A stretch of 64,000 nt of DNA, from positions 248,001-312,000 of the forward strand of contig NZ_CYSP01000002.1 in assembly GCF_001298735.1 (NCBI RefSeq). The letters are read 5' to 3'. Positions 1 through 64,000 of the stretch are shown here, one piece after another (position 1 is the first letter of the stretch; every line of letters begins with the position of its first letter). The notes beneath the pieces were generated by a model that was not told the DNA's origin, searched no databases, and saw only the letters and a list, made by a program, of their open reading frames with translations. A program made the position numbers and the translations under genes. The stretch comes from Propionispora sp. 2/2-37 (GTDB taxonomy: Bacteria > Bacillota > Negativicutes > Propionisporales > Propionisporaceae).

Positions 1-1387
1 TATCATATTCTTCCGGCATCTGGCTGATAAAATGATGCGCGTTAGCCGCCTTGGCAGCGGCAACTACTTCTTCCTCGCAAGCATCCAGCCGGCCGTACAG
101 AATATTTTCATAAACCGTACCGTTAAACAACACGGTTTCCTGCGGCACAATGCCAATTTGTTCCCGCAGGGAGTCCAGGGTTACTGTCTTAATATCGATG
201 CCGTCGATGCTAATGTAGCCGGAACCGGGATCATAAAACCGCGGAATCAGGTTGGCCACCGTGGTTTTGCCGGCACCGCTGGGGCCGACAATGGCCACCA
301 TCTGCCCCGGTTTAGCTTGCAGCGATACCTCCTGCAGGACCGGTTCACCGGTTTTATAAGAAAAATTGACCTGGTGAAACTCCACTTCGCCCTGAATCCG
401 CGGCATGGACACCGCATCCGGCATGTCTTTAATGTCCGGTTCGGTGTCCAGCACGGCAAAGATGCGCTGAGCGGCTGCCAGCGACCTTTGCACGCCGCCG
501 TATACCCGGCTGAGACGTTTAATCGGGTTGGACAGATTGACGGCGTAAATCAAAAAGGCAACTAATGATCCGGCTGTTAGATGGTCATTGATGACTTCCC
601 AGCCGCCATACCAGATAATCAGGGTAACAGCGACGGCGGCCAAAAATTCAATAATGGGTGTTAACAGTGCCATTAACTGCGCTGTTTTCATCTGGGCCCG
701 GAAGTTTTTATAATTTTGTTTATCAAAGCGGTCTATTTCATGTTCTTCACGTACAAAAGACTTAATCACCCTCGCGGCGGAAAGTGTCTCCTGCAGAATG
801 GAGGTGATATCCGCGGCCCGTTCCTGCATTACATGACTGGCTTTTCTCAGTTTTTTTCCGAATATATTAATAGTCTGCGCCACCAGCGGCACAGTGACAA
901 TGGTAAGCAATGCCAGTTTCCAGTGAATATAAAACATAGCTCCCAGTGAACCAATCAGCGTCATGCCTTCCGTAACGCCCTCAATGACATTATCCACTAA
1001 GGCATTTTGCAGGGCAGCCACATCATTGGTGATATAGCTCATCAGCGTACCCGTCTGCCGCTTTTCGTAATATGACAAAGGCAGACGCTGCATATGACGG
1101 TAGACAGCCCCCCGGATATCAATGATCACCTTCTGGCCGATATAAGCCATCAGGTAGGTTTGACCGTAAAAGAAAATTCCCCTTAAAACAAACACTACCA
1201 CAATCCCGCCGGCAATGATATTCAGCATGGTCATGTCTTTTTCAGCCAGCACTTTATCAATAACGTCCTGCATAATCCAGGGTATATACAAATTGGTGCC
1301 GGCAGCAAACATAATACAGAAAACGGCCAGGATCAGCCGGGGAATATAGGGACGGATGAAGTTGAGCAAGCGTATATAGGTATTCAT
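1..1387 (-). CDS. msbA: Lipid A export ABC transporter MsbA, 3' part missing (runs off left edge)
   Basis: Half-transporter with fused membrane and ATPase domains that flips lipid A-core across the inner membrane. About 462 codons are present from an ATG at 1387; the frame stays open to the window edge. Six membrane helices fill roughly residues 15-300, the linker motif SYYEKRQTG is present near residue 105, and the nucleotide-binding domain has Walker A GPSGAGKTT near 385 and a Q-loop (IGIVPQ). The signature, Walker B and H-loop lie beyond the window; about 115 residues are missing compared with a normal ~575-residue MsbA. The start overlaps the lpxB stop as ATGA, so the two are translationally coupled. 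Its place behind lpxB favours lipid A over multidrug substrates; that part is inference. Confidence 0.9.
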   Translation of the reverse strand, partial: MNTYIRLLNFIRPYIPRLILAVFCIMFAAGTNLYIPWIMQDVIDKVLAEKDMTMLNIIAGGIVVVFVLRGIFFYGQTYLMAYIGQKVIIDIRGAVYRHMQRLPLSYYEKRQTGTLMSYITNDVAALQNALVDNVIEGVTEGMTLIGSLGAMFYIHWKLALLTIVTVPLVAQTINIFGKKLRKASHVMQERAADITSILQETLSAARVIKSFVREEHEIDRFDKQNYKNFRAQMKTAQLMALLTPIIEFLAAVAVTLIIWYGGWEVINDHLTAGSLVAFLIYAVNLSNPIKRLSRVYGGVQRSLAAAQRIFAVLDTEPDIKDMPDAVSMPRIQGEVEFHQVNFSYKTGEPVLQEVSLQAKPGQMVAIVGPSGAGKTTVANLIPRFYDPGSGYISIDGIDIKTVTLDSLREQIGIVPQETVLFNGTVYENILYGRLDACEEEVVAAAKAANAHHFISQMPEEYD

Positions 1388-2535
1388 GAATGTCCTCCAG
1401 CATGGGTATGGGCAACCTGCAAAATGAGTTCGGCCGTTCTTTGCACGGCTCCGCTATCACCTAATTTTCTGCGCATATCCGTCAAATCCTGCAACATTCG
1501 CCCGCGAACACCGTCATCCTGCAAAATAGCCAAGGCCCGCTCGGCAGTCTTTGCCTCATTGGCATCTCCCTGCAGCAGTTCCGGCACAATCTCCCGGCCG
1601 GCAATAATGTTGGGCAGGCTGACATGGGGAATGCGGATTAAAAATTTCCCCAGAAAATAAGTGAGCGGTGACATTTTATAGACGACTACGGTAGGCAGTT
1701 GCATCAGCGCGGTTTCCAATATGGCCGTTCCAGACGCCGCAATTGCGATATCGGCAATATTCATCAAATCATAGGTATTTTTGTCGGTCAGGGTTACCTG
1801 AATGCCGGCATGGTTTATTTTATCCTGCAACATTTCCCGGGAAATTGTCGTAGCCACCGGCAGGAAAAATTGACAGCCGGGCAGCTCTTCGCTAATTTTT
1901 TCCCCGGCAGACAACATGATGTCGGTCAGTTGCTCCACTTCCTGCTTTCTGCTGCCGGGCATAAATAATACCAGCGGGCGCTGCGGGTCGGCTCCGAAAT
2001 GGCGATACGCTTCCTCCTTGCTTAGCGACGGTTTTACAATATCCAGCAAAGGATGACCGACAAAGGTCACTCTGGCTCCCGCCTGCCGGTAGACTTCCGC
2101 CTCAAAGGGAAAAATAGCAGCCACCTGCTCGGTAATTTCGCCAATATCTTTTGCCCGGCCCTTTCGCCAAATCCAGACCTGCGGACTAATATAGTAAACA
2201 ACCGGAATGCCCAGCTTTTTGGCTTCTTTCGCCAGACGCATGTTAAAATCCGGATAATCAATGACTACCAGTACATCCGGCTGTTCCGCCGCCAGCACAC
2301 CGGCAAGCATATTTTTTAGCCGGAATAAGCGGGGCAGGTTTTTCACCACTTCCACCAAGCCCATGACGCTGATGTCGGCAATATCATAAAGAATATCCAC
2401 ACCCTCGGCCCGCATGGCCTGTCCGCCCATTCCCAGCAGCCGGATATCCGGCTGCAGTTTTTTCAGAGCCCGGACCACACTGGCCCCATGCAGGTCACCG
2501 GATGCCTCGCCAACGGAAATCATGATTTTTTGCAT
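1384..2535 (-). CDS. lpxB: Lipid-A-disaccharide synthase
   Basis: GT19 glycosyltransferase that joins UDP-2,3-diacylglucosamine to lipid X, making tetra-acyl disaccharide 1-phosphate at the inner membrane. The 383-residue length is typical. Seen: N-terminal ISVGEASGDLHGA, which is the family hallmark, then DYPDFN near residue 93, YYISPQVWIWRKGR near 140, and the C-terminal donor-site segment IAASGTAILE near 265. The start has GGAGGA upstream. It follows lpxI after 283 bases holding the lpxI terminator and a structured element, so it probably has its own promoter; a TATACT box lies about 35 bases upstream of the start but a -35 is not clear. It overlaps msbA by four bases. Confidence 0.97.
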   Translation of the reverse strand: MQKIMISVGEASGDLHGASVVRALKKLQPDIRLLGMGGQAMRAEGVDILYDIADISVMGLVEVVKNLPRLFRLKNMLAGVLAAEQPDVLVVIDYPDFNMRLAKEAKKLGIPVVYYISPQVWIWRKGRAKDIGEITEQVAAIFPFEAEVYRQAGARVTFVGHPLLDIVKPSLSKEEAYRHFGADPQRPLVLFMPGSRKQEVEQLTDIMLSAGEKISEELPGCQFFLPVATTISREMLQDKINHAGIQVTLTDKNTYDLMNIADIAIAASGTAILETALMQLPTVVVYKMSPLTYFLGKFLIRIPHVSLPNIIAGREIVPELLQGDANEAKTAERALAILQDDGVRGRMLQDLTDMRRKLGDSGAVQRTAELILQVAHTHAGGHS

Positions 2536-2649
2536 AAACAGTGTCCTCCGTAGTGTGCAAATACATGATTAGTATAATTCATTGATATAATAATAAACCT
2601 AAAAGATAAATGTAGACTTAATTCAGCTGGACTTTGATCCCGTCTGAAG
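2536..2649 (-). promoter_or_regulatory. lpxB upstream region with possible -10 box
   Basis: AT-rich stretch between the structured element (2650-2745) and lpxB. Read on the minus strand it holds a TATACT hexamer about 35 bases before the lpxB ATG and a GGAGGA ribosome site. No convincing -35 hexamer is visible at 16-18 bases, so the promoter is only suggested by the presence of the lpxI terminator further upstream. Confidence 0.3.
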
Positions 2650-2745
2650 TTTAGCCGCTCCTATCCCGGGACTTATCCTCTTACAGAGGTATAACTTCCA
2701 CTTGTAGAAGCCGGGAGTCTTAAAGCGGGTAAATCACCGGCTAAA
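2650..2745. other. Multibranched inverted-repeat element (possible structured RNA or mobile remnant)
   Basis: Ninety-six bases fold as nested perfect stems: outer TTTAGCCG (2650-2657) with CGGCTAAA (2738-2745); inner TCCCGG (2664-2669) with CCGGGA (2711-2716); and inside that two hairpins, CCTCT/AGAGG (2677-2681, 2685-2689) and CTTCCA/TAGAAG (2695-2700, 2705-2710, one wobble on either strand). The strand is not determined. It sits between the lpxI terminator and lpxB. I do not recognise it as a known riboswitch class; IS200/IS605-type end or an orphan RNA are alternatives. Confidence 0.5.
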
Positions 2746-2766
2746 AAAGTTGCCTGCCCATACGAC

Positions 2767-2788
2767 AAAAAGGCGCTTACGCGCCTTT
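2767..2788 (-). terminator. Intrinsic terminator after lpxI
   Basis: On the minus strand AAAGGCGC, loop GTAA, GCGCCTTT and a run of five T. It lies 31 bases past the lpxI stop and closes the lpxC-fabZ-lpxA-lpxI transcript, separating it from lpxB-msbA. Confidence 0.85.
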
Positions 2789-2818
2789 GGGCTGCCTGCG
2801 GCACCCGTTTTACCAGAA

Positions 2819-3622
2819 TTATATGGCTACAATAACCAAATTATGGCTGTTGGCCAAATCCAGCACGGCATCTCGCTCAACCAGAAGGGTTTTACCGGCT
2901 TCAATCGCCAATGCCGTTGCACCGGCCTCAATCATGGAACGGATGGTGGCTAAGCCGACGCCGGGCACATCAAAGCGCATATCCTGCCGCGGCTTGGCGG
3001 TTTTAACCACCGTAACGCCGCCGCGGCCCAACTGACCGCCGCGTTTAATACAGGCATCGGTGCCTTCAATGGCTTCAACCGCCATAACGGCACGGTTCTT
3101 GACAACCACCGTCTGTCCGATATCCAGCCCGCCGATATGTTTGGCCATAGTAAAACCGAAATCCATATCGGCCTTTTCCTGCTCCGACGGCTGACGTTTC
3201 GTCAACACGCCGGGAGCCGGCATCAGCATTCTGATCAGTGCGGTCTGATCCAAAACCCCGATTCCCTCGGCCGCCAGTTCCCTGACAAAAGCCAGCATTA
3301 AGGTATCATCCTGGTGGTTCTCCAATCCGGCCAGCAGTTTTTGCATGCGGGCATCCGGACGCTGTGTCCCGTCAAAAACAAGTTCTTTGGTAACTTTGCC
3401 GATCATAGTGGCTTCCGTAACCCCTTCGTTTTTCAGGGTGGTAATGATCCGGTCCAGTTCGCCGACGTTAATGGGATGCGTAGCAGTCGCCGCCGTGGAA
3501 AGTTCCGCATCAACCTCCGGCAGCAAGGCTATAGCAATCACGGCAAAGCCCATGCCGCGAGCGGCACGGGCAAATTCTACCGGCAATTTCCCTAGACCAG
3601 CCAATAAACCAATTTTTTTCAT
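2819..3622 (-). CDS. lpxI: UDP-2,3-diacylglucosamine pyrophosphatase LpxI
   Basis: Metal-dependent hydrolase (formerly DUF1009) that cleaves UDP-2,3-diacylglucosamine to lipid X and UMP, the step done by the unrelated LpxH in enterobacteria. The 267-residue protein begins KKIGLLAGLGKLPV, the usual N-terminus, and has the C-terminal domain with RGGQLGRGGVTVVKTAKP and the family's DxRFDVPGVG near residue 215. No signal peptide or membrane span is seen, so it is probably cytosolic or membrane-peripheral. It follows lpxA by 14 bases and ends at a clear terminator. Presence of LpxI in place of LpxH is usual in Negativicutes. Confidence 0.95.
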   Translation of the reverse strand: MKKIGLLAGLGKLPVEFARAARGMGFAVIAIALLPEVDAELSTAATATHPINVGELDRIITTLKNEGVTEATMIGKVTKELVFDGTQRPDARMQKLLAGLENHQDDTLMLAFVRELAAEGIGVLDQTALIRMLMPAPGVLTKRQPSEQEKADMDFGFTMAKHIGGLDIGQTVVVKNRAVMAVEAIEGTDACIKRGGQLGRGGVTVVKTAKPRQDMRFDVPGVGLATIRSMIEAGATALAIEAGKTLLVERDAVLDLANSHNLVIVAI

Positions 3623-3636
3623 CAGCCATACCCTCT

Positions 3637-4458
3637 CTATTCCGCTGTGTCCTTGCGTCCGCGGCAGATGCCCCGTTCAGCGTTACGCAAAAAACGCATA
3701 AAATGTTCGATTTCCTCACAGGATTCCAGTTCCTGCTCCATCACGGCAATAGCCTGATCCAGGCTCAAGCCCGAACGGTACAGCAATTTATAGGCTTTCT
3801 TTAAGTTGCGGCGCGCCAGCAAACCAATTCCGGCACGCGACATGCCCACATTATTCAGGCCGGATACCTTAGCCGGATGACCGTCGACAGTTACATACGG
3901 CGGTACGTCCTGCACCACTTTGGAGGCACCTCCGATCATGGCGTTGCGGCCGATTTTCACAAACTGGTGCACTCCCGACAAGCCGCCGATAACAGCCCGG
4001 TCCTCCACCGTCACATGTCCGGCCAGCGTGGCGGCATTGGACATAATCACATTATTGCCCACAACACAGTTATGCGCCACATGAGTGTAGGCCATTAACA
4101 GACAATTGGACCCCACCCGCGTCTCCTCGTTTTCACCGGTAGCCCGGTTTACGGTGGCAAATTCACGGATTTTGGTATTATCGCCAATAAACACATAGCT
4201 TTTTTCACCGGCAAATTTTAAATCCTGCGGTTCGGTACCAATGGAGGCGCTGTGAAAAATCACGCAGTTCTTGCCAATACTTGTCCAGCCGTCAATTACC
4301 GCATGAGCCCCAATGACCGTACCGTCACCGATCAATACGTTTTCACCGATCACGGCATACGGCCCGATTTCCACATCTTTGCCTAAACGGGCTCCGGGAT
4401 GAATGACTGCGGTTTCATGTATTTTACGTAATGAAATTACGACAGATTCAGGTTTCAT
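3637..4458 (-). CDS. lpxA: Acyl-ACP--UDP-N-acetylglucosamine O-acyltransferase
   Basis: Left-handed beta-helix enzyme that starts lipid A synthesis by moving a 3-hydroxyacyl chain from ACP to UDP-GlcNAc. Hexapeptide repeats fill residues 10-190, with the catalytic histidine segment AYTHVAHNCVVGN near 125 and GGLSGVHQFVKIG near 160; a helical C-terminal domain follows. The 273-residue length includes about ten extra N-terminal residues compared with the E. coli enzyme. AAAGGAG lies ten bases before the ATG. Between it and fabZ there are 231 bases, so it may have a promoter of its own as well as read-through from lpxC. Confidence 0.97.
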   Translation of the reverse strand: MKPESVVISLRKIHETAVIHPGARLGKDVEIGPYAVIGENVLIGDGTVIGAHAVIDGWTSIGKNCVIFHSASIGTEPQDLKFAGEKSYVFIGDNTKIREFATVNRATGENEETRVGSNCLLMAYTHVAHNCVVGNNVIMSNAATLAGHVTVEDRAVIGGLSGVHQFVKIGRNAMIGGASKVVQDVPPYVTVDGHPAKVSGLNNVGMSRAGIGLLARRNLKKAYKLLYRSGLSLDQAIAVMEQELESCEEIEHFMRFLRNAERGICRGRKDTAE

Positions 4459-4483
4459 CCTATATCAACTCCTTTAAAAATGA

Positions 4484-4497
4484 GTACAATGTTGTAC
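4484..4497. promoter_or_regulatory. Palindrome upstream of lpxA
   Basis: GTACAA-TG-TTGTAC, six-base arms around two bases, 26 bases upstream of the lpxA ATG, followed by another GTAC at 4505. The position suits an operator or a leader hairpin. It does not match the FapR or FabT consensus sites I know. Function unassigned. Confidence 0.3.
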
Positions 4498-4689
4498 ATC
4501 GTCTGTACTGACCACTCTATACCTATAATCCGACTATGCAGTCACAGTATGGCAGTCCGTTTTAGAGCAAAAACAGTCTTTATTCAGATATTTTATCACT
4601 TATGACGATTTTTCAAACAACTTTCACCATTTTACTCATTAATACATCATGATCCATAAACAATCCGTAACAATCCGTTTGATTATACA

Positions 4690-5118
4690 TTACCGGCTCG
4701 ACAGCGCAAATAAAAACTCGCCTTCCGCTACCAGTTGATTGTCCACGAACGCTTCTGCCCATAATTTGCCCATGCTGCTGCGTACTTTCAACAATTCGGC
4801 CACCATTTGCAGCTGGTCACCGGGAACAACCGGTTTCCGGAATTTAACCCGGTCCATGCCGGCAAACAGCGCAAGCTGCCCCCGGCGGTCATCCGGGCAC
4901 AGCAGGGCCACACCGCCGACCTGCGCCATCGCCTCCAGAATAAGCACACCGGGCATTACCGGTTTACCGGGAAAATGCCCCTGAAAGAAGTTCTCGTTAA
5001 AGGTTACGTTTTTAATGCCTACAGCACGCTTCATAGGCTCCAATTCAGTGATACGGTCCACCAGCAGAAACGGATAGCGGTGAGGCAGTATTTTTTGAAT
5101 ATCGGTCGAAGATAACAT
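4690..5118 (-). CDS. fabZ: 3-hydroxyacyl-ACP dehydratase FabZ
   Basis: Hot-dog-fold dehydratase of type II fatty acid synthesis. It competes with LpxA/LpxC for 3-hydroxyacyl-ACP, which is why it is co-located with them. The protein has the catalytic [12 protein letters not shown] with the histidine near residue 50 and the glutamate in [11 protein letters not shown] near 63, and the N-terminal [12 protein letters not shown] chose the ATG at 5118 (142 residues, family-standard) because AGGAG lies 11 bases upstream and the family starts about here; an in-frame ATG at 5163 would add 15 residues without similarity. It is separated from lpxC by an inverted-repeat element. Confidence 0.96.
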
Positions 5119-5190
5119 TTGTATAATCACTCCTAAACTAGAGTCTGGTAAGTAGTCCATCAATCCTGATCCTTTGGATACCAGCGGGTT

Positions 5191-5267
5191 ATTTTCCGTA
5201 TAGCTTCGTTGTCGTCAGCCGGCATACGTCCGGTATGACTCCCTCTCCGCCTTGCTATACGGAAAAT
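5191..5267. repeat. Palindromic intergenic element between lpxC and fabZ
   Basis: Two perfect 14-base arms, ATTTTCCGTATAGC (5191-5204) and its complement (5254-5267), enclose 49 bases that contain a second, smaller imperfect hairpin (GTCA...TGAC with CCGG arms, about 5212-5238). On the minus strand there is no T-run after the stem, so it is not a classic intrinsic terminator. It looks like a dispersed palindromic repeat or an RNA processing site inside the lpx transcript. No second copy was seen in this window. Confidence 0.6.
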
Positions 5268-5283
5268 TCCCGCGCCACTATCC

Positions 5284-6126
5284 TCACAGTTTTAGAGTTG
5301 ACGGCCTACTAGCCTCCAGTATTTTCTTGGCTAACGCCGTATTTAGAGCATGGCCTGATTTCACAGCAATTACGTGTCCACGCACAATCCCGGCCAGGGA
5401 CAGGTCGCCAATGACGTCCAGTATTTTATGCCGGACCAGTTCGTCGGAAAACCGCAGCGGATTGAGTGGTTTCCCGTTCTCATACACCAGGGCATTATCC
5501 ATGCTGCCCCCCAGCGCCAGCCCTTGCTCCTGCAAAGATTTGATCTCATGCATAAAACCAATGGTCCGGGCCGGGGCAATTTCCCGGATAAAGGTATCCG
5601 GATTAATTTCGTAATCCCCGAATTGCACCCCCAGCTCCGGATGGGGATTTACGGAAGTAAAGCTGATACGCAGACCGTCATAAGGCAACAGGGCAATGAA
5701 TTTATCCTCCACCCGTATACTATATTCCCTGTCTACCGCAATAACCCTGCGTGGCGCCGCCAGTTCAAGCCTGCCCGCCTGCTGCAGCAGGTTGACAAAC
5801 GTAAGTGAACTGCCGTCACCTACCGGCGGTTCAGCGGCATCCAGCTCCACCAGGCAGTTATCCACTTCCAGCGCCGAAAAAGCAGCCAGCAGATGTTCCA
5901 CGGTAAAGACCCTGGCTGCACCGCCTTCCAGCGTGGTTGCCCGCTGGGCATTGGTGACATACGACGCGCTGGCTTTCACTCCGGGTCTGTCCGGCAAGTC
6001 GGTCCGGACAAAAACAATGCCGGTCTCAGCCGTTGCCGGGTTCAGCGTCATGGTTACATTCTGCCCCGAGTGCAGGCCGATACCGGTATATGATATTTTC
6101 TGGGCAATTGTAGTTTGGTTGTGCAT
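5284..6126 (-). CDS. lpxC: UDP-3-O-acyl-N-acetylglucosamine deacetylase
   Basis: Zinc amidase catalysing the committed step of lipid A synthesis. Zinc ligands are visible as EHLLAAFSALEVDN (His near residue 78) and RHKILDVIGDLSLAG (His and Asp near 233-237); PARTIGFM near 188 and the C-terminal HALNTALAKKIL are also typical. The 280-residue length is normal; it is the single-domain form, not the LpxC-FabZ fusion found in Bacteroidetes, although fabZ follows. The ATG has AGAAAGG ten bases upstream and a promoter about 40-65 bases upstream. It leads the lpxC-fabZ-lpxA-lpxI unit. Confidence 0.97.
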   Translation of the reverse strand: MHNQTTIAQKISYTGIGLHSGQNVTMTLNPATAETGIVFVRTDLPDRPGVKASASYVTNAQRATTLEGGAARVFTVEHLLAAFSALEVDNCLVELDAAEPPVGDGSSLTFVNLLQQAGRLELAAPRRVIAVDREYSIRVEDKFIALLPYDGLRISFTSVNPHPELGVQFGDYEINPDTFIREIAPARTIGFMHEIKSLQEQGLALGGSMDNALVYENGKPLNPLRFSDELVRHKILDVIGDLSLAGIVRGHVIAVKSGHALNTALAKKILEASRPSTLKL

Positions 6127-6163
6127 AACAGTTAGACCTTTCTGACATAATTAACCTTTACTT

Positions 6164-6192
6164 ATTCTACAGAAATTTACTGTTTCCCGCAA
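6164..6192 (-). promoter_or_regulatory. Promoter of the lpxC unit
   Basis: Minus-strand -35 TTGCGG (6187-6192) and -10 TAGAAT (6164-6169) with a 17-base spacer, placing the start of transcription near 6157 and giving a 30-base leader. It lies between the upstream ABC terminator and lpxC. Confidence 0.6.
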
Positions 6193-6231
6193 GAGATAGC
6201 GAAATATTTTTTACTCCGGCGGAAATTTGCC

Positions 6232-6275
6232 CGCAAAAATAGGACATAGCGGCTGCATAGCCTGCCGCTATGTCC
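6232..6275 (-). terminator. Intrinsic terminator after the ABC ATPase gene
   Basis: Perfect 12-base stem GGACATAGCGGC / GCCGCTATGTCC (6264-6275 and 6242-6253), then a T-rich tail on the minus strand. It begins seven bases after the ATPase stop and separates that operon from lpxC. Confidence 0.85.
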
Positions 6276-6282
6276 TCAGGCT

Positions 6283-7056
6283 TTAGGCAATCCGTTTTCC
6301 TGCCAGCGTTAACGCATTGGTGTTCATCTGGTACTGAATCAACTCCTTATACTTTTCGCCGATATCGGAAACCGGATGAACAAACACTTCGGATGGGATT
6401 CCCTCTTCCTTGATGCGGCCTTGATCCATCAGCACAATGCGGTCGGCTACATGCAGGGCAAAGGGAATTTCGTGGGTTACGACCAGCATGGCACTGGCAC
6501 GGTATTTAGCCAGTTCTTCCATAACCACCAGCACTTCGCGTACCAGTATGGGATCGAGCGAGGCCGTCGGTTCATCCCACAGCATCAAGTCCGGCTCAAA
6601 AGCCAGGGCTCTGGCAATGCCCACGCGCTGCTGCTGACCACCCGACATTTCCCCCGATTTATGCCCGGCATGGCTCTCCATGCCTACTTTGCGCAGCGCT
6701 TCCTTCGCTTTTTCCTCCGCCGCATCCCGCGGCATGCCGCCCATAACCAGCCCCAGCATGACATTTTCCAGTGCTGTCAGGCGGCCGATCAGGTTAAATT
6801 GTTGAAATACAAAACCAATCCGCTTGCGAATCCGGCGCAGCTCATCATCATTCATGGCAACAATATCCCGGCCGGCAAACAGGATGCTGCCGCCGTCCGG
6901 TTCAATCAAACGGTTGACGGCGCGGATGGTGGTCGATTTACCGCAGCCCGACGGCCCCATCAGCACAACGGTTTCTCCGGCAGCCACTTTTATGCTGACA
7001 TCTTCCACCGCCGTTACCTTGCCAAACCGTTTACAAAGATGGCTGATTTCCAACAT
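6283..7056 (-). CDS. ABC transporter ATP-binding protein paired with a large-periplasmic-domain permease
   Basis: 257-residue stand-alone ATPase. Walker A GPSGCGKSTT near residue 34, Q-loop FVFQQFNLIGRLT near 83, signature SGGQQQRVGIARAL near 138, Walker B LMLWDEPTASLDP near 160, and H-loop VVTHEI near 194 are all intact. By sequence it is closest to the polar-amino-acid (GlnQ/HisP) and MacB/LolD groups, which share this signature. A C-terminal extension of about 25 residues (IQYQMNTNALTLAGKRIA) is not part of the core fold. It lies 12 bases downstream of the 790-residue permease and ends at a terminator, so the pair forms a two-gene operon inside the lipid A block. Substrate unknown; no solute-binding protein is present. 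Confidence 0.85.
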   Translation of the reverse strand: MLEISHLCKRFGKVTAVEDVSIKVAAGETVVLMGPSGCGKSTTIRAVNRLIEPDGGSILFAGRDIVAMNDDELRRIRKRIGFVFQQFNLIGRLTALENVMLGLVMGGMPRDAAEEKAKEALRKVGMESHAGHKSGEMSGGQQQRVGIARALAFEPDLMLWDEPTASLDPILVREVLVVMEELAKYRASAMLVVTHEIPFALHVADRIVLMDQGRIKEEGIPSEVFVHPVSDIGEKYKELIQYQMNTNALTLAGKRIA

Positions 7057-7068
7057 GCCTGTTCCTCC

Positions 7069-9441
7069 TTACTTAAATTTAATCTTACGCCGATTCAGTT
7101 TCTGCATTAATCCGGGACGTCCGCCGGGCACCACAATCTCCCGCATGATCTCATCAAAAGACAGCCCCATGGCTTCACCGGCCATGACCTCTTCCGTGGA
7201 CACCGGATTAATTTTCTCCGCATAGCCGGCGGCAATTAGTCCCAGCAGCGCTCCAATCACCGGTACGCCCAGCCAGGGCAGATAGGGGATGCCGCCGTCT
7301 GCCAGAATAAACATGGCAGTCAGCATGACGGCTCCCACGGCCATACCGTACCGGCGCTCCACAGCGGTAAAGGTAATCATAACCCGGTAAACCACCCCGC
7401 GCCAGCCGGAATGCGTCGTTTTGACCGCCAGCCGTTTGCGGCGCATAACCGCCATAACTGCCGTATGATCCAAAGCCAGAAAAACCAGTGTGGCAATCAT
7501 GGCCATCAAACCGGCCAGAATAGCCCGCACCTCATTGAGTACTTTATATACCTGGCCGCGGGTATCCGGCTCAATGACACCCAGGTCGCTGGAATAAAGC
7601 GAGGCGTTGCTGTGCCCCACCTGCGCTTCCACCAGCGGTGCCACCGCTTCAGTACCGATATTGCGGCTGGTGAGAATTTGAATCCGTTCTCCCGGTATAA
7701 CCTGTCCGTCAATAAAGTTATCGAGCAGTTTTACCGAACGGCCGATTTCCTCGTCTTTTAGTGCCGGAACGGCCTGTGCCATATACTGTAACTGCGCGGT
7801 AACCAGCGGAACATTGATATGATTTAATTTGTCCAGTTGTTCGCTGGCACCGGCCAGGTTTTGTTTTGCCCCCTGGACATCAAAAGACCGCAAGTTGGCA
7901 ATGCTGTCCTGCCCGCTAACCGTAATCGTATTGATCAGGCCCTGCACCTGCTTTGCCTGATCAGACACTGTCTCCAGCGCCCCCAGGGTCTCACTGAGGC
8001 CGGTCAGGTTTTGCTGTGCCCCGTCAATTGCATTGACTGTATCTTTCACTTCGGGATTAATCAGCTGGACCACCTGCAGCCCGGTACTGATTCGGCTTAA
8101 AGCCTGGCTGGAGTTATCCACCTGCGTCCGGATCCCTTTGGTGTCCAGTCCGGCCAGATTGCCGGTAACCGTCTGAATGGTGCCGCCGGCTGACTGCAGA
8201 CTGTCCAGCGTTTTTTCCATGGCGTCCACGCTGTTGTCGTAGTTGTCCAGCGCCCGCAGCGAAATTTGGGCCAGATTGCGGCTGTTTTCGGCAAATTCCG
8301 GCACCTGTTCCACCAGCTTTGTCGTTTCATTCAACGCCTGCCCCAGCTCCTGCCGCGGGTTGCGGTAACTTGCCTTCCCGACCGCATTACCGACAATACT
8401 ATTGGATACTTTGTAACCTTCCGGGTTGAGCAATGCGGAAGCATCCCCCTGGACAATCATGCCTTTTACCGTCCCGCCGGTTTCTACTTCCGTAACCTCC
8501 ACCAGCACATTGGCCGGGTCGACCGGTCCGCCGGTCGCCGGCGGCGTCTGAGCCGTCCCCTGGAAGGCCACCATGTCGCCCTGCAACAGCCTGGTTCCCT
8601 CGTTAACAGCGATCGTTACTTCCGAGGCATACGCCTTCAAAAAGCGCTTTAGCTCCATCATGGTGCTTACCGTATAAGTCATATTATCGTTTTTGCCGTC
8701 AACGGATACATTTTCCGCCTCTGTGGCTTGCAGTTTTTCCTTCATTTCGGCGGCAATCGTCTCGCCCAAACGAATGGGATTGTCCGGTTCGCTGCCTACC
8801 GGAAAGCTAATCTCAATCACCTGATATTGCTGTAATAATGCTTTAATTTGTTCATTGACCGCCGCCGATTGTTCCAGACTGGATAAAATCACCCCAACAG
8901 ACGAGCCGTCATGAAAAGCAAAATTTACGCCCGGGATGCCGCCGATCTGTTCAATCAGTTTATTCCGGGCACCTTCCGGCACACCCCGGATGGTAAGGCG
9001 GGGCTCAGTCATCACACCGACACCGGCACCACCCGGTATTCCGCCGAAGGTTTTCCCTAAATTGTCATATACTTCTTTCGTCCGGTATTCCGGTGGTAAA
9101 GCAATAAAAAAGTTTGTTTTGCCGGTGATGGTCGGTCCTTCTTTTAACGTCGCTCCCGGAAAAACATCCGCAATAATATTTTGAATTTGTGTAGCCGTAT
9201 CTTGTTTCATTTCTTCCCGCGCCTGAATAATCAGATCGTATTCTCCATAGTCACCGACCATGCTGGAAAGTGTCTTGGAAAAATAGGCATTAGCCGATAA
9301 TGACAAGGTACTGGAAAGCAATGACCCAATCACTATGCTTACAACCAGCAGCACGATTATGTCGCGGTTGAACGTATCGGTAAACAGTCTCTGCCCTATT
9401 CTTTTTACTGTTTTAACTGTCTCGGTTCCTGTCACTGACAT
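7069..9441 (-). CDS. Four-span ABC-type permease with giant periplasmic coiled-coil domain
   Basis: 790 residues. One membrane helix at about 28-50, then about 590 periplasmic residues, then three helices at about 640-662, 700-717 and 721-742 and a 45-residue cytoplasmic tail. This is the topology of the type VII ABC superfamily (MacB, LolC/E, FtsX). The periplasmic part has an N-terminal globular section (MVGDYGEYDLII near 60) and a long Ala/Gln/Leu-rich helical section at about 360-560. I do not recognise the family by sequence. It has its own promoter, GAGGTG seven bases before the ATG, and is followed after 12 bases by its ATPase. Location between the LpxL-like and lpxC genes points to envelope biogenesis; lipid or lipoprotein handling is inference. 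See findings. Confidence 0.75.
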   Translation of the reverse strand: MSVTGTETVKTVKRIGQRLFTDTFNRDIIVLLVVSIVIGSLLSSTLSLSANAYFSKTLSSMVGDYGEYDLIIQAREEMKQDTATQIQNIIADVFPGATLKEGPTITGKTNFFIALPPEYRTKEVYDNLGKTFGGIPGGAGVGVMTEPRLTIRGVPEGARNKLIEQIGGIPGVNFAFHDGSSVGVILSSLEQSAAVNEQIKALLQQYQVIEISFPVGSEPDNPIRLGETIAAEMKEKLQATEAENVSVDGKNDNMTYTVSTMMELKRFLKAYASEVTIAVNEGTRLLQGDMVAFQGTAQTPPATGGPVDPANVLVEVTEVETGGTVKGMIVQGDASALLNPEGYKVSNSIVGNAVGKASYRNPRQELGQALNETTKLVEQVPEFAENSRNLAQISLRALDNYDNSVDAMEKTLDSLQSAGGTIQTVTGNLAGLDTKGIRTQVDNSSQALSRISTGLQVVQLINPEVKDTVNAIDGAQQNLTGLSETLGALETVSDQAKQVQGLINTITVSGQDSIANLRSFDVQGAKQNLAGASEQLDKLNHINVPLVTAQLQYMAQAVPALKDEEIGRSVKLLDNFIDGQVIPGERIQILTSRNIGTEAVAPLVEAQVGHSNASLYSSDLGVIEPDTRGQVYKVLNEVRAILAGLMAMIATLVFLALDHTAVMAVMRRKRLAVKTTHSGWRGVVYRVMITFTAVERRYGMAVGAVMLTAMFILADGGIPYLPWLGVPVIGALLGLIAAGYAEKINPVSTEEVMAGEAMGLSFDEIMREIVVPGGRPGLMQKLNRRKIKFK

Positions 9442-9467
9442 GAGTCATCACCTCATTTCCGGGTTAT

Positions 9468-9497
9468 ATTATATCATGTATATCAATAACCTGTCTA
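9468..9497 (-). promoter_or_regulatory. Promoter of the permease-ATPase operon
   Basis: Minus-strand -35 TAGACA (9492-9497), 18-base spacer, -10 TATAAT (9468-9473). Transcription would start near 9461, 20 bases before the permease ATG. Confidence 0.65.
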
Positions 9498-9545
9498 TTC
9501 GTATATACTTTTTAAAGCAAATGTATATACTGGAAGTTGTTCCAC

Positions 9546-9588
9546 ATAAAAAAAGAATTGCGGCACCATGGTGTACCTGCAACTCCTG
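9546..9588 (-). terminator. Probable terminator after the LpxL-like gene
   Basis: On the minus strand GTTGC ... CACCATGGTG ... GCAAT followed by a run of seven T. It lies about 15 bases past the stop codon and ends the unit that contains the acyltransferase. Confidence 0.6.
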
Positions 9589-9598
9589 TTCAGCAGCT

Positions 9599-10495
9599 TT
9601 ATGTATTTCCGTCCGGGGAATGCTTCCAGCGGTTATGTAGCCAAAACCATTCCTGCGGGAACCGGCGGATATGGTTTTCAATAATGGTTGTCAATTGTTG
9701 TGTCGTTGTGGCAATATCCTGCTCCCGGTCTGCTGTTTTTTGCATCCACAGCGGCGGATGAATAATAACCGTATGTGTACCGTCCGGCTGTTCCGTAATA
9801 AATGCCGGTACGATCGGTGCTTCCTTCAGCCGGGCCAAGGCGGCCGCACCGGGCGGCGTCGATGCCTGCCGGTCAAAGAAAGTCACAAATACACCGTCAT
9901 GGCCGGCATCCTGGTCCATCAGCAGGCCGACAATCTTTCCCTGCCCCAGCATCCGTACCATTTCCCGAACACCGCTTTTATAAGTGACATGCATACCGGC
10001 CATGGTACGGTATTCATTAATAAAGCGATCCATGGCGGCATTTGTCTGTTTCTGGGCAACGGCAATAACCGGAAAACCGTTCATGGCCAGTGAAGCCCCT
10101 AATATTTCCCAATTGCCACTGTGTGCTGTCGCCAACACCACGCCCCGCTTATGGGACAGGGCTTCCGTCAAATAATCCTTGCCCTCCATCCGTACTTTTT
10201 GCCCGATATTCTCCGGATTGAGTTTTGGCAGGCAGAGCACTTCCATCAGCATGCGGCCAAACCGTGTGGCACTTTGCCGGGCTACCCGCTCTGCCGACCG
10301 TTCATCCATCGCCAGGCTGCGGCTGATATTCTGCACTGCCATCCGACGCCTTTTCTTAGGAACCAGCGGCCAGCACACCTCTCCGAGCAGGTTGCCGAGG
10401 CTCCGCCGGCAGCCCGCCGGCAGGGCACACACCAAACGGCTGCAAAGTTTAACACTATGATAAAGCATGCCGTTCTCCCATCTCTTTTCTTCCAT
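9599..10495 (-). CDS. Lipid A late acyltransferase (LpxL/LpxM family)
   Basis: Membrane-associated acyltransferase that adds a secondary acyl chain to Kdo-lipid A. The catalytic HSGNWE motif is near residue 124; RMLGQGKIVGLLMDQDAGHDGVFVTFF near 190-215 and the C-terminal QEWFWLHNRWK are typical of the family. Length 298 is usual. No strong N-terminal hydrophobic anchor except LVCALPAGC near 22. The ATG at 10495 has AAGGAG 11 bases upstream; a second in-frame ATG at 10468 also has a ribosome site, so nine residues are uncertain. The gene follows the YjbH-like gene by 15 bases. Acyl-chain specificity cannot be read from the sequence. Confidence 0.9.
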   Translation of the reverse strand: MEEKRWENGMLYHSVKLCSRLVCALPAGCRRSLGNLLGEVCWPLVPKKRRRMAVQNISRSLAMDERSAERVARQSATRFGRMLMEVLCLPKLNPENIGQKVRMEGKDYLTEALSHKRGVVLATAHSGNWEILGASLAMNGFPVIAVAQKQTNAAMDRFINEYRTMAGMHVTYKSGVREMVRMLGQGKIVGLLMDQDAGHDGVFVTFFDRQASTPPGAAALARLKEAPIVPAFITEQPDGTHTVIIHPPLWMQKTADREQDIATTTQQLTTIIENHIRRFPQEWFWLHNRWKHSPDGNT

Positions 10496-10510
10496 TTAGT
10501 TACAGACTCC

Positions 10511-11125
10511 TTAATAAGTATAACTCAGGCCAAAATAAGTATGATGGTCCCGCCAGCCGGTATCAATCTTCACAGCCGGATTGACCATAAACCGGATACC
10601 GACATTCATGCTGCTTCCATCATATTCCGCCATTAGCGCTGCGGCAGGAAAAGTTTTCCCCGGCAGCACACTGACCCGCTTCAGACGTTTTTCCACCCCG
10701 GCAAACAATCCGTCAAAACGTCCGTTTCCCGCCCCGATATGCAGCCTGATGCCATCCGGCAGCGATTTGCTGGCTACCGCATACCAGGAACGCTGCTGCT
10801 CGCCGGTAATGTCTTCCACGCCCAGAGCAACGGCAGGCGTCAGCATGGCTTCCGGCAGCAGGGAAACTTTCGCCTGCAGGCGCATACCGCCCGGCCCCTG
10901 TTCGGAATAAGCGGCCCCCACTTCCATACCGGCAGCGGCATGAAAGGTCAAAACTCCGTGATCATGAGGCCCTATATGATAATAACCGGCAGCAGCCTGG
11001 CCACTGCCCAGCACATCGGCGGAAGGGATAGCAATCAATCCGGTAGCCCCCTGCAGGGAAGGAGCAGCGCTTGCATAACCGCCGCACAAAAAAAAGAACG
11101 CCACTCCCAACAGCCAATTCCGCAT
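10511..11125 (-). CDS. YjbH-like outer-membrane beta-barrel protein
   Basis: 204 residues beginning with a signal peptide (MRNWLLGVAFFFLCGGYASA, cleavage before APSLQG). The mature start, GATGLIAIPSADVLGSGQ, resembles the N-terminus of YjbH/YbjH-type exopolysaccharide outer-membrane proteins. The rest is alternating hydrophobic/polar beta-strands ending in YFGLSYTY with a C-terminal aromatic, as expected for a BAM substrate. It is far shorter than YjbH (~700), so it would form a small barrel of about 8-10 strands. I took the ATG at 11125 because GGGGAG lies six bases upstream and it begins the signal peptide directly. It lies downstream of the lpxD terminator, so may be separately transcribed with the acyltransferase. 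Confidence 0.65.
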   Translation of the reverse strand: MRNWLLGVAFFFLCGGYASAAPSLQGATGLIAIPSADVLGSGQAAAGYYHIGPHDHGVLTFHAAAGMEVGAAYSEQGPGGMRLQAKVSLLPEAMLTPAVALGVEDITGEQQRSWYAVASKSLPDGIRLHIGAGNGRFDGLFAGVEKRLKRVSVLPGKTFPAAALMAEYDGSSMNVGIRFMVNPAVKIDTGWRDHHTYFGLSYTY

Positions 11126-11200
11126 GAAAGCTCCCCCCTGCATCTTGCTTTATAGTATAATTCCGCATTTCGACAGCAAACTCCTGCCAAACTCACACAG

Positions 11201-11252
11201 AAAAGGACGGCATTGCCCAGCCGAGCTTTTTGCTCAGCCGCAAAGCCGTCCC
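11201..11252 (-). terminator. Intrinsic terminator after lpxD
   Basis: Long minus-strand hairpin: GGACGGC (11245-11251) pairs with GCCGTCC (11205-11211), and within it GGCTGAGC with GCTCGGCT, followed by TTTT. It closes the bamA-ompH-lpxD unit. Confidence 0.85.
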
Positions 11253-11274
11253 CTCCGTGTTTCTATTCGGTTAT

Positions 11275-12291
11275 TTAGTGCGTTACCGGCAATTCGGCCA
11301 GCCGTTTTTCCAGCTCCCGCACTCTTTTTACCAGGTCAGGCAATTTATTGATATAAGCCTCCGATTTTAACCACTCTTTGTGTGGTTTGGCCGGAAATCC
11401 GGCGTAAAAAGAGCCGGCTGCCACATCGCCGATAATCCCGGTACGGGCCGCAAATACACAATTATCGCCAATGGTAATATGGCCGGTGCTGCCCACCTGC
11501 CCGGCAAAAGTCACATGATTGCCCACCTTGGTGCTGCCGGAAATGCCCGTCAGCGCCACGACAAAGCAGTCTTCACCAATGACCACATTATGTCCCAAAT
11601 GAACGAGATTATCAATTTTTGTTCCCCGTTTTACCACCGTACTGCTAATGGTTGCCCTGTCAATACAAGTATTGGCCCCGACCTCCACATCATCCTCAAT
11701 AATGACGTTACCTACCTGCGGTACTTTGTGATGACGCCCCTGAACGCTGACAAAGCCAAAACCGTCGCTGCCAATAACTGCACCATTCTGCAAAATAACC
11801 CGGCTGCCGATACGGCAGTCCTCCCGGACGGACACATTGGAATAGATCAGTGCATCACTGCCGATAACAACGTGATTGCCAATATACGCGTTCGGATAAA
11901 TCACGGTATTATCACCAATCGCCACATGATCGCCAATCACCGCATTGGCCATGATGGCCACATTGTCACCCAGCTTCACATCTTTCCCCAATACAGCCGT
12001 GGCGTGAACTCCTCGTTCCACATCCGGCGGCGGCATAAAAAACTTCAGCAGCTTAACAAACGCCACGCGCGGATTCTCCACCCGGACGGCGGGTTTGGCA
12101 AATTCCGTAGAATCAAGAGGAATAATAACGGCAGCAGCCCGGGAAGCCGCTGCTTTTTCCAGATGAGGCGGTACGGCAAAGACAATATCCGAGCTGCCGG
12201 CTTCTTCTATATTGGTAATACCCGTTATCTCCACCGTGTCGTCGCCCAGAACGCTGCCATCCACCAATTCAGCAATTTCGCGTAACTTCAT
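11275..12291 (-). CDS. lpxD: UDP-3-O-acylglucosamine N-acyltransferase
   Basis: Trimeric beta-helix enzyme adding the second 3-hydroxyacyl chain to UDP-3-O-acyl-glucosamine. N-terminal uridine-binding domain at about 1-100 (LREIAELVDGSVLGDDTVEITGI region), hexapeptide repeats 105-300, including NGAVIGSDGFGFV near 170, HLGHNVVIGEDC near 232 and the catalytic His segment GSTGHITIGDNC near 268; short C-terminal helix. Length 338 is standard. It is the last gene of the bamA-ompH-lpxD unit, the same order found in many diderms, with a strong terminator 23 bases past the stop. Confidence 0.97.
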   Translation of the reverse strand: MKLREIAELVDGSVLGDDTVEITGITNIEEAGSSDIVFAVPPHLEKAAASRAAAVIIPLDSTEFAKPAVRVENPRVAFVKLLKFFMPPPDVERGVHATAVLGKDVKLGDNVAIMANAVIGDHVAIGDNTVIYPNAYIGNHVVIGSDALIYSNVSVREDCRIGSRVILQNGAVIGSDGFGFVSVQGRHHKVPQVGNVIIEDDVEVGANTCIDRATISSTVVKRGTKIDNLVHLGHNVVIGEDCFVVALTGISGSTKVGNHVTFAGQVGSTGHITIGDNCVFAARTGIIGDVAAGSFYAGFPAKPHKEWLKSEAYINKLPDLVKRVRELEKRLAELPVTH

Positions 12292-12315
12292 GTTTCAAGA
12301 AAGCCTCCCCGGACA

Positions 12316-12735
12316 CTATTGCATTTTACTGATTACCTCATCGGTAATATCCGTCCCACCTGATGCCACGCCGTTTTTGTACAACACAACGCCCATCTTC
12401 TTTTCTTTGGCTACCTGTTCCAGCGTTTGCTTAATGCTGGCATCAATTTGGGATTCCATATCCTGTTTCATTTTCAAAAACTCATTGTATGCGGTTTCCT
12501 GACGTTTTTGGAATTCCTCTGCCGAAATATTCGGCTTGTCTTTTTCCAGCTGCTCGCTCAGTTCTTTTCCCTTGGCATTCAGCTGCTCCTGAAATTGCTT
12601 GACTTTAGGACTGTCGGTCATGACCTTGTTTACGTCCAGTACACCAACATTCTGCGTCGGACTGCAGCCGCCCAGAAGTACGCTGCCCAGCACGACCATT
12701 CCCAATACTAAAAGCATGGTAAAAATACGTTTCAT
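12316..12735 (-). CDS. OmpH/Skp-family protein, probable lipoprotein (copy 3 in transcription order)
   Basis: 139 residues. The signal peptide ends in the lipobox LGGC (Cys at 23), so the mature protein should be lipid-anchored, unlike soluble E. coli Skp. The mature part begins VGVLDVNKVMTDSPK, the OmpH start motif, has a helical hairpin with Glu/Lys/Gln-rich coiled coil at about 40-100, and ends VVLYKNGVASGGTDITDEV, shared with its neighbour at 13893. Role: periplasmic chaperone for outer-membrane proteins. I chose the ATG at 12735 (GGAGG seven bases upstream, begins the signal peptide); an in-frame ATG at 12852 gives an implausible 39-residue leader. Confidence 0.85.
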   Translation of the reverse strand: MKRIFTMLLVLGMVVLGSVLLGGCSPTQNVGVLDVNKVMTDSPKVKQFQEQLNAKGKELSEQLEKDKPNISAEEFQKRQETAYNEFLKMKQDMESQIDASIKQTLEQVAKEKKMGVVLYKNGVASGGTDITDEVISKMQ

Positions 12736-12832
12736 TCTGTTTCCTCCGTCCTTACACTTTCTCCGTTTTTTCGACTGCCAGTGAATGAAATACTTTGCTG
12801 TTTCATTCTTACTGATAGTATATACCGGTCCT

Positions 12833-13771
12833 TTATTTCTTAAACTCGGCAATCACATCGGCAGTGATATCAACCGCGCTGATATTCAGTTTTATATTCG
12901 TCAGCACCGAATCCAGCCCCTTGGCTACGGCCACTTTGCCGGTCTTATCCCGGATATCCGCCATAATGCTGTTTTCCAGGGCACTGAGTTCCTGCTCCTT
13001 GGCCGTCAATTGCTGCTCCAAATTGCTGCTCGGGCCGTCACCGGTTGCAGGAGCAGCAGGATTTAGCGTTGCCAGCCGCTGTGAAAACTCAGCCTGTTTG
13101 GCTGCCGCCCGGGATGCCATCTCGGCATTGAGCTCTTGTGAATAAGCCTGAAGTTCCGATTCGGCTTTCTTTTTCTCCGGAGCCATCAGCTGCTCCATAC
13201 GTGCTTCCAATTCTTTATGCTTGGCATTTATTTTTTCATTCCGTTCCGCCTGCAGTTTTTCCATTTCCTGCTGCAGCGGTTCCATTTCAGCCTGACTTAA
13301 CTGAACGGTTTTAAGTTTCAGCTGCAGATTAAAAATCTGCGGCTGATACGTTTGATCAATTTCCGCCGTATAGCTTTTCAGTTCTTGTTCAAGATTTTGC
13401 CGGAACTGGGCTGCCTGCTCCTCCAAACGCTGATTTATGGCCGCATGCTTGGCCGTCATTTTCTGATTGAATTCCTGTCCCAGCGAAGCCTGCACACCCG
13501 CCATATCCCCCCCTGCGGCAGATGGAGAAGGCGTTTGGGCAGCGGCCGGATGATAACTGGCCAACTGCTGCTTCAGCGTATTGATTTCGGTTTGCAGTGC
13601 TTCATGAGCTTTATATTGGGGATGAGCCTTAACCGCCTGCTGCATGTCGATAATACCGACCGCCGGCGTTTTATCCGCAGGTTCATCCTGAGGGGAAGAC
13701 TTGGAGCTGCAACCGGCAACCAGAAACGCGATCAACATCAGAAACAAGAACGCTTGTATTTTTCGGTTCAT
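12833..13771 (-). CDS. Long OmpH-like coiled-coil lipoprotein (copy 2)
   Basis: 312 residues, about twice the size of a normal Skp. Lipobox VAGC with Cys near residue 21. The mature protein starts GIIDMQQAVKAHPQY, matching OmpH, but then has an internal Ala/Pro/Ser/Gly-rich insertion (about 75-95) and a second long coiled coil up to about 240 before the conserved tail AVAKGLDSVLTNIKLNISAVDIT. It looks like an expanded or internally duplicated Skp arm. AAAGGGTGG lies nine bases upstream of the ATG. Between two other OmpH genes, it is probably one product of a tandem duplication that has diverged in length. Confidence 0.8.
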   Translation of the reverse strand: MNRKIQAFLFLMLIAFLVAGCSSKSSPQDEPADKTPAVGIIDMQQAVKAHPQYKAHEALQTEINTLKQQLASYHPAAAQTPSPSAAGGDMAGVQASLGQEFNQKMTAKHAAINQRLEEQAAQFRQNLEQELKSYTAEIDQTYQPQIFNLQLKLKTVQLSQAEMEPLQQEMEKLQAERNEKINAKHKELEARMEQLMAPEKKKAESELQAYSQELNAEMASRAAAKQAEFSQRLATLNPAAPATGDGPSSNLEQQLTAKEQELSALENSIMADIRDKTGKVAVAKGLDSVLTNIKLNISAVDITADVIAEFKK

Positions 13772-13851
13772 ACTGCCAGTCCACCCTTTCTTTCGAAAAA
13801 ATCTCTCGCCGTGCCGACACGTTCATGAAATCAGCGGTTTCCTAATGAAGA

Positions 13852-13876
13852 ACCGAGCTGGGATCACCTGCTCGGT
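13852..13876. terminator. Hairpin between OmpH copies 1 and 2
   Basis: ACCGAGC (13852-13858) pairs with GCTCGGT (13870-13876). The minus-strand tail is TTCTTC, weak for a terminator, so partial attenuation or RNA processing between the chaperone genes is as likely. Confidence 0.35.
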
Positions 13877-13892
13877 TGCAACAAGGCGTTTA

Positions 13893-14366
13893 TTATTTAC
13901 CGCTGACCTTTTTGATGACTTCATCGGTAATATCCTGACCACCATATACAACATTGTTTTTATCTAAAACCACGGATAAACCCTTGGCAGTAGCCACTTC
14001 CTGAATAGCAGCCCTTACCTTGTCCAGCACCGGAGCCATCAACTCCTGGTTTTTCAGACTCAACCGCTGTTGAAGCTGCATATAATACTGCTGTTTTTCC
14101 TGCTCGTTCATATTGGCACTTTTTGCCTCAAAGTCCTTTTTAGCCTGTTCTACTTCCGTTTTCATGGTTTCCTGAACTTTAGCCAGATCCGGATGCTGCT
14201 GCATGATCAACTGATCGTTTACCACGCCAATATTGGATTGGCTGGCGGCCTTGGCCGCAAATGATGTATTGGTTTGCGCTAATGCCAGACCGACAATACC
14301 TAGTACAAAACACACGGCTATCGTCACAGATATGACCTTAACTTGCTTTTTTTCTAATTTTAGCAA
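13893..14366 (-). CDS. OmpH/Skp-family periplasmic chaperone (copy 1)
   Basis: 157 residues with an N-terminal hydrophobic segment (VISVTIAVCFVLGIVGLALA) serving as signal peptide or anchor; no lipobox. The mature protein has the OmpH features NIGVVNDQLIMQQHPD, a coiled coil at about 60-110 (KKDFEAKSANMNEQEKQQYY region) and the tail LSVVLDKNNVVYGGQDITDEV. The start is a TTG with AAGGG seven bases upstream; no in-frame ATG is available near it. It follows the barrel-protein gene by 77 bases in the BamA unit, as skp follows bamA in proteobacteria. Confidence 0.88.
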   Translation of the reverse strand: MLKLEKKQVKVISVTIAVCFVLGIVGLALAQTNTSFAAKAASQSNIGVVNDQLIMQQHPDLAKVQETMKTEVEQAKKDFEAKSANMNEQEKQQYYMQLQQRLSLKNQELMAPVLDKVRAAIQEVATAKGLSVVLDKNNVVYGGQDITDEVIKKVSGK

Positions 14367-14443
14367 TTTATAACCCTTCTCTCCTGCCTTGCGGCATCAA
14401 TTTATTCTTTTCTATTATAGCAAGGAGCACCCGCTTGTTCAAC

Positions 14444-15748
14444 CTACAAATTCCCAACCAGCCGCAGCCACCTGTCGTTTTCGCTGAAAATATATTCCAG
14501 GCTGACAAAGTCATGCAGCTTATAGCGGATTCCCAGCTCATTGCTTTCATCCTGCAGATTGTACTCAAACCGCATCCCCCAGACCGGCGTCAGCTGCTGT
14601 TTAAACCAGAAATAACTTTCCGAATGCGTCAAATCGTATTTAAAGCCGCCGGTAGTCCCTTTTGCCAACGTATAGCCCCAGCCGGGCGAAACCTCCCAGG
14701 ATACCGTGCCGGGTACAAACCCCACTTCAAGAAAGGCCTCGTTGCGCTTGTTGAGATATTTGCCGGCATGCAGCTTGGCCGACGTATTATTGTCCTCCTT
14801 GCCCACATCCAGATACCCTTCCAGCCATAAGTGATAACGGTCGGTTTCCACCTGCAGGTTGATTACGGTATCCTTGCCGGCATCAATGGCCGGTTTGACA
14901 CTCAGACCGTATTTTTGCACGATCGAACGCTTTATCGCCACTTCTTCAAGCTTTTCGGTAAAATATTCATTGTGTCTTTCCACGAAGGCTACCGGCAACC
15001 CGGTCAGCTGCTTGCTCAGTTCTTCCACGGCCGGACGCATTTGTAAGAGAAGCAGGTTGGGAATACTGTCCGAACGCAGGGAAACTCTGGTATCCAATAC
15101 GGTAGGACCGGCCGGGGCTAACGACAGCTTCACCACCGTACGCCGCCCCGGAATAATATCAATACCGGTACGAAATTCCGGCAATTGTTCGGCCAGAATA
15201 TCCCGGATCATGCTCTTGCTTACCATACTTGCCCAGTCTACCGCATCAATGGGCAAGCCTAACAGTACGGTATCGGCTTTACTTTCCAGATCGCCGATAT
15301 CCTGTTGGACCAGCTTTACCAGTTCCGGCGAAAGATTGCCGAAATCATATTCCCAGGCTATGTCCTGTACGGTATCTCCCCAGGGCGCTACCTCTACGGT
15401 AATGGTGCTGTTCCTGCCCGGTTCAATGCTGACCCGCTGGATAATATAGCCGATGAGCACCCGGTCAAATACTTCCTGAATTAGTTTTTCATAAGCTGCC
15501 CTGCTGCCGGCAATATCGGCCACGTTTCGTCCTGCCAGCACATGTTCCCCGACAGTTTTTACACTGGCGGCCATCCGTTTGGCAATCAGCGCCGGCGGCC
15601 TGACCGTCCCGGCCTCCGGAACGACATGAACCGTAATGGTATCAACCGATTCCATGGCGGCCTGCACCGCGCCAAACGGCAGCAAACACATAACCAAAAG
15701 CAGGCCTATTGTGATTGTCCCCCGGCGCCAAGCTGCTGCCCACATCAT
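14444..15748 (-). CDS. Uncharacterised outer-membrane protein with small C-terminal beta-barrel
   Basis: 434 residues. Signal peptide at 1-31 (GLLLVMCLLPFGAVQA). Residues 35-300 are soluble alpha/beta with repeated ITVHVVPEAGTV / STITVEVAPWGDTV / TVVKLSLAPAGPTV / TVINLQVETD segments, which look like three or four related periplasmic modules (POTRA-like spacing, not proven). Residues 305-434 read as about eight beta-strands with aromatic girdles (YHLWLEGYLDVG, KLHAGKYLNKR, WRLR-type end), suiting a small barrel. I do not recognise the family. It lies between bamA and the first ompH gene, so it is probably an envelope assembly or anchoring factor. Confidence 0.7.
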   Translation of the reverse strand: MMWAAAWRRGTITIGLLLVMCLLPFGAVQAAMESVDTITVHVVPEAGTVRPPALIAKRMAASVKTVGEHVLAGRNVADIAGSRAAYEKLIQEVFDRVLIGYIIQRVSIEPGRNSTITVEVAPWGDTVQDIAWEYDFGNLSPELVKLVQQDIGDLESKADTVLLGLPIDAVDWASMVSKSMIRDILAEQLPEFRTGIDIIPGRRTVVKLSLAPAGPTVLDTRVSLRSDSIPNLLLLQMRPAVEELSKQLTGLPVAFVERHNEYFTEKLEEVAIKRSIVQKYGLSVKPAIDAGKDTVINLQVETDRYHLWLEGYLDVGKEDNNTSAKLHAGKYLNKRNEAFLEVGFVPGTVSWEVSPGWGYTLAKGTTGGFKYDLTHSESYFWFKQQLTPVWGMRFEYNLQDESNELGIRYKLHDFVSLEYIFSENDRWLRLVGNL

Positions 15749-15800
15749 ACGTTACACCCCCGGCATATCTTGAAGCGTCATCGGTCACCCGGTGTATATA

Positions 15801-15830
15801 GCAAGAGTCAGGCCAAGACCTGACTCTTGC
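15801..15830. terminator. Strong hairpin between bamA and the small-barrel gene
   Basis: Perfect 12-base stem GCAAGAGTCAGG / CCTGACTCTTGC with a six-base loop. Neither strand has a T-run, so it may be an attenuator or a processing/stability hairpin that lowers expression downstream of bamA. Confidence 0.45.
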
Positions 15831-15876
15831 GAGGCCAAAGCAATCCGCTCACGCGTTTTTGCCTGTTATTGTGAAT

Positions 15877-17604
15877 CTAGAATTGTCCACCAAAGCTAAA
15901 ATGCGTTTTCCCGCCTTCCGAACCTACGGCATAATCAATGCGTACCGGTCCTAACGGGGTAGTAACACGAACGCCGAGGCCGATGCTGCTCTTTAAGTCA
16001 TCCAGTTTATAGCCTTCACCTTCCCAGGCATTACCAAGATCACCAAATACAACACCCTGCACTTTTTTGGCGATCGGCATACGGTACTCTACAGAGGTCA
16101 GCAGCATCTTATCGCCTTCAAACTCATTGTCTTCGTATCCGCGCAATGTATCGCTGCCGCCCAGGCTGAACTTGCCGCTTTGCGGCATTCTGCCGTCGGC
16201 ATACCCTACTTCGGCGCGTACGGCAATGGTGTGATCGCTGCCGACATCGAAATACCGGCGGGTTTCAGCCGTGTATTTGTTGAAGTTGAAATCGCCGCCC
16301 AGAGCCCGTCCGGCAAACTCCGCCGACAGGGAGTAATAACTGCCGGTGGTGGGATTAAACACGTTGTCGCGGTTGTCAAATACTCTGGACAAGGTCACAC
16401 TGCGGGTCAGACCGAAATTATCATACAAATATTCTTCATCTGAACTCACGTCCGTATCGTCCACATGTTCCACATAGGTATCCTTACGGTTTTTCAAGGT
16501 AATGAAGTTTTTCATATATTCGTTTTGCGGCCGGCCCAGCGTAAGATTCCAGCCCTTGCGGTTTCTGTCATAAGTGGAATAGGCATCGCCATTCTCATAA
16601 TCGGTATATTCGTTGGTCATGTCGTAGAACTCAAATCCCAGCGAGGTTTCCTTGCTGTCCAGCCAGGGACGGGTATACCCGATACTGTAATTCCGGTCGC
16701 TGGCTTCACCGCCAAACTCCCAGTGCAGCTTGACCTTATCGCCGGTCCCTCTGAAGTTGTTATCGCCCAACTCAATGATCCCGATCATGCCGTCACTTTC
16801 ACTATAGCCGCCGCCGATGGCAAAGGTACCGGTTTTTTGTTCCACCACATCGGCTTCCAGTACAACGGCATTCGGCTCCTTACCCGGATTGAGTTTCATG
16901 TTGACATCCTCAAAATATCCCAGGTTGTACACTCTTTGCATACCACGGCGAGCGTCCTTGGCATTGAACGGCTCTCCGGTTTTAAGCTTCATTTCCCGTG
17001 TAATAACATAATCTTTCGTCTTGTCATTACCCTTGATCTTAATGTCCTCCAGTACACCTTCATTAATGGAAACGGTGAGCACACCGGCCGGACTCATGGA
17101 AACATCGCTTACCTTGGCCAGAATATAGCCCTGGTCACGGTAATACTGTTCAATCCCTCTGGCATTTTCATTCAATGTTTTGGTATTTAGTATTTTTCCC
17201 TTCTCCAGCTTCAGTATCTCTGTCAGCTTGTCCGTCGGGACCTTGGTGTTCCCCTGAATCACAATATCGGTGAGAACGGGGTTCTCCAGAACCGTGTACA
17301 CAACTTTGACGCCCTCGGGCACTTCGGTAAAATTGGTCACAACGTCAAAAAAATAACCTAATTCATAGATGGCCTGCATATCCTGTTTAACGGCATCCGC
17401 GGTTAGTGCATTCCCTGGTTTCACTTTGACCACTGACATAATGTCGCTGTCGGCTATCGTTGAATTGCCTGTGACCGTCACTTCAGTAACCGTCTTACCG
17501 TTAATGTCGGCCGCCCCAGCGGGAATGGCAGCGGAAAAAACAATTCCGAGGCTAAATGCAGCAGCTACTAGTAACTGCCCATAATAGCGTCGCAGCTTTT
17601 CCAT
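15877..17604 (-). CDS. bamA: Outer-membrane protein assembly factor BamA (three POTRA domains)
   Basis: Omp85-family insertase for outer-membrane beta-barrels. Signal peptide 1-32; three POTRA domains at about 33-110 (VTEVTVTGNSTI), 111-185 (LTDIVIQGNTKV) and 186-265 (LEDIKIKGNDK); then a 16-strand barrel to residue 575. The barrel has the lid-lock signature LRGYEDNEF near 487 and the usual C-terminal strand GPVRIDYAVG ... HFSFGGQF ending in Phe. E. coli BamA has five POTRAs; three is the short form expected in Negativicutes. AAGGAGG precedes the ATG. It leads the bamA-ompH-lpxD unit; no BAM lipoproteins (BamB-E) are nearby. Confidence 0.96.
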   Translation of the reverse strand: MEKLRRYYGQLLVAAAFSLGIVFSAAIPAGAADINGKTVTEVTVTGNSTIADSDIMSVVKVKPGNALTADAVKQDMQAIYELGYFFDVVTNFTEVPEGVKVVYTVLENPVLTDIVIQGNTKVPTDKLTEILKLEKGKILNTKTLNENARGIEQYYRDQGYILAKVSDVSMSPAGVLTVSINEGVLEDIKIKGNDKTKDYVITREMKLKTGEPFNAKDARRGMQRVYNLGYFEDVNMKLNPGKEPNAVVLEADVVEQKTGTFAIGGGYSESDGMIGIIELGDNNFRGTGDKVKLHWEFGGEASDRNYSIGYTRPWLDSKETSLGFEFYDMTNEYTDYENGDAYSTYDRNRKGWNLTLGRPQNEYMKNFITLKNRKDTYVEHVDDTDVSSDEEYLYDNFGLTRSVTLSRVFDNRDNVFNPTTGSYYSLSAEFAGRALGGDFNFNKYTAETRRYFDVGSDHTIAVRAEVGYADGRMPQSGKFSLGGSDTLRGYEDNEFEGDKMLLTSVEYRMPIAKKVQGVVFGDLGNAWEGEGYKLDDLKSSIGLGVRVTTPLGPVRIDYAVGSEGGKTHFSFGGQF

Positions 17605-17671
17605 GAATGACCTCCTTATCTAGTTTTCCAAAAACTACTTGTAAATAGCTACTCTTCCGGATACCTGCCGG

Positions 17672-18262
17672 CTACTGTCCACGCAGCGATTGGCCTGCTA
17701 CCCGAACCAGTTTTTGCATTTCAGCCGGTGATACCACTTCGGCATGAACCGGAGCGGCTGCGGAAGAGTTGTTGTCGGTACTGTTGTTATGGGTGACTTG
17801 CGGAGCTACAGGCCGGTTTTGCGGCGGCTGATAGGCAGTCTGTCCTGCAGGCTGTTCCGGCGGCTCTTCACCGTCGGACGGTAAAACCTCCGGCAGGCTC
17901 TTACGCTGCTCAACAATCTGGGGTACGGCAGGACTGACCGGCAGTTCCGCCTGCTGGTGGACGGCCGCCGGCACGGGATACACGGCTTTTGCCTCCTGCT
18001 GCCACCAATAAGCTCCCCCCGTACCGATCGCGCCCGCCATCAAAGCCAGGCTTAAAGCCAGACCATGGCGCAGCAGCGGATACTTATAACGCCACTGGGA
18101 AGAACGGTGTTCTTCTTTCACTCGCTGCAGTTCGGCCTGAGCCAGCAGCAAATCCAGTTCGCCCCTGATGTCCCGTTCTTTATCAAACGATTCTTCGGCC
18201 CGCACCAGCCAATGGCGGGCCGACCGCAGACGCGCAAGCATATGCTTTTTCAAATCAGCCAT
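17672..18262 (-). CDS. Single-span membrane protein with Pro/Gln-rich periplasmic tail
   Basis: 196 residues from the ATG at 18262 (GGGGTGG upstream; an earlier in-frame ATG at 18328 adds 22 unlikely residues). Residues 1-70 are charged helix (LKKHMLARLRSARHWLVRAEESFD), a membrane span follows at about 73-92, and the rest is a low-complexity Pro/Gln/Asn-rich region of the kind that crosses or binds peptidoglycan, ending in a short helix (SPAEMQKLVRVAG). I do not recognise the family. It sits between the sigma factor and bamA, so it could be an anti-sigma or envelope-spanning partner; both are inference. The N-terminal cytosolic helix next to a sigma gene fits the first. Confidence 0.6.
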   Translation of the reverse strand: MADLKKHMLARLRSARHWLVRAEESFDKERDIRGELDLLLAQAELQRVKEEHRSSQWRYKYPLLRHGLALSLALMAGAIGTGGAYWWQQEAKAVYPVPAAVHQQAELPVSPAVPQIVEQRKSLPEVLPSDGEEPPEQPAGQTAYQPPQNRPVAPQVTHNNSTDNNSSAAAPVHAEVVSPAEMQKLVRVAGQSLRGQ

Positions 18263-18434
18263 TTCCACCACCCCTATTATAACCACAATTCTATAGTCAT
18301 GAGAAGAGGCCAGATTTTGGTCATGCAAAAAATGCTGAAAATCAGTGAATTTACTGTTATTAATTCATTTTTCATTCATTATCTGGCCATATTGGCTAAA
18401 ATCCGCCTCTTTAAAAAAACTTACTCGTTTTTTC

Positions 18435-19085
18435 TTACCAGTTTTGCATGAATTTGGACAACATGCCGCGTATCCGCCGAATGCCTTGTTTTTGCAGCCG
18501 GTAAATATGGGAAATGCTCATATCCAGCGATTCCGCCAAATCCTTGGGTTCCTGCTCTTCGAGATAAACTCCGCTTAACACCAGCTGCTCTTTGGCCGGC
18601 AAGCGTCCCATGGCCTGTTTGACCTGTTCCATTAAATAATTGTACTCGGCCTGCTGGGAAACGCCGGGAGCCGTATCAACCAGCGTATCTCTTAACGTAT
18701 TGCTGTCGTCTCCGTCTTCCGCCGGGCTGTCGATGTACGTCCAGTTTTTCTTGCCTTCCCGCTCCAGGTAGTTCATAATCCGGCCCTGAATCCGGTACTT
18801 GGCATACAGGCTGAAAGCGACACCCCGGGTGTGATTGTAGTTTTCCACCGCTTCAATTAAGCCTACGGTGCCTTCCTGAATCATATCCATAATTACCGGC
18901 TGGTCCACGCGAAACCGCATGGCAGCTTTAAATACAAGCGGCTGATAATGTTCTATGAGCTGCCGCCGGCTATCGAGATCGCCCTCGTCCTTAAATTGCT
19001 GCCACAACAACCGTTCTTCGTCTGGCGCCAACAGGGTAATCTTCCGCAGTTCGGCAAGATAATCCTCAAGTACCATGCAAACCAT
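18435..19085 (-). CDS. Sigma-70-family RNA polymerase sigma factor
   Basis: 216 residues with region 2 (EHYQPLVFKAAMRF, DMIQEGTVGLIEAVENY, then YAKYRIQGRIMNYLE), a short region 3-like linker and region 4 (AMGRLPAKEQLVLSGVYLEEQEPKDLAESLDMSISHIYRLQ) ending in the HTH. The layout is that of group 3 sigma factors (FliA/SigB/sporulation type) rather than ECF. Two candidate ATGs are three codons apart (19085, 19076). No flagellar or sporulation genes are near; its neighbours are tamB and bamA, 35 bases downstream of tamB, so it should be co-transcribed with tamB. It may direct envelope genes; that is inference. No anti-sigma factor is recognisable. Confidence 0.9.
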   Translation of the reverse strand: MVCMVLEDYLAELRKITLLAPDEERLLWQQFKDEGDLDSRRQLIEHYQPLVFKAAMRFRVDQPVIMDMIQEGTVGLIEAVENYNHTRGVAFSLYAKYRIQGRIMNYLEREGKKNWTYIDSPAEDGDDSNTLRDTLVDTAPGVSQQAEYNYLMEQVKQAMGRLPAKEQLVLSGVYLEEQEPKDLAESLDMSISHIYRLQKQGIRRIRGMLSKFMQNW

Positions 19086-19120
19086 TCCTATCCTTATAGT
19101 ATTCCTCTGTGCTTTTGCAC

Positions 19121-22100
19121 TTAAAACCGGTATCGGTATTCCATACCCAGCCGGTGGTCGTTCTCATTATCGGTGCCGCCGGTCAGACTGATTCTCCTGC
19201 TGAGATCGTAACGAAAATCCCATTGGTATTCGTCATGGTCAACACCTATGGTATAGGTAATAAGAAAACGGTCGGTCAGATATTTGGTCATCTCCAGGTT
19301 GTAGCCTTCACGCTCCGCCGTTGCACTCCCCGTACTGCTGGAACCGTCCGTAAAGGTATCACGCACAAAATGGAACTCATCCACGCCTAACGCATTTTGC
19401 AGCATGCTTTCCAGTTCGCTGACAAAACGGATCTGCAGCCCGGCATCCAGCATGCCGAGCAGTTCATCCCGGCCGAAGTCATTATCCTGTCCGTCGTTTT
19501 GCCGCTCAAAATAACGGCTGCGCAGCGTCAAAAGCGACAGGATTTCCTGCTGGCTCATGGCCGGCTCGGAGGTCAGGGAAAAATTCATTTCATCAACCGG
19601 ACCGTTGATGTCCAGATTCACTTTGGTCCTTTGCAGTTTGGTCTCGGCATTCAAATGAATTACCGGCACCAGGGAGCCCACCTGCGTAAATTCGGCAACC
19701 GCCTCTTTAATTTTAAACTGCGTGCGCAGATAACTTACCGAGCCGCGTTTGGCAAAGAAGCGTCCGGAAACATCCGGCCAGCGGGTCGTCCCGCCAAAGT
19801 GCACATGACCGCCCAGTTGCATGTCATAGAGATATGGATTGTAAAGGCGCACTTTATTTTTGGCGATTACCTCCAGGTCCATTCCGAGCTTTAAATCGGA
19901 AGGCTCCAGATCCGGAAGTGCCGGGATATCAATTGTATCATTTTCGAGTACAATACGTCCAGACAAAACCGGCCTTTTCGGTGTACTGACCAACGCCAGA
20001 TTGCCATTAAGCGGCCCTTTGAAGTATTTGCTGTTAACCCCCAGGTTTTCCATGGCGGCCGTTAGGTTATAATCGGCCAGCGTCCATCCCTGCAGCCGGA
20101 CCGTGCCGGTTAAATGGTAGGAACCGGCTCCCATATAGCCTTCAAAGGTATTTATATTTATTTTATCATCTTCAAAACGAATATCAACCCCTACATTCTG
20201 GATGGGATCATTTAGGAAAGAAGGCTTAACTACTCCGCCCTGAACGGAAAAGCTGCCGTTGATCCGCGGCTGGGCCAGCGTTCCCTGAATGGTCAGTTCC
20301 CCCCGGGTTGGTCCCTGGGCCCAGGATATTTCTTTGCTCAAAACCGGCAAAATACTTAAATCGGCTTCATCCAGGCGGAGCTTTATATCCATTTGGTCAG
20401 CCGCCGTTCCCTGCTGGCGTCCGGCGGAACTCAGCGCTGCCAATGGAATCACGCCATAGGCACTGGCCCGGTACGGGCCTTGGGTCAGCAGCAGCTGATT
20501 CACCTGAATCTTGCCGTCATCCAGCATAAATAATCCGTATAGGGAGTCAACTGTGGCGTTTCCCACACTGCCTTCCGTTATTTCCATCGACATATCGGCA
20601 TGCAGGTTGCGGGTTTTTCCGGATATCTGGGCCGCAAAGCCAAGCTTTCCCTTTACCGGCAGCGCTACATCGGATAACGCCGTTATTAACCCGGCATCAA
20701 TATCCCTGCCGCCTACTTCCATATTGATGGCTCCGTTGAAATCGGCCGTACCGCGGGCGGCCAATACGCCCATTCCCTGCCGTGCGTCAAGCTTGTTTAC
20801 CGTCAGCACATCATTCACCAATTGCAAATCCAGCTCGACACTGTCCAGAGGATACTCTTTTATTTTACCGCTGCTTAGGCTGCCGTTCAGCCAAATATCC
20901 GGTTTGGGCAATACCCCTCTGACCTGGATGCGCCCGTTGAGCAGGCCGTCCACGTCATGGGCCGGCACGTTGAAAACCGACAGCAGGGAGGGCAGACGTC
21001 CGTTAGTTACTTCCAAACTGCCATACACCTCATTGGAGGTCAGATTGACACCGCCGCGGAAATTAAAGCTGCCGGTATCCTGCTGAAATTTTAAGTAATA
21101 GATAGTAAGTTGGTTGTTTTGGTAATCCAGCCGGGAATCAACACCTGAAATCGTTTGTCCGTTAAATTCCAGTGCCGCTGCCGCCAACTGTCCGTCAAAC
21201 AGCGGATTGTCCATCGTCCCGGTCAGTTTGCCGGTAAAATTTGCCTGCCCGCTAACCGGATAGGGAAAATTCACATGCAGTTTCGCCAGATCAATATCCT
21301 GCGCCGTAACGTCAAAATTCAGCTGATTGTCCGGATTAACGGTGCCGGATATGGCAATTTTGGTATTTAGCGAATCCACCAGAAAATGATTAACGGTGGT
21401 AACTCCATTTTTTCGCTGATAGGCTCCTTCCGCCCGGGCAATGAGCTGCCCGCGGAAACTGCCTTCCGTCAAAATCAGGCTGCCCTCCATATTGATGTTG
21501 TTTACCGGTCCGGTTACCGTAAGGTCATTGTCCACATTACCAGTTAAGTTTTCTCCGGGTGCCAGCAGTGCAACCAGATTTTCCGCCCGGACCTTACGGG
21601 AAACAATGTGCATATTCACCTCTTTATTCCCGGTAAGGGCGAGAGAACCGTCTATTTGATGACTGCCTGCCCCGTTAAATAATGCGGTCTTATGTAACTG
21701 CAAACTGCCCGTGGTAAGCACCAGCCCCCCCTGCGCACTGGTAAAGGGCTGCTGAAAAACCTGCCCGTCTGCAGCCGTAAAGTCACAGGTAAATACCGGA
21801 TCCTTCAGCGAGCCGGTAACCTGGCCGGTAAAATCCGCTGTTCCGTCCAGGTTGATTTCATTGTCCAGATTTCGCAGCGCAGCAAGCGGCACCGCCTGGC
21901 CGCGTACCGCGACCGCCAGGGCATTTCCCTCCAGCGGCACCACGCCACTGGCGCTGATGCTGCCGTCACCCACCTTGGCATTCAGGTAATCCAGCGTCAG
22001 CACCTCGTTTTGATAAAAGAAACCGCCGGCCAGGTTGCTAAAGCCGATTCCCCCTGCGGAACCGGACGCCATCTGCAGACTTCCGTTGATTACGGCCCCC

Positions 22101-23425
22101 TGTAAAGCACCCTTTCCGGAAATACCAGCCTCAAAATCAGCCCTGCCGGACAGACCGGCAACGCCTGCCGGCACAGCCGAACTGTCTATATTCTTTCCTC
22201 CCACCTGCAGCTGGTATGCGGTATTCGGAATATCCACCGTTCCGGTTGCCGTCAGATGCCCCCCCCACATATCGGCCTGGACATCATATAAAGTAACCAG
22301 TTGATTTTCCATCCGTAATCTGGCCTTGCCATTGGCAATGCCAAACCCGCTGTAATCTCCCTGCGGTAAACGGAACTCTCCCTCCACAACCGGATTATCC
22401 ACCCGGCCGGACACCGCAGCCTGAAAAGCAACTTTTCCCTGCAGGGGGATGGCTAACTCCAGCGCAGCCGGGTCAAACCCGTCCGAAGCCACCGTCAGAT
22501 CGACCACCGGCACCGCAGTATCAAACACGACCTTGCCATTCAGCTTAAGCGGCTGATCCAAAACCCGGGCCGTGGTGGCAAACAGATATAGATTTTCCTC
22601 GCTGAAAACGACCCGTCCATTGATGTCCCTTACCCCGACACCGTCAATATCCAGCGCGGTATTTTCCAGCACCGCTTCGCCGGCCAGTTTGTTTTTTCCG
22701 TTCTGCTGCTGCCAAATGGCAGTAGCCTGTTTTATCGTTCCGTCAACAGGACGCAGCGATCCGCCGGACGGAAACAACACCTTAAAATCGGCCAAAGCCA
22801 GCTCTTCAGCCCAAACTGTCAGCATGTTGCCGGAAGGACTGTTCACTCGCCCTTCTACCTTGACCGGTTGTTCACGGTAAAGGGCCGAACCCTTTACCTG
22901 TATGGCCGGCTGATCGGCAAAATCCGCCTCGCCCTGTACACTGTCAATTTGCCAGGTCTCTCCTGCCGTCTGGATGACGGCCCGGCCGCCAACAAGCTCT
23001 ATTTTGCCGCCAAAATGCTGCTGCTCCTCCTGTTGTTCTTTGACCAGATCTTCCACATTCCAGTCGCCGGCCGACCGTTGTATCAGATATACGGACGGCT
23101 TGTAGACCGTAACCCGTTCCACTGCCTCTGCTGCCGATTTCCCCGTAATAAGTGACAGCAGGCTGAAGCTTACTGTCGCCATATCGCTGTTTGCCAGTAA
23201 AACTTGCTGCTTATCATAAACCGACAGGTCATGGATTGTCAGAGAATGAAATGAATTCAATTCCAAAGTGCCGACAGTGACAGTCGTATCCAGCGCCTGC
23301 GAGAGTTCAACAGCCAACCTGTCCTGGAAACCCGCCATCACCATCCGGCTTTTATTTACCACAAGAATCCCGGCGGCTATTACCAACAAGCCTGCCGCCA
23401 GCAGTACTATTGCTTTCCCCTTCAC
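19121..23425 (-). CDS. tamB: TamB-like translocation/assembly or lipid-transfer protein
   Basis: About 1434 residues, AsmA-like superfamily. N-terminal membrane anchor at about 2-25, then more than 1200 residues of repeated short beta-strands with motifs such as GSLSSGKIKEY, VTGPVNNINMEGSL and GTLAQPRINGSF, which form the hydrophobic beta-taco groove, and the C-terminal TamB/DUF490 domain (QEILSLLTLRSRYF, then LEMTKYLTDRFLITY, ending YRYRF). TamB-type proteins span the periplasm and are thought to move phospholipids to the outer membrane. The GTG at 23425 has AGGTGG five bases upstream; a GTG at 23446 is possible. No TamA is seen, so in diderm Firmicutes it probably works with BamA. Confidence 0.93.
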   Translation of the reverse strand: MKGKAIVLLAAGLLVIAAGILVVNKSRMVMAGFQDRLAVELSQALDTTVTVGTLELNSFHSLTIHDLSVYDKQQVLLANSDMATVSFSLLSLITGKSAAEAVERVTVYKPSVYLIQRSAGDWNVEDLVKEQQEEQQHFGGKIELVGGRAVIQTAGETWQIDSVQGEADFADQPAIQVKGSALYREQPVKVEGRVNSPSGNMLTVWAEELALADFKVLFPSGGSLRPVDGTIKQATAIWQQQNGKNKLAGEAVLENTALDIDGVGVRDINGRVVFSEENLYLFATTARVLDQPLKLNGKVVFDTAVPVVDLTVASDGFDPAALELAIPLQGKVAFQAAVSGRVDNPVVEGEFRLPQGDYSGFGIANGKARLRMENQLVTLYDVQADMWGGHLTATGTVDIPNTAYQLQVGGKNIDSSAVPAGVAGLSGRADFEAGISGKGALQGAVINGSLQMASGSAGGIGFSNLAGGFFYQNEVLTLDYLNAKVGDGSISASGVVPLEGNALAVAVRGQAVPLAALRNLDNEINLDGTADFTGQVTGSLKDPVFTCDFTAADGQVFQQPFTSAQGGLVLTTGSLQLHKTALFNGAGSHQIDGSLALTGNKEVNMHIVSRKVRAENLVALLAPGENLTGNVDNDLTVTGPVNNINMEGSLILTEGSFRGQLIARAEGAYQRKNGVTTVNHFLVDSLNTKIAISGTVNPDNQLNFDVTAQDIDLAKLHVNFPYPVSGQANFTGKLTGTMDNPLFDGQLAAAALEFNGQTISGVDSRLDYQNNQLTIYYLKFQQDTGSFNFRGGVNLTSNEVYGSLEVTNGRLPSLLSVFNVPAHDVDGLLNGRIQVRGVLPKPDIWLNGSLSSGKIKEYPLDSVELDLQLVNDVLTVNKLDARQGMGVLAARGTADFNGAINMEVGGRDIDAGLITALSDVALPVKGKLGFAAQISGKTRNLHADMSMEITEGSVGNATVDSLYGLFMLDDGKIQVNQLLLTQGPYRASAYGVIPLAALSSAGRQQGTAADQMDIKLRLDEADLSILPVLSKEISWAQGPTRGELTIQGTLAQPRINGSFSVQGGVVKPSFLNDPIQNVGVDIRFEDDKININTFEGYMGAGSYHLTGTVRLQGWTLADYNLTAAMENLGVNSKYFKGPLNGNLALVSTPKRPVLSGRIVLENDTIDIPALPDLEPSDLKLGMDLEVIAKNKVRLYNPYLYDMQLGGHVHFGGTTRWPDVSGRFFAKRGSVSYLRTQFKIKEAVAEFTQVGSLVPVIHLNAETKLQRTKVNLDINGPVDEMNFSLTSEPAMSQQEILSLLTLRSRYFERQNDGQDNDFGRDELLGMLDAGLQIRFVSELESMLQNALGVDEFHFVRDTFTDGSSSTGSATAEREGYNLEMTKYLTDRFLITYTIGVDHDEYQWDFRYDLSRRISLTGGTDNENDHRLGMEYRYRF

Positions 23426-23603
23426 CGCAACCACCTGCCCTGTCACTTAATCTGTTCAGTGCCGCAATAAAGCACTTGCCTGTATACGCTACCAAAAAAG
23501 CATAGGAATTTTTTTTACTTCGACAAAGACAGACCATCTTCCTGTATGCAGTTTTTGGAATATTATTCTCCATAGTGCGGTGACTTATGACCGCTTAGGG
23601 CCA

Positions 23604-23669
23604 GGCACCGGAATAGCCGTAACAAAAACCTCCAGGTCCGGTGCCGTTTACTTTACACGAACCTGGAGG
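23604..23669. other. Interleaved inverted repeats (pseudoknot-capable)
   Basis: Arm A1 GGCACCGGA (23604-23612) pairs with A2 TCCGGTGCC (23637-23645). Arm B1 CCTCCAGGT (23629-23637) pairs with B2 ACCTGGAGG (23661-23669). The order A1-B1-A2-B2 means the two perfect nine-base stems either form an H-type pseudoknot or are mutually exclusive hairpins; B1 and A2 share one base. Upstream of tamB on the minus strand, in its leader if transcription starts above 23670. Confidence 0.6.
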
Positions 23670-23756
23670 AGTACACAATTTTTCGTGCTGGTCCATTTTA
23701 AAGAAATTTTTTACAGTTTCTTTGATAAAAGCGACTGTCTTATCCTATACCCAATC

Positions 23757-23805
23757 AAAAAAAAGAGATGTCTCAACCGGTGTATCAACCTAATTGAGAC
23801 ATCTC
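23757..23805 (-). terminator. Intrinsic terminator after the TolC-family gene
   Basis: Perfect 12-base stem GAGATGTCTCAA / TTGAGACATCTC (23765-23776, 23794-23805) followed on the minus strand by eight T. Confidence 0.9.
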
Positions 23806-23852
23806 CCTGGCTTACAAAGTACTGCTCTGTTACAATAAGAAACCTCCCGGCT

Positions 23853-25145
23853 CTATTGAACAGGTACACCCATCGCCATCTCGAGATCGGCTTTGTTGGT
23901 ATTGTAGTCATATAAAGCCTGGACATAGTTGGTTTTGGCTTCCGTCAGCGCCACCTGCGCATCCATCACATCCAGATTGGTGCCAACGCCTGCGGTATAG
24001 CGAACTTTGGCAATTTTAAAATCCTCTTCCGCCTTGTCGACCGTTACCTTGCTGGTTTCAATCCGTTTTTCCGCCTCCCGCATGCTCAAATAAGCCTGGC
24101 GGACCTCCAGCTGCACATTATCTTTGGTCTGCTTGAGGGAATGACCACTCTGTTCATAGGAGGCCTGAGCCGCTTTCACCTTGGATTTGGTAATGCCGGA
24201 GTCAAAAAAGTTCCAGTCGGCGCTTACCCCCACATACCAATGATCTCTGGTATCTCCCGGGAAATCGGTATCTTTCCATTCATATGTACTTGTCACCGCC
24301 ACGGTGGGACGGTACCCGCTCTTGGCTCCCGTAATAGCTTCCTTGGCTTTGTCCTGGGTAACACCGGCTTTCACCAGTTCCGGCCGGTTTTCCAGAGCAT
24401 AGCCGATACACTCTTCCATTGGCAGCGTATATTTCTCATACGCCAGTTCCTGCTTTAACTGCAGTTCGGTATCCAGCGGCAACCCCATTACATTATTAAG
24501 ATTGGATATGGCCAGTTGATAATTATTTTCAGCTTTTATCAACTCCTGCTGGGCATTGGCCAGCTCCACTTCCGACCGCAGTACGTCGGTTTTAGCCACC
24601 GTCCCCACCTCATACTGGGCCCGGACATTGGCCAAGTGGGCAGACAAGTTTTCCACCGATTCTTTATTTACCTGCACCAGGTTACGTGTTTCCAGCATGG
24701 CGAAGTACTTGCTGGCGGCATTATATTTCACCTGCTGCCTGGCGCTGTCCAGATCCAGATCGGCTTCTTTCAGCCCTAATTTAGCCTGTTTAATCTCACT
24801 TTCCAGAGACCCGCCGGTGTAAGGTTTCCAGGTGAGCGTCACATCATTGCCAAAACGATTGCCATCGGCCGTAGGGTACGAATAGGTATAGCTGGCATGA
24901 CTGGACGTGTGAGAGAAAGTACCGGTGACCGATTTACCGGCTTCGGCCCCTTTTACCTGCCAGACGGCATTTTCCCTGCCTGCAGCGGCAATTTTAATCG
25001 CATCGTTATTTTTCAGAGCCAAAGCAATACTCTCTTCCAGCGACAATTCCATCGGCGCAGCCAGTGCAACGGCTGTATTGAAGAAGAAAAAACCCCCGGC
25101 AGCGACAGCGGCCAAACGCTTTTTCCATAATTTGTTCCCTGCCAT
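23853..25145 (-). CDS. TolC-family outer-membrane efflux protein
   Basis: 430 residues. Signal peptide 1-30 (AAVAAGGFFFFNTAVALA), mature start MELSLEESIALALKNNDAI, the usual outer-membrane efflux protein (OEP) repeat start. Two OEP halves are visible, 40-225 and 240-425, each with a long helical hairpin (QEVKYNAASKYFAMLETR-like and QLEVRQAYLSMREAEKR) and the family's YTAGVGTNLDVMDAQ near 380. It forms a trimeric export duct in the outer membrane. No inner-membrane pump or adaptor is adjacent. AGGAGG lies before the ATG. A strong sigma-70 promoter with a palindromic operator just downstream suggests control by a TetR-type repressor. Confidence 0.92.
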   Translation of the reverse strand: MAGNKLWKKRLAAVAAGGFFFFNTAVALAAPMELSLEESIALALKNNDAIKIAAAGRENAVWQVKGAEAGKSVTGTFSHTSSHASYTYSYPTADGNRFGNDVTLTWKPYTGGSLESEIKQAKLGLKEADLDLDSARQQVKYNAASKYFAMLETRNLVQVNKESVENLSAHLANVRAQYEVGTVAKTDVLRSEVELANAQQELIKAENNYQLAISNLNNVMGLPLDTELQLKQELAYEKYTLPMEECIGYALENRPELVKAGVTQDKAKEAITGAKSGYRPTVAVTSTYEWKDTDFPGDTRDHWYVGVSADWNFFDSGITKSKVKAAQASYEQSGHSLKQTKDNVQLEVRQAYLSMREAEKRIETSKVTVDKAEEDFKIAKVRYTAGVGTNLDVMDAQVALTEAKTNYVQALYDYNTNKADLEMAMGVPVQ

Positions 25146-25177
25146 AACATACTTCCTCCTTAATTCTATTACAACGG

Positions 25178-25195
25178 CTTGACTATACAGTCAAG
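25178..25195. promoter_or_regulatory. Palindromic operator at the tolC promoter
   Basis: CTTGACT-ATAC-AGTCAAG, perfect seven-base arms around four bases, located immediately after the predicted transcription start. This is the size and symmetry of TetR/AcrR-family operators and its position would block the polymerase. No regulator gene is adjacent. Confidence 0.65.
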
Positions 25196-25202
25196 CTCTT
25201 TT

Positions 25203-25232
25203 ATTATAGTGGAAAATCAAGCCAATTGTCAA
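25203..25232 (-). promoter_or_regulatory. Sigma-70 promoter of the TolC-family gene
   Basis: Consensus minus-strand -35 TTGACA (25227-25232), 18-base spacer, consensus -10 TATAAT (25203-25208). One of the strongest promoters in the window. Confidence 0.85.
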
Positions 25233-25276
25233 TCATAAGACGATTGCCTGCAAAGGAAGAAAACTCCGGCAGACAG

Positions 25277-25327
25277 CTAACCACAAAGCACCTCAGAGAC
25301 TTTCCACTCTGCGTACTTTGTGGTTAG
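25277..25327. terminator. Inverted repeat downstream of the ankyrin gene
   Basis: Perfect 12-base arms CTAACCACAAAG (25277-25288) and CTTTGTGGTTAG (25316-25327), starting 17 bases past the stop codon. No T-run follows on the minus strand, so termination would be inefficient; still the best candidate for the 3' end of this gene. Confidence 0.45.
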
Positions 25328-25343
25328 TAAACATAACCCTATA

Positions 25344-26984
25344 TCATTGCAGCAACACCCCGTGAATCTTCATTCCATCCGGCAAGGTGCTCATATCGCC
25401 CGTCTGAAACCATTTATCGGGCATATTGGCCAGCGAAACCTCCAATTCAAATAACAGCCCCGCTTCCTGGGCTACGGCATACAGCGACTGGTCAATTTGC
25501 TTGATGCCGTTTAAGACCCCGGCTTTGCGCATATCCCCCAGCGTGGAGCCGATACCGATGCCGTCCCTGGTTTGAAAACGCTCATCATAGACCCTGATCC
25601 CGTCAATGGCTTGCCGTTGTCCCTGCCGGCTGATCGAAACACTCAAAATCATAGCCGGCGCTTTCCGGTCATTGGCAAACACTTTAACGACGGGGTACGG
25701 TATTCCGTCACGGTTTTCCGCTTCAAAGACCACTAAGCTGCGGTCATAGTTAAGATACAGACTTTCTACCGTTTTCCCAATCCCTGCGTAACCGGCCCTG
25801 CCGCTGTCCAGCAAATATTCCGGCGCAATGGCCGCTTCAGACGCTTTACCCGCTGAGCCCGGTTGCGCTTTGTCCGCGGTCCGCAGTTTCTCCAGCTCTT
25901 CCGCCAGACCGGGAGTACCTGCCTTGAGCAGTGCATCAATAATTTGCCGGTTTTTATGAATTAACGCCAGTGATGTTAAGGAATTCCCGTACAAATCCCG
26001 TGTGTTGACATTCGCCCCGGCCTGCAGCAAGGCCGTAACCACCTCGGGATAATTGTATTTTACAGCCAGCAGCAGTGCCGTACCTTCATCCGAGTTTTTA
26101 GTATTTACTACGGCTCCCTGTTCCAGCAGGGTCTTGACCATATCCAGCCGGCCGAAGGAAGCGGCCGCCATCAGCGGTGTGTAACCATCACTTTTCCGGT
26201 GCGAATCAACCGGCATACCGGCTTGTAAAAATAAATCAACCACTTGCCGGTCTCCTCTTCCCGCATATTTAACAAAATCATCTTCAGTAAAAGCGACCCC
26301 CATAGCATCCAGTTGACGCTCAAGCGGAGACTCACTCCGGCTTACATTTTTATACGAACTGAACCCGAGAAAGGTAGCCAGACTTAAAACCATAATCAGC
26401 ACAACCCCGCCAGCCAGTGCCAGGACGTAGCTGCGGCTAAAGCTGCCCGGCATAACACCCGCCAGTGATGCCTGTCCTTCTTTTTTTACCCTGCTTCTGC
26501 TTAAAAACGGCAGGGCAGCAGACAAAGTTTGAAAAAACCGGGAAAACCAGCCGGCGGCCGGCTTGGCCTGTACCGGTGTATTCCCCCCAGCCGGCACTGC
26601 TACTGCACTATTTTCTCCCGCGTCTGCTGCAGTTGCAGGCGGCTTGTCCGTCTCCGTCGTCATTTCTCCATTCCCGGAGGCCGGACCTTTCTCTTCCGTA
26701 ACGTCCGGCAACGGCGAAACAGGCTGACCCGCCGGACCAGCCGACGCTGTTTCAGTTGTTGAGCCGGCAACCGGACCGGCAGCGTTTTTGCCGGCATCCT
26801 TCGGATCGGCAATCATGTCCAAAAATTTCTCGATTTCCTCCTGGCTCATCGGCCCGTCGGCTGCACGGCCGTCAGGCCGAGGAGCTTGTACCGGTTCGGT
26901 ATTTTTTTCTGAAGAAGGATGATTCATGGAAGACATTAAGGCTTCAATTTCCTCTTGGGTCATCATTTCATTGGAAGAAGGCAT
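25344..26984 (-). CDS. Membrane-anchored ankyrin-repeat protein with two FliM/FliY-like N-terminal motifs
   Basis: About 546 residues from the ATG at 26984. Two short helices near the N-terminus, MTQEEIEALMSSM (about 7-19) and MSQEEIEKFLDMI (about 46-58), resemble the SQxEIDALL segment that begins FliM and FliY and binds phosphorylated CheY. A Pro/Ala/Thr-rich linker follows, a membrane span at about 185-208, then three ankyrin repeats at about 235-358 (GYTPLMAAASFGRLDMVKTL, GTALLLAVKYNYPEVVTALL and a third), and a C-terminal domain of about 170 residues that I do not recognise. The topology puts the motifs in the cytosol and the ankyrins in the periplasm. The ribosome site is weak, so ATGs at 27005 or 26969 are possible. 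Confidence 0.7.
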   Translation of the reverse strand: MPSSNEMMTQEEIEALMSSMNHPSSEKNTEPVQAPRPDGRAADGPMSQEEIEKFLDMIADPKDAGKNAAGPVAGSTTETASAGPAGQPVSPLPDVTEEKGPASGNGEMTTETDKPPATAADAGENSAVAVPAGGNTPVQAKPAAGWFSRFFQTLSAALPFLSRSRVKKEGQASLAGVMPGSFSRSYVLALAGGVVLIMVLSLATFLGFSSYKNVSRSESPLERQLDAMGVAFTEDDFVKYAGRGDRQVVDLFLQAGMPVDSHRKSDGYTPLMAAASFGRLDMVKTLLEQGAVVNTKNSDEGTALLLAVKYNYPEVVTALLQAGANVNTRDLYGNSLTSLALIHKNRQIIDALLKAGTPGLAEELEKLRTADKAQPGSAGKASEAAIAPEYLLDSGRAGYAGIGKTVESLYLNYDRSLVVFEAENRDGIPYPVVKVFANDRKAPAMILSVSISRQGQRQAIDGIRVYDERFQTRDGIGIGSTLGDMRKAGVLNGIKQIDQSLYAVAQEAGLLFELEVSLANMPDKWFQTGDMSTLPDGMKIHGVLLQ

Positions 26985-27149
26985 AGTACGATCCCGCCAT
27001 TTCATTTTTTTGCCACAAAATTTTTGTCACAAATACGAAATATATGTTTATATTTCTTTTTATCTGACAAAATCCCTGTATTTTCTTCAAAAATCCTTTG
27101 AAAAAAATCCTCACAACAGTATCAATCGTACCTGTATGGACGGTCAGTG

Positions 27150-27178
27150 TTGACAACATCCTGGCGGTATGGTACTAT
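27150..27178 (+). promoter_or_regulatory. Promoter of the TerC-family gene and its riboswitch
   Basis: -35 TTGACA (27150-27155), 17-base spacer, -10 TACTAT (27173-27178). Transcription would start near 27185, just ahead of the riboswitch. Confidence 0.8.
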
Positions 27179-27194
27179 TTTTACAGTTTAACAA

Positions 27195-27320
27195 TACAAG
27201 GGGAGTAGCCTTACAGTATATGTCGTCAATCACGGATGTTGCATCCCGGCAATGCTGGCAATTTTCTTGTTGTAAGCCAGACCTTGACTCTATTTGATGA
27301 GGAAAGGTCTTTTATTTTTG
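27195..27320 (+). ncRNA. yybP-ykoY manganese riboswitch with terminator
   Basis: Contains the class's conserved GGGGAGTAGC (27200-27209), the GTCGTCA segment at about 27222 and the closing CCAGACCTTGACTC at about 27277. The expression platform is a terminator: AGACCTT (27279-27285) pairs with AAGGTCT (27304-27310), followed by TTTTATTTTT. Established knowledge: this class binds Mn2+ and turns on Mn exporters and TerC/YkoY-family proteins. The gene that follows is TerC-family, which supports the call. The P1 arm sharing AGACCTT means ligand binding should prevent the terminator. Confidence 0.9.
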
Positions 27321-27332
27321 GAGGCGATAGCC

Positions 27333-28016
27333 ATGGAAGACTACCTGCACTATCTGAACCTGCAGTGGCTGCTGGGTCTCGGCAGCATCATGCTGATCGA
27401 TTTAGTGCTTAGCGGTGATAATGCCGTCGTAATCGCTCTGGCAAGTAAAAATCTCCCACCCCGGGAACGCAAGCTGGCCATTCGCTGGGGCAGCGCTGCC
27501 GCCGTCGGGATGAGAATCATTCTGACCTTTACCGCCGCCGCCCTGCTCCATATTCCCTATCTCCGTTTCGCCGGCGGTCTGGCACTGTTATGGATTGCCA
27601 TCAAACTTATGGATAAAAATAGCGGGACGGTAGCCTGTCACAAGGCATCCTGCCTGCGGGAAGCCATAAAAATGATCGTGCTGGCCGATGTAATCATGAG
27701 TCTTGACAACGTGCTGGCACTGGCCGGCGTTGCCAATACGGTACCGGAAGGCACGTATGCGCTGATCATCCTCGGGTTATTGGCAAGTATCCCCCTGGTT
27801 ATGTTCGGAGCACAGCTATTGACCAGGCTTATGGATAACTTCCCGGTAATTATCTATGCCGGTGCCGGCATTTTAGGGTATGCGGCATCGGAAATGATTA
27901 TCACCGATCCGGCCACACAGCATTTCGCCGCACAATATCAAACCCTGCTGCAAATCACATTGGTTATGCTCGTGCTGATTTGCGGCTATTTCCAGAAACA
28001 CCGGATCATACGCTAA
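27333..28016 (+). CDS. TerC-family integral membrane protein (YkoY/YjbE type), probable Mn2+ exporter
   Basis: 227 residues, seven predicted membrane helices. The two acidic membrane motifs of the family are present: VLSGDNAVVIALA near residue 30 and VIMSLDNVLALAGV near 135. GGAGGCGA precedes the ATG at 27333; an in-frame ATG at 27294 lies inside the riboswitch terminator and is rejected. Members of this family behind yybP-ykoY riboswitches protect against manganese excess or metallate exported enzymes. Single-gene transcript: promoter and riboswitch upstream, strong terminator four bases past the stop. One of only two plus-strand genes in the window. Confidence 0.92.
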   Translation: MEDYLHYLNLQWLLGLGSIMLIDLVLSGDNAVVIALASKNLPPRERKLAIRWGSAAAVGMRIILTFTAAALLHIPYLRFAGGLALLWIAIKLMDKNSGTVACHKASCLREAIKMIVLADVIMSLDNVLALAGVANTVPEGTYALIILGLLASIPLVMFGAQLLTRLMDNFPVIIYAGAGILGYAASEMIITDPATQHFAAQYQTLLQITLVMLVLICGYFQKHRIIR

Positions 28017-28020
28017 CACA

Positions 28021-28065
28021 AAAAGCAGAATGCCGCCCCGTGCCGGGGCGGCATTCTGCTTTTTT
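28021..28065 (+). terminator. Strong bidirectional terminator after the TerC-family gene
   Basis: Twenty-base stem (28021-28040 with 28044-28063) closing on loop TGC, flanked by A-run and T-run, so it can terminate from both sides. It also lies downstream of the minus-strand gene at 28146. Confidence 0.95.
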
Positions 28066-28145
28066 ACTCCGGCATGCAGCATGTCTGTCTGCCGGATGAT
28101 CTAAGGGAGTAAAGTGAAATAGCACTCTATATCAATGCGCTTATA

Positions 28146-28703
28146 TTAGCTGCTCCAGGAAGCACTGTCCCAGGCAGTACCCGTGTTCTCATAGGACTGA
28201 ACCGCCATATTCAGCACCTGCTGTAACAGGGAAGTGCTGTTGGTGGTGTCTTCCGTATCCTCGCTGCTGCCGGAAAGGCTTCCCATATCGTTCGGAGGAG
28301 GCGGCATCATACGTGACATGGTGTCCTGGTTTTTCTCTGTCGCGCCGGAAACCGTATCCCCGGTTTCGGCCGACGTTTCCGCAGGCATGATCATTGGAGG
28401 TGCCGGCGGCATCATAGCTAAAGCCGTCAAGCCTGACACGGCATCCTGCCCGCTATCATCCAACTGGGTTTGCAGTGAGTTTTCTTCCATACCACTTTCA
28501 CTTGTGGCCACCGGAAGAATTCCCTGGCTCATTACACCGCTGAATAAAGACTGAGCTGCATCGCTGTCCAGCGTCGTGCTTGTTTCATCGGAATCGGCTA
28601 TTCCGCTCGTAAACTGGGCACTGCCGGCCTGCGTATTACTAAAACTGTTCCGGTAGTAGATCTCATATAACCAACTACTATCGTTAACGGAAGAAATCGA
28701 CAT
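28146..28703 (-). CDS. Hypothetical low-complexity secreted or surface-type protein
   Basis: 185 residues from the ATG at 28703, which has AAGGAG nine bases upstream; an ATG at 28751 would add 16 residues. Composition is rich in Ser, Asp, Glu, Thr and Gly with two Met/Pro clusters (MMPPAPPMIMP near 97 and MMPPPPNDM near 131). No signal peptide, membrane span or Cys. The first residues MSISSVNDSSWLYEIYY and the amphipathic C-terminus SLLQQVLNMAVQSYENTG are the only ordered parts. I do not recognise a family. It is monocistronic, convergent with the TerC gene and sharing its terminator. Confidence 0.6.
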   Translation of the reverse strand: MSISSVNDSSWLYEIYYRNSFSNTQAGSAQFTSGIADSDETSTTLDSDAAQSLFSGVMSQGILPVATSESGMEENSLQTQLDDSGQDAVSGLTALAMMPPAPPMIMPAETSAETGDTVSGATEKNQDTMSRMMPPPPNDMGSLSGSSEDTEDTTNSTSLLQQVLNMAVQSYENTGTAWDSASWSS

Positions 28704-28821
28704 ATCCTTATTCTCCTTTACTGTTTGATTGTCACTCTGAAACTCCCTCATTGCCTATTGTCGGACTGCAGAGTTGGAACGCCCTTTGAATATGCTGTTC
28801 TTTTTTCCGGACCTCCATGAC

Positions 28822-28875
28822 GCAAAAATAAAAAGGGTATTTCAAACTAGGCTAACGCCTGTTGAAATACCCTTT
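28822..28875 (-). terminator. Intrinsic terminator downstream of levR1
   Basis: Perfect 14-base stem AAAGGGTATTTCAA / TTGAAATACCCTTT (28832-28845, 28862-28875). The minus-strand tail is T-rich (TTTTTATTTTTG). It ends the transcript of the LevR-type gene about 160 bases past its stop, after the repeat at 28913-28968. Confidence 0.8.
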
Positions 28876-28912
28876 GATAGCTTAACAACAACATATTGCC
28901 AAATACCCACTT

Positions 28913-28968
28913 GGTACTTTTGTCGAAACAAAAGTACCAAAAATTCTTCGGACCGTCTTTTTCCAGAA
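28913..28968. repeat. Intergenic repeat, copy 1 (uninterrupted form)
   Basis: Hairpin GGTACTTTTGT / ACAAAAGTACC (28913-28923, 28928-28938), AAAAATTC, then a 22-base block beginning TTCGGACCGTC (28947-28968). The same blocks occur at 47846-48010, where 108 extra bases separate them. Both copies lie in 3' untranslated regions. Confidence 0.8.
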
Positions 28969-29032
28969 CGGACGGGTAAGACCGGAGAACGAAACAAATC
29001 CTGATTACCTAGCAAACTGCCGGCAATCTGTC

Positions 29033-31927
29033 TCAGCCTTGCAGTAAGATATGCTTTATCTCGCTGGGTTGGGTTGCTTCCAGCAATCTTGCCAGGATGC
29101 CCTCGTCGGTAAGCTTCGCCCCCAATTCCTGAACGATCTCCTTTCCGTTGGTCGCCACCGCCATTAAGCAAACGACATTAACCCGGTAATTTTCCCCCCA
29201 GGGAACAGCCTCGGGAAAGATGGCCAGGGCGATAGCCGTCTGCTTGACATAGCGGGGATCCTCGCCATGCGGAATGGCCACCCGCAAGCTGAGAACCGGC
29301 ACGCCGATCAATTCACGCTTGACAACATCAGTGGCAAATTCCGGCTTAACCAGATCCCGCGAAAGCAGGTTTCCGGTCAATAGTTCAATAATTTGCGGCT
29401 TGGTCAGTTCCGGATCGGGGAAAAAAATCAACTCTTCCTGAAGGACTCCGGCCAGGGTCGCCCCGGGGCCCGTCACCGGCTGCAGCACAGCCGGAAATTT
29501 GCCGTTCAGCACCTGATCCACCGTAATAAAAGGAACCCCTGGAAGCCCGGGATCCAGCGTGCCAATCACGGCTTTGATCGTACAACTGCGGGTAATATCA
29601 CGGACTTGCCGGATAAAAGCCTGCCGGTCGGCCAACCCCAGACAAATAATTTCCATGCCGGACTGCCGGGCGGTCAACCGGCGCTCCAATTCCCGCTGTA
29701 ATTGCACGGCCGCACCCTTCCCGGTAATACAGACGGCTAACATAACGGCTTTATTTTTATCTGCCGCCTGGCCGGCCAACGCTTCCAGGCCAGGATTTTC
29801 ATTGTACAAATACTGCGGAGCCAGCGTATCCGCCAGTTCGTCCAGATCAGCCTCCGGCAGCAAAGCCCGCCGGACGGCTTCGATCACCATCATGGTACAT
29901 ACCGGTCCCACGGAACGAACCGGGATACCGGTCAGTTCGGTAATCTGAGAGCCGAATTTAGCCAGCGACCCCATATCCACCAAAAGCAGCACGCCTTTTC
30001 CTTCATCAATCTGCAGAACAATCTCGATGGTGCGTTCCAATGCCGTCTCCGGCCTTTCATCCAGCGACATTTCCACCGCTCTGGCGTGATTGACTCCCAG
30101 CAGCCGGTTGGCAACCTCCGCCATTCCTGCCGCCACATGCCCGTGGGACAGGACCAGGATTCCAACCCGTCCTTCCACATCCTGCCGGCAATACATCGTC
30201 AGATACAGGGTAATAAATCCGATTTCCTCTTCCGGCAATTTGATGCCGGTATGCTCCCGGAAACATTCCGCCATCTCCCGGGCAATGGCAAATTCTCCGG
30301 CATACTCCTCCCTGGTCTTTTCCAAATGAGGATTGATAATCAGTTTGTTTTGTTTCAGCCGTTTCAGCGTTTCCGTCAAATGAATCGCCAACCCGACAAC
30401 AATGCGTTCTTTAGGACGGGTCAAAATACCGGCAGCCTTTTCCAGCATGCGCTCCACAATGTCTACGATCGGCTGCCCCACCACTTTATATAAGTCCGCC
30501 TTGATGACCGGTTCGGAAGATTCATCCGCCCGTTTAATCCATTTCCAAAGTTTAGCCTCCAGCTCCGCGCCGATGATCCGGTTGATTTCCTTCTGGGAAA
30601 CGCCCTGGCGTGACAGGCTTTCATATTGCTCTTCAATATAAGAATAGATTTCCCGCGGCAGGGAATACAGTTCATCCATATAGACCATATTCTCTTTTCC
30701 CGGCAGGATTTCACAGTTGGCAATACGCAGTTTATCCAGCTTGTCGTGTTGATGACGTACTTTTAACAAACCGCGGCGGGCATGGGGCGGCAGATCGGCC
30801 ATAGTAATGCTGATGGTTTGACTGCCGCTGGTGATTAAATTCAAAAATCCCCGTGCACAGGCAACCTGTATATCGGCCGACAGTTGTCCGATATTGCCGA
30901 CACAGTCGTACAACAACAGTGATTTTAACACATCGGCATCAATGCTTAACGCATTGCCGGTGCGCTGGGCTTCATGTTTAAAGAAATACTGAATGAGAGA
31001 AAGACGTTCCGCCAGCGGACGTTCCTGTAGACTCGGCAGTTCAATCACCATCGGGACGCGCCGGCGAAAGGTGGCCAGCAAAGCCGCCGACTGTATCTCC
31101 GTTGTGGCCATGACCAGCATCACACTGACCTCCCGCAGGCTTTCGGTTTCTCCCATCCGTCTGAAAAATCCCTTATCAATTAAATAAAATAAAATTTCCT
31201 GTCCTTCCGGCGGCAGCCGGTGCACCTCATCCAAAAAAAGGATTCCGCCATCGGCTTTTTCAATCAGTCCGGCTTTAGGACGGTCGGCACCGGTAAAGGC
31301 CCCTTTGGTGTGTCCGCATAACTGTGAAAGCAGCAATTGCGGATTATCCGCATAATCGGCACAATTAAAGACGACAAACGGAGCGTGGGCCGGGAGTTTT
31401 CCCGAATCAACGGCAAACCGGTACATCGCTTCCGCCAGATCACTTTTGCCAACCCCGGTTGCCCCCAGCAGCAGAGTATGGAGTCCTCTCGGCGGATACA
31501 GGATAGCGGCTTTAGCCTGCTCAATGACAGGAAACAGGCTTCCTTTCTGGCCGATCAAATTGCTGAAAGCCCGTCCGGCAAACTCCCTGCCGGACGGTTC
31601 CTTCTGCCCGCATGAAGGCAACTGGGCGGCAGGTTCACTGGTTAATGCCGCCGGCTGATGCAGCAGCTGCTCAATCGTAAACCGTGACACGGAAAACCCT
31701 AAGTGTTTCAGCTTTTCGGTTACACCCCGCTTGGATATTTCCGGATTACTCGCCAGAATCTGCCGGATGCCGGCATACAAAAGCGGGCGCCGGCGTTCGC
31801 GGGAGTCAGGGATGTTCAGCTTCTGCCGCAATAGGGTTACTTCACTGCGTGAGATTGCCAGCTGCTTGGCCAGGATTTCATCGGTATATGGATTTTTCTT
31901 ATCTTCACTGTCAATCAATCTGCACAA
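29033..31927 (-). CDS. LevR-type sigma-54-dependent, PTS-regulated activator (copy 1)
   Basis: 964 residues. HTH about 10-90; AAA+ domain 115-360 with Walker A GATGVGKS at 155-162, the sigma-54 contact loop GAFTGA at 209-214 and ILFLDE at 229-234; PRD domain about 440-550 with His-containing GLAIHLTETLKR; EIIA-Man-like domain with SHGHVAAGM near 583; EIIB-Gat-like domain with VCITGKGAA near 737; and a C-terminal EIIA-Fru-like domain with AIPHGEDPR near 893. PTS phosphorylation of these domains would set activity by substrate and catabolite state. The start is a TTG with AAGGAAG upstream. It follows the PTS genes and aldolase it probably controls. Confidence 0.92.
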   Translation of the reverse strand: MCRLIDSEDKKNPYTDEILAKQLAISRSEVTLLRQKLNIPDSRERRRPLLYAGIRQILASNPEISKRGVTEKLKHLGFSVSRFTIEQLLHQPAALTSEPAAQLPSCGQKEPSGREFAGRAFSNLIGQKGSLFPVIEQAKAAILYPPRGLHTLLLGATGVGKSDLAEAMYRFAVDSGKLPAHAPFVVFNCADYADNPQLLLSQLCGHTKGAFTGADRPKAGLIEKADGGILFLDEVHRLPPEGQEILFYLIDKGFFRRMGETESLREVSVMLVMATTEIQSAALLATFRRRVPMVIELPSLQERPLAERLSLIQYFFKHEAQRTGNALSIDADVLKSLLLYDCVGNIGQLSADIQVACARGFLNLITSGSQTISITMADLPPHARRGLLKVRHQHDKLDKLRIANCEILPGKENMVYMDELYSLPREIYSYIEEQYESLSRQGVSQKEINRIIGAELEAKLWKWIKRADESSEPVIKADLYKVVGQPIVDIVERMLEKAAGILTRPKERIVVGLAIHLTETLKRLKQNKLIINPHLEKTREEYAGEFAIAREMAECFREHTGIKLPEEEIGFITLYLTMYCRQDVEGRVGILVLSHGHVAAGMAEVANRLLGVNHARAVEMSLDERPETALERTIEIVLQIDEGKGVLLLVDMGSLAKFGSQITELTGIPVRSVGPVCTMMVIEAVRRALLPEADLDELADTLAPQYLYNENPGLEALAGQAADKNKAVMLAVCITGKGAAVQLQRELERRLTARQSGMEIICLGLADRQAFIRQVRDITRSCTIKAVIGTLDPGLPGVPFITVDQVLNGKFPAVLQPVTGPGATLAGVLQEELIFFPDPELTKPQIIELLTGNLLSRDLVKPEFATDVVKRELIGVPVLSLRVAIPHGEDPRYVKQTAIALAIFPEAVPWGENYRVNVVCLMAVATNGKEIVQELGAKLTDEGILARLLEATQPSEIKHILLQG

Positions 31928-32025
31928 CCGTTCTTCCTTTACCCCAACAGCAATCTCCCCTTTGCAAGCTTAGATATTGTAACTAGGATTCCCCATTCTA
32001 TGTTATCATGTTTATGTAAATTACG

Positions 32026-32042
32026 TAAGCATATAGCTTACT
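32026..32042. promoter_or_regulatory. Inverted repeat between aldolase and levR1
   Basis: GTAAGC-ATATA-GCTTAC, six-base arms, overlapping the aldolase stop codon. Possible weak hairpin or operator for levR1; no convincing promoter hexamers around it. Confidence 0.25.
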
Positions 32043-32688
32043 GGTTTTGCCCGTAAGTGTACAAAAAGACGTTGCGGGCTTTATCAATTTCCGCTTGTTC
32101 CAGCGGTATCGGCTCTCCCTTGCATTTTGCCAGATGATAGACTTTAGCGCCGTCCTCCAGCATGACCGCCGCTACCAGAGCGTGTCTGACCGATTTGCCG
32201 ACGGCAATGACACCGTGATTAGCCAGCAGGCAGGCATTTTTATCACCGATCACTTCCATGACTGCCGGGCCGATAGCATTTTCCGCTACCGGGGTATACC
32301 TGGCAACGGGCACACTCCCGCCCACTTCATTGGCCAGCGTGGTGCTGCAGCAGGGTATTTCCTGATGCAGCATGGCAAAACTGCAGGCATAGGGAGAATG
32401 GGTATGGATGATGCCATACAGGCTGGGTTTATGCCGGTACAGATAAAGATGGTCCCTGGTATCAACCGAGGCTTTCCATTTTCCGTCTACCGTATTGCCG
32501 TCACCGTCAACAATTACAATATCTTCCGGCGCCAGTCCTTCATAATCCATTCCGCTGGGAGTGATGGCAATATACCCGGTTTCCGGGTCACGTCCGCTTA
32601 CATTCCCCCCGGTGAGGGTTACCAGACCGTAGCGGATCAGTTGCAGTGAAGCCTCCAGCACTTCTTTGCGAAGATTTTCCAACAACAT
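32038..32688 (-). CDS. Class II aldolase/adducin-family protein (sugar-phosphate aldolase or epimerase)
   Basis: 216 residues with the metal-site pattern of this family: TGGNVSGRD near 26, TPSGMDYEGL near 44, HTHSPYACSF near 94 and the third histidine in LLANHGVIAVG near 155. The family includes L-fuculose-1-phosphate aldolase and L-ribulose-5-phosphate 4-epimerase; the sequence looks nearer the aldolase side, but substrate cannot be fixed. It follows a galactitol-type PTS by 67 bases, so it should act on the phosphorylated product of the imported polyol or a later ketose phosphate. GGGAGGAAAA precedes the ATG. No dehydrogenase is in this operon, unlike the sister locus at 38230-45497. Confidence 0.85.
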   Translation of the reverse strand: MLLENLRKEVLEASLQLIRYGLVTLTGGNVSGRDPETGYIAITPSGMDYEGLAPEDIVIVDGDGNTVDGKWKASVDTRDHLYLYRHKPSLYGIIHTHSPYACSFAMLHQEIPCCSTTLANEVGGSVPVARYTPVAENAIGPAVMEVIGDKNACLLANHGVIAVGKSVRHALVAAVMLEDGAKVYHLAKCKGEPIPLEQAEIDKARNVFLYTYGQNQ

Positions 32689-32755
32689 AATCTTTTCCTC
32701 CCTTTTCTTTGCTACAGGTGTTTCCCGGTCTTTCTGCCGGAAAACACCTGTAGCG

Positions 32756-34105
32756 TTACACTTCCATATTTTGTTTATTGTTCCGGCGTTTGGTTATTTT
32801 GATATTCAGATAGGCCATAGCGGCAATGACCGCTGCCAGGACGGCCACACCGGCCCCTTTGAGTCCGGTGAGCTGCAGAATCACCCAGGTCAGCGGGTTG
32901 GCACCGTCACAAATGGAGGCAATCTGCGTAGCTCCGCTGGGCATCTGGAAATTGGCGTTGATGGCCAGTTGGGTATGCAGCGGAGCCATATCGGTGGCGA
33001 TCAAAAGTCCCACCGTTACCATAACCAAACCGACAATAAAGGTGCGGAACACATTTCCTTTCGTAACCGGAACCACCATGGCCAGCATAAACGGCAGAAC
33101 GGCTAAATCGGCAAAGGGCAACACACGATTGCCGGGCAGTACCGCCGCCAGCACGATGGTGATCGGCACCAGCACCAGTGCGGCCGCCATACAAGCCGGA
33201 TGACCGATGGCTACGGCCGAATCCAGGCCGATATAAATTTTACCGGCATTTTTAAACCGTTTTTGGATAAACTGCTGGGCTGAGTCGGATATGGGCAGCA
33301 GTCCTTCCATCAGCATGGCTGCCATTTTCGGAATCAGTACCAGACAACCGCCCATGGTAATACCTACGGTCAGAATGGTTTTTACGTCATAGCCGGCCAG
33401 AATGCCGATGATTAAGCCCAGCACACTGCCGATAATGATCGGCTCACCGAATATGCCGAACTTTTCCTGCAGCGTCTCCGGATCAGCCTTAATATCCCTT
33501 ACGCCGGGAATCATATCAATGAGCTTATTAATGACAAGGGCAATCGGAACATAGGCGGCCGAAAAGCCATGCGGCAGCGAAACACCGGGCAGCTTGTTGT
33601 ATTCTTCTACACCGGGAGCCGTCCAGTCCGCCAGATAAAAGACGATGATCATGTTCACGACGGCAGCAAAACCACCCCATAGAATACTATCCGTCGCGGC
33701 TGTTACCAAAGCACCGGTAAAAGCAAAATGCCAGTAATCCCAAATGTCCACATCAATCGTTCTGGTTTGCTTGGTAAGCAGCAGGATAATATTGACGGCC
33801 AAACCAATAGGAATAATAATGGCTCCCACGGTAGAGGCAAAGGCAATCGCAGCGGCTGCCGGCCAGCCCACATCAATCACGGTTAAATGCAGCCCCAGCC
33901 TTTCCACCATAGTATGCGAGGCCGGCCCCAGCGTACTGGTCAACAGTCCGATAACCAGATTCAGGCCGATAAACCCCACGCCAACCGTAAGGCCGGAGCG
34001 GATAGCCCGGCTCAGTTTCGCTCCCAGACACACTCCCAGGAGGGTAATGATGATCGGCATCATTACACTGGCACCCAGGCTGACAATATAATTGATAATT
34101 TCCAT
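32756..34105 (-). CDS. PTS galactitol-family transporter subunit IIC (copy 1)
   Basis: 449 residues from the ATG at 34105, which has AAGGGGGA upstream; a start at 34141 would overlap the EIIB gene. About 10-12 membrane helices and the family loop FGEPIIIGSVLGLIIG near residue 230; SDSAQQFIQKRF near 280 and the substrate-site segment IGHPACMAAALVLVP near 310 match EIIC-Gat proteins. It carries the polyol across the inner membrane while EIIB phosphorylates it. It is 55% hydrophobic and lacks fused A or B domains, so needs the separate EIIB and EIIA upstream. The imported polyol is not determined. Confidence 0.93.
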   Translation of the reverse strand: MEIINYIVSLGASVMMPIIITLLGVCLGAKLSRAIRSGLTVGVGFIGLNLVIGLLTSTLGPASHTMVERLGLHLTVIDVGWPAAAAIAFASTVGAIIIPIGLAVNIILLLTKQTRTIDVDIWDYWHFAFTGALVTAATDSILWGGFAAVVNMIIVFYLADWTAPGVEEYNKLPGVSLPHGFSAAYVPIALVINKLIDMIPGVRDIKADPETLQEKFGIFGEPIIIGSVLGLIIGILAGYDVKTILTVGITMGGCLVLIPKMAAMLMEGLLPISDSAQQFIQKRFKNAGKIYIGLDSAVAIGHPACMAAALVLVPITIVLAAVLPGNRVLPFADLAVLPFMLAMVVPVTKGNVFRTFIVGLVMVTVGLLIATDMAPLHTQLAINANFQMPSGATQIASICDGANPLTWVILQLTGLKGAGVAVLAAVIAAMAYLNIKITKRRNNKQNMEV

Positions 34106-34121
34106 AACCCCATCCCCCTTA

Positions 34122-34415
34122 TTAAATCTTGAGAAGGCCAATGATTTCTTCTACTACCTGATCAACGCCGACTCCGGTTAAAAACGCCGTCCCCAGCACA
34201 ACCGGAATATTGATTTTGGCCGATACCTGTGTCGTTGCCACTACCAGATCATTTTCTCCCGCCATGGAAGCAAGCTCGGCAATTTTGCATTGATTAATTT
34301 TTACCAGTTTCAATTTTCCTCTCTTATCCAGTGCATCTTTCAGTTTGTTAATTGCCATTGTCGAAGTACATACTCCCGTTCCACAAGCCACCAAAATTCG
34401 TTTTTCACCAGCCAT
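34122..34415 (-). CDS. PTS galactitol-family subunit IIB (copy 1)
   Basis: 97-residue cytosolic phosphocarrier. The active-site loop ILVACGTGVCTSTM carries the phosphorylated cysteine near residue 11, and the fold continues to VVATTQVSAKINIPVV and the C-terminal GLLKI. It passes phosphate from EIIA to the polyol on EIIC. Two ATGs are possible, 34421 and 34415; I took 34415 because GGGGG then has normal spacing. It lies 16 bases before the EIIC gene. Confidence 0.92.
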   Translation of the reverse strand: MAGEKRILVACGTGVCTSTMAINKLKDALDKRGKLKLVKINQCKIAELASMAGENDLVVATTQVSAKINIPVVLGTAFLTGVGVDQVVEEIIGLLKI

Positions 34416-34488
34416 TTTCATAACCCCCTCTTATTTTTCCCTACTTTTTTCATCCCCGCCGGTTCGGTCGTAACTCCCCTCCCTTCCT

Positions 34489-34956
34489 TTAACCTGCCAG
34501 TGCGGCCAGCAGCAGCCGATAGGCTGTCTTCACATCTTTTGCTGCTGACAGTGAGCGCAGCAATACTTTATTCCCGAATAAAACCACCAGCTTTTCGAGA
34601 AATTTAGGCTGATCATGCGCATTTTTTAAAGCCAGCATAAAAATGATGGAAACATCGATTTCTTTTTGCGGATTGTCCATACTGGCAACGCGGACCGGTT
34701 TTTCCAGCACCCCCACCGCGATGGCCGGCTGCAGAACATGCTCAACATCGGTATGCGGCAAAGCCACATTGATTTCACCGGTACACAATCCGGTAGGGAA
34801 GGTGCTCTCCCGGTTCAGCAGTGCCTTAAAATAACTGTCCTTGACATAACCATAGTGCTGTAAACCCTGCGCCAGTTGGGCAAAAGCTTCTTCCCGCCCG
34901 TCCGCCCGCAGGGGGACTTGCATTAATTTTTCATTTAGTAATTGACTAAAATTCAC
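34489..34956 (-). CDS. PTS fructose/galactitol-type subunit IIA (copy 1)
   Basis: About 155 residues of the EIIA-Fru/Gat (PTS_EIIA_2) fold. The active histidine is in NVALPHTDVEHV, with GLCTGEINVALP before it and SIIFMLALKNAHDQPKFLEKL after it. It accepts phosphate from HPr. Start choice: the GTG at 34956 has GGAGG 11 bases upstream and no other option has a ribosome site; an ATG at 34995 is the alternative. First gene of the operon EIIA-EIIB-EIIC-aldolase(-levR1), with a sigma-54 promoter about 110 bases upstream. Confidence 0.9.
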   Translation of the reverse strand: MNFSQLLNEKLMQVPLRADGREEAFAQLAQGLQHYGYVKDSYFKALLNRESTFPTGLCTGEINVALPHTDVEHVLQPAIAVGVLEKPVRVASMDNPQKEIDVSIIFMLALKNAHDQPKFLEKLVVLFGNKVLLRSLSAAKDVKTAYRLLLAALAG

Positions 34957-35057
34957 TACGCCTAAACCCTCCTTTGACCGTTCGTTATTTTCCATTGTGC
35001 AGCCGCTGTGATGGCCTGAGAAAAAGTGCTGCTGTCAGCGATTCAACTATATTTATT

Positions 35058-35072
35058 GCAAATATCATGCCA
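35058..35072 (-). promoter_or_regulatory. Sigma-54 (-24/-12) promoter of PTS operon 1
   Basis: Minus strand TGGCAT-N5-TTGC, matching TGGCAY-N5-TTGC. Transcription would start near 35046, giving a 90-base leader to the EIIA gene. The LevR-type regulator with GAFTGA in the same operon is the expected activator. Confidence 0.8.
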
Positions 35073-35244
35073 AACAAAATATACTCTGACCGCAAGGCAC
35101 TGCTTACTTTCTCCCCGCTTTTTCCGGCAGTACGGCAAGCCCGCTTTTCAAATTCAGATAATTTTAACAATTCATGCCACCCTGTCCTCGTTTAACATTA
35201 TCTGCCCGCTGTAACCCGGTTTGGCATTTTTGGTTATATTCCGC

Positions 35245-35299
35245 AAAAAACAGGAGAGGGGCTCCAAACGGTAAAAAACCATTTGAGCCCCTCTCCTGT
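35245..35299 (-). terminator. Intrinsic terminator after glycogen phosphorylase
   Basis: Eleven-base stem GAGAGGGGCTC / GAGCCCCTCTC and, on the minus strand, a run of six T (CTGTTTTTTGC). It starts about 40 bases past the glgP stop and isolates glgP from PTS operon 1. Confidence 0.88.
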
Positions 35300-35339
35300 C
35301 TTCCGGTGGACGCAGGTGCGGCTAATAACACAACCGGGA

Positions 35340-37727
35340 TTAGCCGCGAAAATAAGATGGACGAATATGCCAGATGCCGTCGGCATATTCCTTTACGGTG
35401 TAGTCACTGGAAAAGCGTCCGGCCTGAGCAATGTTAGTAATCGCCATTTTCCAGCGCTGCCTTTCGTCACGAAACAGCTGATCAATGGTTTGCTGCGCCT
35501 CAACATAGGCGGCAAAATCCTGCAACTCCAGAAAATGGCCGCTAGGCTGCAACAAATAATCATACAACGGCTTGAATTCATCGCCAATGACCGGCAGGCT
35601 GCCGTCAATCAACTGATTAACGCATTGTCTCACCCGTTCGTCCTGCTGATAAATAGGTAAGGGATTGCACCGTCCTGTACGGTAGCACTCCGCCGCTTCC
35701 CCGGCCGTCAGGCCAAAAATGATAATATTGTCCTCTCCTACCGCTTCCCTGATTTCCACATTGGCGCCATCCAGCGTCCCCACGGTAATGGCACCGTTCA
35801 GCATGAATTTCATGTTGCTGGTGCCGGAGGCTTCCTTGCCGGCGGTAGAAATTTGTTCGCTGACATCGGCGGCGGGTATGATGCGTTCCGCCAGTGTTAC
35901 TCCGTAATTTTCCAAAAATACAATTTTGATCTTGTCTTTTATCGTTTTATCGGCATTAACCTTTCTCGCCAGGACATTGATCAACTGAATTATTTTTTTG
36001 GCCAGGTAGTAGCCGGGTGCGGCTTTTCCGGCAAAAAGAAAGGTCCGGGGCAGCACATCCAGATTGGGATTATCCCGCAGCCGGTTATACAGTTCCATGA
36101 TCCGTAAAACGTTTAATAGCTGGCGTTTATAAGCATGAATGCGCTTAATATGAACATCGAAAATAGAACGGCAGTCCAGGGCTACGTGGTAGGTTTCATT
36201 GATCAGCCTGGCTAATTGCTGCTTGCGCTCGGTTTTGATTGCTGCTACTTTTTCCTGAAATGCCGCGTCTTCGGCATGGGCCTGCAAATTCTTCAACATT
36301 GCCGGTTGATGCAGCCAGCCGGGTCCAAGCGTATCGGTTATCAGGTCGGCCAGGCCGGGGTTGGCGCCAAGAAGCCAGCGGCGGTGCGTAATCCCGTTGG
36401 TTTTATTATTAAACTTTCCGGGAGTGTGCTGATAAAAGAGGTGTAAGAGGTCTTTTTGCAGTATGGAGCTATGTAATGCGGCGACACCGTTGACGCTGTA
36501 GCTGCCTGCAACTGCCAAGTGAGCCATTTTAACAAATCCGTCGGCAATTACAGCCATGGCGGCAATCCGGCCCCATTCACCGGGATAATGCTGCCAAAGC
36601 TCGGCGCAAAACCGTTCATTAATTTCATGGATGATTTCATAAATACGCGGCAGCAGGCTCTGAACTTCAGAAACAGGCCATTTTTCCAGAGCTTCGGGCA
36701 GAACGGTGTGATTCGTATAGGATATAGTGCGCGTGGTAATCCGCCAGGCTTCATCCCAGCCCATGCCTTCCTCGTCCAGCAAAATCCGCATAAGTTCCGG
36801 AATGGCTAAAGCCGGATGCGTATCATTGATATGGACGGCAACCCGGTCGGCCAGGGTGGAAAGATCAGTGCCCTGTTTCCGCCTGATATGGCGGACAATG
36901 CTCTGCAGGCCGGCCGATACGAGAAAATATTCCTGCACCAGCCGGAGGATGCGTCCTTCTTCATAACGGTCGTCGGGATACAAAATTTGCGAAATAGACT
37001 CCACCCAGTTCTTATATTCCAGTAATTTACGGTAATCATCAGGAGCCAGACTAGAATAGCTTAAACCGGAGGTGTCTTGTACTTCGGCACTCCATAGCCG
37101 CAGGGTATTCACCGTACTATTTTCATAGCCAATAAGCGGAATATCATAAGGAACTGCTTTTACAACGCCCAGCGGTGCCCCAAAGCGCACTTCGACCGCT
37201 TTATTGGGTTTGCGGTATTCCCAGATATTCAGGTCTTTTAACCAGGTATCAGGCTTTTCAATCTGCATGTCGTTGATAATGGACTGCTCAAACAAACCGT
37301 AGGTATACCGGATGCCGCAGCCGTGTCCGGGCAATCCGAGCGATGCCATGGATTCGAGAAAGCACGAAGCCAGCCGGCCCAGCCCGCCGTTGCCAAGGCT
37401 GGCATCATGCTCGGCATCAGCCAGTTCCTGGTAATCAATGCCGAGTTCGGCAAGCACGTCAATCCACAAATCCCGGAGGCCCAAACTGCGCAAATTACTG
37501 TCCAGGAGACGCCCCGGCAAAAATTCAATGGAAAAATAATAAACCTGTTTTTGTTTTTCCACATCATAACGACGCGTGGTATCTACCCAGTGCTGTCCGA
37601 TATGGTCCCTTACCAGGCTGGCCAGCGCTGCGTATTTTTCATAAGTAGACGCTTCGTCCAGACCGGTTCCCGCCAAAGCTAACAGCCGCTGGCGAAAGAC
37701 CTGTTTATACTGCTCTTTGGTTAACAA
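35340..37727 (-). CDS. glgP: Glycogen/starch/alpha-glucan phosphorylase
   Basis: About 795 residues. PLP-dependent phosphorolysis of alpha-1,4-glucans to glucose 1-phosphate. N-terminal YYFSIEFLPGRLLDSNLR, GNGGLGRLASCFLESMA near 100, and the PLP-lysine segment EASGTSNMKFMLNGAITVGT near 640 are diagnostic. Start: the region upstream lacks an ATG; the TTG at 37727 has AAGGAGG eight bases upstream, while a TTG at 37814 has weaker support. It is monocistronic with its own terminator and sits between two polyol PTS loci with no other glycogen gene nearby, so it is probably constitutively placed rather than part of either polyol pathway. Confidence 0.93.
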   Translation of the reverse strand: MLTKEQYKQVFRQRLLALAGTGLDEASTYEKYAALASLVRDHIGQHWVDTTRRYDVEKQKQVYYFSIEFLPGRLLDSNLRSLGLRDLWIDVLAELGIDYQELADAEHDASLGNGGLGRLASCFLESMASLGLPGHGCGIRYTYGLFEQSIINDMQIEKPDTWLKDLNIWEYRKPNKAVEVRFGAPLGVVKAVPYDIPLIGYENSTVNTLRLWSAEVQDTSGLSYSSLAPDDYRKLLEYKNWVESISQILYPDDRYEEGRILRLVQEYFLVSAGLQSIVRHIRRKQGTDLSTLADRVAVHINDTHPALAIPELMRILLDEEGMGWDEAWRITTRTISYTNHTVLPEALEKWPVSEVQSLLPRIYEIIHEINERFCAELWQHYPGEWGRIAAMAVIADGFVKMAHLAVAGSYSVNGVAALHSSILQKDLLHLFYQHTPGKFNNKTNGITHRRWLLGANPGLADLITDTLGPGWLHQPAMLKNLQAHAEDAAFQEKVAAIKTERKQQLARLINETYHVALDCRSIFDVHIKRIHAYKRQLLNVLRIMELYNRLRDNPNLDVLPRTFLFAGKAAPGYYLAKKIIQLINVLARKVNADKTIKDKIKIVFLENYGVTLAERIIPAADVSEQISTAGKEASGTSNMKFMLNGAITVGTLDGANVEIREAVGEDNIIIFGLTAGEAAECYRTGRCNPLPIYQQDERVRQCVNQLIDGSLPVIGDEFKPLYDYLLQPSGHFLELQDFAAYVEAQQTIDQLFRDERQRWKMAITNIAQAGRFSSDYTVKEYADGIWHIRPSYFRG

Positions 37728-38229
37728 TAGACTCCCCTCCTTATTTTGACTATAGACTTGGACGCATCCGGCTCCGCCGGGCCTCTTGCCTAATGTCCCC
37801 ACCTCTCTTTTCAAGATATTATTTTTATTATTTAAATATATTTAAATAATATGGGAGAAAAAGACCAGTGGGTTACCGGTCATGTATATGGCGTCTATTG
37901 ATTTATTTACGGCTGGATTCATGGCTTGAAATCTGCATTGGTATATTTACATTATAAATCATACAGAAGCTGTTATAAAGGATTAATCTCTTGTTATCCG
38001 TATTAACCGGCGCCAAACCCATGTTGTGAAACGACATCGTATTTATGCCCGGCAATTACCGAGAAAGGTTAGCCTGCGCTGGGCCAGTTTTTTACGGTTA
38101 CCTCCTGTCCAACGAAGAAAAAACTGAAACAACTGCTTCGTCTTACTATATCGGTTTTTCTCCCCAAACAAAAACAGCTTTCCCGCCTTGTGCCCGGAAA
38201 GCTGTTTTTGTTGTATGCATTGTCCCGTA
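37728..38229. other. Intergenic region between glgP and the araD-like gene
   Basis: 502 bases without a recognisable gene. The right end holds the araD-like terminator (38167-38212). The left third, 37815-37860, is very AT-rich (TATTTAAATAATA-type) and is the likely place of the glgP promoter, although no clean hexamer pair is visible. The middle (37870-38160) shows nothing I can name. Confidence 0.5.
38167..38212 (-). terminator. Intrinsic terminator after the araD-like gene
   Basis: Perfect 17-base stem (38167-38183 with 38196-38212) whose 3' arm ends in a GTTTTTGTT tail on the minus strand. It begins 17 bases past the stop and closes the gatD-araD unit. Confidence 0.9.
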
Positions 38230-38919
38230 CTACGCCTGCCCGTAATAGGCACCGCTGCCGTGTTTGCGTAAAAAGTGCTTATCCAGCAGCGACTGCTGGA
38301 TCGACCCCGCCGCACTGTTCAGGTGTACAGTGTGGTAAGCCATATGACAGATCTCCTCCAGAATGACGGCATTATGCACGGCATCATCGGGATCTTTGCC
38401 CCAGGCAAACGGGCCGTGATTGCAAACCAATACACCGGGAATAGCCATAATATCCTTCTGACCAAAAGTCTCAATAATGACATGGCCGGTTTCCTTTTCA
38501 TAATCACCGGAAATTTCCTGGTCAGTCAGGGCACGCGTGCAGGGGACCTTGCCGTAAAAATGATCGGCATGGGTCGTTCCCAAAGCCGGCAGGCTCTGAC
38601 CGGACTGCGCCCAGATGGTAGCCCAGGTTGAATGAGTGTGCACGATGCCGCCCAGTTCCGGATAGCGTTTATATAATACCAGATGGGTCGGCGTATCGGA
38701 CGACGGTCTAAGCTTGCCGTCAACCTGTTTTCCTTCCAAATCCAGCACCACCATGTCCTCGGCCGTCATTTTTTCATAGTCAACCCCGCTGGGTTTAATG
38801 ACGACCAGCCCTTTTTCACGATCAATACCGCTTACATTTCCCCAGGTGAATTTAACCAGACCGAACTCCGGCAAAGCCAGGTTGGCTTGCAGGACTTTTG
38901 CTTTTAACTCTTCCAGCAT
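38230..38919 (-). CDS. L-ribulose-5-phosphate 4-epimerase-like protein (AraD family)
   Basis: 229 residues, the AraD length. Family landmarks: [11 protein letters not shown] near 24, [11 protein letters not shown] near 41, [11 protein letters not shown] near 74, [12 protein letters not shown] near 96, [10 protein letters not shown] near 114 and [11 protein letters not shown] near 171, close to the AraD pattern for the epimerase rather than the aldolase branch. It would convert L-ribulose 5-phosphate to D-xylulose 5-phosphate for the pentose phosphate pathway. The ATG at 38919 has GAGGGG upstream; an ATG at 39021 lies inside the dehydrogenase gene and is rejected. It follows the dehydrogenase by 55 bases under a sigma-54 promoter. 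Confidence 0.88.
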
Positions 38920-38974
38920 AGTAATCCCCTCTCTCTTTTTACTATTCTTCGCCAGACGATAGAACGAACCGGTG

Positions 38975-40024
38975 CTACAGTGCGACCAAAACCTTATTGA
39001 AGGAAATTCTGCGATTGGCAATATCGTCTAAATACCGGGCCAGCTCTTCCAGTTTGATTTTATGTGAAATCATCGGTTTAAAGGCCAGTTTACCCTGAGC
39101 CATAAATTCCACGGTAGCTTGCCAGGCCTTGCCGGGATACGGCGCCGAATAGGAGTTCCAGGAACCTTGAATGCTGATTTCCCCTCGCAGTACCGCCTCG
39201 ATGGATTTTTCCTGCAGCAGCAGTTCCGAATGGGAAATTCCTAAAAAGACAACTTTGCCATGTTTTTTTACCGCCAAAATGGCCTGTTCCTGCGTAATTT
39301 TGCTGCCCGCCGTTTCCAACGCCACCTGCGCTCCGCCGCCGGTTATTTCCTTAATACGCTGTACCGGATCACATTCCCGGGCATTGACGACGATGTCGGC
39401 ACCCAGTGTTTTGGCCAGTTCCAGTTTTTCCGGGAAAATATCCACCGCAATCACCCTGGCGGCACCAAACAGTTTGGCCCATTGCAGCGTAAGCTGGCCG
39501 ATCGGGCCGCAGCCCATCACTACTGCCGTATCGCCGGCCGCTATACCGCTTTTGGCCACGCCATGATAACCGATGGTCGCCGGCTCAATTCCGGCTGCCG
39601 TTTCATAATCCAGACTGTCGGGCAGCGGTAAAATATGACGGGCCGGAACTTTCGTGTATTCGGCAAAGGCTCCGTCACTGCCGGTACCGATAATATTGTA
39701 CTGCTCACACAGGCCGAAATTTCCTCCCCTGCAATACTCGCAGGTGCCGCAGGGAATTAACGGTGCCACTGCTACCCGGTCGCCAACGGCAAGTCCGGTT
39801 ACTTTCGTCCCCACCTCGGCAATCTCGCCGCAAAACTCATGCCCTAGAATAAGTGGATATTTCCGCGCCCCGCTAATCATAGCCCGCGGTATATCCGAAC
39901 CACAAATACCGGCATATTTGACTTTTACCAAAACGTCCTGACCGCCGATTGCCGGAATATCAACCCTTTCACAGCGGATATCTTTCAGGCCGTGAATTAC
40001 AGCGGCTTTCATTTTTCCTTTCAT
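38975..40024 (-). CDS. Zinc-dependent polyol-phosphate dehydrogenase (GatD-like)
   Basis: 349 residues of the medium-chain dehydrogenase family. Catalytic zinc ligands in GICGSDIPR and LGHEFCGE, structural zinc cluster [15 protein letters not shown], and NAD site [15 protein letters not shown] near 173. The GSDIPR segment is typical of galactitol-1-phosphate 5-dehydrogenase (GatD). With an AraD-like partner, the substrate here may be a pentitol phosphate oxidised to L-ribulose or a similar ketopentose phosphate; this is inference. I took the ATG at 40024 (AAAGGAG eight bases upstream, 42 bases after the predicted sigma-54 start); the frame is open further upstream but that part is the promoter. 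Confidence 0.9.
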
Positions 40025-40078
40025 GCCATCTTCTCCTTTCGCCAATAAGCAAGACAATTCCAACATATATACATCTAT

Positions 40079-40093
40079 GCAAAACCTGTGCCA
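40079..40093 (-). promoter_or_regulatory. Sigma-54 promoter of the gatD-araD unit
   Basis: Minus strand TGGCAC-N5-TTGC, an exact match to the -24/-12 consensus. Transcription starts near 40067. Confidence 0.88.
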
Positions 40094-40175
40094 AACAAAA
40101 AATGATTCTATCTTCCTGGCCGACTCCGTAAAATCAGGCGTTGGCGGCTGTCCTGCTACATTTTCCAAACCAAGA

Positions 40176-40209
40176 CTTACATTTTGTGAATGATGTACGA
40201 ATTGTGTGA
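40176..40209 (-). promoter_or_regulatory. Candidate activator sites upstream of the gatD promoter
   Basis: CTTACATTTTGTGAA (40176-40190) and AATTGTGTGA (40200-40209), about 85-115 bases upstream of the -24 element. The same two blocks (CTTACATTTTCCGAA, AATTGTATGA) lie at 45606-45649 upstream of the levR2 sigma-54 promoter. A partial third copy, CTACATTTTCCAAA, is at about 40156. The distance suits enhancer sites for the LevR-type activator. Confidence 0.6.
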
Positions 40210-40246
40210 GGCCACCGAGTGCAACAAAAATATCATCCGTGCTATA

Positions 40247-40294
40247 TGCAAACAGGCCGCAGAACAACAAGTGCTGTCCTGCGGCCTGTTTGCA
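40247..40294. terminator. Inverted repeat after EIIC copy 2
   Basis: Perfect 16-base stem TGCAAACAGGCCGCAG / CTGCGGCCTGTTTGCA (40247-40262, 40279-40294), 13 bases past the EIIC stop. The tail on the minus strand is TATAGC, not a T-run, so efficiency is uncertain, but the position supports a transcript end. Confidence 0.6.
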
Positions 40295-40306
40295 AAAATT
40301 CAATTG

Positions 40307-41734
40307 TTAAGCATTGACCGGATTATTGGAGTTTCCATTATCCACAGTATTTTTCATCGCATTTTGATCTAAATAATCATACACGGCTTCTTTATTCTTC
40401 CTGAACAGGAAGTATAATACCAGATACACGGCAACTGAAAGTGCAATCAAGAGCGGCGACTGGCTTAAGAAGGCCAGGAAGACCAGGCCCATAAGCGGTT
40501 TGCCCAGAATATTAAAGCTGGTAATGAGCAATGCGCCTACCGGCAGGTTAACCCCTACTGTCGAGCAAATCTGAGTAAACAGCGGTGCCGTATAGGTGCA
40601 CATGTATAGACCGGCACTAAACCAGATGGCCCCTGTGATTAAAACCTTAAAGATGTTGCCGTTCACCAGTGGCACAATTCCCTGCACCATGAAAGGCAGC
40701 GCCAGAAGGTCGACAACCGGCAGCACCTGGTTGCCCGGCAGGGCAATAGCCAAAAATACCATGATGGGAATGAGGATGATACCGGAGATTAAAGTAGCCG
40801 GCTCGCCATACCCGGTAGCGTCATTGACCCCCAGGAACCACTGACGGGCTTTGGTATCTTTTTTGATGGATTTTCTGGCTGCCTCGGTAATCGGCAGGAA
40901 GGCTTGGGCAAACAGGCCGGCTACCCTGGGGAAAATCGCCATGATCGAACTGGTCGCAATCCCCATAACGGCCACCTGCCCCCAGGCTGCCAAAGTTCCC
41001 AGATTTTTGAAATTACCCATAATACCGATAAAGATACCCAGTAACAGCCCAAGAGAAACCGGTTCACCGAAAAAGCCCAATTTTTTTTGCAGTTCCTGCG
41101 GGCTGAGTTTCACCTTATTTAATCCCAGCGCGTTCATAATCGGATCAAAAACCACGGTAAAAATGGCGGCTTCGATGTTATGCATGGCTATAATCGTGCA
41201 GTTCGGATATTTATAGTAGGTCGACCAGCGTTTGGCCATCAGTTCGGCAATCAACAGGCTGTACATATTGAGCAGAATCATGCAGCCCAGTGCCAACACC
41301 ATGTTTTTCGTTACCAAATATACCATGGAACCCCATACCATATAGGAATAGTTGTTCCATAAATCGCCCGGCTGAAAAACCGAAGTCCATTTGGTTAAAA
41401 ACAACACGGTTTGCACTACCAGCCCGATACCTAGGAAAATCATCCCGGCTTCCGTGGAGAACGCCACCAGGGCGGTTGCCTGCCAGCCTACATCAAAAAC
41501 GGGGAGCTGGATGCCCGTGCCTTCCACCATCTTTTTGACAACCGGTGTAATAATCGGAGTAAATGCATTTAACAGCATGGTAAAGCCTTGCAAACCAACC
41601 CCGGCATACAGGGCGGAAAAGAACGATTTCTTCGTGTCCACTTTGAGTATTTTTGAGATAATGAAAATGATGACTGGGACAAAAATTGGAGCCCCAAACG
41701 TATCAAATACCGCTTTTAGTGTTTCAAGAAACAT
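40307..41734 (-). CDS. PTS galactitol-family transporter subunit IIC (copy 2)
   Basis: 475 residues, about 11 membrane helices. EIIC-Gat landmarks: GFFGEPVSLGLLLGIFIG near 220, LPITEAARKSIKKD near 275 and GYGEPATLISGIILIPIM near 305, and a hydrophilic C-terminus of about 30 residues (NKEAVYDYLDQNAMKN). AAGGAGG precedes the ATG. It diverges clearly from the copy at 32756, so the two loci probably take different polyols. Last gene of the levR2-EIIA-EIIB-EIIC unit; a hairpin follows and the dehydrogenase genes start from their own sigma-54 promoter. Confidence 0.93.
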   Translation of the reverse strand: MFLETLKAVFDTFGAPIFVPVIIFIISKILKVDTKKSFFSALYAGVGLQGFTMLLNAFTPIITPVVKKMVEGTGIQLPVFDVGWQATALVAFSTEAGMIFLGIGLVVQTVLFLTKWTSVFQPGDLWNNYSYMVWGSMVYLVTKNMVLALGCMILLNMYSLLIAELMAKRWSTYYKYPNCTIIAMHNIEAAIFTVVFDPIMNALGLNKVKLSPQELQKKLGFFGEPVSLGLLLGIFIGIMGNFKNLGTLAAWGQVAVMGIATSSIMAIFPRVAGLFAQAFLPITEAARKSIKKDTKARQWFLGVNDATGYGEPATLISGIILIPIMVFLAIALPGNQVLPVVDLLALPFMVQGIVPLVNGNIFKVLITGAIWFSAGLYMCTYTAPLFTQICSTVGVNLPVGALLITSFNILGKPLMGLVFLAFLSQSPLLIALSVAVYLVLYFLFRKNKEAVYDYLDQNAMKNTVDNGNSNNPVNA

Positions 41735-41761
41735 GTTTTTTCCTCCTTATTTAATAGTTTT

Positions 41762-42070
41762 TTATTTGTTTTCCAATTTTTCGATAACACTCATCACCTC
41801 TTCCAGAAACTCATCTTCTCCAAAACCGGTTAGAAAACCAAAGGCACTAATGGTGGGAATGCCATAATCGCCGTCCGGCAACGGACTGGTATGGGTAATA
41901 AAATCAAATTTCCCGCTCTGTGCCAGGTTTAACGCTTCCGTTGGCTTAGCCTCGGTGGCCATGATGGTAATACCTCTTTCTTCCATAGCATCTTTCAATT
42001 TTTCCGCAATCATGGAAGATGTCACTGTCCCGGAACCACATACCGATAATACATTAAAGCTTCTCATCAT
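41762..42070 (-). CDS. PTS galactitol-family subunit IIB (copy 2)
   Basis: 102-residue phosphocarrier. Phosphocysteine loop FNVLSVCGSGTVTSSM near residue 11, matching EIIB-Gat except that the second cysteine found in copy 1 is absent. The C-terminal part FDFITHTSPLPDGDYGIPTIS is usual for the family. AAGGAG lies seven bases before the ATG. It sits 27 bases upstream of EIIC and 34 bases downstream of EIIA. Confidence 0.92.
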   Translation of the reverse strand: MMRSFNVLSVCGSGTVTSSMIAEKLKDAMEERGITIMATEAKPTEALNLAQSGKFDFITHTSPLPDGDYGIPTISAFGFLTGFGEDEFLEEVMSVIEKLENK

Positions 42071-42104
42071 TTACACGCTCCTTAAGTTTAATTCATGCTC
42101 CGCA

Positions 42105-42554
42105 CTACACAGCAAGGCAATTCAACAATTCTGCCGCCTGTTCTTTGGATTCCGCCGCTTTGATTTTCATTAACAATTCCTTGTTCTGAAAGATGGCCAT
42201 TAGGTTCTTCAGCATCTTCACCTGTAAAGCGGGATCTTTGACCGCCAGCAAAAATACCAGTTCTACCTCCAGTTTTTCTTCCGGATTAATCATTGACCGA
42301 AATATCACCGGTTTTTTTAATGCCGCCAGGCCAATTGTAGACTGATTGACATGATTAGAATCGGTGTGCGGTATCGCCACATAGAAATTTCCTATCGACA
42401 GCCCGGTAGGCAGCGTCGTTTCCCTCGTCAGAACAGCATCTACATAACTGTCCTTTACATACTGTTTTTCCAGCATTAATTTGCCTAAATGTGTTATCAC
42501 TTCATCTGAGGTTTTCGCCTCCATCCCCAGTACAAGTAAATCCAAATCCAACAT
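42105..42554 (-). CDS. PTS fructose/galactitol-type subunit IIA (copy 2)
   Basis: 149 residues of the EIIA-Fru/Gat fold. Active histidine in FYVAIPHTDSNHVN near residue 62; ETTLPTGLSIG before it and LVFLLAVKDPALQ after it are the usual flanks. AAGGAG precedes the ATG. It lies 48 bases downstream of the LevR-type activator and should be read from the same sigma-54 promoter, so the activator and its transporter are made together. Confidence 0.92.
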   Translation of the reverse strand: MLDLDLLVLGMEAKTSDEVITHLGKLMLEKQYVKDSYVDAVLTRETTLPTGLSIGNFYVAIPHTDSNHVNQSTIGLAALKKPVIFRSMINPEEKLEVELVFLLAVKDPALQVKMLKNLMAIFQNKELLMKIKAAESKEQAAELLNCLAV

Positions 42555-42602
42555 CTTGTGCCCACTCCTTGATTGTAGTTTTTAAGTTTTTGGTATAGCT
42601 GG

Positions 42603-45497
42603 CTATTTGTTGCCTTTCATTTCTGCATAGAGCATTTGTTTAAACTGAACAATGTCCTGGCTATGCTTTAAGCCGTCAAGCAACTGCATATTTAGGAATG
42701 GCCGCAAAAGTCCTTTGACAATCTTTTTGTCATTGACCTTAAATGCCGGTAGGCAAACTAGCTCGGCTATCCCGTTTCCCCAGGCAATAGGCTGCGCAAG
42801 CCGGGCCACCACAACGGCCGATTTGTTTACAGCCAGCGAATCTCCATGGGGGAACGCAATTCCGCCCTTCATAAAAGTTGGTGCAATCTCCTCCCGCTTA
42901 AAAACCGATTCGAGAAATTCTTTCTTGACATACCCCTCATTAATCAGCAGGGAACACATCACTTCGATCAGCTCTTTTTGCGACCGTGCGTCAGAATCAA
43001 ACACGAAAAGGTCGTCCGCCGCAAAACCGGCTAAATCGTCAAAATGCTGAGCATGAATGATATGGTCGAATTCCCGCAGACCGCTTTTTAGCAAATGAGG
43101 CTCATAAACGATAAAATTGATCCCTTCAATTTCCGGATTAATAGTCCCGATCATGGCCAGAATTTTATAACTCTGCTGAATCTCCCGGACTTTACCCTTT
43201 AGCTGTTCGTCCATTACACTGAGTTGAAATATGGTCACATTGGGGTATTTTTCCTCCAGCGTTTTGCGGATATGGCTGGCCGTACCTTCACCGGTCAGGC
43301 ATAACGCTACCAAAGCCAGGGGTTTACTGCTTTCATCAATGGCCAGCAGCGGATAATTAAAGCGGGATTTCACCAAGCTGGAGTAAATTTCATCCAGTTC
43401 ATTTTCCGGAATGGATGCCTTGCGGACGGCTTCAATGACGGTGAGCAAATCCACCCGGTCCAGTGTTCTGGTGGGAATCCCCAGATTATCGGCAACAATT
43501 TTCCCTACATTGGTCAGGGAACCCATATCCACCAAAAACAGAATACCTTTTCCTTCGTCAATAATTTTGGATATGCCAATGATCTTTTCATAAATAATGG
43601 AAGGCATTTCATTTAACGGCATGTCAATTGCCACCGGAAAATTTACACTCAGCAATTCTTTGACAACATTAACGATTTCGGTAGCAATGCGTCCATGGGA
43701 AACGACTACTACACTCACCCGATTTTTAAAGGGTTTTTTCTCAATTGCGGCTTTGATATACATCGCAATAAAGCCGATTTCGTCATCTGTTATATCAATT
43801 TGCTTGCTTTGCGCCAATTGTGCGGCAAATTGCACGGCTAAATGGTATTCTTTGGGGAAGTCCTGCTTGATTTTAGCAAGATTAATATTGATAATTTGCT
43901 GTTTCAGCCGGATGCGTTTAATGGTTTCATCCAGGTGGATGGCCAGGTGAGTAAAAATGCTTTCATTGACGTCATTGTACAAATGCTCCTGAATCAACTG
44001 CAGCCGCAGGTTTTTCACCAAATCGATAATATCCTTATCCACAATATTGACAAGTTCATTAAGTGAAAAGTATTTGTTTTTGGTATTGACATTGAGTTCC
44101 AGATTGTTAAATTTGTTAAGAATAAAGGTCCACAGTATTTCTTCGATTTCGGCATAGTCCATATTGAATTTGTTCAGTTCTTTGTACTTTTGCTCGATCT
44201 GCCGGTAGAAATCTTCCGGCAAAGAATGGGAACCATCCTGCATATTTTTGATGAAGTTTGCTTTACTGTTGACGAACGGGATAAACATCATGTCCTGAAT
44301 GTACTTGCGGACTTTTACGATGTTTACGTCTTCCAGCGCAAAATCGTGCTGCATGCTGTTGGTCTCCAGCACGTCTTCATAACCAATGCTGATGACTTCA
44401 CTGTCCTTGCCGATATATTTCATAAAGGCTCTGGCGCAAATCACCTGGACGGTGCTTTTTAACTGACCGATATTGCCGCTAAACCGTTTCAGGGACAAGA
44501 TCTCGATGACTTTGGCCTCGACAAAAATCTTCTCGTTTACCCGGTTACATTCTTGCTGGAAAAAATCATAGATAATTTCCACTTTTTCAGCAAAAGAACG
44601 CTGTTGCAATGATGGAATGGAAATGATCATGGGTATGCGCCGTCTGAAGCTTAACAGCAGGCTGGATTCAATATTCTCGGTCGTCGCACCGATAAACATG
44701 ATATTTACCTGGCGCTCGTCCTTGGTTTCCCCCAGTCTGCGAAACCGGCCGCGATCAAGTATAGAAAAGAGGATTTCTTGCCCTTTAGGCGGCAGCCTAT
44801 GAATTTCATCTAAGAAAAGCATCCCGTTGTGCGCCTGCTCGACCAACCCTTCGGTATCACTGTCGGCACCGGTAAACGCGCCTTTTTTATACCCATATAA
44901 CAGTGATAACAACAGCTGCGGATTATCGCCATAGTCTGCACAGTTAAACACAATGAAAGGTACCTGCTCGGCAATGACCTTCTTTTGCTTGGCAAAATTA
45001 TACATACACTCGGCAAACTGCGTCTTACCTACACCGCTTTCCCCGATAATCAGCGTCGGCAGCCCAAACGGCGGGTACAAAATGGCTGACTTTGCCTGAT
45101 TAATATGTTTTTCCAGACTGCCACGGAAACCTACCAGTGACTTAAACGGATCTTCCTGCGGTTTGACCTCCCGTTCTTCTTCCGCAGTCTCAATCAGCAG
45201 GTCCGTCTCTTTACAAAGTTCTTCCACCACATGACGGGAAATATCAAACCCCATCTCCATCAGCCGCTTGGTTATATCGGCAATCGTAGCCCTGCCGTTT
45301 TGCCGCAAAAGCTCTTCAATCGCTTTTTTCAAATGAGGTTTACGCCGTTCCCGTGAATTTCCCATATTCAGTTCTTTGCGAATCACGGTAACAGTTTCCC
45401 GCGTGGTTGACAGCATCTTGGCCAAACGTACATCGGTAAACGGATCCTTTGGGTTTTCCGAGCGTACAATATTGATCAGCTTTTCCTTTAACTCCAT
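42603..45497 (-). CDS. LevR-type sigma-54-dependent, PTS-regulated activator (copy 2)
   Basis: 964 residues from the ATG at 45497 (GAGAGG seven bases upstream; an earlier start at 45581 would place its first codons inside the promoter). Same domain order as the copy at 29033: N-terminal HTH, AAA+ with Walker A GESGVGKT, GAFTGA and MLFLDE, PRD with LAIHLDETIKR, EIIA-Man-like with VVSHGRIATE, EIIB-Gat-like with LCLTGEGTAS, EIIA-Fru-like with AFPHGDSLA. It is the first gene of its operon and stands behind a sigma-54 promoter with upstream elements, which implies positive autoregulation. Target: its own operon and probably gatD-araD, which shares the elements. Confidence 0.93.
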   Translation of the reverse strand: MELKEKLINIVRSENPKDPFTDVRLAKMLSTTRETVTVIRKELNMGNSRERRKPHLKKAIEELLRQNGRATIADITKRLMEMGFDISRHVVEELCKETDLLIETAEEEREVKPQEDPFKSLVGFRGSLEKHINQAKSAILYPPFGLPTLIIGESGVGKTQFAECMYNFAKQKKVIAEQVPFIVFNCADYGDNPQLLLSLLYGYKKGAFTGADSDTEGLVEQAHNGMLFLDEIHRLPPKGQEILFSILDRGRFRRLGETKDERQVNIMFIGATTENIESSLLLSFRRRIPMIISIPSLQQRSFAEKVEIIYDFFQQECNRVNEKIFVEAKVIEILSLKRFSGNIGQLKSTVQVICARAFMKYIGKDSEVISIGYEDVLETNSMQHDFALEDVNIVKVRKYIQDMMFIPFVNSKANFIKNMQDGSHSLPEDFYRQIEQKYKELNKFNMDYAEIEEILWTFILNKFNNLELNVNTKNKYFSLNELVNIVDKDIIDLVKNLRLQLIQEHLYNDVNESIFTHLAIHLDETIKRIRLKQQIININLAKIKQDFPKEYHLAVQFAAQLAQSKQIDITDDEIGFIAMYIKAAIEKKPFKNRVSVVVVSHGRIATEIVNVVKELLSVNFPVAIDMPLNEMPSIIYEKIIGISKIIDEGKGILFLVDMGSLTNVGKIVADNLGIPTRTLDRVDLLTVIEAVRKASIPENELDEIYSSLVKSRFNYPLLAIDESSKPLALVALCLTGEGTASHIRKTLEEKYPNVTIFQLSVMDEQLKGKVREIQQSYKILAMIGTINPEIEGINFIVYEPHLLKSGLREFDHIIHAQHFDDLAGFAADDLFVFDSDARSQKELIEVMCSLLINEGYVKKEFLESVFKREEIAPTFMKGGIAFPHGDSLAVNKSAVVVARLAQPIAWGNGIAELVCLPAFKVNDKKIVKGLLRPFLNMQLLDGLKHSQDIVQFKQMLYAEMKGNK

Positions 45498-45527
45498 TAC
45501 ATAACCTCTCTTCTGCCTACTATAATT

Positions 45528-45542
45528 GCAAGTGCCGTGCCA
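45528..45542 (-). promoter_or_regulatory. Sigma-54 promoter of levR2 and PTS operon 2
   Basis: Minus strand TGGCAC-N5-TTGC, exact consensus. Transcription starts near 45516, 19 bases before the levR2 ATG. Confidence 0.88.
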
Positions 45543-45605
45543 TACAAAAATACAAATTTCAAATTCCCGCCGACAAGCCATTTTTCAAGGCTATCCAAAC
45601 GGCAG

Positions 45606-45649
45606 CTTACATTTTCCGAAATGTTCATACAGTTTTAACAATTGTATGA
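45606..45649 (-). promoter_or_regulatory. Candidate activator sites upstream of the levR2 promoter
   Basis: CTTACATTTTCCGAA (45606-45620) and AATTGTATGA (45640-45649), shared with the gatD promoter (40176-40209). Within this stretch CATACA/TGTATG (45626-45631, 45643-45648) is an inverted repeat centred about 120 bases upstream of the transcription start, as expected of an enhancer for a sigma-54 activator. Confidence 0.6.
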
Positions 45650-45988
45650 TTACAAAATTAATATGGACCTCTGTCGAATTACACATTTTACCAGATAAAT
45701 GAATCCATCCTCATTATATCAATTTATTGTAAACTGATGAGCGGTAAATAAAGGCAGACAAAACCTGAAAGGTGCTCCTTACGCTTATTCCATCATTTGT
45801 TGGATATTGTGCGCATATTCAAGTAAAAAAACAAAGGATATTGACGAATTTTGTAGGAATATGGTCTTAATATGAAACTGTGGTTTCGAAAACGGAGGTG
45901 TTGTTGTCCAAGCAGTCCTGTCATTTTTTTTGCACTTATACCATCATCACGCAACAAAAACTTTCAATCTATAAGGAGGAAGAGTCTC

Positions 45989-47704
45989 GTGAATTTTTTA
46001 ATAAATCTGAAAACAAGCGTAAAGCTGGTCGTTCTTATCTGTGTTGCCTTGGTTTCTCTGGTTTTGGTAGCCTTTACCGGATATTATTTTTTAAATCAAT
46101 TGTCAGACACTCTGTCCACTATCTACAGTGACCGCCTCATACCCGTAAAATTGCTGAGTGAAAGCCGGGCCAATCTGAATCGCGCCAATTCCGCTCTATT
46201 GGAGTTAATGCTCACAACCGACCCGCAAAAAAGCCAGGAACTGCAAAAGATTCTGGAAGACCGCTCTGCTAAAATTGCCGCTAATCTGGCAGCAGTAGAA
46301 AAGACTCATCTGGATACACGTGCACAGGAATTGCTGGAAACAACCAAAACGGGCCTGCAAAAATATAACACCGCCAGCCAGCAGCTGATCAGCCTGGCGA
46401 TGGCAAACAAAAATGCCGAAGCCTATACGCTCTATGTCAGGGAAGTTGATCCGGTTGCCACTGCGGCTTTCGACGATTTACGGGATTTTGCCGACTATTA
46501 TGCCCAGTTGTCCGAAAAAATGAACGCTGACAGCCGGCATGCGCTAAGTACGTCCGCCTATATCATGCTTGGCATTTTTATTTTTTCGTTCATTCTGTTG
46601 ATGCTCAGCGGGCTGTACATCGCCCGTCTCATCACCCGCCCGCTCCATACTATGGTGTTAATCTGCCGGGAACTTGCCGGCGGTGATTTTCGGGATAAAC
46701 CGCAAAGAATATTTCGTAAAGATGAAATTGGAGAGTTAGCCGACGCCATGGTAAATATGCGCCTTACGCTCCGGCAGCTTTTAAAGCAGGTCAATGAATC
46801 AGCCGAACAACTGGCCGCCTCTTCCGAACAATTAACCGCCAGCGCCGATCAGTCAACGCAGGCTGCCTCCCAGGTTGCCGAATCAATCTCGGTTGTAGCC
46901 AAAGGCGCGGAACAACTGCTGGATGTGGCTAACACCACCACCACGGCAATCGATCAGACATCAGCCGGAATCCAACAAATTGCCATCAGCGCCGTAGATG
47001 CTTCCAGCCAGTCCGATCAGGCCGTTGATAAAGCATCAGACGGCAGCGATTCCGTAAAAAAAGCAATTGACCAAATGCAGCAAATTGGCGACAGTGTCAC
47101 CGCTTCCGCCCAGGTCGTAACTAAATTGGGCGAACGTTCGAAAGAAATCGGGCAAATCGTGGATACGATTTCCGGCATTGCCGGACAAACCAACCTGCTG
47201 GCCCTAAATGCTGCCATCGAAGCCGCCCGTGCCGGTGAACAGGGACGCGGCTTCGCCGTAGTGGCGGAAGAAGTTCGCAAACTCGCCGAGCAATCCCAGG
47301 AAGCCGCCAAACAGATTGCCAATCTGATCAGTGAAATTCAACAGGATACCGATCAAGCAGTGGCATCCATGCAAACGGGGACGGAAGAAGCGACGCTGGG
47401 AATTGATTTAGTAAACCAGTCCGGCCAGGCTTTCCAGGATATCGCAGCCCAGGTATCCGCAGTATCCGGCCAGGTACGGCAAACTACGGATGCAATCGAA
47501 CAAATGGCCATCAACAGCCAGCAAATTTTTGACGCCGTTAAACAAATTGATGAATTAAGCAGAATGACCTCCAGTGAATCGCAGACAGTGTCCGCCGCCA
47601 CCGAAGAACAACTCGCCTCCATGGAAGAAATCTCGTCCGCCAGCCAGTCCCTGGCCAAAATGGCCATGGATTTGCGCGATGCGGTCGGGAAATTCCAGGT
47701 ATAA
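45989..47704 (+). CDS. Methyl-accepting chemotaxis protein
   Basis: 571 residues. Transmembrane helix 1 at about 10-30, a four-helix-bundle periplasmic sensor (4HB_MCP, about 32-185), helix 2 at about 190-212 ([20 protein letters not shown]), HAMP at about 213-265, and the cytoplasmic signalling domain with the hairpin tip [20 protein letters not shown] and [20 protein letters not shown] near 400. Methylation-type Gln/Glu pairs flank the tip. The start is a GTG with AAGGAGGA eight bases upstream; an ATG at 45872 would add 39 residues lacking similarity. The ligand is unknown; its position between two polyol loci suggests polyol or sugar taxis, which is inference only. Confidence 0.93.
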
Positions 47705-47750
47705 TTAGTCAGTTTACGCGAAAGTATTTACCAAGACCATACAATATAAA

Positions 47751-47807
47751 CATATGGAAGGGATGTCTCAAGTGCTTTAAAACACATTTAGACATCCCTT
47801 CCATATG
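47751..47807. terminator. Perfect 18-base hairpin after the chemoreceptor gene
   Basis: CATATGGAAGGGATGTCT (47751-47768) pairs exactly with 47790-47807. No T-run follows on either strand. Its inner part resembles the tolC terminator (GATGTCTCAA arm), so it may be a degraded relative of that hairpin; terminator or RNA-stability function is likely. Confidence 0.6.
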
Positions 47808-47845
47808 TTAAGACGAAAACAAAATAAAATTCCAATACCTACTTC

Positions 47846-48010
47846 GTACTTTTGTCAGGAAACAAAAGTACCAAAAATTCTAGGCCTGTCTTCCAAAAGA
47901 CTTGGAAAACCGCCAGCTTACTAAAATCCGTAAACTCGCTTTGTTCAAACAAACGGATTTCTTAACGTAAGCCGGCGGTTTTCCATCCTTCGGACCGTCT
48001 TTTTCCAGAA
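47846..48010. repeat. Intergenic repeat, copy 2, with 108-base foldable insert
   Basis: Outer blocks match copy 1: GTACTTTTGT / ACAAAAGTAC (47846-47855, 47862-47871), AAAAATTC, and the TTCGGACCGTC block (47989-48010). Between them are 108 bases (47881-47988) that form a nested stem: GGAAAACCGCC (47904-47914) with GGCGGTTTTCC (47974-47984), CTTAC with GTAAG (47917-47921, 47967-47971) and AAATCCGT with ACGGATTT (47924-47931, 47953-47960). Confidence 0.75.
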
Positions 48011-48069
48011 AGGCCGTCAAAACAACGCCCCGAGATAATTCAGCAATCATGAATCGAACCTAGCAAGAA

Positions 48070-48948
48070 CTATTGATCCAACCGCCCCAAACAGCCGGGA
48101 AGCATATCTTCCAAAAGTATATCTACCATTTCTTCCGGGCTGTGCTCCCGGCTGCGGAAAATATCCGTACCACATACCAAAAAGTCGGCGCCGAGCGCTG
48201 CAGCCGCCGCGATGGTTGCCCGCTTGACTCCTCCTTGAATCTGAATGGCCCCGGAAAACTGCCGGCGAAAAAAAGAAATATATTCCCGGACCGGTTGGGT
48301 GGCCAGCGCTCCCTGAGCGGAGGTTGACCGGGCCGCCGTTTGCTCTGCCTGAAACGTCAGCATCGCCAGTTCCGAGAAAAACGGTTTTATCGTGGCATAC
48401 GTTTTTTTCCTGGGAACTGCGGCGCTGTTTCCCGGTCCGAAAATTTCAAGAACCGGACTGGCGCAGCTTCCCTGCCGCTCTATCAAGCGGAGGAGACGCC
48501 GGTGAACAGCGTCATCCGCCAGGACTTCCAATTGATAACAAATAGCGCACTCTTCCAGTTTGCGATATTGCTCCAGTTGTTTCAGCGGATCGTTGGTCAG
48601 AAAATGGACGTTCAGATAGCCGTCACAGCGTCGTATTTCCCGGTTAAGTTCCGCTAAAAAGTCCGGGTCAAAAACGGCCGTGTTATCACCGGGCCGGTTA
48701 TTGCCAAAGCCCGAATAGTCACTGACATTGATATCCACATGAAAGGTTTTGATCTTTTTCTGTTGGAGCAGCTTCCGTACCTGAAGAAATACCTCGTCCT
48801 GCAGTTGCCGTACCGGAGTCGTATCCAGCCGGCCATCCAGCAGAGTAACCAGTGCCGGGTTAATCCGGACAATTCTCCCGGCAAGTACATGCTCTGCCGT
48901 AACCGGCAGGGGAGACACCGTATAAAAATCCTGAACCTGTTGAACCAT
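48070..48948 (-). CDS. Divergent ribulose-phosphate 3-epimerase-like TIM-barrel protein
   Basis: 292 residues, longer than Rpe (~220). Rpe-like landmarks: FHVDINVSDYSGFG near 67 (for HxDxMDG), LNVHFLTNDPLKQLEQY near 113 (for DVHLMxxxP), and the phosphate-binding end GAIQIQGGVKRATIAAAAALGADFLVCGTDIF near 235-265. In true Rpe the catalytic aspartate is in VDGG; here the position reads IQGG, so it may not epimerise by the usual two-acid mechanism. An N-terminal segment of about 55 residues precedes the barrel. Last gene of the sorbitol operon, 29 bases after the dehydrogenase. Likely acts on a ketose phosphate or is regulatory; not settled. Confidence 0.65.
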   Translation of the reverse strand: MVQQVQDFYTVSPLPVTAEHVLAGRIVRINPALVTLLDGRLDTTPVRQLQDEVFLQVRKLLQQKKIKTFHVDINVSDYSGFGNNRPGDNTAVFDPDFLAELNREIRRCDGYLNVHFLTNDPLKQLEQYRKLEECAICYQLEVLADDAVHRRLLRLIERQGSCASPVLEIFGPGNSAAVPRKKTYATIKPFFSELAMLTFQAEQTAARSTSAQGALATQPVREYISFFRRQFSGAIQIQGGVKRATIAAAAALGADFLVCGTDIFRSREHSPEEMVDILLEDMLPGCLGRLDQ

Positions 48949-48977
48949 ACCAACAACTCCCTCAAGCGGAATTATCG

Positions 48978-50246
48978 TTATTTTTCAATGCCTGGCGCGT
49001 GTCGCAGGAGATACTGCTCGGCCTCATAACACCACAAACCGCGATTGGCCTCGACAATGTTTGCCAGTTCACGAAAAAGCGGATTGTTTTTCCCTAACTC
49101 ACCCAGTTTCTCAACCGGCGTCAGGTCCAGCTCGATCTGGCTGTAAATCAGCTTCTTTCCCCCGCCGATGGACGGCAGGTTTAAAATGGTATCCCGCGCA
49201 CTGTTTAATCCGCCAATGTGAGTGACAATAATTGACGGGTCAATCCTTCTCTCTTCAATCAGGGCCAGCGCGTCGCGCATATCCTCGGGATAGCCGCCAC
49301 TGGTCCCGACAATATGGTTGGCGGCATAATGGACCTGATAGTAATTCAGTTCGGCTTTAAAATTTTTATCGGTCGGGCCGGCAAAAAAGTTTAAACAACC
49401 GTCCTGCGCCAGCAGGTCACTCCCCAATTCCGCACTTGCCTTTAACGGTGCATACACGAACACATCATCGTACCCCCGGCCATCTGTCAAATTAAGCAGA
49501 TACTCTTTCTGATCACCGACATCTTTGGTATTGACATAGCGAAGGGTAATCCCATATTGGGCCGCCTTTGCCACCGGATTATATTTTTCAGCCCGGGCCA
49601 GTTTCTCCTCACTGGTGCCGGTGACTACCAGCAGTTCCGGTTTCCGGGCGGCCGCCATGGCGTAAGCGACAGCTAAAAATCCCATCGGCCCCGAGCCATT
49701 TAAGATGATCATATCGCCCCGGTTTTTGATCCCCATCTCATGGGCATAACTGCCTCCCACCGTGTGATAGCTTGCTTTGCAGGCGGCCACAATGGACGAC
49801 AGCGGTTCGGCCAGCGAACCCTTGTAATAGGCCTGCCCGTGATAAGGCAGGAGACAATCCTGCAGCATCACTTCATTGGGAATCACAATATAAGTGGCAT
49901 TGCCGCCGATATAGCGGTAAGAATACCCCGGGCCAAACGGACTGCCCTGATAATTTAGAGTAGGCTGGATGGCAAATTTCATGCCCGGCTGGAACTTTTC
50001 CTGCCATTTGGCCCCCACTGCCAGGATTTCACCGCAGAATTCATGGCCGACAATGACCGGATGCTGCGCTATATCATCAGGAACCCGCCGGTGTTCACTG
50101 CCCTGCAAAACCGTTTTATAGGTCGACATGCACACTCCGTCGGTGATCACTTTCGCCAGAATCTCATTTTCCTGCATAGCGGGCAGTGCAAACTTTTCCA
50201 GCCGCAAATCCTGTTTCCCGTACATACGTAATGCCCTGGTATCCAC
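48978..50246 (-). CDS. Zinc-type dehydrogenase, L-sorbose-1-phosphate-reductase-like
   Basis: About 422 residues, medium-chain dehydrogenase superfamily but longer than GatD/SorD. N-terminal [31 protein letters not shown] near 70, a substrate domain with LQDCLLPYHGQAYYKGSLAEPLSS near 135-158 and NAD site LNGSGPMGFLAVAYAMAAA near 190. The CxxC structural zinc cluster of typical family members is absent. The pattern and length resemble SorE, which reduces L-sorbose 1-phosphate to D-glucitol 6-phosphate. In this operon SrlD would then take it to fructose 6-phosphate, so L-sorbose and sorbitol routes may converge. Start: GTG at 50246, AAGGAG upstream. Confidence 0.78.
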   Translation of the reverse strand: MDTRALRMYGKQDLRLEKFALPAMQENEILAKVITDGVCMSTYKTVLQGSEHRRVPDDIAQHPVIVGHEFCGEILAVGAKWQEKFQPGMKFAIQPTLNYQGSPFGPGYSYRYIGGNATYIVIPNEVMLQDCLLPYHGQAYYKGSLAEPLSSIVAACKASYHTVGGSYAHEMGIKNRGDMIILNGSGPMGFLAVAYAMAAARKPELLVVTGTSEEKLARAEKYNPVAKAAQYGITLRYVNTKDVGDQKEYLLNLTDGRGYDDVFVYAPLKASAELGSDLLAQDGCLNFFAGPTDKNFKAELNYYQVHYAANHIVGTSGGYPEDMRDALALIEERRIDPSIIVTHIGGLNSARDTILNLPSIGGGKKLIYSQIELDLTPVEKLGELGKNNPLFRELANIVEANRGLWCYEAEQYLLRHAPGIEK

Positions 50247-50425
50247 TAAACCGTTCACTCCTTACAGACCGCCATTGGAGTTCACTGCCAGGTATCGCCC
50301 AGCATCAATAGTCAGCCTTCTGGTATTTTTCTTCCATTCCACACCACCAGCATAAGGGTATGTGACGGCCTTGTCAAGGCATGCCTCGTTTGCAAAAACA
50401 CACTTTCGAAAAAGCTTCTCTTCTG

Positions 50426-50788
50426 TCAGCTTCTGAAGATAGCTATCTCATCACCGATTTCAATTTCCGGCATAACTTTGTCTTCAAGATAAATGCTGCC
50501 CCCCAGCCCTTCCTTCGCACCATTAAACCGCAGGGTTATATGCCCCAGGTTGCTAAGATTGGCCTCCACTTCATCCCCTACATACAGAATGGCATACTCC
50601 TGATTACCTATCCGCAGGATATCGCCCGCCCGTACGGCCTGCAGCACCTGGTTGCCGCTGTGTAAAATGCAGTAGTCGGCTAATTCTTCCGGAGCGTTGT
50701 CCTTAAACAAAATAATCATCTTTTCACCTAAAAATGCAGTGGCCGAATTGCCAATATTGGTTACCCGGGTTTGATAAATCAGTTTCAT
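50426..50788 (-). CDS. srlB: PTS glucitol/sorbitol-specific subunit IIA
   Basis: 120 residues, the standard length of the glucitol EIIA family. Starts KLIYQTRVTNIGNSATAFL; the phosphorylated histidine candidate is in ADYCILHSGNQ near 42, and the C-terminal GHITLRFNGA and PEIEIGDEI are typical. Accepts phosphate from HPr and donates to the EIIB domain of SrlE. AGGGAGG precedes the ATG. It follows srlE by 69 bases and is followed by a 180-base gap before the dehydrogenase. Confidence 0.93.
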   Translation of the reverse strand: MKLIYQTRVTNIGNSATAFLGEKMIILFKDNAPEELADYCILHSGNQVLQAVRAGDILRIGNQEYAILYVGDEVEANLSNLGHITLRFNGAKEGLGGSIYLEDKVMPEIEIGDEIAIFRS

Positions 50789-50857
50789 TCTACGACCTCC
50801 CTAGTTAGTAAAAAGGCAATGCAAGCAGCAGCACTGCTTGCATTGCCCTAGCGGATT

Positions 50858-51844
50858 TTAGTTGGAATAAAGACCAAAGCTTGCCAGCCAGGCAACCAGT
50901 ACCGTTGTCGGCCCGGTAATAAAACGGGAATACAATACGGCAGGAACACCGACTTCTACCGTTTCCGCTTCGGCTTCCGCCAGTCCCAGACCTACCGGGA
51001 TAAAGTCACAGGCAGCCTGGGAGTTGATGGCAAATAATGCCGGCAATGCCAGATGAGGCGGAATGCTCCCCCTGCCGATTTCCACCCCCACCAGCACGCC
51101 GATAACCTGGGCAATAACGGCGCCTGGTCCTAAAAACGGGGACAATACCGGAAACGAGCATATTGCCGATATGATTAAGAGTCCCTGAATCGTTCCGGCC
51201 AGCGGGGTTAGCATGTTAGCAAACACATCACCCACACCGGTGCTTAACACCAAACCGATCAACATGCAGACAAAGGCCATAAACGGCAAAATCGTTCTCA
51301 TAACGGTGTCCACGGTATCACGCCCTGCCTGATAAAAAACACCAACTACCGAACCCATGAATTTGCCGACTTTAGCCATAAAACCGCCGCTTTGCTGGCT
51401 GATTTTCTTGGAGGTATCATATTTAGGCTGTTTGGCGGTGACGGCTTCATAAACCGGCGCCGGCGCCCCTTCGCCGCTCAGCTGCACATTCGCTTCCTTC
51501 ACATCCGATACATAAATATCGGCTTTTATGTGTTCCGCCAGCGGGCCACTTGGTCCGGAAGGCATTAAGTTAACCGTGGGAATACGTTTTTGCGGGTAAA
51601 TACCGCAGCGCAGAGTCCCCCCGCAGTCAATAACGACGCAGGCAATTTCCTCATCGGGAACCTTGGTTTTAAAACCGTCCACCAGGGTGCAGCCGGAAAG
51701 TTCGGCAATCCGTTCGGCTACCGGCGACATAACACCTCCGGTAACATTTACCACTTTATTTCTCACTTCATTCGGGGTTATGACCAGAGGACCTCCAAAG
51801 CCGCCCCGTCCGGCCGTAATGGTAATAGAATGATAATTTGCCAT
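50858..51844 (-). CDS. srlE: PTS glucitol/sorbitol-specific subunit IIB-C1
   Basis: 328 residues. N-terminal EIIB domain with the phosphocysteine region [18 protein letters not shown] near 72-89, then a linker and the C-terminal membrane part with helices at about 190-212, 222-242 and 255-280 and the conserved [20 protein letters not shown] near 235 (ELGRG-type segment [18 protein letters not shown]). With SrlA it forms the sorbitol channel and phosphorylates it to D-glucitol 6-phosphate. GGGAG precedes the ATG; it lies 15 bases downstream of srlA. Confidence 0.94.
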
Positions 51845-51859
51845 CTTTTCTGCTCCCTT

Positions 51860-52426
51860 CTACGCATTTATGCTTGACTGTGTCGTACTGACTTCGCTTT
51901 TCAGCCGGATTCCCTGCTGTTTTTCCACATAAGCCGTGGTAAAGTCGGTAATCCAGCCGCGGAAGAAGTTGGTAACCACACCTACAAGAAAGTAGCGGAC
52001 AGCCAAATCAACGGTAGGCAGCCCCAGCTGCGTGATTCCGGCGGCAATCCCCAGGAATACGAACAGCTCGCCCGGATTTACATGCGGAAATAAGCCGTTT
52101 AACGTATGGCAGGAAAAAGATCCTGCCGCATAATAGCTTGGTTTGTACTTTTCCGGCATAAACTTGCCAAGCGACAAGGTCATCGGGTTACAAAAGAAGA
52201 AGGTTCCCACTACCGGCAGTATCAAATAACGGGATATGGGATTGCCGGCACTCTTATAGGCAAAGCGTTCCACCTTTTCCTGTCCGACAAACCGTATCAA
52301 CGCGTTCATGGCCACCAACAGCATAATTAACTTAGGAACAATACCAGTAAACATACCGACAAACGTCTTCGCTCCCGTCTCAAATACCCCATTGAAAGCG
52401 GTTGCAAACCAGATTAGAGTATCCAT
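51860..52426 (-). CDS. srlA: PTS glucitol/sorbitol-specific subunit IIC2
   Basis: 188 residues, four or so membrane helices. Family landmarks: [22 protein letters not shown] near 35-57, [31 protein letters not shown] near 70-100 and the C-terminal [21 protein letters not shown]. Companion membrane subunit of SrlE. GAGAGGAAAAA precedes the ATG. Follows gutM by 73 bases, srlE follows after 15 bases. Confidence 0.94.
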
Positions 52427-52499
52427 TTCTTTTTCCTCTCTTTCTTATTGAATATAAAAGTTCTGTTAGACCGGTACCTTGACCGGAATTTTCAATCCG

Positions 52500-52922
52500 T
52501 CAAGGTAATAGGGCACCTGTCTTTGCCGGTATCACCTCCATGGTCGTATTTGCCTGAATAAACGCCCGGTAGTTATCTACCGCGTTTAAAACAGCCCTGG
52601 TCGTTTGCCTGTCCAGTCTGATGTATTCACAAATGGTTTCGTCTATCTTGTTTAACTGATTGCCCTGTAAGGCAGGGAAGGGGTGAAAACGGGCAAAGCT
52701 GGAAACTCCGGACATTCGCTCCCCTGTCAGAATCGTACCGTTGGCATCAATGCAGAAAAGCACCACCACGCCGGCTACCATCCGGCCTTTCGAGCGGCCG
52801 GCCACAACCCTTCCGCGCTGCCGCAGCGCCTTAAAGCGGCCGTTGAAGTTTCGCATTTGAAAAAAGCCCAGCACACCTTGCAGTCCCCAGAGTCCGGCAG
52901 CCAGCAACAGCATTTCCCACAT
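52500..52922 (-). CDS. gutM: Glucitol operon activator protein GutM
   Basis: 140 residues. N-terminal hydrophobic segment (LLLAAGLWGLQGVLGFFQM) then the GutM pattern MRNFNGRFKALRQRGRVVAGRSKGRMVAG and GTILTGERMSGVSSFARFHPF. GutM/SrlM activates the sorbitol operon in enterobacteria, and in Firmicutes it usually sits inside the PTS operon. No DNA-binding motif is visible, so it may act indirectly at the membrane. GGGGGG precedes the ATG; 32 bases separate it from srlD. Confidence 0.92.
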   Translation of the reverse strand: MWEMLLLAAGLWGLQGVLGFFQMRNFNGRFKALRQRGRVVAGRSKGRMVAGVVVLFCIDANGTILTGERMSGVSSFARFHPFPALQGNQLNKIDETICEYIRLDRQTTRAVLNAVDNYRAFIQANTTMEVIPAKTGALLP

Positions 52923-52954
52923 ACAAATCCCCCCTTCCTATACTTACCTGATAT

Positions 52955-53728
52955 TTAATGCATGACCTGGCCGCCGGTGATGTTAACGGCCTGGCCGGTA
53001 AGATAACTGGCCTGATCGGACGAATAAAAAGCCACGGCATTGGCTACGTCCTCTACCTGACAGCCCCGTTTCAGCGGCACTTTTTCGATATATACCTTCT
53101 TAACCTCGGATTCCGGTATGCCCAGCTTGACGGCATATTGCGGGATCAGGCTTTCAAACATTTCCGAATCCAGCATATTGCCCAGCATCATCGAATTGAC
53201 GCGGATATTGTGTTCGGCCAAATCCAGAGCCAGGCTCTGCGTCAGGCCGACAACACCGAATTTAGCGGCGGAATAGCCGGGATTGAATTTACTGCCGACT
53301 TTACCGGTCTTGGAATTAATGACAATAATGGAACCCGGACCGCCCTGCTTTATCATTTGCTTAGCGACTTCACGGGCACAAAGGAAATACCCCGTTAAGT
53401 TTACATCCAGTAAAAACTGGAAGGTTTTTAATTCAAACTCCGTAATTTTTGCACTAATGGTAGCGCCCACATTGTATATCAGAGAATCAATCCTGCCAAA
53501 TTCCCGGACGACCGCTGCAACCAGTTCCCGGACATCCTTTTCCACGCAGACATCCACTGTAAAGGCCATCGCCCTGCTGCCGGCGGCCGAAATATCCGCC
53601 GCCACCTTCCTGGCATTTTCCCCTACCAGGTCGGCAACCGCAACTTCGTAGCCCTCTCGTGCCATACGCTTGCTTAAATGTGCGCCTAGTCCTCTGCCGC
53701 CGCCAATAACCAAAGCTATTTTTGCCAT
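52955..53728 (-). CDS. srlD: Sorbitol-6-phosphate 2-dehydrogenase
   Basis: 257 residues, classical short-chain dehydrogenase. NAD motif VIGGGRGLGAHLSKRM near residue 8, catalytic Ser-Tyr-Lys seen as INSKTGKVGSKFNPGYSAAKFG near 140-160, and the C-terminal YLTGQAVNITGGQVM. It oxidises D-glucitol 6-phosphate to fructose 6-phosphate. Three in-frame ATGs are close; the one at 53728 has AGGAGG eight bases upstream and gives the family's normal N-terminus (MAKIALVIGG). Second functional gene of the operon after the regulator and a small protein. Confidence 0.92.
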   Translation of the reverse strand: MAKIALVIGGGRGLGAHLSKRMAREGYEVAVADLVGENARKVAADISAAGSRAMAFTVDVCVEKDVRELVAAVVREFGRIDSLIYNVGATISAKITEFELKTFQFLLDVNLTGYFLCAREVAKQMIKQGGPGSIIVINSKTGKVGSKFNPGYSAAKFGVVGLTQSLALDLAEHNIRVNSMMLGNMLDSEMFESLIPQYAVKLGIPESEVKKVYIEKVPLKRGCQVEDVANAVAFYSSDQASYLTGQAVNITGGQVMH

Positions 53729-53818
53729 GTTCATTACCTCCTGAGATACATTAAAATTATTGCTTATGGAATACGATTTGCCAGGATAAGAAAAAGCCAT
53801 GGTATAAGCAATCAGTGC

Positions 53819-53995
53819 TTAGCCCATGGCTCTTACATGCTGACGAAAAGTATTGTCATACGTTTTGTTATCATCCGCTACTTTTTCAATCCGGATTAAA
53901 AACTGTTCCTGCTTTCCCTTGATCATAACTTCCTTATATGCAAATAAGCTGTAAATCTTATCTCCTGGCTGCAGAGTCTTCATTTCATTTGCCAA
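53819..53995 (-). CDS. Small hypothetical protein in the sorbitol operon
   Basis: 58 residues if it starts at the TTG (53995), which has AGGAGG seven bases upstream; an ATG at 53983 is an alternative. Basic/acidic mix with a beta-rich core KIYSLFAYKEVMIKGKQEQFLIRI and a helical C-terminus, no membrane span or signal peptide. I do not recognise a family. Its site between the SorC-type regulator (46 bases upstream) and srlD (90 bases downstream) and its clean ribosome site suggest it is real and co-expressed. Confidence 0.6.
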   Translation of the reverse strand: MANEMKTLQPGDKIYSLFAYKEVMIKGKQEQFLIRIEKVADDNKTYDNTFRQHVRAMG

Positions 53996-54041
53996 ATCCA
54001 ACCCTCCTAAACCATGTTTATTTAGAATGAAACACCCGCAA

Positions 54042-54986
54042 TTACCTGTCATCCCCCTGCCTTTCGTTTTTAAAATCCAACAACAGCTTTGCGGTTAGTT
54101 CATCCGTGATCAATACATTAATAAACTTTCCTTTCAAGGCCCCGTAAATAGCCGGCACCTTTTCCGGCGAAGCGGCCACTCCGATAGAATAATTCACTCT
54201 TTTAATGGTATCGGGATGAATGGCGATGGTCCGGTCGGTTAAGACGGTATCCACCACATTGCCATGCACATCATAGAACCAGGAGCAAACATCACCGACA
54301 ACTCCTGCCTCCTGTAACGCATCGGCATATTCCCTGCCCAGCGCGCCCATCCAAACCAGATTGGAAGACTTAAGCGGTGTTCCCACCCCAACAACAGCAA
54401 TGCTGACTTGCTCCCACATGGTAATCACCTTGCGGCAATTATCATCCCGGATCATAATGTTCCTGGCTTCCGCGGACCCGGCTATCGCCGGCGCATATAG
54501 GTAATGGCTTTTGGCTTTAAAGGCATTGGCCACCTTATAGGTTATTGTATTGACATGAAAATCACTGTCAACATTTCCCGGTCCGCCAACCAGCGGAATC
54601 ATTTCCACATTCAGTTTTTCGCAGGGCTCCATAGCCGCGGCATTAGCGATCGAAGCCATGGTCTCCCCCCAGGCAAAGCCAACCACGTCACCGTCATGAA
54701 TGATCCGTTTTAAAAACCGGATACCGGCTTTTCCCAAATCTGCCGCGGAAGAAATGATATAAACTTCCTTCAGATCAAACTTCTCTTCCAGTTTGGCTTC
54801 CAACTCTTCGAACTCATCATTTACGACCGATATCTGGACCAGCCCGGCCAGCATGGCTTTTTTTAAATATTTACTGACCGTGGTACGGTTAATGCCCAGT
54901 TTAGCGGCGATTTCATTCTGATTTTTATTTTCCAGGTAATACATGCGTGCGACTTTTATTAACAAACGTTTATCTACAGCCAACAT
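54042..54986 (-). CDS. SorC/DeoR-family sugar-binding transcriptional regulator
   Basis: 314 residues. N-terminal winged HTH with KVARMYYLENKNQNEIAAKLGINRTTVSKYLKKA near 8-42, then the SorC sugar-binding domain from about 50 (VIIGFAWG-type GFAWGETMAS near 103, MIPLVGGPGNV near 130, VGVGTPLKSSNLVWMG near 200, GAVGDVCSWFYD near 225). Such regulators respond to sugar phosphates, here most likely a sorbitol or sorbose phosphate. The ATG at 54986 has AGGATGG upstream; an ATG at 55016 is the alternative. First gene of the sorbitol operon, so autoregulated, with a palindrome between promoter and gene as probable operator. Confidence 0.92.
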   Translation of the reverse strand: MLAVDKRLLIKVARMYYLENKNQNEIAAKLGINRTTVSKYLKKAMLAGLVQISVVNDEFEELEAKLEEKFDLKEVYIISSAADLGKAGIRFLKRIIHDGDVVGFAWGETMASIANAAAMEPCEKLNVEMIPLVGGPGNVDSDFHVNTITYKVANAFKAKSHYLYAPAIAGSAEARNIMIRDDNCRKVITMWEQVSIAVVGVGTPLKSSNLVWMGALGREYADALQEAGVVGDVCSWFYDVHGNVVDTVLTDRTIAIHPDTIKRVNYSIGVAASPEKVPAIYGALKGKFINVLITDELTAKLLLDFKNERQGDDR

Positions 54987-55020
54987 ACGATAACCATCCT
55001 GTGCCGAATTTGTCATTCAT

Positions 55021-55036
55021 CGTCACATTTGTGACG
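55021..55036. promoter_or_regulatory. Probable SorC-type operator
   Basis: CGTCACA-TT-TGTGACG, perfect seven-base arms, about 20-36 bases downstream of the predicted transcription start and ahead of the regulator gene. Position fits autorepression. The arms are TCACA..TGTGA, the inverse order of a CRP site. Confidence 0.65.
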
Positions 55037-55063
55037 GTACGTAACTTTTGTTGCTTCGTCTTT

Positions 55064-55092
55064 ATCGTAATATATTTTTTAGAAAATTGCAA
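55064..55092 (-). promoter_or_regulatory. Promoter of the sorbitol operon
   Basis: Minus strand -35 TTGCAA (55087-55092), 17-base spacer, -10 TACGAT (55064-55069). Transcription starts near 55057. Confidence 0.5.
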
Positions 55093-55145
55093 TATATAAA
55101 ATCAAAATTTTTTAGCTTATTTTAATAACATGGCCATATATTCTG

Positions 55146-55199
55146 ACAAAAAAAAGACTCATGTGCTACAGTACCAAGACCGAGCCGTGAATCTTTTTT
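55146..55199 (-). terminator. Intrinsic terminator of the eut operon
   Basis: Minus strand AAAAAGATTCA pairs with TGAGTCTTTTT (one wobble) followed by more T, about 10 bases past the cblS stop. Confidence 0.75.
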
Positions 55200-55208
55200 A
55201 TAAAGGCC

Positions 55209-55946
55209 TTATTGTCGGTTAACCAGTTCGCCAATCACTTCCGTTTCGTTAAGCCGGGGCAGCTGTTCCAGAAAGCACTTCTTGACCACGGCCAGAACGA
55301 CCGTACTGGGACCGGCCGATTTCTGCATATCCACCGCAATCTTCTTGGCCGGCACAAAAGTCAGCCCGTTAAGGGCAGCCAACTGCCGTATTTCCGCCAG
55401 AATGCCCTGTGATCCTACCGGTAAAAGCTCATAAACGTTTTTCAGTCCTGCCAACCGGGTTACTGTTGCATAATCAATCAGCCGTGCCTGCAGGACCTCC
55501 TGTCCGACCCTGGGCTTTCCTATGGCCAGCACCGCTGCCCCGTCCCGGCAGGTGTTCACCTTTAAGCGGGAACTTTCGGCCAGGCCGACTGCCGTAATGC
55601 CCAGTCCGGTAGCAATCGTCGGGAAATTTTCTTCCGTGCTGCCAGTCAGCACAACCTGGTCAATACCGGCTAAAGCCAGTTCCTCTTCAATACCCTGTAT
55701 AATCCCTTTTCCCGTCGGTTCCATCTCATTACAAACGGCATTGGCCAGACAGACGACTTCCGCTCCCGCGCAGAGAATCTCCAGCAGAACCACTCTCGCC
55801 GTATATTTTCCGGTAACGACGGGGGAAACCTTGAGTGTGTCGCCGTCTTTTAAGCCGGCGCCGCCACAGCTGTCGCAGGCAATCACCATGGTTTTCCCTT
55901 GTCCGATATCCACCAGGGTCAGGTCTCTTACCTTTCGTATCTTCAT
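55209..55946 (-). CDS. Probable alpha-ribazole kinase (CblS; AIR-synthase-related)
   Basis: 245 residues of the PurM/ThiL/SelD-like fold. N-terminal ACDSCGGAGLKDGD corresponds to the GDSCG segment of the family, and metal/nucleotide-binding parts follow (LTGSTEENFPTIATGLGITAVG near 100). The second half is shorter than in PurM. AIR-synthase-related proteins paired with the small ECF-type transporter upstream are CblS/CblT in Firmicutes (established knowledge), where CblS phosphorylates alpha-ribazole for cobalamin lower-ligand salvage. It ends the eut operon, whose enzyme EutBC needs adenosylcobalamin, which supports the call. AGAGGA precedes the ATG; 10 bases after cblT. Confidence 0.75.
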   Translation of the reverse strand: MKIRKVRDLTLVDIGQGKTMVIACDSCGGAGLKDGDTLKVSPVVTGKYTARVVLLEILCAGAEVVCLANAVCNEMEPTGKGIIQGIEEELALAGIDQVVLTGSTEENFPTIATGLGITAVGLAESSRLKVNTCRDGAAVLAIGKPRVGQEVLQARLIDYATVTRLAGLKNVYELLPVGSQGILAEIRQLAALNGLTFVPAKKIAVDMQKSAGPSTVVLAVVKKCFLEQLPRLNETEVIGELVNRQ

Positions 55947-55956
55947 CGCTTGTCCT

Positions 55957-56460
55957 CTATCTGTGTTGTAAGTGTTTTGATAAAATCCGGTACAATAAAA
56001 AAGCCAGAACGATATTTAGCAAGGCTGCTCCGGTCAAAACCGGCAGCAAGGCCAGCATACCGCTCCGCCCCATTGCCGGCAAAAGCCAGGGAGCCAGCAG
56101 CAGCAAGGCCAGCGGGCCGTTAACCGCCGTACCGGCCATCATTGCCAGGAGCCGTGCCGTATAGGCATTTCCCTGTCGTGCACTTATGTGCCGGTAGATC
56201 AGGCCAAACACCGCCATAGCCGCTGCCATATCGGCCATAATCAGCAAATGAACAGGCAATGACAAAGGAAATCCCGACAACAGAGCGGTAAAAAAGTGTC
56301 CGGCGGCACCGATGAAGGCACCTTCAACCGGTCCTAACAGCAGTGCGCCCAAAAAGCCCGGCATGGAATCAAAAGCAATGGTTCCCATAATCTTCAGATT
56401 GGCACCTATATAGCTTACCGCAACAAACAAGGCAAGCAAAACCAGTCGTTTGGTATTCAC
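55957..56460 (-). CDS. Probable alpha-ribazole transporter (CblT; ECF S-component-like)
   Basis: 167 residues, five to six membrane helices, the size and hydrophobic profile of ECF transporter S components. N-terminal RLVLLALFVAVSYIGANLKIMG, then the GFLGALLLGPVEGAFIGAAGHFFTALLSG segment near 35-65 typical of the group. No ATPase or T component is nearby; CblT works alone or with a shared ECF module. I chose the GTG at 56460 (GGGGGAG upstream), not the upstream TTG. Followed after 10 bases by the AIR-synthase-related gene; the pair imports and phosphorylates alpha-ribazole. Confidence 0.72.
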   Translation of the reverse strand: MNTKRLVLLALFVAVSYIGANLKIMGTIAFDSMPGFLGALLLGPVEGAFIGAAGHFFTALLSGFPLSLPVHLLIMADMAAAMAVFGLIYRHISARQGNAYTARLLAMMAGTAVNGPLALLLLAPWLLPAMGRSGMLALLPVLTGAALLNIVLAFLLYRILSKHLQHR

Positions 56461-56523
56461 TAGTCTCCCCCACAACAAAACAAGCTCTACATATTAGATT
56501 ATACTATCAGCAGCGGACTTTAA

Positions 56524-57294
56524 TCAAATTTTTAATTCAATGCCGCTTTTTTTCTCCTGCATCATCAATTTTATTAAATGGACAATTTGCGCCCCGGCCT
56601 CCACCGGCGGCGTACCTTTTTTATAGATGTTGGATATGACGGTCCGCTGGTGTTCCGGTTTTAGCGGACTGGATTCATACGCCATATAGGAACTCATACT
56701 TTCTCCGGTTGCCAGTCCCGGACGCTCGCCGATCAGGAGCACCGTCACTTTGGCATTAAGGGCCTGGCTGATTTTGTCCATAGTCGCCACACGCCCGTAC
56801 TTAATAAATATGGGCGTGCCCACCCGGTATCCTTCGGCCCGGGCACCATCGACAATAACCGGATAAATGTCCCGGATATTGGCCGTAATGGCATGGGAAC
56901 TCAATCCGTCGGCAACCAGTATCTGTACTTCCGGGGCATAAATACACTGTTGTTTTATTCTGTCCAGCGTCTCGCCGGAAAACAGCCGGCCCAGATCCGG
57001 ACGGGTAATATATTCTTCTTTGTCCTTTACCATGGTCTGCACTTTAAAAAAACCCATTGCATCCATCAGGCTTTCGTCCACATACGACCAAACCGAATCC
57101 ACCGCTACCGCATGATCGGCACGAAAGCGCAGCAGCGTTTCCGTTTTCAAACGGTCGGCTGCCCTTCCGACGCAAATACGGGCATTGGTTGTCTTCTTCA
57201 GGCGTTTGCAAACTTCCTTATCGGCCGGATGATCAATCGTCACCCGCTCGCTATAATCAATGGCCGCTATATCGTTGATTTCTTTTAACTTCAT
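56524..57294 (-). CDS. eutC: Ethanolamine ammonia-lyase small subunit
   Basis: 256 residues. Small subunit of adenosylcobalamin-dependent ethanolamine ammonia-lyase, which with EutB converts ethanolamine to acetaldehyde and ammonia. EutC landmarks: TNARICVGRAADRLKTETLLRFRADHAVAVDSVW near 39-70, VADGLSSHAITAN near 130, IKYGRVATMDKIS near 165 and VLLIGERPGLATGESMSSYM near 185. About 40 residues shorter at the N-terminus than E. coli EutC, as usual in Firmicutes. The ATG at 57294 has GGGGTG upstream; six bases after the eutB stop. Confidence 0.96.
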   Translation of the reverse strand: MKLKEINDIAAIDYSERVTIDHPADKEVCKRLKKTTNARICVGRAADRLKTETLLRFRADHAVAVDSVWSYVDESLMDAMGFFKVQTMVKDKEEYITRPDLGRLFSGETLDRIKQQCIYAPEVQILVADGLSSHAITANIRDIYPVIVDGARAEGYRVGTPIFIKYGRVATMDKISQALNAKVTVLLIGERPGLATGESMSSYMAYESSPLKPEHQRTVISNIYKKGTPPVEAGAQIVHLIKLMMQEKKSGIELKI

Positions 57295-57299
57295 AATCT

Positions 57300-58664
57300 T
57301 CACCCCGCAATTGTAAATATGGACGGATCACCCGCTTTTTCCGTCAGACAGTTATCCTTCATAATCCCCAAAGCTTCCATGCGGTCGGCAAATTCCTTGA
57401 TCGGCCTTTTACCGGTAATGGTCCGGATGGCGGCAACATCATGATGGCTGGTCGTCTGATACATTAACATAACATCATCACCACCGGGAATCCCCATAAA
57501 ATAAGTGCAGTCGGCAGCAGCCAGCAGCAACGCCAAATTTTCCAGATCGTTCTGGTCGGCTTTCATATGGTTGGTATAGCAGACATCAACTCCCATCGGC
57601 AGGCCGGTCAGTTTACCCATAAAATGGTCTTCCAGCCCCGCCCGGATAACCTGTTTGCCGTCATATAAATATTCCGGGCCGATAAAACCGACAACCGTAT
57701 TCACCAGGAAAGGCTTATACCGTTTGGCAAAGCCGTAGCATCTGGCTTCCATGGTGAGTTGGTCGGCCTGATGGTGTCCTTCGGCCGAAAGTTCGGACCC
57801 CTGACCGGTTTCAAAATACATAAAATTAGGACCGGCCGAGCTTTTTCGCTCCTGCATGAGGGAGTAAGCCTCATCCATTAACGGCACGCTGATGCCGAAA
57901 GCTTCATTGGCGATTTGCGATCCGGCAATGCTTTGGAACATTAAATCCATAGGCACCCCTTTTTTCAGCACTTCCATTTGGGTGGTCACGTGCGCCAGAA
58001 CACAGTTCTGCGTAGGAATATCCCACGTGATCATAAACTCTTTAAACTTGCATAAAATGTTTGACACACTGTCCACCATATCGGCAACAGGATTTAGCCC
58101 AATCACGGCATCGCCCACACCATAGCTGATCCCTTCCATCACCGAGGCCATGATACCGTTTACATCGTCAGTGGCATGGTTCGGCTGCAGCCGGGATGAA
58201 AAGGTTCCCTTGCGTCCAATGGTAGTGTTGCAGGTTGCCGTATTTTCGATCTTTCTGGAAACATATACCAGATCCAAATTGCTCATCATTTTCGCAACGG
58301 CTGCGATCATTTCCGCCGTCAAACCACGGCTGACCTCTTTGATTGTTTGACCATCAGCCTTTAACAGATATTCCCGGAAGTCACCCACCGTCATGGATTT
58401 GATTTTTCGATACTCCGACATCGACACTGCATCCTGGATCACCCGGGTAACCTCATCTTCTTCGTAAGGTACAACCGGATTATTTTTCAAGTCTTCCAGG
58501 GTCATTTCCGACAGGACCACCTTGGCGGCCACACGTTCCGCCATGTCCTGAGCCGCAATACCGGCCAGGCTGTCACCTGATTTTTCTTCGTTGGCTTTCG
58601 CCAGCACCTCTTTAACATCTTTAAATTGATAGCTTTTACCAAACAACCTCGTCCTTAATAGCAT
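57300..58664 (-). CDS. eutB: Ethanolamine ammonia-lyase large subunit
   Basis: 454 residues, normal length. TIM-barrel subunit holding the active site. EutB landmarks: NLDLVYVSRKIENTATCNTTIGRKGTFSSRLQPNHATDDV near 152-190, IGLNPVADMVDSVS near 208, NFMYFETGQGSELSAEGHHQADQLT near 289-315 and YFMGIPGGDDVMLMYQT near 395. Followed directly by eutC. AGCAGG precedes the ATG. No microcompartment shell genes (eutSMNLK) lie inside the window. Confidence 0.97.
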   Translation of the reverse strand: MLLRTRLFGKSYQFKDVKEVLAKANEEKSGDSLAGIAAQDMAERVAAKVVLSEMTLEDLKNNPVVPYEEDEVTRVIQDAVSMSEYRKIKSMTVGDFREYLLKADGQTIKEVSRGLTAEMIAAVAKMMSNLDLVYVSRKIENTATCNTTIGRKGTFSSRLQPNHATDDVNGIMASVMEGISYGVGDAVIGLNPVADMVDSVSNILCKFKEFMITWDIPTQNCVLAHVTTQMEVLKKGVPMDLMFQSIAGSQIANEAFGISVPLMDEAYSLMQERKSSAGPNFMYFETGQGSELSAEGHHQADQLTMEARCYGFAKRYKPFLVNTVVGFIGPEYLYDGKQVIRAGLEDHFMGKLTGLPMGVDVCYTNHMKADQNDLENLALLLAAADCTYFMGIPGGDDVMLMYQTTSHHDVAAIRTITGKRPIKEFADRMEALGIMKDNCLTEKAGDPSIFTIAG

Positions 58665-58683
58665 ATAGACACCTGCTCTCTTT

Positions 58684-60087
58684 TTAGGTAAAGATTAATG
58701 TTTTAATCACCACCGGCACAACCTGGGCTATCGGCTTGCCCACATCCACGTATTCACCGGCTTTAACCCGTATTTTATCAATACAAATCACCGGTTTTTC
58801 CTGGTTTACCAGATTGCGAAGGGTCTGCCCCAGTGCCTTGGCAAAATCATTTTCCACAATGACGACGATTGGCAGCCGGCTATAGGCCAAACCGTCCACG
58901 ATTCCCCGGGCCATGTCTTTTATCTGCTGGTAGGAGGGAGATATCGGCCCCTGAAAAGCAATGGCAACCTGCTCCTGACCGTAGACCCGGCTGCGCCGGG
59001 CAATGACTTTGGCCATCGTGGAAACTTGTTCTTCTCCGGAACATAGTTTGATAATCGGGATATTTTTCAGCGGCAGTACGGTTTCATCATAGGCGATGGT
59101 GCTGCCGCTGATGGTAACCGAATGGCTGCCGGCGCCAATTACGGTGGCCCGGATTTTTTCCCTTGATTCCAGCAGCTTGCCGGGACAGCCGGCAAACGCG
59201 TTGCGGATGGCGGTACCAAGCAGCGGGCCCATATCGCCGAATACCAGCATATCGCTCAAAGTGCGTATTTCCTGATCACCATAAATAAACTCCGCCACTC
59301 CTCCGGAAAACATAATCCGCTCTGCGGCAATGCCCTGATGAGTATGATCAATAAATAACGTTTGGCTGGCCGGGGTAAGCCGGCGGTTATCCTGAATCGC
59401 CCGGAAAATTCCGGCAAAAACGGCTGCCAGCTTTTCTAATTGTGCCAATTCGGGAACCGTACCCACCTTAAGATCCATTCCCAAAGAATGAAGCAGTGGC
59501 TTTATCCGCTCGGAAATATAGGTAAGCTGGCCCTGCCGGTCCAGCCGGATAACTCTGGCCCCAATATCCAGCGCAAAAGCATCCAGCACTTCACCTTCCC
59601 AGAACACCGCCGCATTGCTGGTCCCGCCGCCAATATCCACATTGATGATTTTTGCCGCCATTTCTTTCGACATTTCGCCGGCACCGGCGCCAAGACCGGC
59701 CAGCACCGCCTCCAAATCCGGTCCGGCGGTGGCTACCACGAAATCACCGGCAAAATCCGCCAGGGCCGTCAGCACTTCTTCGGCATTTTCCTTTCTGGCC
59801 GTCTCACCGGTAATAATCACCGCTCCGGTGTCAATTTGCTCTTTCCCTATGCCGGCACGGCGATATTCCCCGGCAATGATTTCCTGCAGCTTTGCCAGAT
59901 CAACCCGGTCGGCCGCCAGCAGGGGGGTAAAATGCACCATACTGCGGTACACAACCTGCTTAGCGGTAATTTTGACTTCGGGCAGTAAAAACGGTCCGGC
60001 AGTATTCTCTATTGTCATCCGGCTGAAAATGACCTGTGTCGTCGTCGTCCCAATGTCGATCCCGACGCTCAGCATCGTTTGATTCAC
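58684..60087 (-). CDS. eutA: Ethanolamine ammonia-lyase reactivating factor EutA
   Basis: 467 residues. Hsp70/actin-fold chaperone that releases damaged cobalamin from EutBC. Seen: N-terminal phosphate motif GIDIGTTTTQVIFS, the second phosphate loop VDIGGGTSNAAVFWEG near 170, and FSGGVAEFIYG near 255. Length fits the family with the GTG at 60087 (GGGGAG five bases upstream); the ATG at 60153 lies inside the leader terminator and is rejected. First gene of the structural operon, directly downstream of a terminator that EutV may read through. Confidence 0.95.
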   Translation of the reverse strand: MNQTMLSVGIDIGTTTTQVIFSRMTIENTAGPFLLPEVKITAKQVVYRSMVHFTPLLAADRVDLAKLQEIIAGEYRRAGIGKEQIDTGAVIITGETARKENAEEVLTALADFAGDFVVATAGPDLEAVLAGLGAGAGEMSKEMAAKIINVDIGGGTSNAAVFWEGEVLDAFALDIGARVIRLDRQGQLTYISERIKPLLHSLGMDLKVGTVPELAQLEKLAAVFAGIFRAIQDNRRLTPASQTLFIDHTHQGIAAERIMFSGGVAEFIYGDQEIRTLSDMLVFGDMGPLLGTAIRNAFAGCPGKLLESREKIRATVIGAGSHSVTISGSTIAYDETVLPLKNIPIIKLCSGEEQVSTMAKVIARRSRVYGQEQVAIAFQGPISPSYQQIKDMARGIVDGLAYSRLPIVVIVENDFAKALGQTLRNLVNQEKPVICIDKIRVKAGEYVDVGKPIAQVVPVVIKTLIFT

Positions 60088-60114
60088 CGCTTCTCCCCTC
60101 TCCCTTGCTTTATC

Positions 60115-60166
60115 AAAAGAAAAACGCCCATATAAGGACGTAACTCCATACATACTTATATAGGCG
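60115..60166 (-). terminator. Regulated leader terminator upstream of eutA
   Basis: Stem CGCCTATATAAG / CTTATATGGGCG (60155-60166 with 60125-60136, one wobble) followed on the minus strand by TTTTTCTTTT. It lies between eutV and the structural genes, so default termination would switch off eutABC. A short hairpin GGC-AAAAGC-GCC with a six-base loop overlaps the start of the stem, as EutV-bound hairpins do, but its loop lacks the G at position 4. Confidence 0.75.
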
Positions 60167-60189
60167 CTTTTGCCGTCAGCTATTCCTTT

Positions 60190-60771
60190 TTACTGCCTGC
60201 GTTCTCTCTCCTGATCAATAATCCTCCGGGCAATCTGCGCCACAGTGACCTGATGACGCATGGCCTCCCGCAGCATCCGTTTATGGGCTTCCTGCGCCGA
60301 AAGGCCCAGATGATCCTGGACAAAGGCCCGTGCTTTGGCAATCAGCTTGTGATTTTCCAATTGTTCCCTGGTCTCCTTAAGTTCCTGATTCACCTGACAC
60401 ATATCCTGCCAGCGGCCATAAGCAATTTGCAGTGTGGCCAACAGGTTTTTCTCCGATACCGGTTTGACCAGATACCCGTAAACATGCACGGCTTCTGCCC
60501 GTTTAATCGTGTTGGGCTGGCTATAGGCCGTAACCATCACCACCGGAATATTCAGGCCATGCATGACCTTCGCTGTTTCTATCCCGTCCAGCCCCGGCAT
60601 CATCACGTCAAGGATGACCAGCTCCGGTGCCGTCTGTTTGGCAAGCTCAATGGCTTTCAACCCGTCGCCGCATTCGGCACACACAATATGTCCGGCCTTT
60701 TCCAGCATTTCCTTGATATCCACGCGAATCAACACTTCATCTTCGGCAAGTAGTATCGATAATGGTTTCAC
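60190..60771 (-). CDS. eutV: Response regulator EutV with ANTAR RNA-binding domain
   Basis: 193 residues. Receiver domain 1-120 with acidic pair AEDE near 10, phosphorylated Asp in LVILDVMMPG near 56, Thr and Lys in VTAYSQ and LVKPVSEKN. A coiled coil (QELKETREQLENHK) links it to the ANTAR domain at about 138-190 (ARAFVQDHLGLSAQEAHKRMLREAMRHQVTVAQIARRI). Phosphorylated EutV dimers bind paired hexaloop hairpins in eut leaders and stop terminator formation. Its ATG overlaps the eutW stop by four bases. Two likely targets are in this window. Confidence 0.96.
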   Translation of the reverse strand: MKPLSILLAEDEVLIRVDIKEMLEKAGHIVCAECGDGLKAIELAKQTAPELVILDVMMPGLDGIETAKVMHGLNIPVVMVTAYSQPNTIKRAEAVHVYGYLVKPVSEKNLLATLQIAYGRWQDMCQVNQELKETREQLENHKLIAKARAFVQDHLGLSAQEAHKRMLREAMRHQVTVAQIARRIIDQERERRQ

Positions 60772-62207
60772 AATGCGTACTCCCTTCTGCGCGAGGGAAA
60801 TGAAATTGTGGCAATCGTCAAACCGTTTTGGCGTTTCAGTTCAAATTGCCCCCCCAATTGTTCACAGATTAATAACTGTACAATATATAATCCCAGTTTA
60901 TTCCCTGGTACAGAACGAGGTATGATTTCTTCGCCGCCGCTGTCAATCACCCGCACCGTAATATACCCGGCCGTCTCCGTAATCACAACCCGGATCTCGC
61001 CATAAGACCGGTCCTTGATCCCATGCTTCAGACTGTTGGTAATCAATTCATTCAACACCAGAGCCACCGGTACACTTTGCTGGGCCGCCATGGTGACATT
61101 TTCCCCCTGTACCGGAGTGTGAATGACTTGTTCCGACAAACTGTAGCCTTCCACAATATTGGATAAAATATATTCAGCCAGTTCTTTTAAGTTCACCGTT
61201 TCCCAGGATTGATGCGCCAGCACCTCATGTACTTTGGATATGGACAGTATCCGGTTCACACAGGTGGCAAACTCGGTCTGAACCGGCTGTGATTTCGAAC
61301 GGTTCATCTGCAGCCGCAGCAACGACACCACATTTTGCAGGGTGTTTTTCACCCGGTGATGAATTTCCTGGATAACGGCACTTTGTACATCCAGTTCCCG
61401 TTCTTTCTGCCTGAGTTCCGTCACATCCTGCACCGATACCACACAGCCGCTTAACTCTCCGTCCGTTACCAGCGGATGGGCCTGAAACATATAACTGGCA
61501 TTAGCGAATTCAAAATTAGCCGGTTTTTTTAAGCCTTCCACCAATTCTTCCAACGACCCGTACGACAAAGCCGTAATAAAATTGCCGCCCAGTGCCTCCG
61601 TACCGTACAAAGCAGCGGACATCCGCACCGCATGCTTATTGGCATACGTGGTTTGCCCCTTACTGTCCAGTACAAAAATACCGCTGCCCAACCATTCTTC
61701 CCAGCCCCAGCCGGTCATAGTAAATTCCATCAGGGTACGGCTCAAATGTTCGGCCGTCTGGCTTAAAAATTCCACTTGCTCCTCCTGGCGTATTTCTGCG
61801 GAAATATCCTTTTCCATAATTAACACGCCAATGATTTTCCCCGAAGGGTTGGTAATCGGTACCACCGTTTGCGCAATCGGCAGTCCCTCCTGGCTGATAC
61901 CACGGATATCCCGCATAATGACTTTGCCGGTCAATGCCTTGTAAACGGCCGGCTCTTTTTCCGCATAGGCCAGCTGTCCGACCACACTCTTGCGGTATAA
62001 AGAACGGTTGGCGGAAGAATGGGCCCAGGCCAGCACAATGGAATCACTGCCGTTTTTGCAAAGCGAGTCGATAAATACGTCGGTTCCGGTTAATTCTGCC
62101 GTTATGCCGATCTGCCCGGCTATATTTTCCAGGATCATAATATCCGGCAGAGTCAATTCCGTATGTTCAATACATAATCGCCTCAGTAATCCCGTTGTAT
62201 TTGTCAT
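60768..62207 (-). CDS. eutW: Ethanolamine-sensing histidine kinase EutW
   Basis: 479 residues. N-terminal sensor domain (MTNTTGLLRRLCIEHTELT, then a GAF/CACHE-like region to about 150), a PAS-type domain at about 165-280, then HisKA_2 with the phosphorylated histidine in IQEIHHRVKNTLQNVVSLL near 295, and an ATPase domain with N-box LVLNELITNSLKHG, VIDSGGEEI and NKLGLYIVQLLI. Soluble, without membrane spans, as in other EutW. The ATG at 62207 has GGAGG eight bases upstream. It phosphorylates EutV when ethanolamine is present. Gene order eutW-eutV, downstream of the permease. Confidence 0.95.
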   Translation of the reverse strand: MTNTTGLLRRLCIEHTELTLPDIMILENIAGQIGITAELTGTDVFIDSLCKNGSDSIVLAWAHSSANRSLYRKSVVGQLAYAEKEPAVYKALTGKVIMRDIRGISQEGLPIAQTVVPITNPSGKIIGVLIMEKDISAEIRQEEQVEFLSQTAEHLSRTLMEFTMTGWGWEEWLGSGIFVLDSKGQTTYANKHAVRMSAALYGTEALGGNFITALSYGSLEELVEGLKKPANFEFANASYMFQAHPLVTDGELSGCVVSVQDVTELRQKERELDVQSAVIQEIHHRVKNTLQNVVSLLRLQMNRSKSQPVQTEFATCVNRILSISKVHEVLAHQSWETVNLKELAEYILSNIVEGYSLSEQVIHTPVQGENVTMAAQQSVPVALVLNELITNSLKHGIKDRSYGEIRVVITETAGYITVRVIDSGGEEIIPRSVPGNKLGLYIVQLLICEQLGGQFELKRQNGLTIATISFPSRRREYAL

Positions 62208-62301
62208 TTGCCCATCCTCCGCTGCCCCTGCTACTACTTTAGTTAAGCATACTTTTTTGAAAGAAGTCAATTCCTTCTAGCTTTTTGCGGTATCCTGTGT
62301 T

Positions 62302-63678
62302 TTATGAGTCCAGCTCATCCAATACGCCGAATTCTTCTTCAAACGGCCGGATATTTTTATTTCCCCAAATGAAGTAGTAAATGACGGCTAGGGCATATAC
62401 TCCCAAAACCCAGGTTAAGGCTTCACTGGAAGTATATACTAAGCTGCCCAGGCAAAAGACGGCCATCGCCACACTGATAACCGGCACAACCGGGTAGGCT
62501 ACTTTAAACGGGCGTTTTAAATCCGGCTCTTTGGACCGTAAAACAAATAAACTGACCAGACTGATAATGTACATGATGACCGAACCGAAAGCGGAAATGG
62601 TAATGACCACGTTGGTCAGACCGGTCAGGGCAGCCCCCAGGCCAATAATACCCGGTAAAATCAATCCCCATACCGGAGTCCGGTGCTTAGGATGAATATA
62701 AGCTAAAAACTTCGGCAGATAGCCGGTACGGGCCATGGCGAAAGTCTGCCGGGAATAACCGAAAATAATGCCGTGCAACGAAGCAATCAGGCCAAACAAG
62801 CCGATAAAGTTGATCAACAGCACCAGGAAAGAACCTTCGCCGTAAATGCCGCTTAACGCCATCGGCAGCGGAAAATCAATAGAGTCAACCAATTTGGTGT
62901 CGGTAATGCCGGCGGTCAACAGCAACGTCGCAAAGGCCATAACCATTAACGTGCCCATACCGCTTAAAAAGCCAACCGATATATCCTTTTGCGGATTGAC
63001 CATTTCTTCCGCCGACATGGCACCGCCTTCGATGGCCAGATAAAACCAGATGGCAAACGGTACGGCGGCCATAACTCCCTCCATGCCGTTAGGCAGCAGC
63101 GGTTCGGCCATCAGCCGCGAAAGCTCAAAATGCGGTAAAGCCAGCGCCCAATACAGAACCAGACCTACCAGGGCAACAACGGTAACAATCAGTTCAAAGG
63201 TTGCTGAGGTTTTCATACCCCAATAATTAATAAAGATGAATAACAGAAAGGCAATGACGGTGGCTGTAAGCACCGGTATGCCCGGCAGCATATTATGAAT
63301 GTAGCCGCCTACCGCCAGGGCAATGGCCGGGGGAGCAAACACAAATTCAATTAAGCAGCTGATGCCGTTCATGTAACCCCAGAATTTACCCAGCCCGCGC
63401 CGGGCATAAGCCGACGGCCCACCGGCATGGGGAATGGCGGTCGCCAGTTCGGAATACGATAAAATAAACGTAACATAGAATATTGTAACCGGAATCAAGG
63501 CCAGCGCCAGACCAATCGCTCCTCCTGCCGCAAAACCATAACTCCAGCCGAAATAATTGCCGGAGATAACCAGTCCCACCGCCAAAGCCCACAGATGAAC
63601 GGGTTTCAGCACCCTGGTTAATTTCACACTTTCCTCGCCTGCCGTACGGACTGCAGTGCTTTTAATACTAGTTTCCAT
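62302..63678 (-). CDS. eat: Ethanolamine permease (APC family)
   Basis: 458 residues, about 12 membrane helices of the amino acid-polyamine-organocation fold. N-terminal VHLWALAVGLVISGNYFGWSYGF, the helix 1 substrate segment, IPHAGGPSAYARRGLGKFWGY near 83, FAIWFYLAIEGGAMSAEEMVNPQKDI near 205-230 and FGYSRQTFAMARTGYLP near 310 match ethanolamine permease (Eat) rather than general APC. It imports ethanolamine for EutBC. AAGGAGG precedes the ATG. The gene has a promoter at 63966-63994 and a 280-base leader with a EutV-type antiterminator site and terminator. Confidence 0.92.
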   Translation of the reverse strand: METSIKSTAVRTAGEESVKLTRVLKPVHLWALAVGLVISGNYFGWSYGFAAGGAIGLALALIPVTIFYVTFILSYSELATAIPHAGGPSAYARRGLGKFWGYMNGISCLIEFVFAPPAIALAVGGYIHNMLPGIPVLTATVIAFLLFIFINYWGMKTSATFELIVTVVALVGLVLYWALALPHFELSRLMAEPLLPNGMEGVMAAVPFAIWFYLAIEGGAMSAEEMVNPQKDISVGFLSGMGTLMVMAFATLLLTAGITDTKLVDSIDFPLPMALSGIYGEGSFLVLLINFIGLFGLIASLHGIIFGYSRQTFAMARTGYLPKFLAYIHPKHRTPVWGLILPGIIGLGAALTGLTNVVITISAFGSVIMYIISLVSLFVLRSKEPDLKRPFKVAYPVVPVISVAMAVFCLGSLVYTSSEALTWVLGVYALAVIYYFIWGNKNIRPFEEEFGVLDELDS

Positions 63679-63712
63679 ATACCAGATCCTCCTTAAAACC
63701 TTAGATCAAACT

Positions 63713-63764
63713 AAAAAAATAAAGCCCATCATAACCATAAGTGTTTTCCCGCATAGTTATGATG
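63713..63764 (-). terminator. Regulated leader terminator upstream of eat
   Basis: Stem CATCATAAC / GTTATGATG (63756-63764 with 63727-63735) and a T-rich tail (TTTATTTTTTT) on the minus strand, 35 bases upstream of the permease ATG. The EutV motif overlaps its first base, so binding would block stem formation. Confidence 0.82.
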
Positions 63765-63776
63765 AGCTCCCTTGCT
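63764..63776 (-). promoter_or_regulatory. EutV (ANTAR) recognition motif
   Basis: Minus strand AGCAAGGGAGCTC, an exact match to the 13-base eut leader motif AGCAANGRRGCUY: AGC and GCT arms and a six-base loop AAGGGA with A at 1 and G at 4. It directly precedes the terminator stem. Confidence 0.85.
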
Positions 63777-63965
63777 CAGCAGCTATTATATTTTTTCCCG
63801 CTTGGACTTTCTTTACGCTTTCTTTTTCCCTCAGCCTCCTATGCAAAAAAACAAGAAGCCCAACGCGAAATGCTGCACAAACAGCATCCCGGTCAGGCTT
63901 TATTGCCCAGTATTTCTTTGTTAAAACCTATCAATAAATAAATCAGCTGAACATTTATTGTTTAT

Positions 63966-63994
63966 ATAATAACCAAGTTTGGCGTAAATGTCAA
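63966..63994 (-). promoter_or_regulatory. Promoter of the ethanolamine permease gene
   Basis: Minus strand -35 TTGACA (63989-63994), 17-base spacer, -10 TATTAT (63966-63971). Transcription starts near 63959, giving a 280-base leader. Confidence 0.75.
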
Positions 63995-64000
63995 ATGGTA

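Follow-up and report, generated by a model that had tools for sequence, protein, structure and literature searches.

A four-span ABC permease and its ATPase, encoded among outer-membrane genes of diderm Bacillota and co-distributed with a sporulation marker

Type VII ABC systems possess 4+4 membrane spans (PMC8386196). An outer-membrane gene cluster containing three unexplained conserved genes is described in the main-text passages of PMC5007114, and those passages make no mention of an ABC pair of the kind presented here. The outer spore membrane of diderm spore-formers originates from the inner membrane, and at outgrowth it must become the LPS- and porin-bearing outer membrane through a mechanism stated to be unknown (PMC7985256). 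A first-pass annotation of a 64,000-nucleotide stretch of DNA from Propionispora sp. 2/2-37 (the window) had proposed that a permease gene and an ATPase gene in the lipid A block encode a type VII-like mechanotransmission machine for outer-membrane lipid or lipoprotein traffic, particular to diderm Firmicutes. Here we compare this pair, referred to as PERM and NBD, with the known systems and examine its distribution across the phylum.

The gene pair and its predicted architecture

ORF calling reproduced the annotated coordinates of PERM, a 790-aa permease gene, and NBD, a 257-aa ABC ATPase gene, both on the minus strand, as well as the 12-base gap between them. The neighbors were likewise identified as annotated, an LpxL-like gene upstream and lpxC downstream. 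The features are given below in the direction of transcription.

9599-10495, minus strand: LpxL-like acyltransferase, conserved upstream neighbor (synteny)
9501-9530, no strand: two GTATATAC palindromes 22 bp apart, operator-like, conserved (motif counts)
9468-9497, minus strand: sigma-A-like promoter TAGACA-18-TATAAT, 11/12, extended -10 (consensus scan)
7069-9441, minus strand: PERM, four-span permease of an unnamed family, 790 aa (homologue and span analysis)
9304-9360, minus strand: TM1 of PERM, residues 28-46 (hydropathy)
8602-9264, minus strand: predicted periplasmic alpha/beta region with ferredoxin-like (porter-like) repeats, residues 60-280 (model pLDDT mostly 65-86; weak fold evidence)
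8359-8592, minus strand: predicted beta-strand domain, residues 284-361 (predicted model)
7765-8358, minus strand: putative helical rod, residues 362-559 (model and alignment)
7468-7524, minus strand: TM2 of PERM, residues 640-658 (hydropathy)
7225-7344, minus strand: TM3 and TM4 of PERM, residues 700-718 and 721-739 (hydropathy)
7108-7212, minus strand: C-terminal EAA-type coupling loop, residues 744-778 (alignment and profile comparisons)
6283-7056, minus strand: NBD, GlnQ-like ABC ATPase and dedicated partner, 257 aa (fused to PERM in another genome)
6234-6276, minus strand: intrinsic terminator 3' of NBD (13-bp hairpin followed by UAUUUUU, z -5.9)
5284-6126, minus strand: LpxC, conserved downstream neighbor (synteny)

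Of 151 Negativicutes genomes, 54 carry full-length PERM homologues, so PERM is not a chance ORF. In one genome (G336) the two genes form a single ORF of 991 residues, indicating that NBD is the dedicated partner of PERM. An assignment of NBD as LptB was ruled out, a separate LptB-like ATPase adjoining lptF/G. As had been annotated, no adaptor or binding-protein gene lies next to the pair, and a cognate substrate-binding protein was found neither at the main locus nor among the scanned neighbors.

Hydropathy averaged over 78 homologues revealed four spans (residues 28-46, 640-658, 700-718 and 721-739), bearing out the proposed layout of one N-terminal span, a periplasmic part of ~590 residues and three C-terminal spans, and the positive charges put the N- and C-termini, together with the TM2-TM3 loop, on the cytoplasmic side. 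The long helical section of the annotation was located at residues ~381-555 by model and alignment. The distance from an NPR motif (residue 362) to Pro559 is 197-198 residues in 41/41 Negativicutes copies, with poor conservation of the sequence in between; outside the Negativicutes the values run from 136 to 258 residues, with little or no variation inside most families. A fixed length combined with a free sequence suggests that this region is a rod or spacer. The C-terminus is the most conserved part of PERM, with Gly759, Pro772 and Pro776 invariant in 78 sequences. A profile of the N-terminal periplasmic part gave weak matches, all to designed ferredoxin-like proteins, in agreement with the strand-helix pattern of the model. 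Models of full-length PERM (pLDDT 56, pTM 0.31) and of its C-terminal 231 residues (pLDDT 54, pTM 0.25), each built from an 11-sequence input, are too poor to define the membrane fold, and a Foldseek search with the former returned no match at E<=0.001, the top match, MmpL5 at 1.6e-3, being suggestive at most.

Searches of Pfam, NCBIfam and the PDB sequences gave no credible match to PERM. A profile of 49 C-terminal regions found MetI as its best PDB match (E 0.019), spanning TM4 and the EAA loop; individually, 20 of the 49 regions matched Pfam BPD_transp_1 (PF00528, best E 1.2e-5), and no recurring match to FtsX or MlaE was seen in the same set. Profile-profile comparison with hhalign gave 70-86% for BPD_transp_1, at most 28% for FtsX and 0% for MlaE. 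The similarity to BPD_transp_1 lies mostly in the EAA loop and does not establish common descent of the whole membrane part. For NBD, the best NCBIfam model is GlnQ (245 bits), followed by FtsE (170) and LolD (165), none scoring above its own cut-off. The type VII-like assignment proposed for the pair was thus not supported, no FtsX or MacB domain having been found, an EAA loop occupying the C-terminus instead and the ATPase being GlnQ-like. By the tests made, PERM appears to join a type VII-like layout to a type I-like coupling element and to be a member of neither class.

FtsEX-type systems control hydrolases, and with this precedent, the identical 1+periplasmic+3 span layout and the porter-like folds suggested by the model, PERM-NBD could be imagined as a type VII system proper, either a MacB-like efflux unit or an FtsEX-like activator of peptidoglycan hydrolases, for example in spore cortex formation or engulfment. 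We regard this as improbable given the domain, loop and ATPase assignments above, the neighboring genes, which are LPS and not cell-wall genes, and the lack of PERM in spore-formers devoid of an outer membrane, which likewise carry out engulfment and form a cortex. It is more improbable still that the EAA loop and GlnQ-like ATPase are those of a degenerate solute importer of the methionine or polar amino-acid type, with the periplasmic part in place of a binding protein, since no spans lie beyond the loop, no binding protein accompanies the pair and the link to LPS genes is invariant.

Linkage to outer-membrane genes and transcription signals

In Negativicutes the gene order BamA-OmpH-LpxD-(YjbH)-LpxL-PERM-NBD-LpxC-FabZ-LpxA-LpxI-LpxB is kept across many families, while distant lineages show the order LptFG-LptD-LptC-LptA-PERM-NBD-LpxC. 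Outside the Negativicutes PERM was found in 77 of 384 other genomes of the phylum; a 30-sequence PERM profile detected it in 78 of 399 phylum genomes, a count that leaves out three weak matches to ordinary permeases. LptF/G accompany PERM in 76 of these 78 genomes and LpxC in 64. The 14 PERM-positive genomes lacking LpxC belong to families f87, f93 and f103; 12 of them retain LptF/G, and in those loci that were read PERM-NBD lies among Lpt genes. The pair is therefore linked to Lpt export at least as much as to lipid A synthesis, and its reading as a lipid A accessory is weakened by the 14 genomes. The annotated tie to outer-membrane lipid genes is supported, and linkage to Lpt persists in lineages without LpxC; the absence of the pair from many diderm Firmicutes, and the way its presence follows sporulation, had been missed. 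In most PERM-less regions read, LpxL or LpxD lies directly beside LpxC, showing that the absence from those regions is real rather than a failure of detection. Among 300 genomes lacking LptF/G, 298 also lack PERM, and the other two are drafts from a family that otherwise harbors LptF/G, so that the proposed confinement to diderm Firmicutes holds in all sampled genomes. No PERM relatives were found on plasmids or viral contigs.

Several further observations were made at these loci. In the three LpxC-less families (e.g., L108, L109, L110 and L135), BamA, OmpH and Lpt genes occur together with PERM-NBD, and the outer membranes probably contain something other than classical lipid A. Next to PERM, single ORFs of ~1030-1140 aa encode an N-terminal LptF/LptG permease domain followed by ~700 residues (L110, 3303-6635, plus strand; L117, 10792-13977, minus strand; similar in L108, L109, L129, L130, L132, L139 and L140); a DUF3769 (LptD-like) match follows the permease domain in L110, and in some diderm Bacillota the LPS exporter of the inner membrane is apparently fused to the LptD barrel of the outer membrane. 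The Propionispora genome has a second, divergent LpxC homologue (G000:C4:192796-193611). In the window, a YjbH-domain (PF06082) protein at 10511-11143 adjoins LpxL. The three lpx regions read from Negativicutes without PERM yielded no such protein, which may likewise follow sporulation. A 434-aa protein at 14444-15748, between the OmpH genes and BamA, is conserved in the block and has no Pfam family.

Second PERM copies, ~52% identical and mostly with their own NBD, occur in some Negativicutes genomes (L050, L051, L052, L053, L067, L077, L078 and L080) outside the lpx block and in unrelated contexts, one of them beside an AcrB-type pump; their neighbors share nothing from which a function could be read.

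The lipoprotein traffic included in the original hypothesis is unlikely, with no Lol system or outer-membrane lipoproteins known in Negativicutes from PMC10665443 and the relevant passages of PMC5007114. A Lol-like lipoprotein exporter acting in place of the missing Lol proteins would agree with the LolCDE-like span layout and with the lack of LolA and LolB in Negativicutes reported in PMC5007114; this explanation is nevertheless hardly tenable when the outer membrane has no known lipoproteins to receive (PMC10665443), non-sporulating Negativicutes manage without PERM, and homology to LolC/E and LolD is absent.

The pair has its own promoter and terminator, as annotated, the former conserved and the latter strong. 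A consensus scan found one strong promoter upstream of PERM. In 33 lpx-linked Negativicutes loci, 28 GTATATAC boxes were observed versus 0.25 expected, eight of the loci harbor two boxes 22-23 bp apart, and in many the spacing to the extended -10 hardly varies; the window itself contains five versus 0.43 expected, the pair at 9501-9530 and single boxes at 1282, 12818 and 62432. No conserved sigF/G/E/K site was found upstream of PERM, a sigG-like match in the window and one relative having been rejected for lack of conservation. A sigma-A-like promoter together with the absence of conserved sites for sporulation sigma factors suggests that PERM-NBD is expressed in growing cells; such expression would be compatible with a preparatory role ahead of engulfment or a role at outgrowth, and equally with a general role in the envelope.

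Co-distribution with sporulation and proposed role

The distribution of PERM was compared with that of SpoIVA (PF09547), a proxy marker of endospore formation, in a sample in which many genomes are drafts. Both genes are present in 50 Negativicutes genomes and neither in 96, while four have PERM alone (G001, G032, G066 and G123) and one SpoIVA alone (G051), these five being 93, 92, 83, 65 and 89% complete. In the other diderm genomes tested, 70 have both, seven neither, one PERM alone (G473, in 470 contigs) and two SpoIVA alone, where the contig stops at or near the expected PERM site (L196 and L198). No discordant genome exceeds 93% completeness. In family f94, PERM and SpoIVA occur together in one genome and are both missing from three, and families f68 and f141 have neither. 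Among 80 genomes without outer-membrane markers, SpoIVA is present in 69 and PERM in none. The presence of PERM thus comes close to the conjunction of an outer membrane and sporulation.

PERM and SpoIVA agree throughout a set of 46 Negativicutes genomes with a completeness of at least 94%, each changing eight times on a tree of MlaEFD, which is encoded in one operon. On the best tree, 8/8 independent pairs are concordant (p 0.008); restricted to strongly supported branches there are three pairs, all concordant (p 0.25). PERM hence tracks the sporulation marker with repeated joint loss, the strongly supported independent pairs being few. Genome size is no explanation, as spore-formers of 1.6-1.7 Mb retain PERM and non-spore-formers of 3.3-3.9 Mb are without it. 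Nor is there a general loss of outer-membrane genes, since MlaE is found in 149 of 151 Negativicutes genomes regardless of PERM, a count that also rules out PERM as a substitute for Mla.

A function of PERM-NBD in sporulation is suggested by this correlation. We propose, with a probability of about 45%, that the pair is a mechanotransmission machine that serves, together with Lpt, to build the outer membrane or restore it in sporulating cells. PERM and NBD would constitute a self-contained ABC unit, probably with PERM as a dimer carrying two NBDs. ATP binding on the cytoplasmic side would act through the C-terminal EAA loop to move an arm in the periplasm, in which porter-like alpha/beta domains are combined with a long helical rod whose length is fixed. 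Acting on outer-membrane lipid beside the Lpt bridge, such a machine would be needed only by sporulating Bacillota with an outer membrane. Its most likely task would be to produce or re-establish the outer membrane that surrounds the spore: the outer spore membrane starts as an inverted inner membrane and has to be an outer membrane at outgrowth, and LPS or another glycolipid may be loaded into it, or inner-membrane lipid may be cleared from it. PERM-NBD fits the gap left by the unexplained conversion of this membrane (PMC7985256) in that it is an ATP-driven inner-membrane machine with a predicted long arm of fixed length, is encoded with Lpt and is kept only with sporulation.

The main competing explanation is a general transporter of outer-membrane lipid (phospholipid or LPS) or a helper of Lpt with no direct part in sporulation, lost along with it in lineages that simplified their life. 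We consider this unlikely, if still a serious candidate: it accommodates the lpx/Lpt linkage, the sigma-A-like promoter without conserved sporulation-sigma sites and the second copies elsewhere, but not readily the joint loss in several distinct lineages, among them a case inside family f94, which lies outside the Negativicutes, the genome-size pattern above, or the retention of MlaE, LptF/G and LpxC by those that lost PERM.

A bolder form of the sporulation proposal, which we put forward tentatively and as somewhat doubtful, is that PERM-NBD is the machine dedicated to giving the inner-derived outer spore membrane the character of a true outer membrane, or that it maintains the outer membrane through sporulation, and that its new ABC architecture, a type I EAA loop on a four-span mechanotransmitter reaching into the periplasm, is ancestral to two-membrane Bacillota. 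To our knowledge of the literature outside subscription journals, PERM-NBD is the first known gene set whose presence requires an outer membrane as well as sporulation, and whose loss has repeatedly coincided with that of sporulation. It makes the question of inner-to-outer membrane conversion testable, ties sporulation to LPS transport, and bears on the debate on whether outer membranes arose through spores.

Comparison with known ABC systems

The Veillonella Mla system (MlaEFD, PMC10665443) resembles PERM-NBD as an inner-membrane ABC machine of a diderm Firmicute with a long helical periplasmic part; PERM, however, has no MCE domain or MlaE homology, and MlaE is present whether PERM is or not. 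The Lpt exporter (LptB2FG-C-A-D) is its genomic neighbor and LptF/G its near-perfect companion in distribution, whereas PERM lacks LptF/G and jellyroll homology, and the same genome has its own LptB, LptA/C and LptF/G genes.

Type I importers (MetNI and the polar amino-acid systems ArtQN/GlnPQ) share the EAA coupling loop and GlnQ-like ATPase. They have 5-6 spans in contrast to the four of PERM, whose loop appears to lie at the extreme C-terminus with no span beyond it, and which differs further in its ~590 periplasmic residues, the lack of a binding protein and its neighborhood of LPS genes.

With type VII systems (MacB, LolCDE and FtsEX), PERM has in common one N-terminal span, a large periplasmic domain and three C-terminal spans, and PERM-NBD may also act by mechanotransmission. 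It departs from them in that homology to FtsX (PF02687) or the MacB periplasmic core was not found, in its different coupling element, in an NBD outside the LolD/FtsE/MacB ATPase subfamily, and in its putative long helical rod of fixed length. PERM thus suggests an ABC permease architecture beyond the currently named types.
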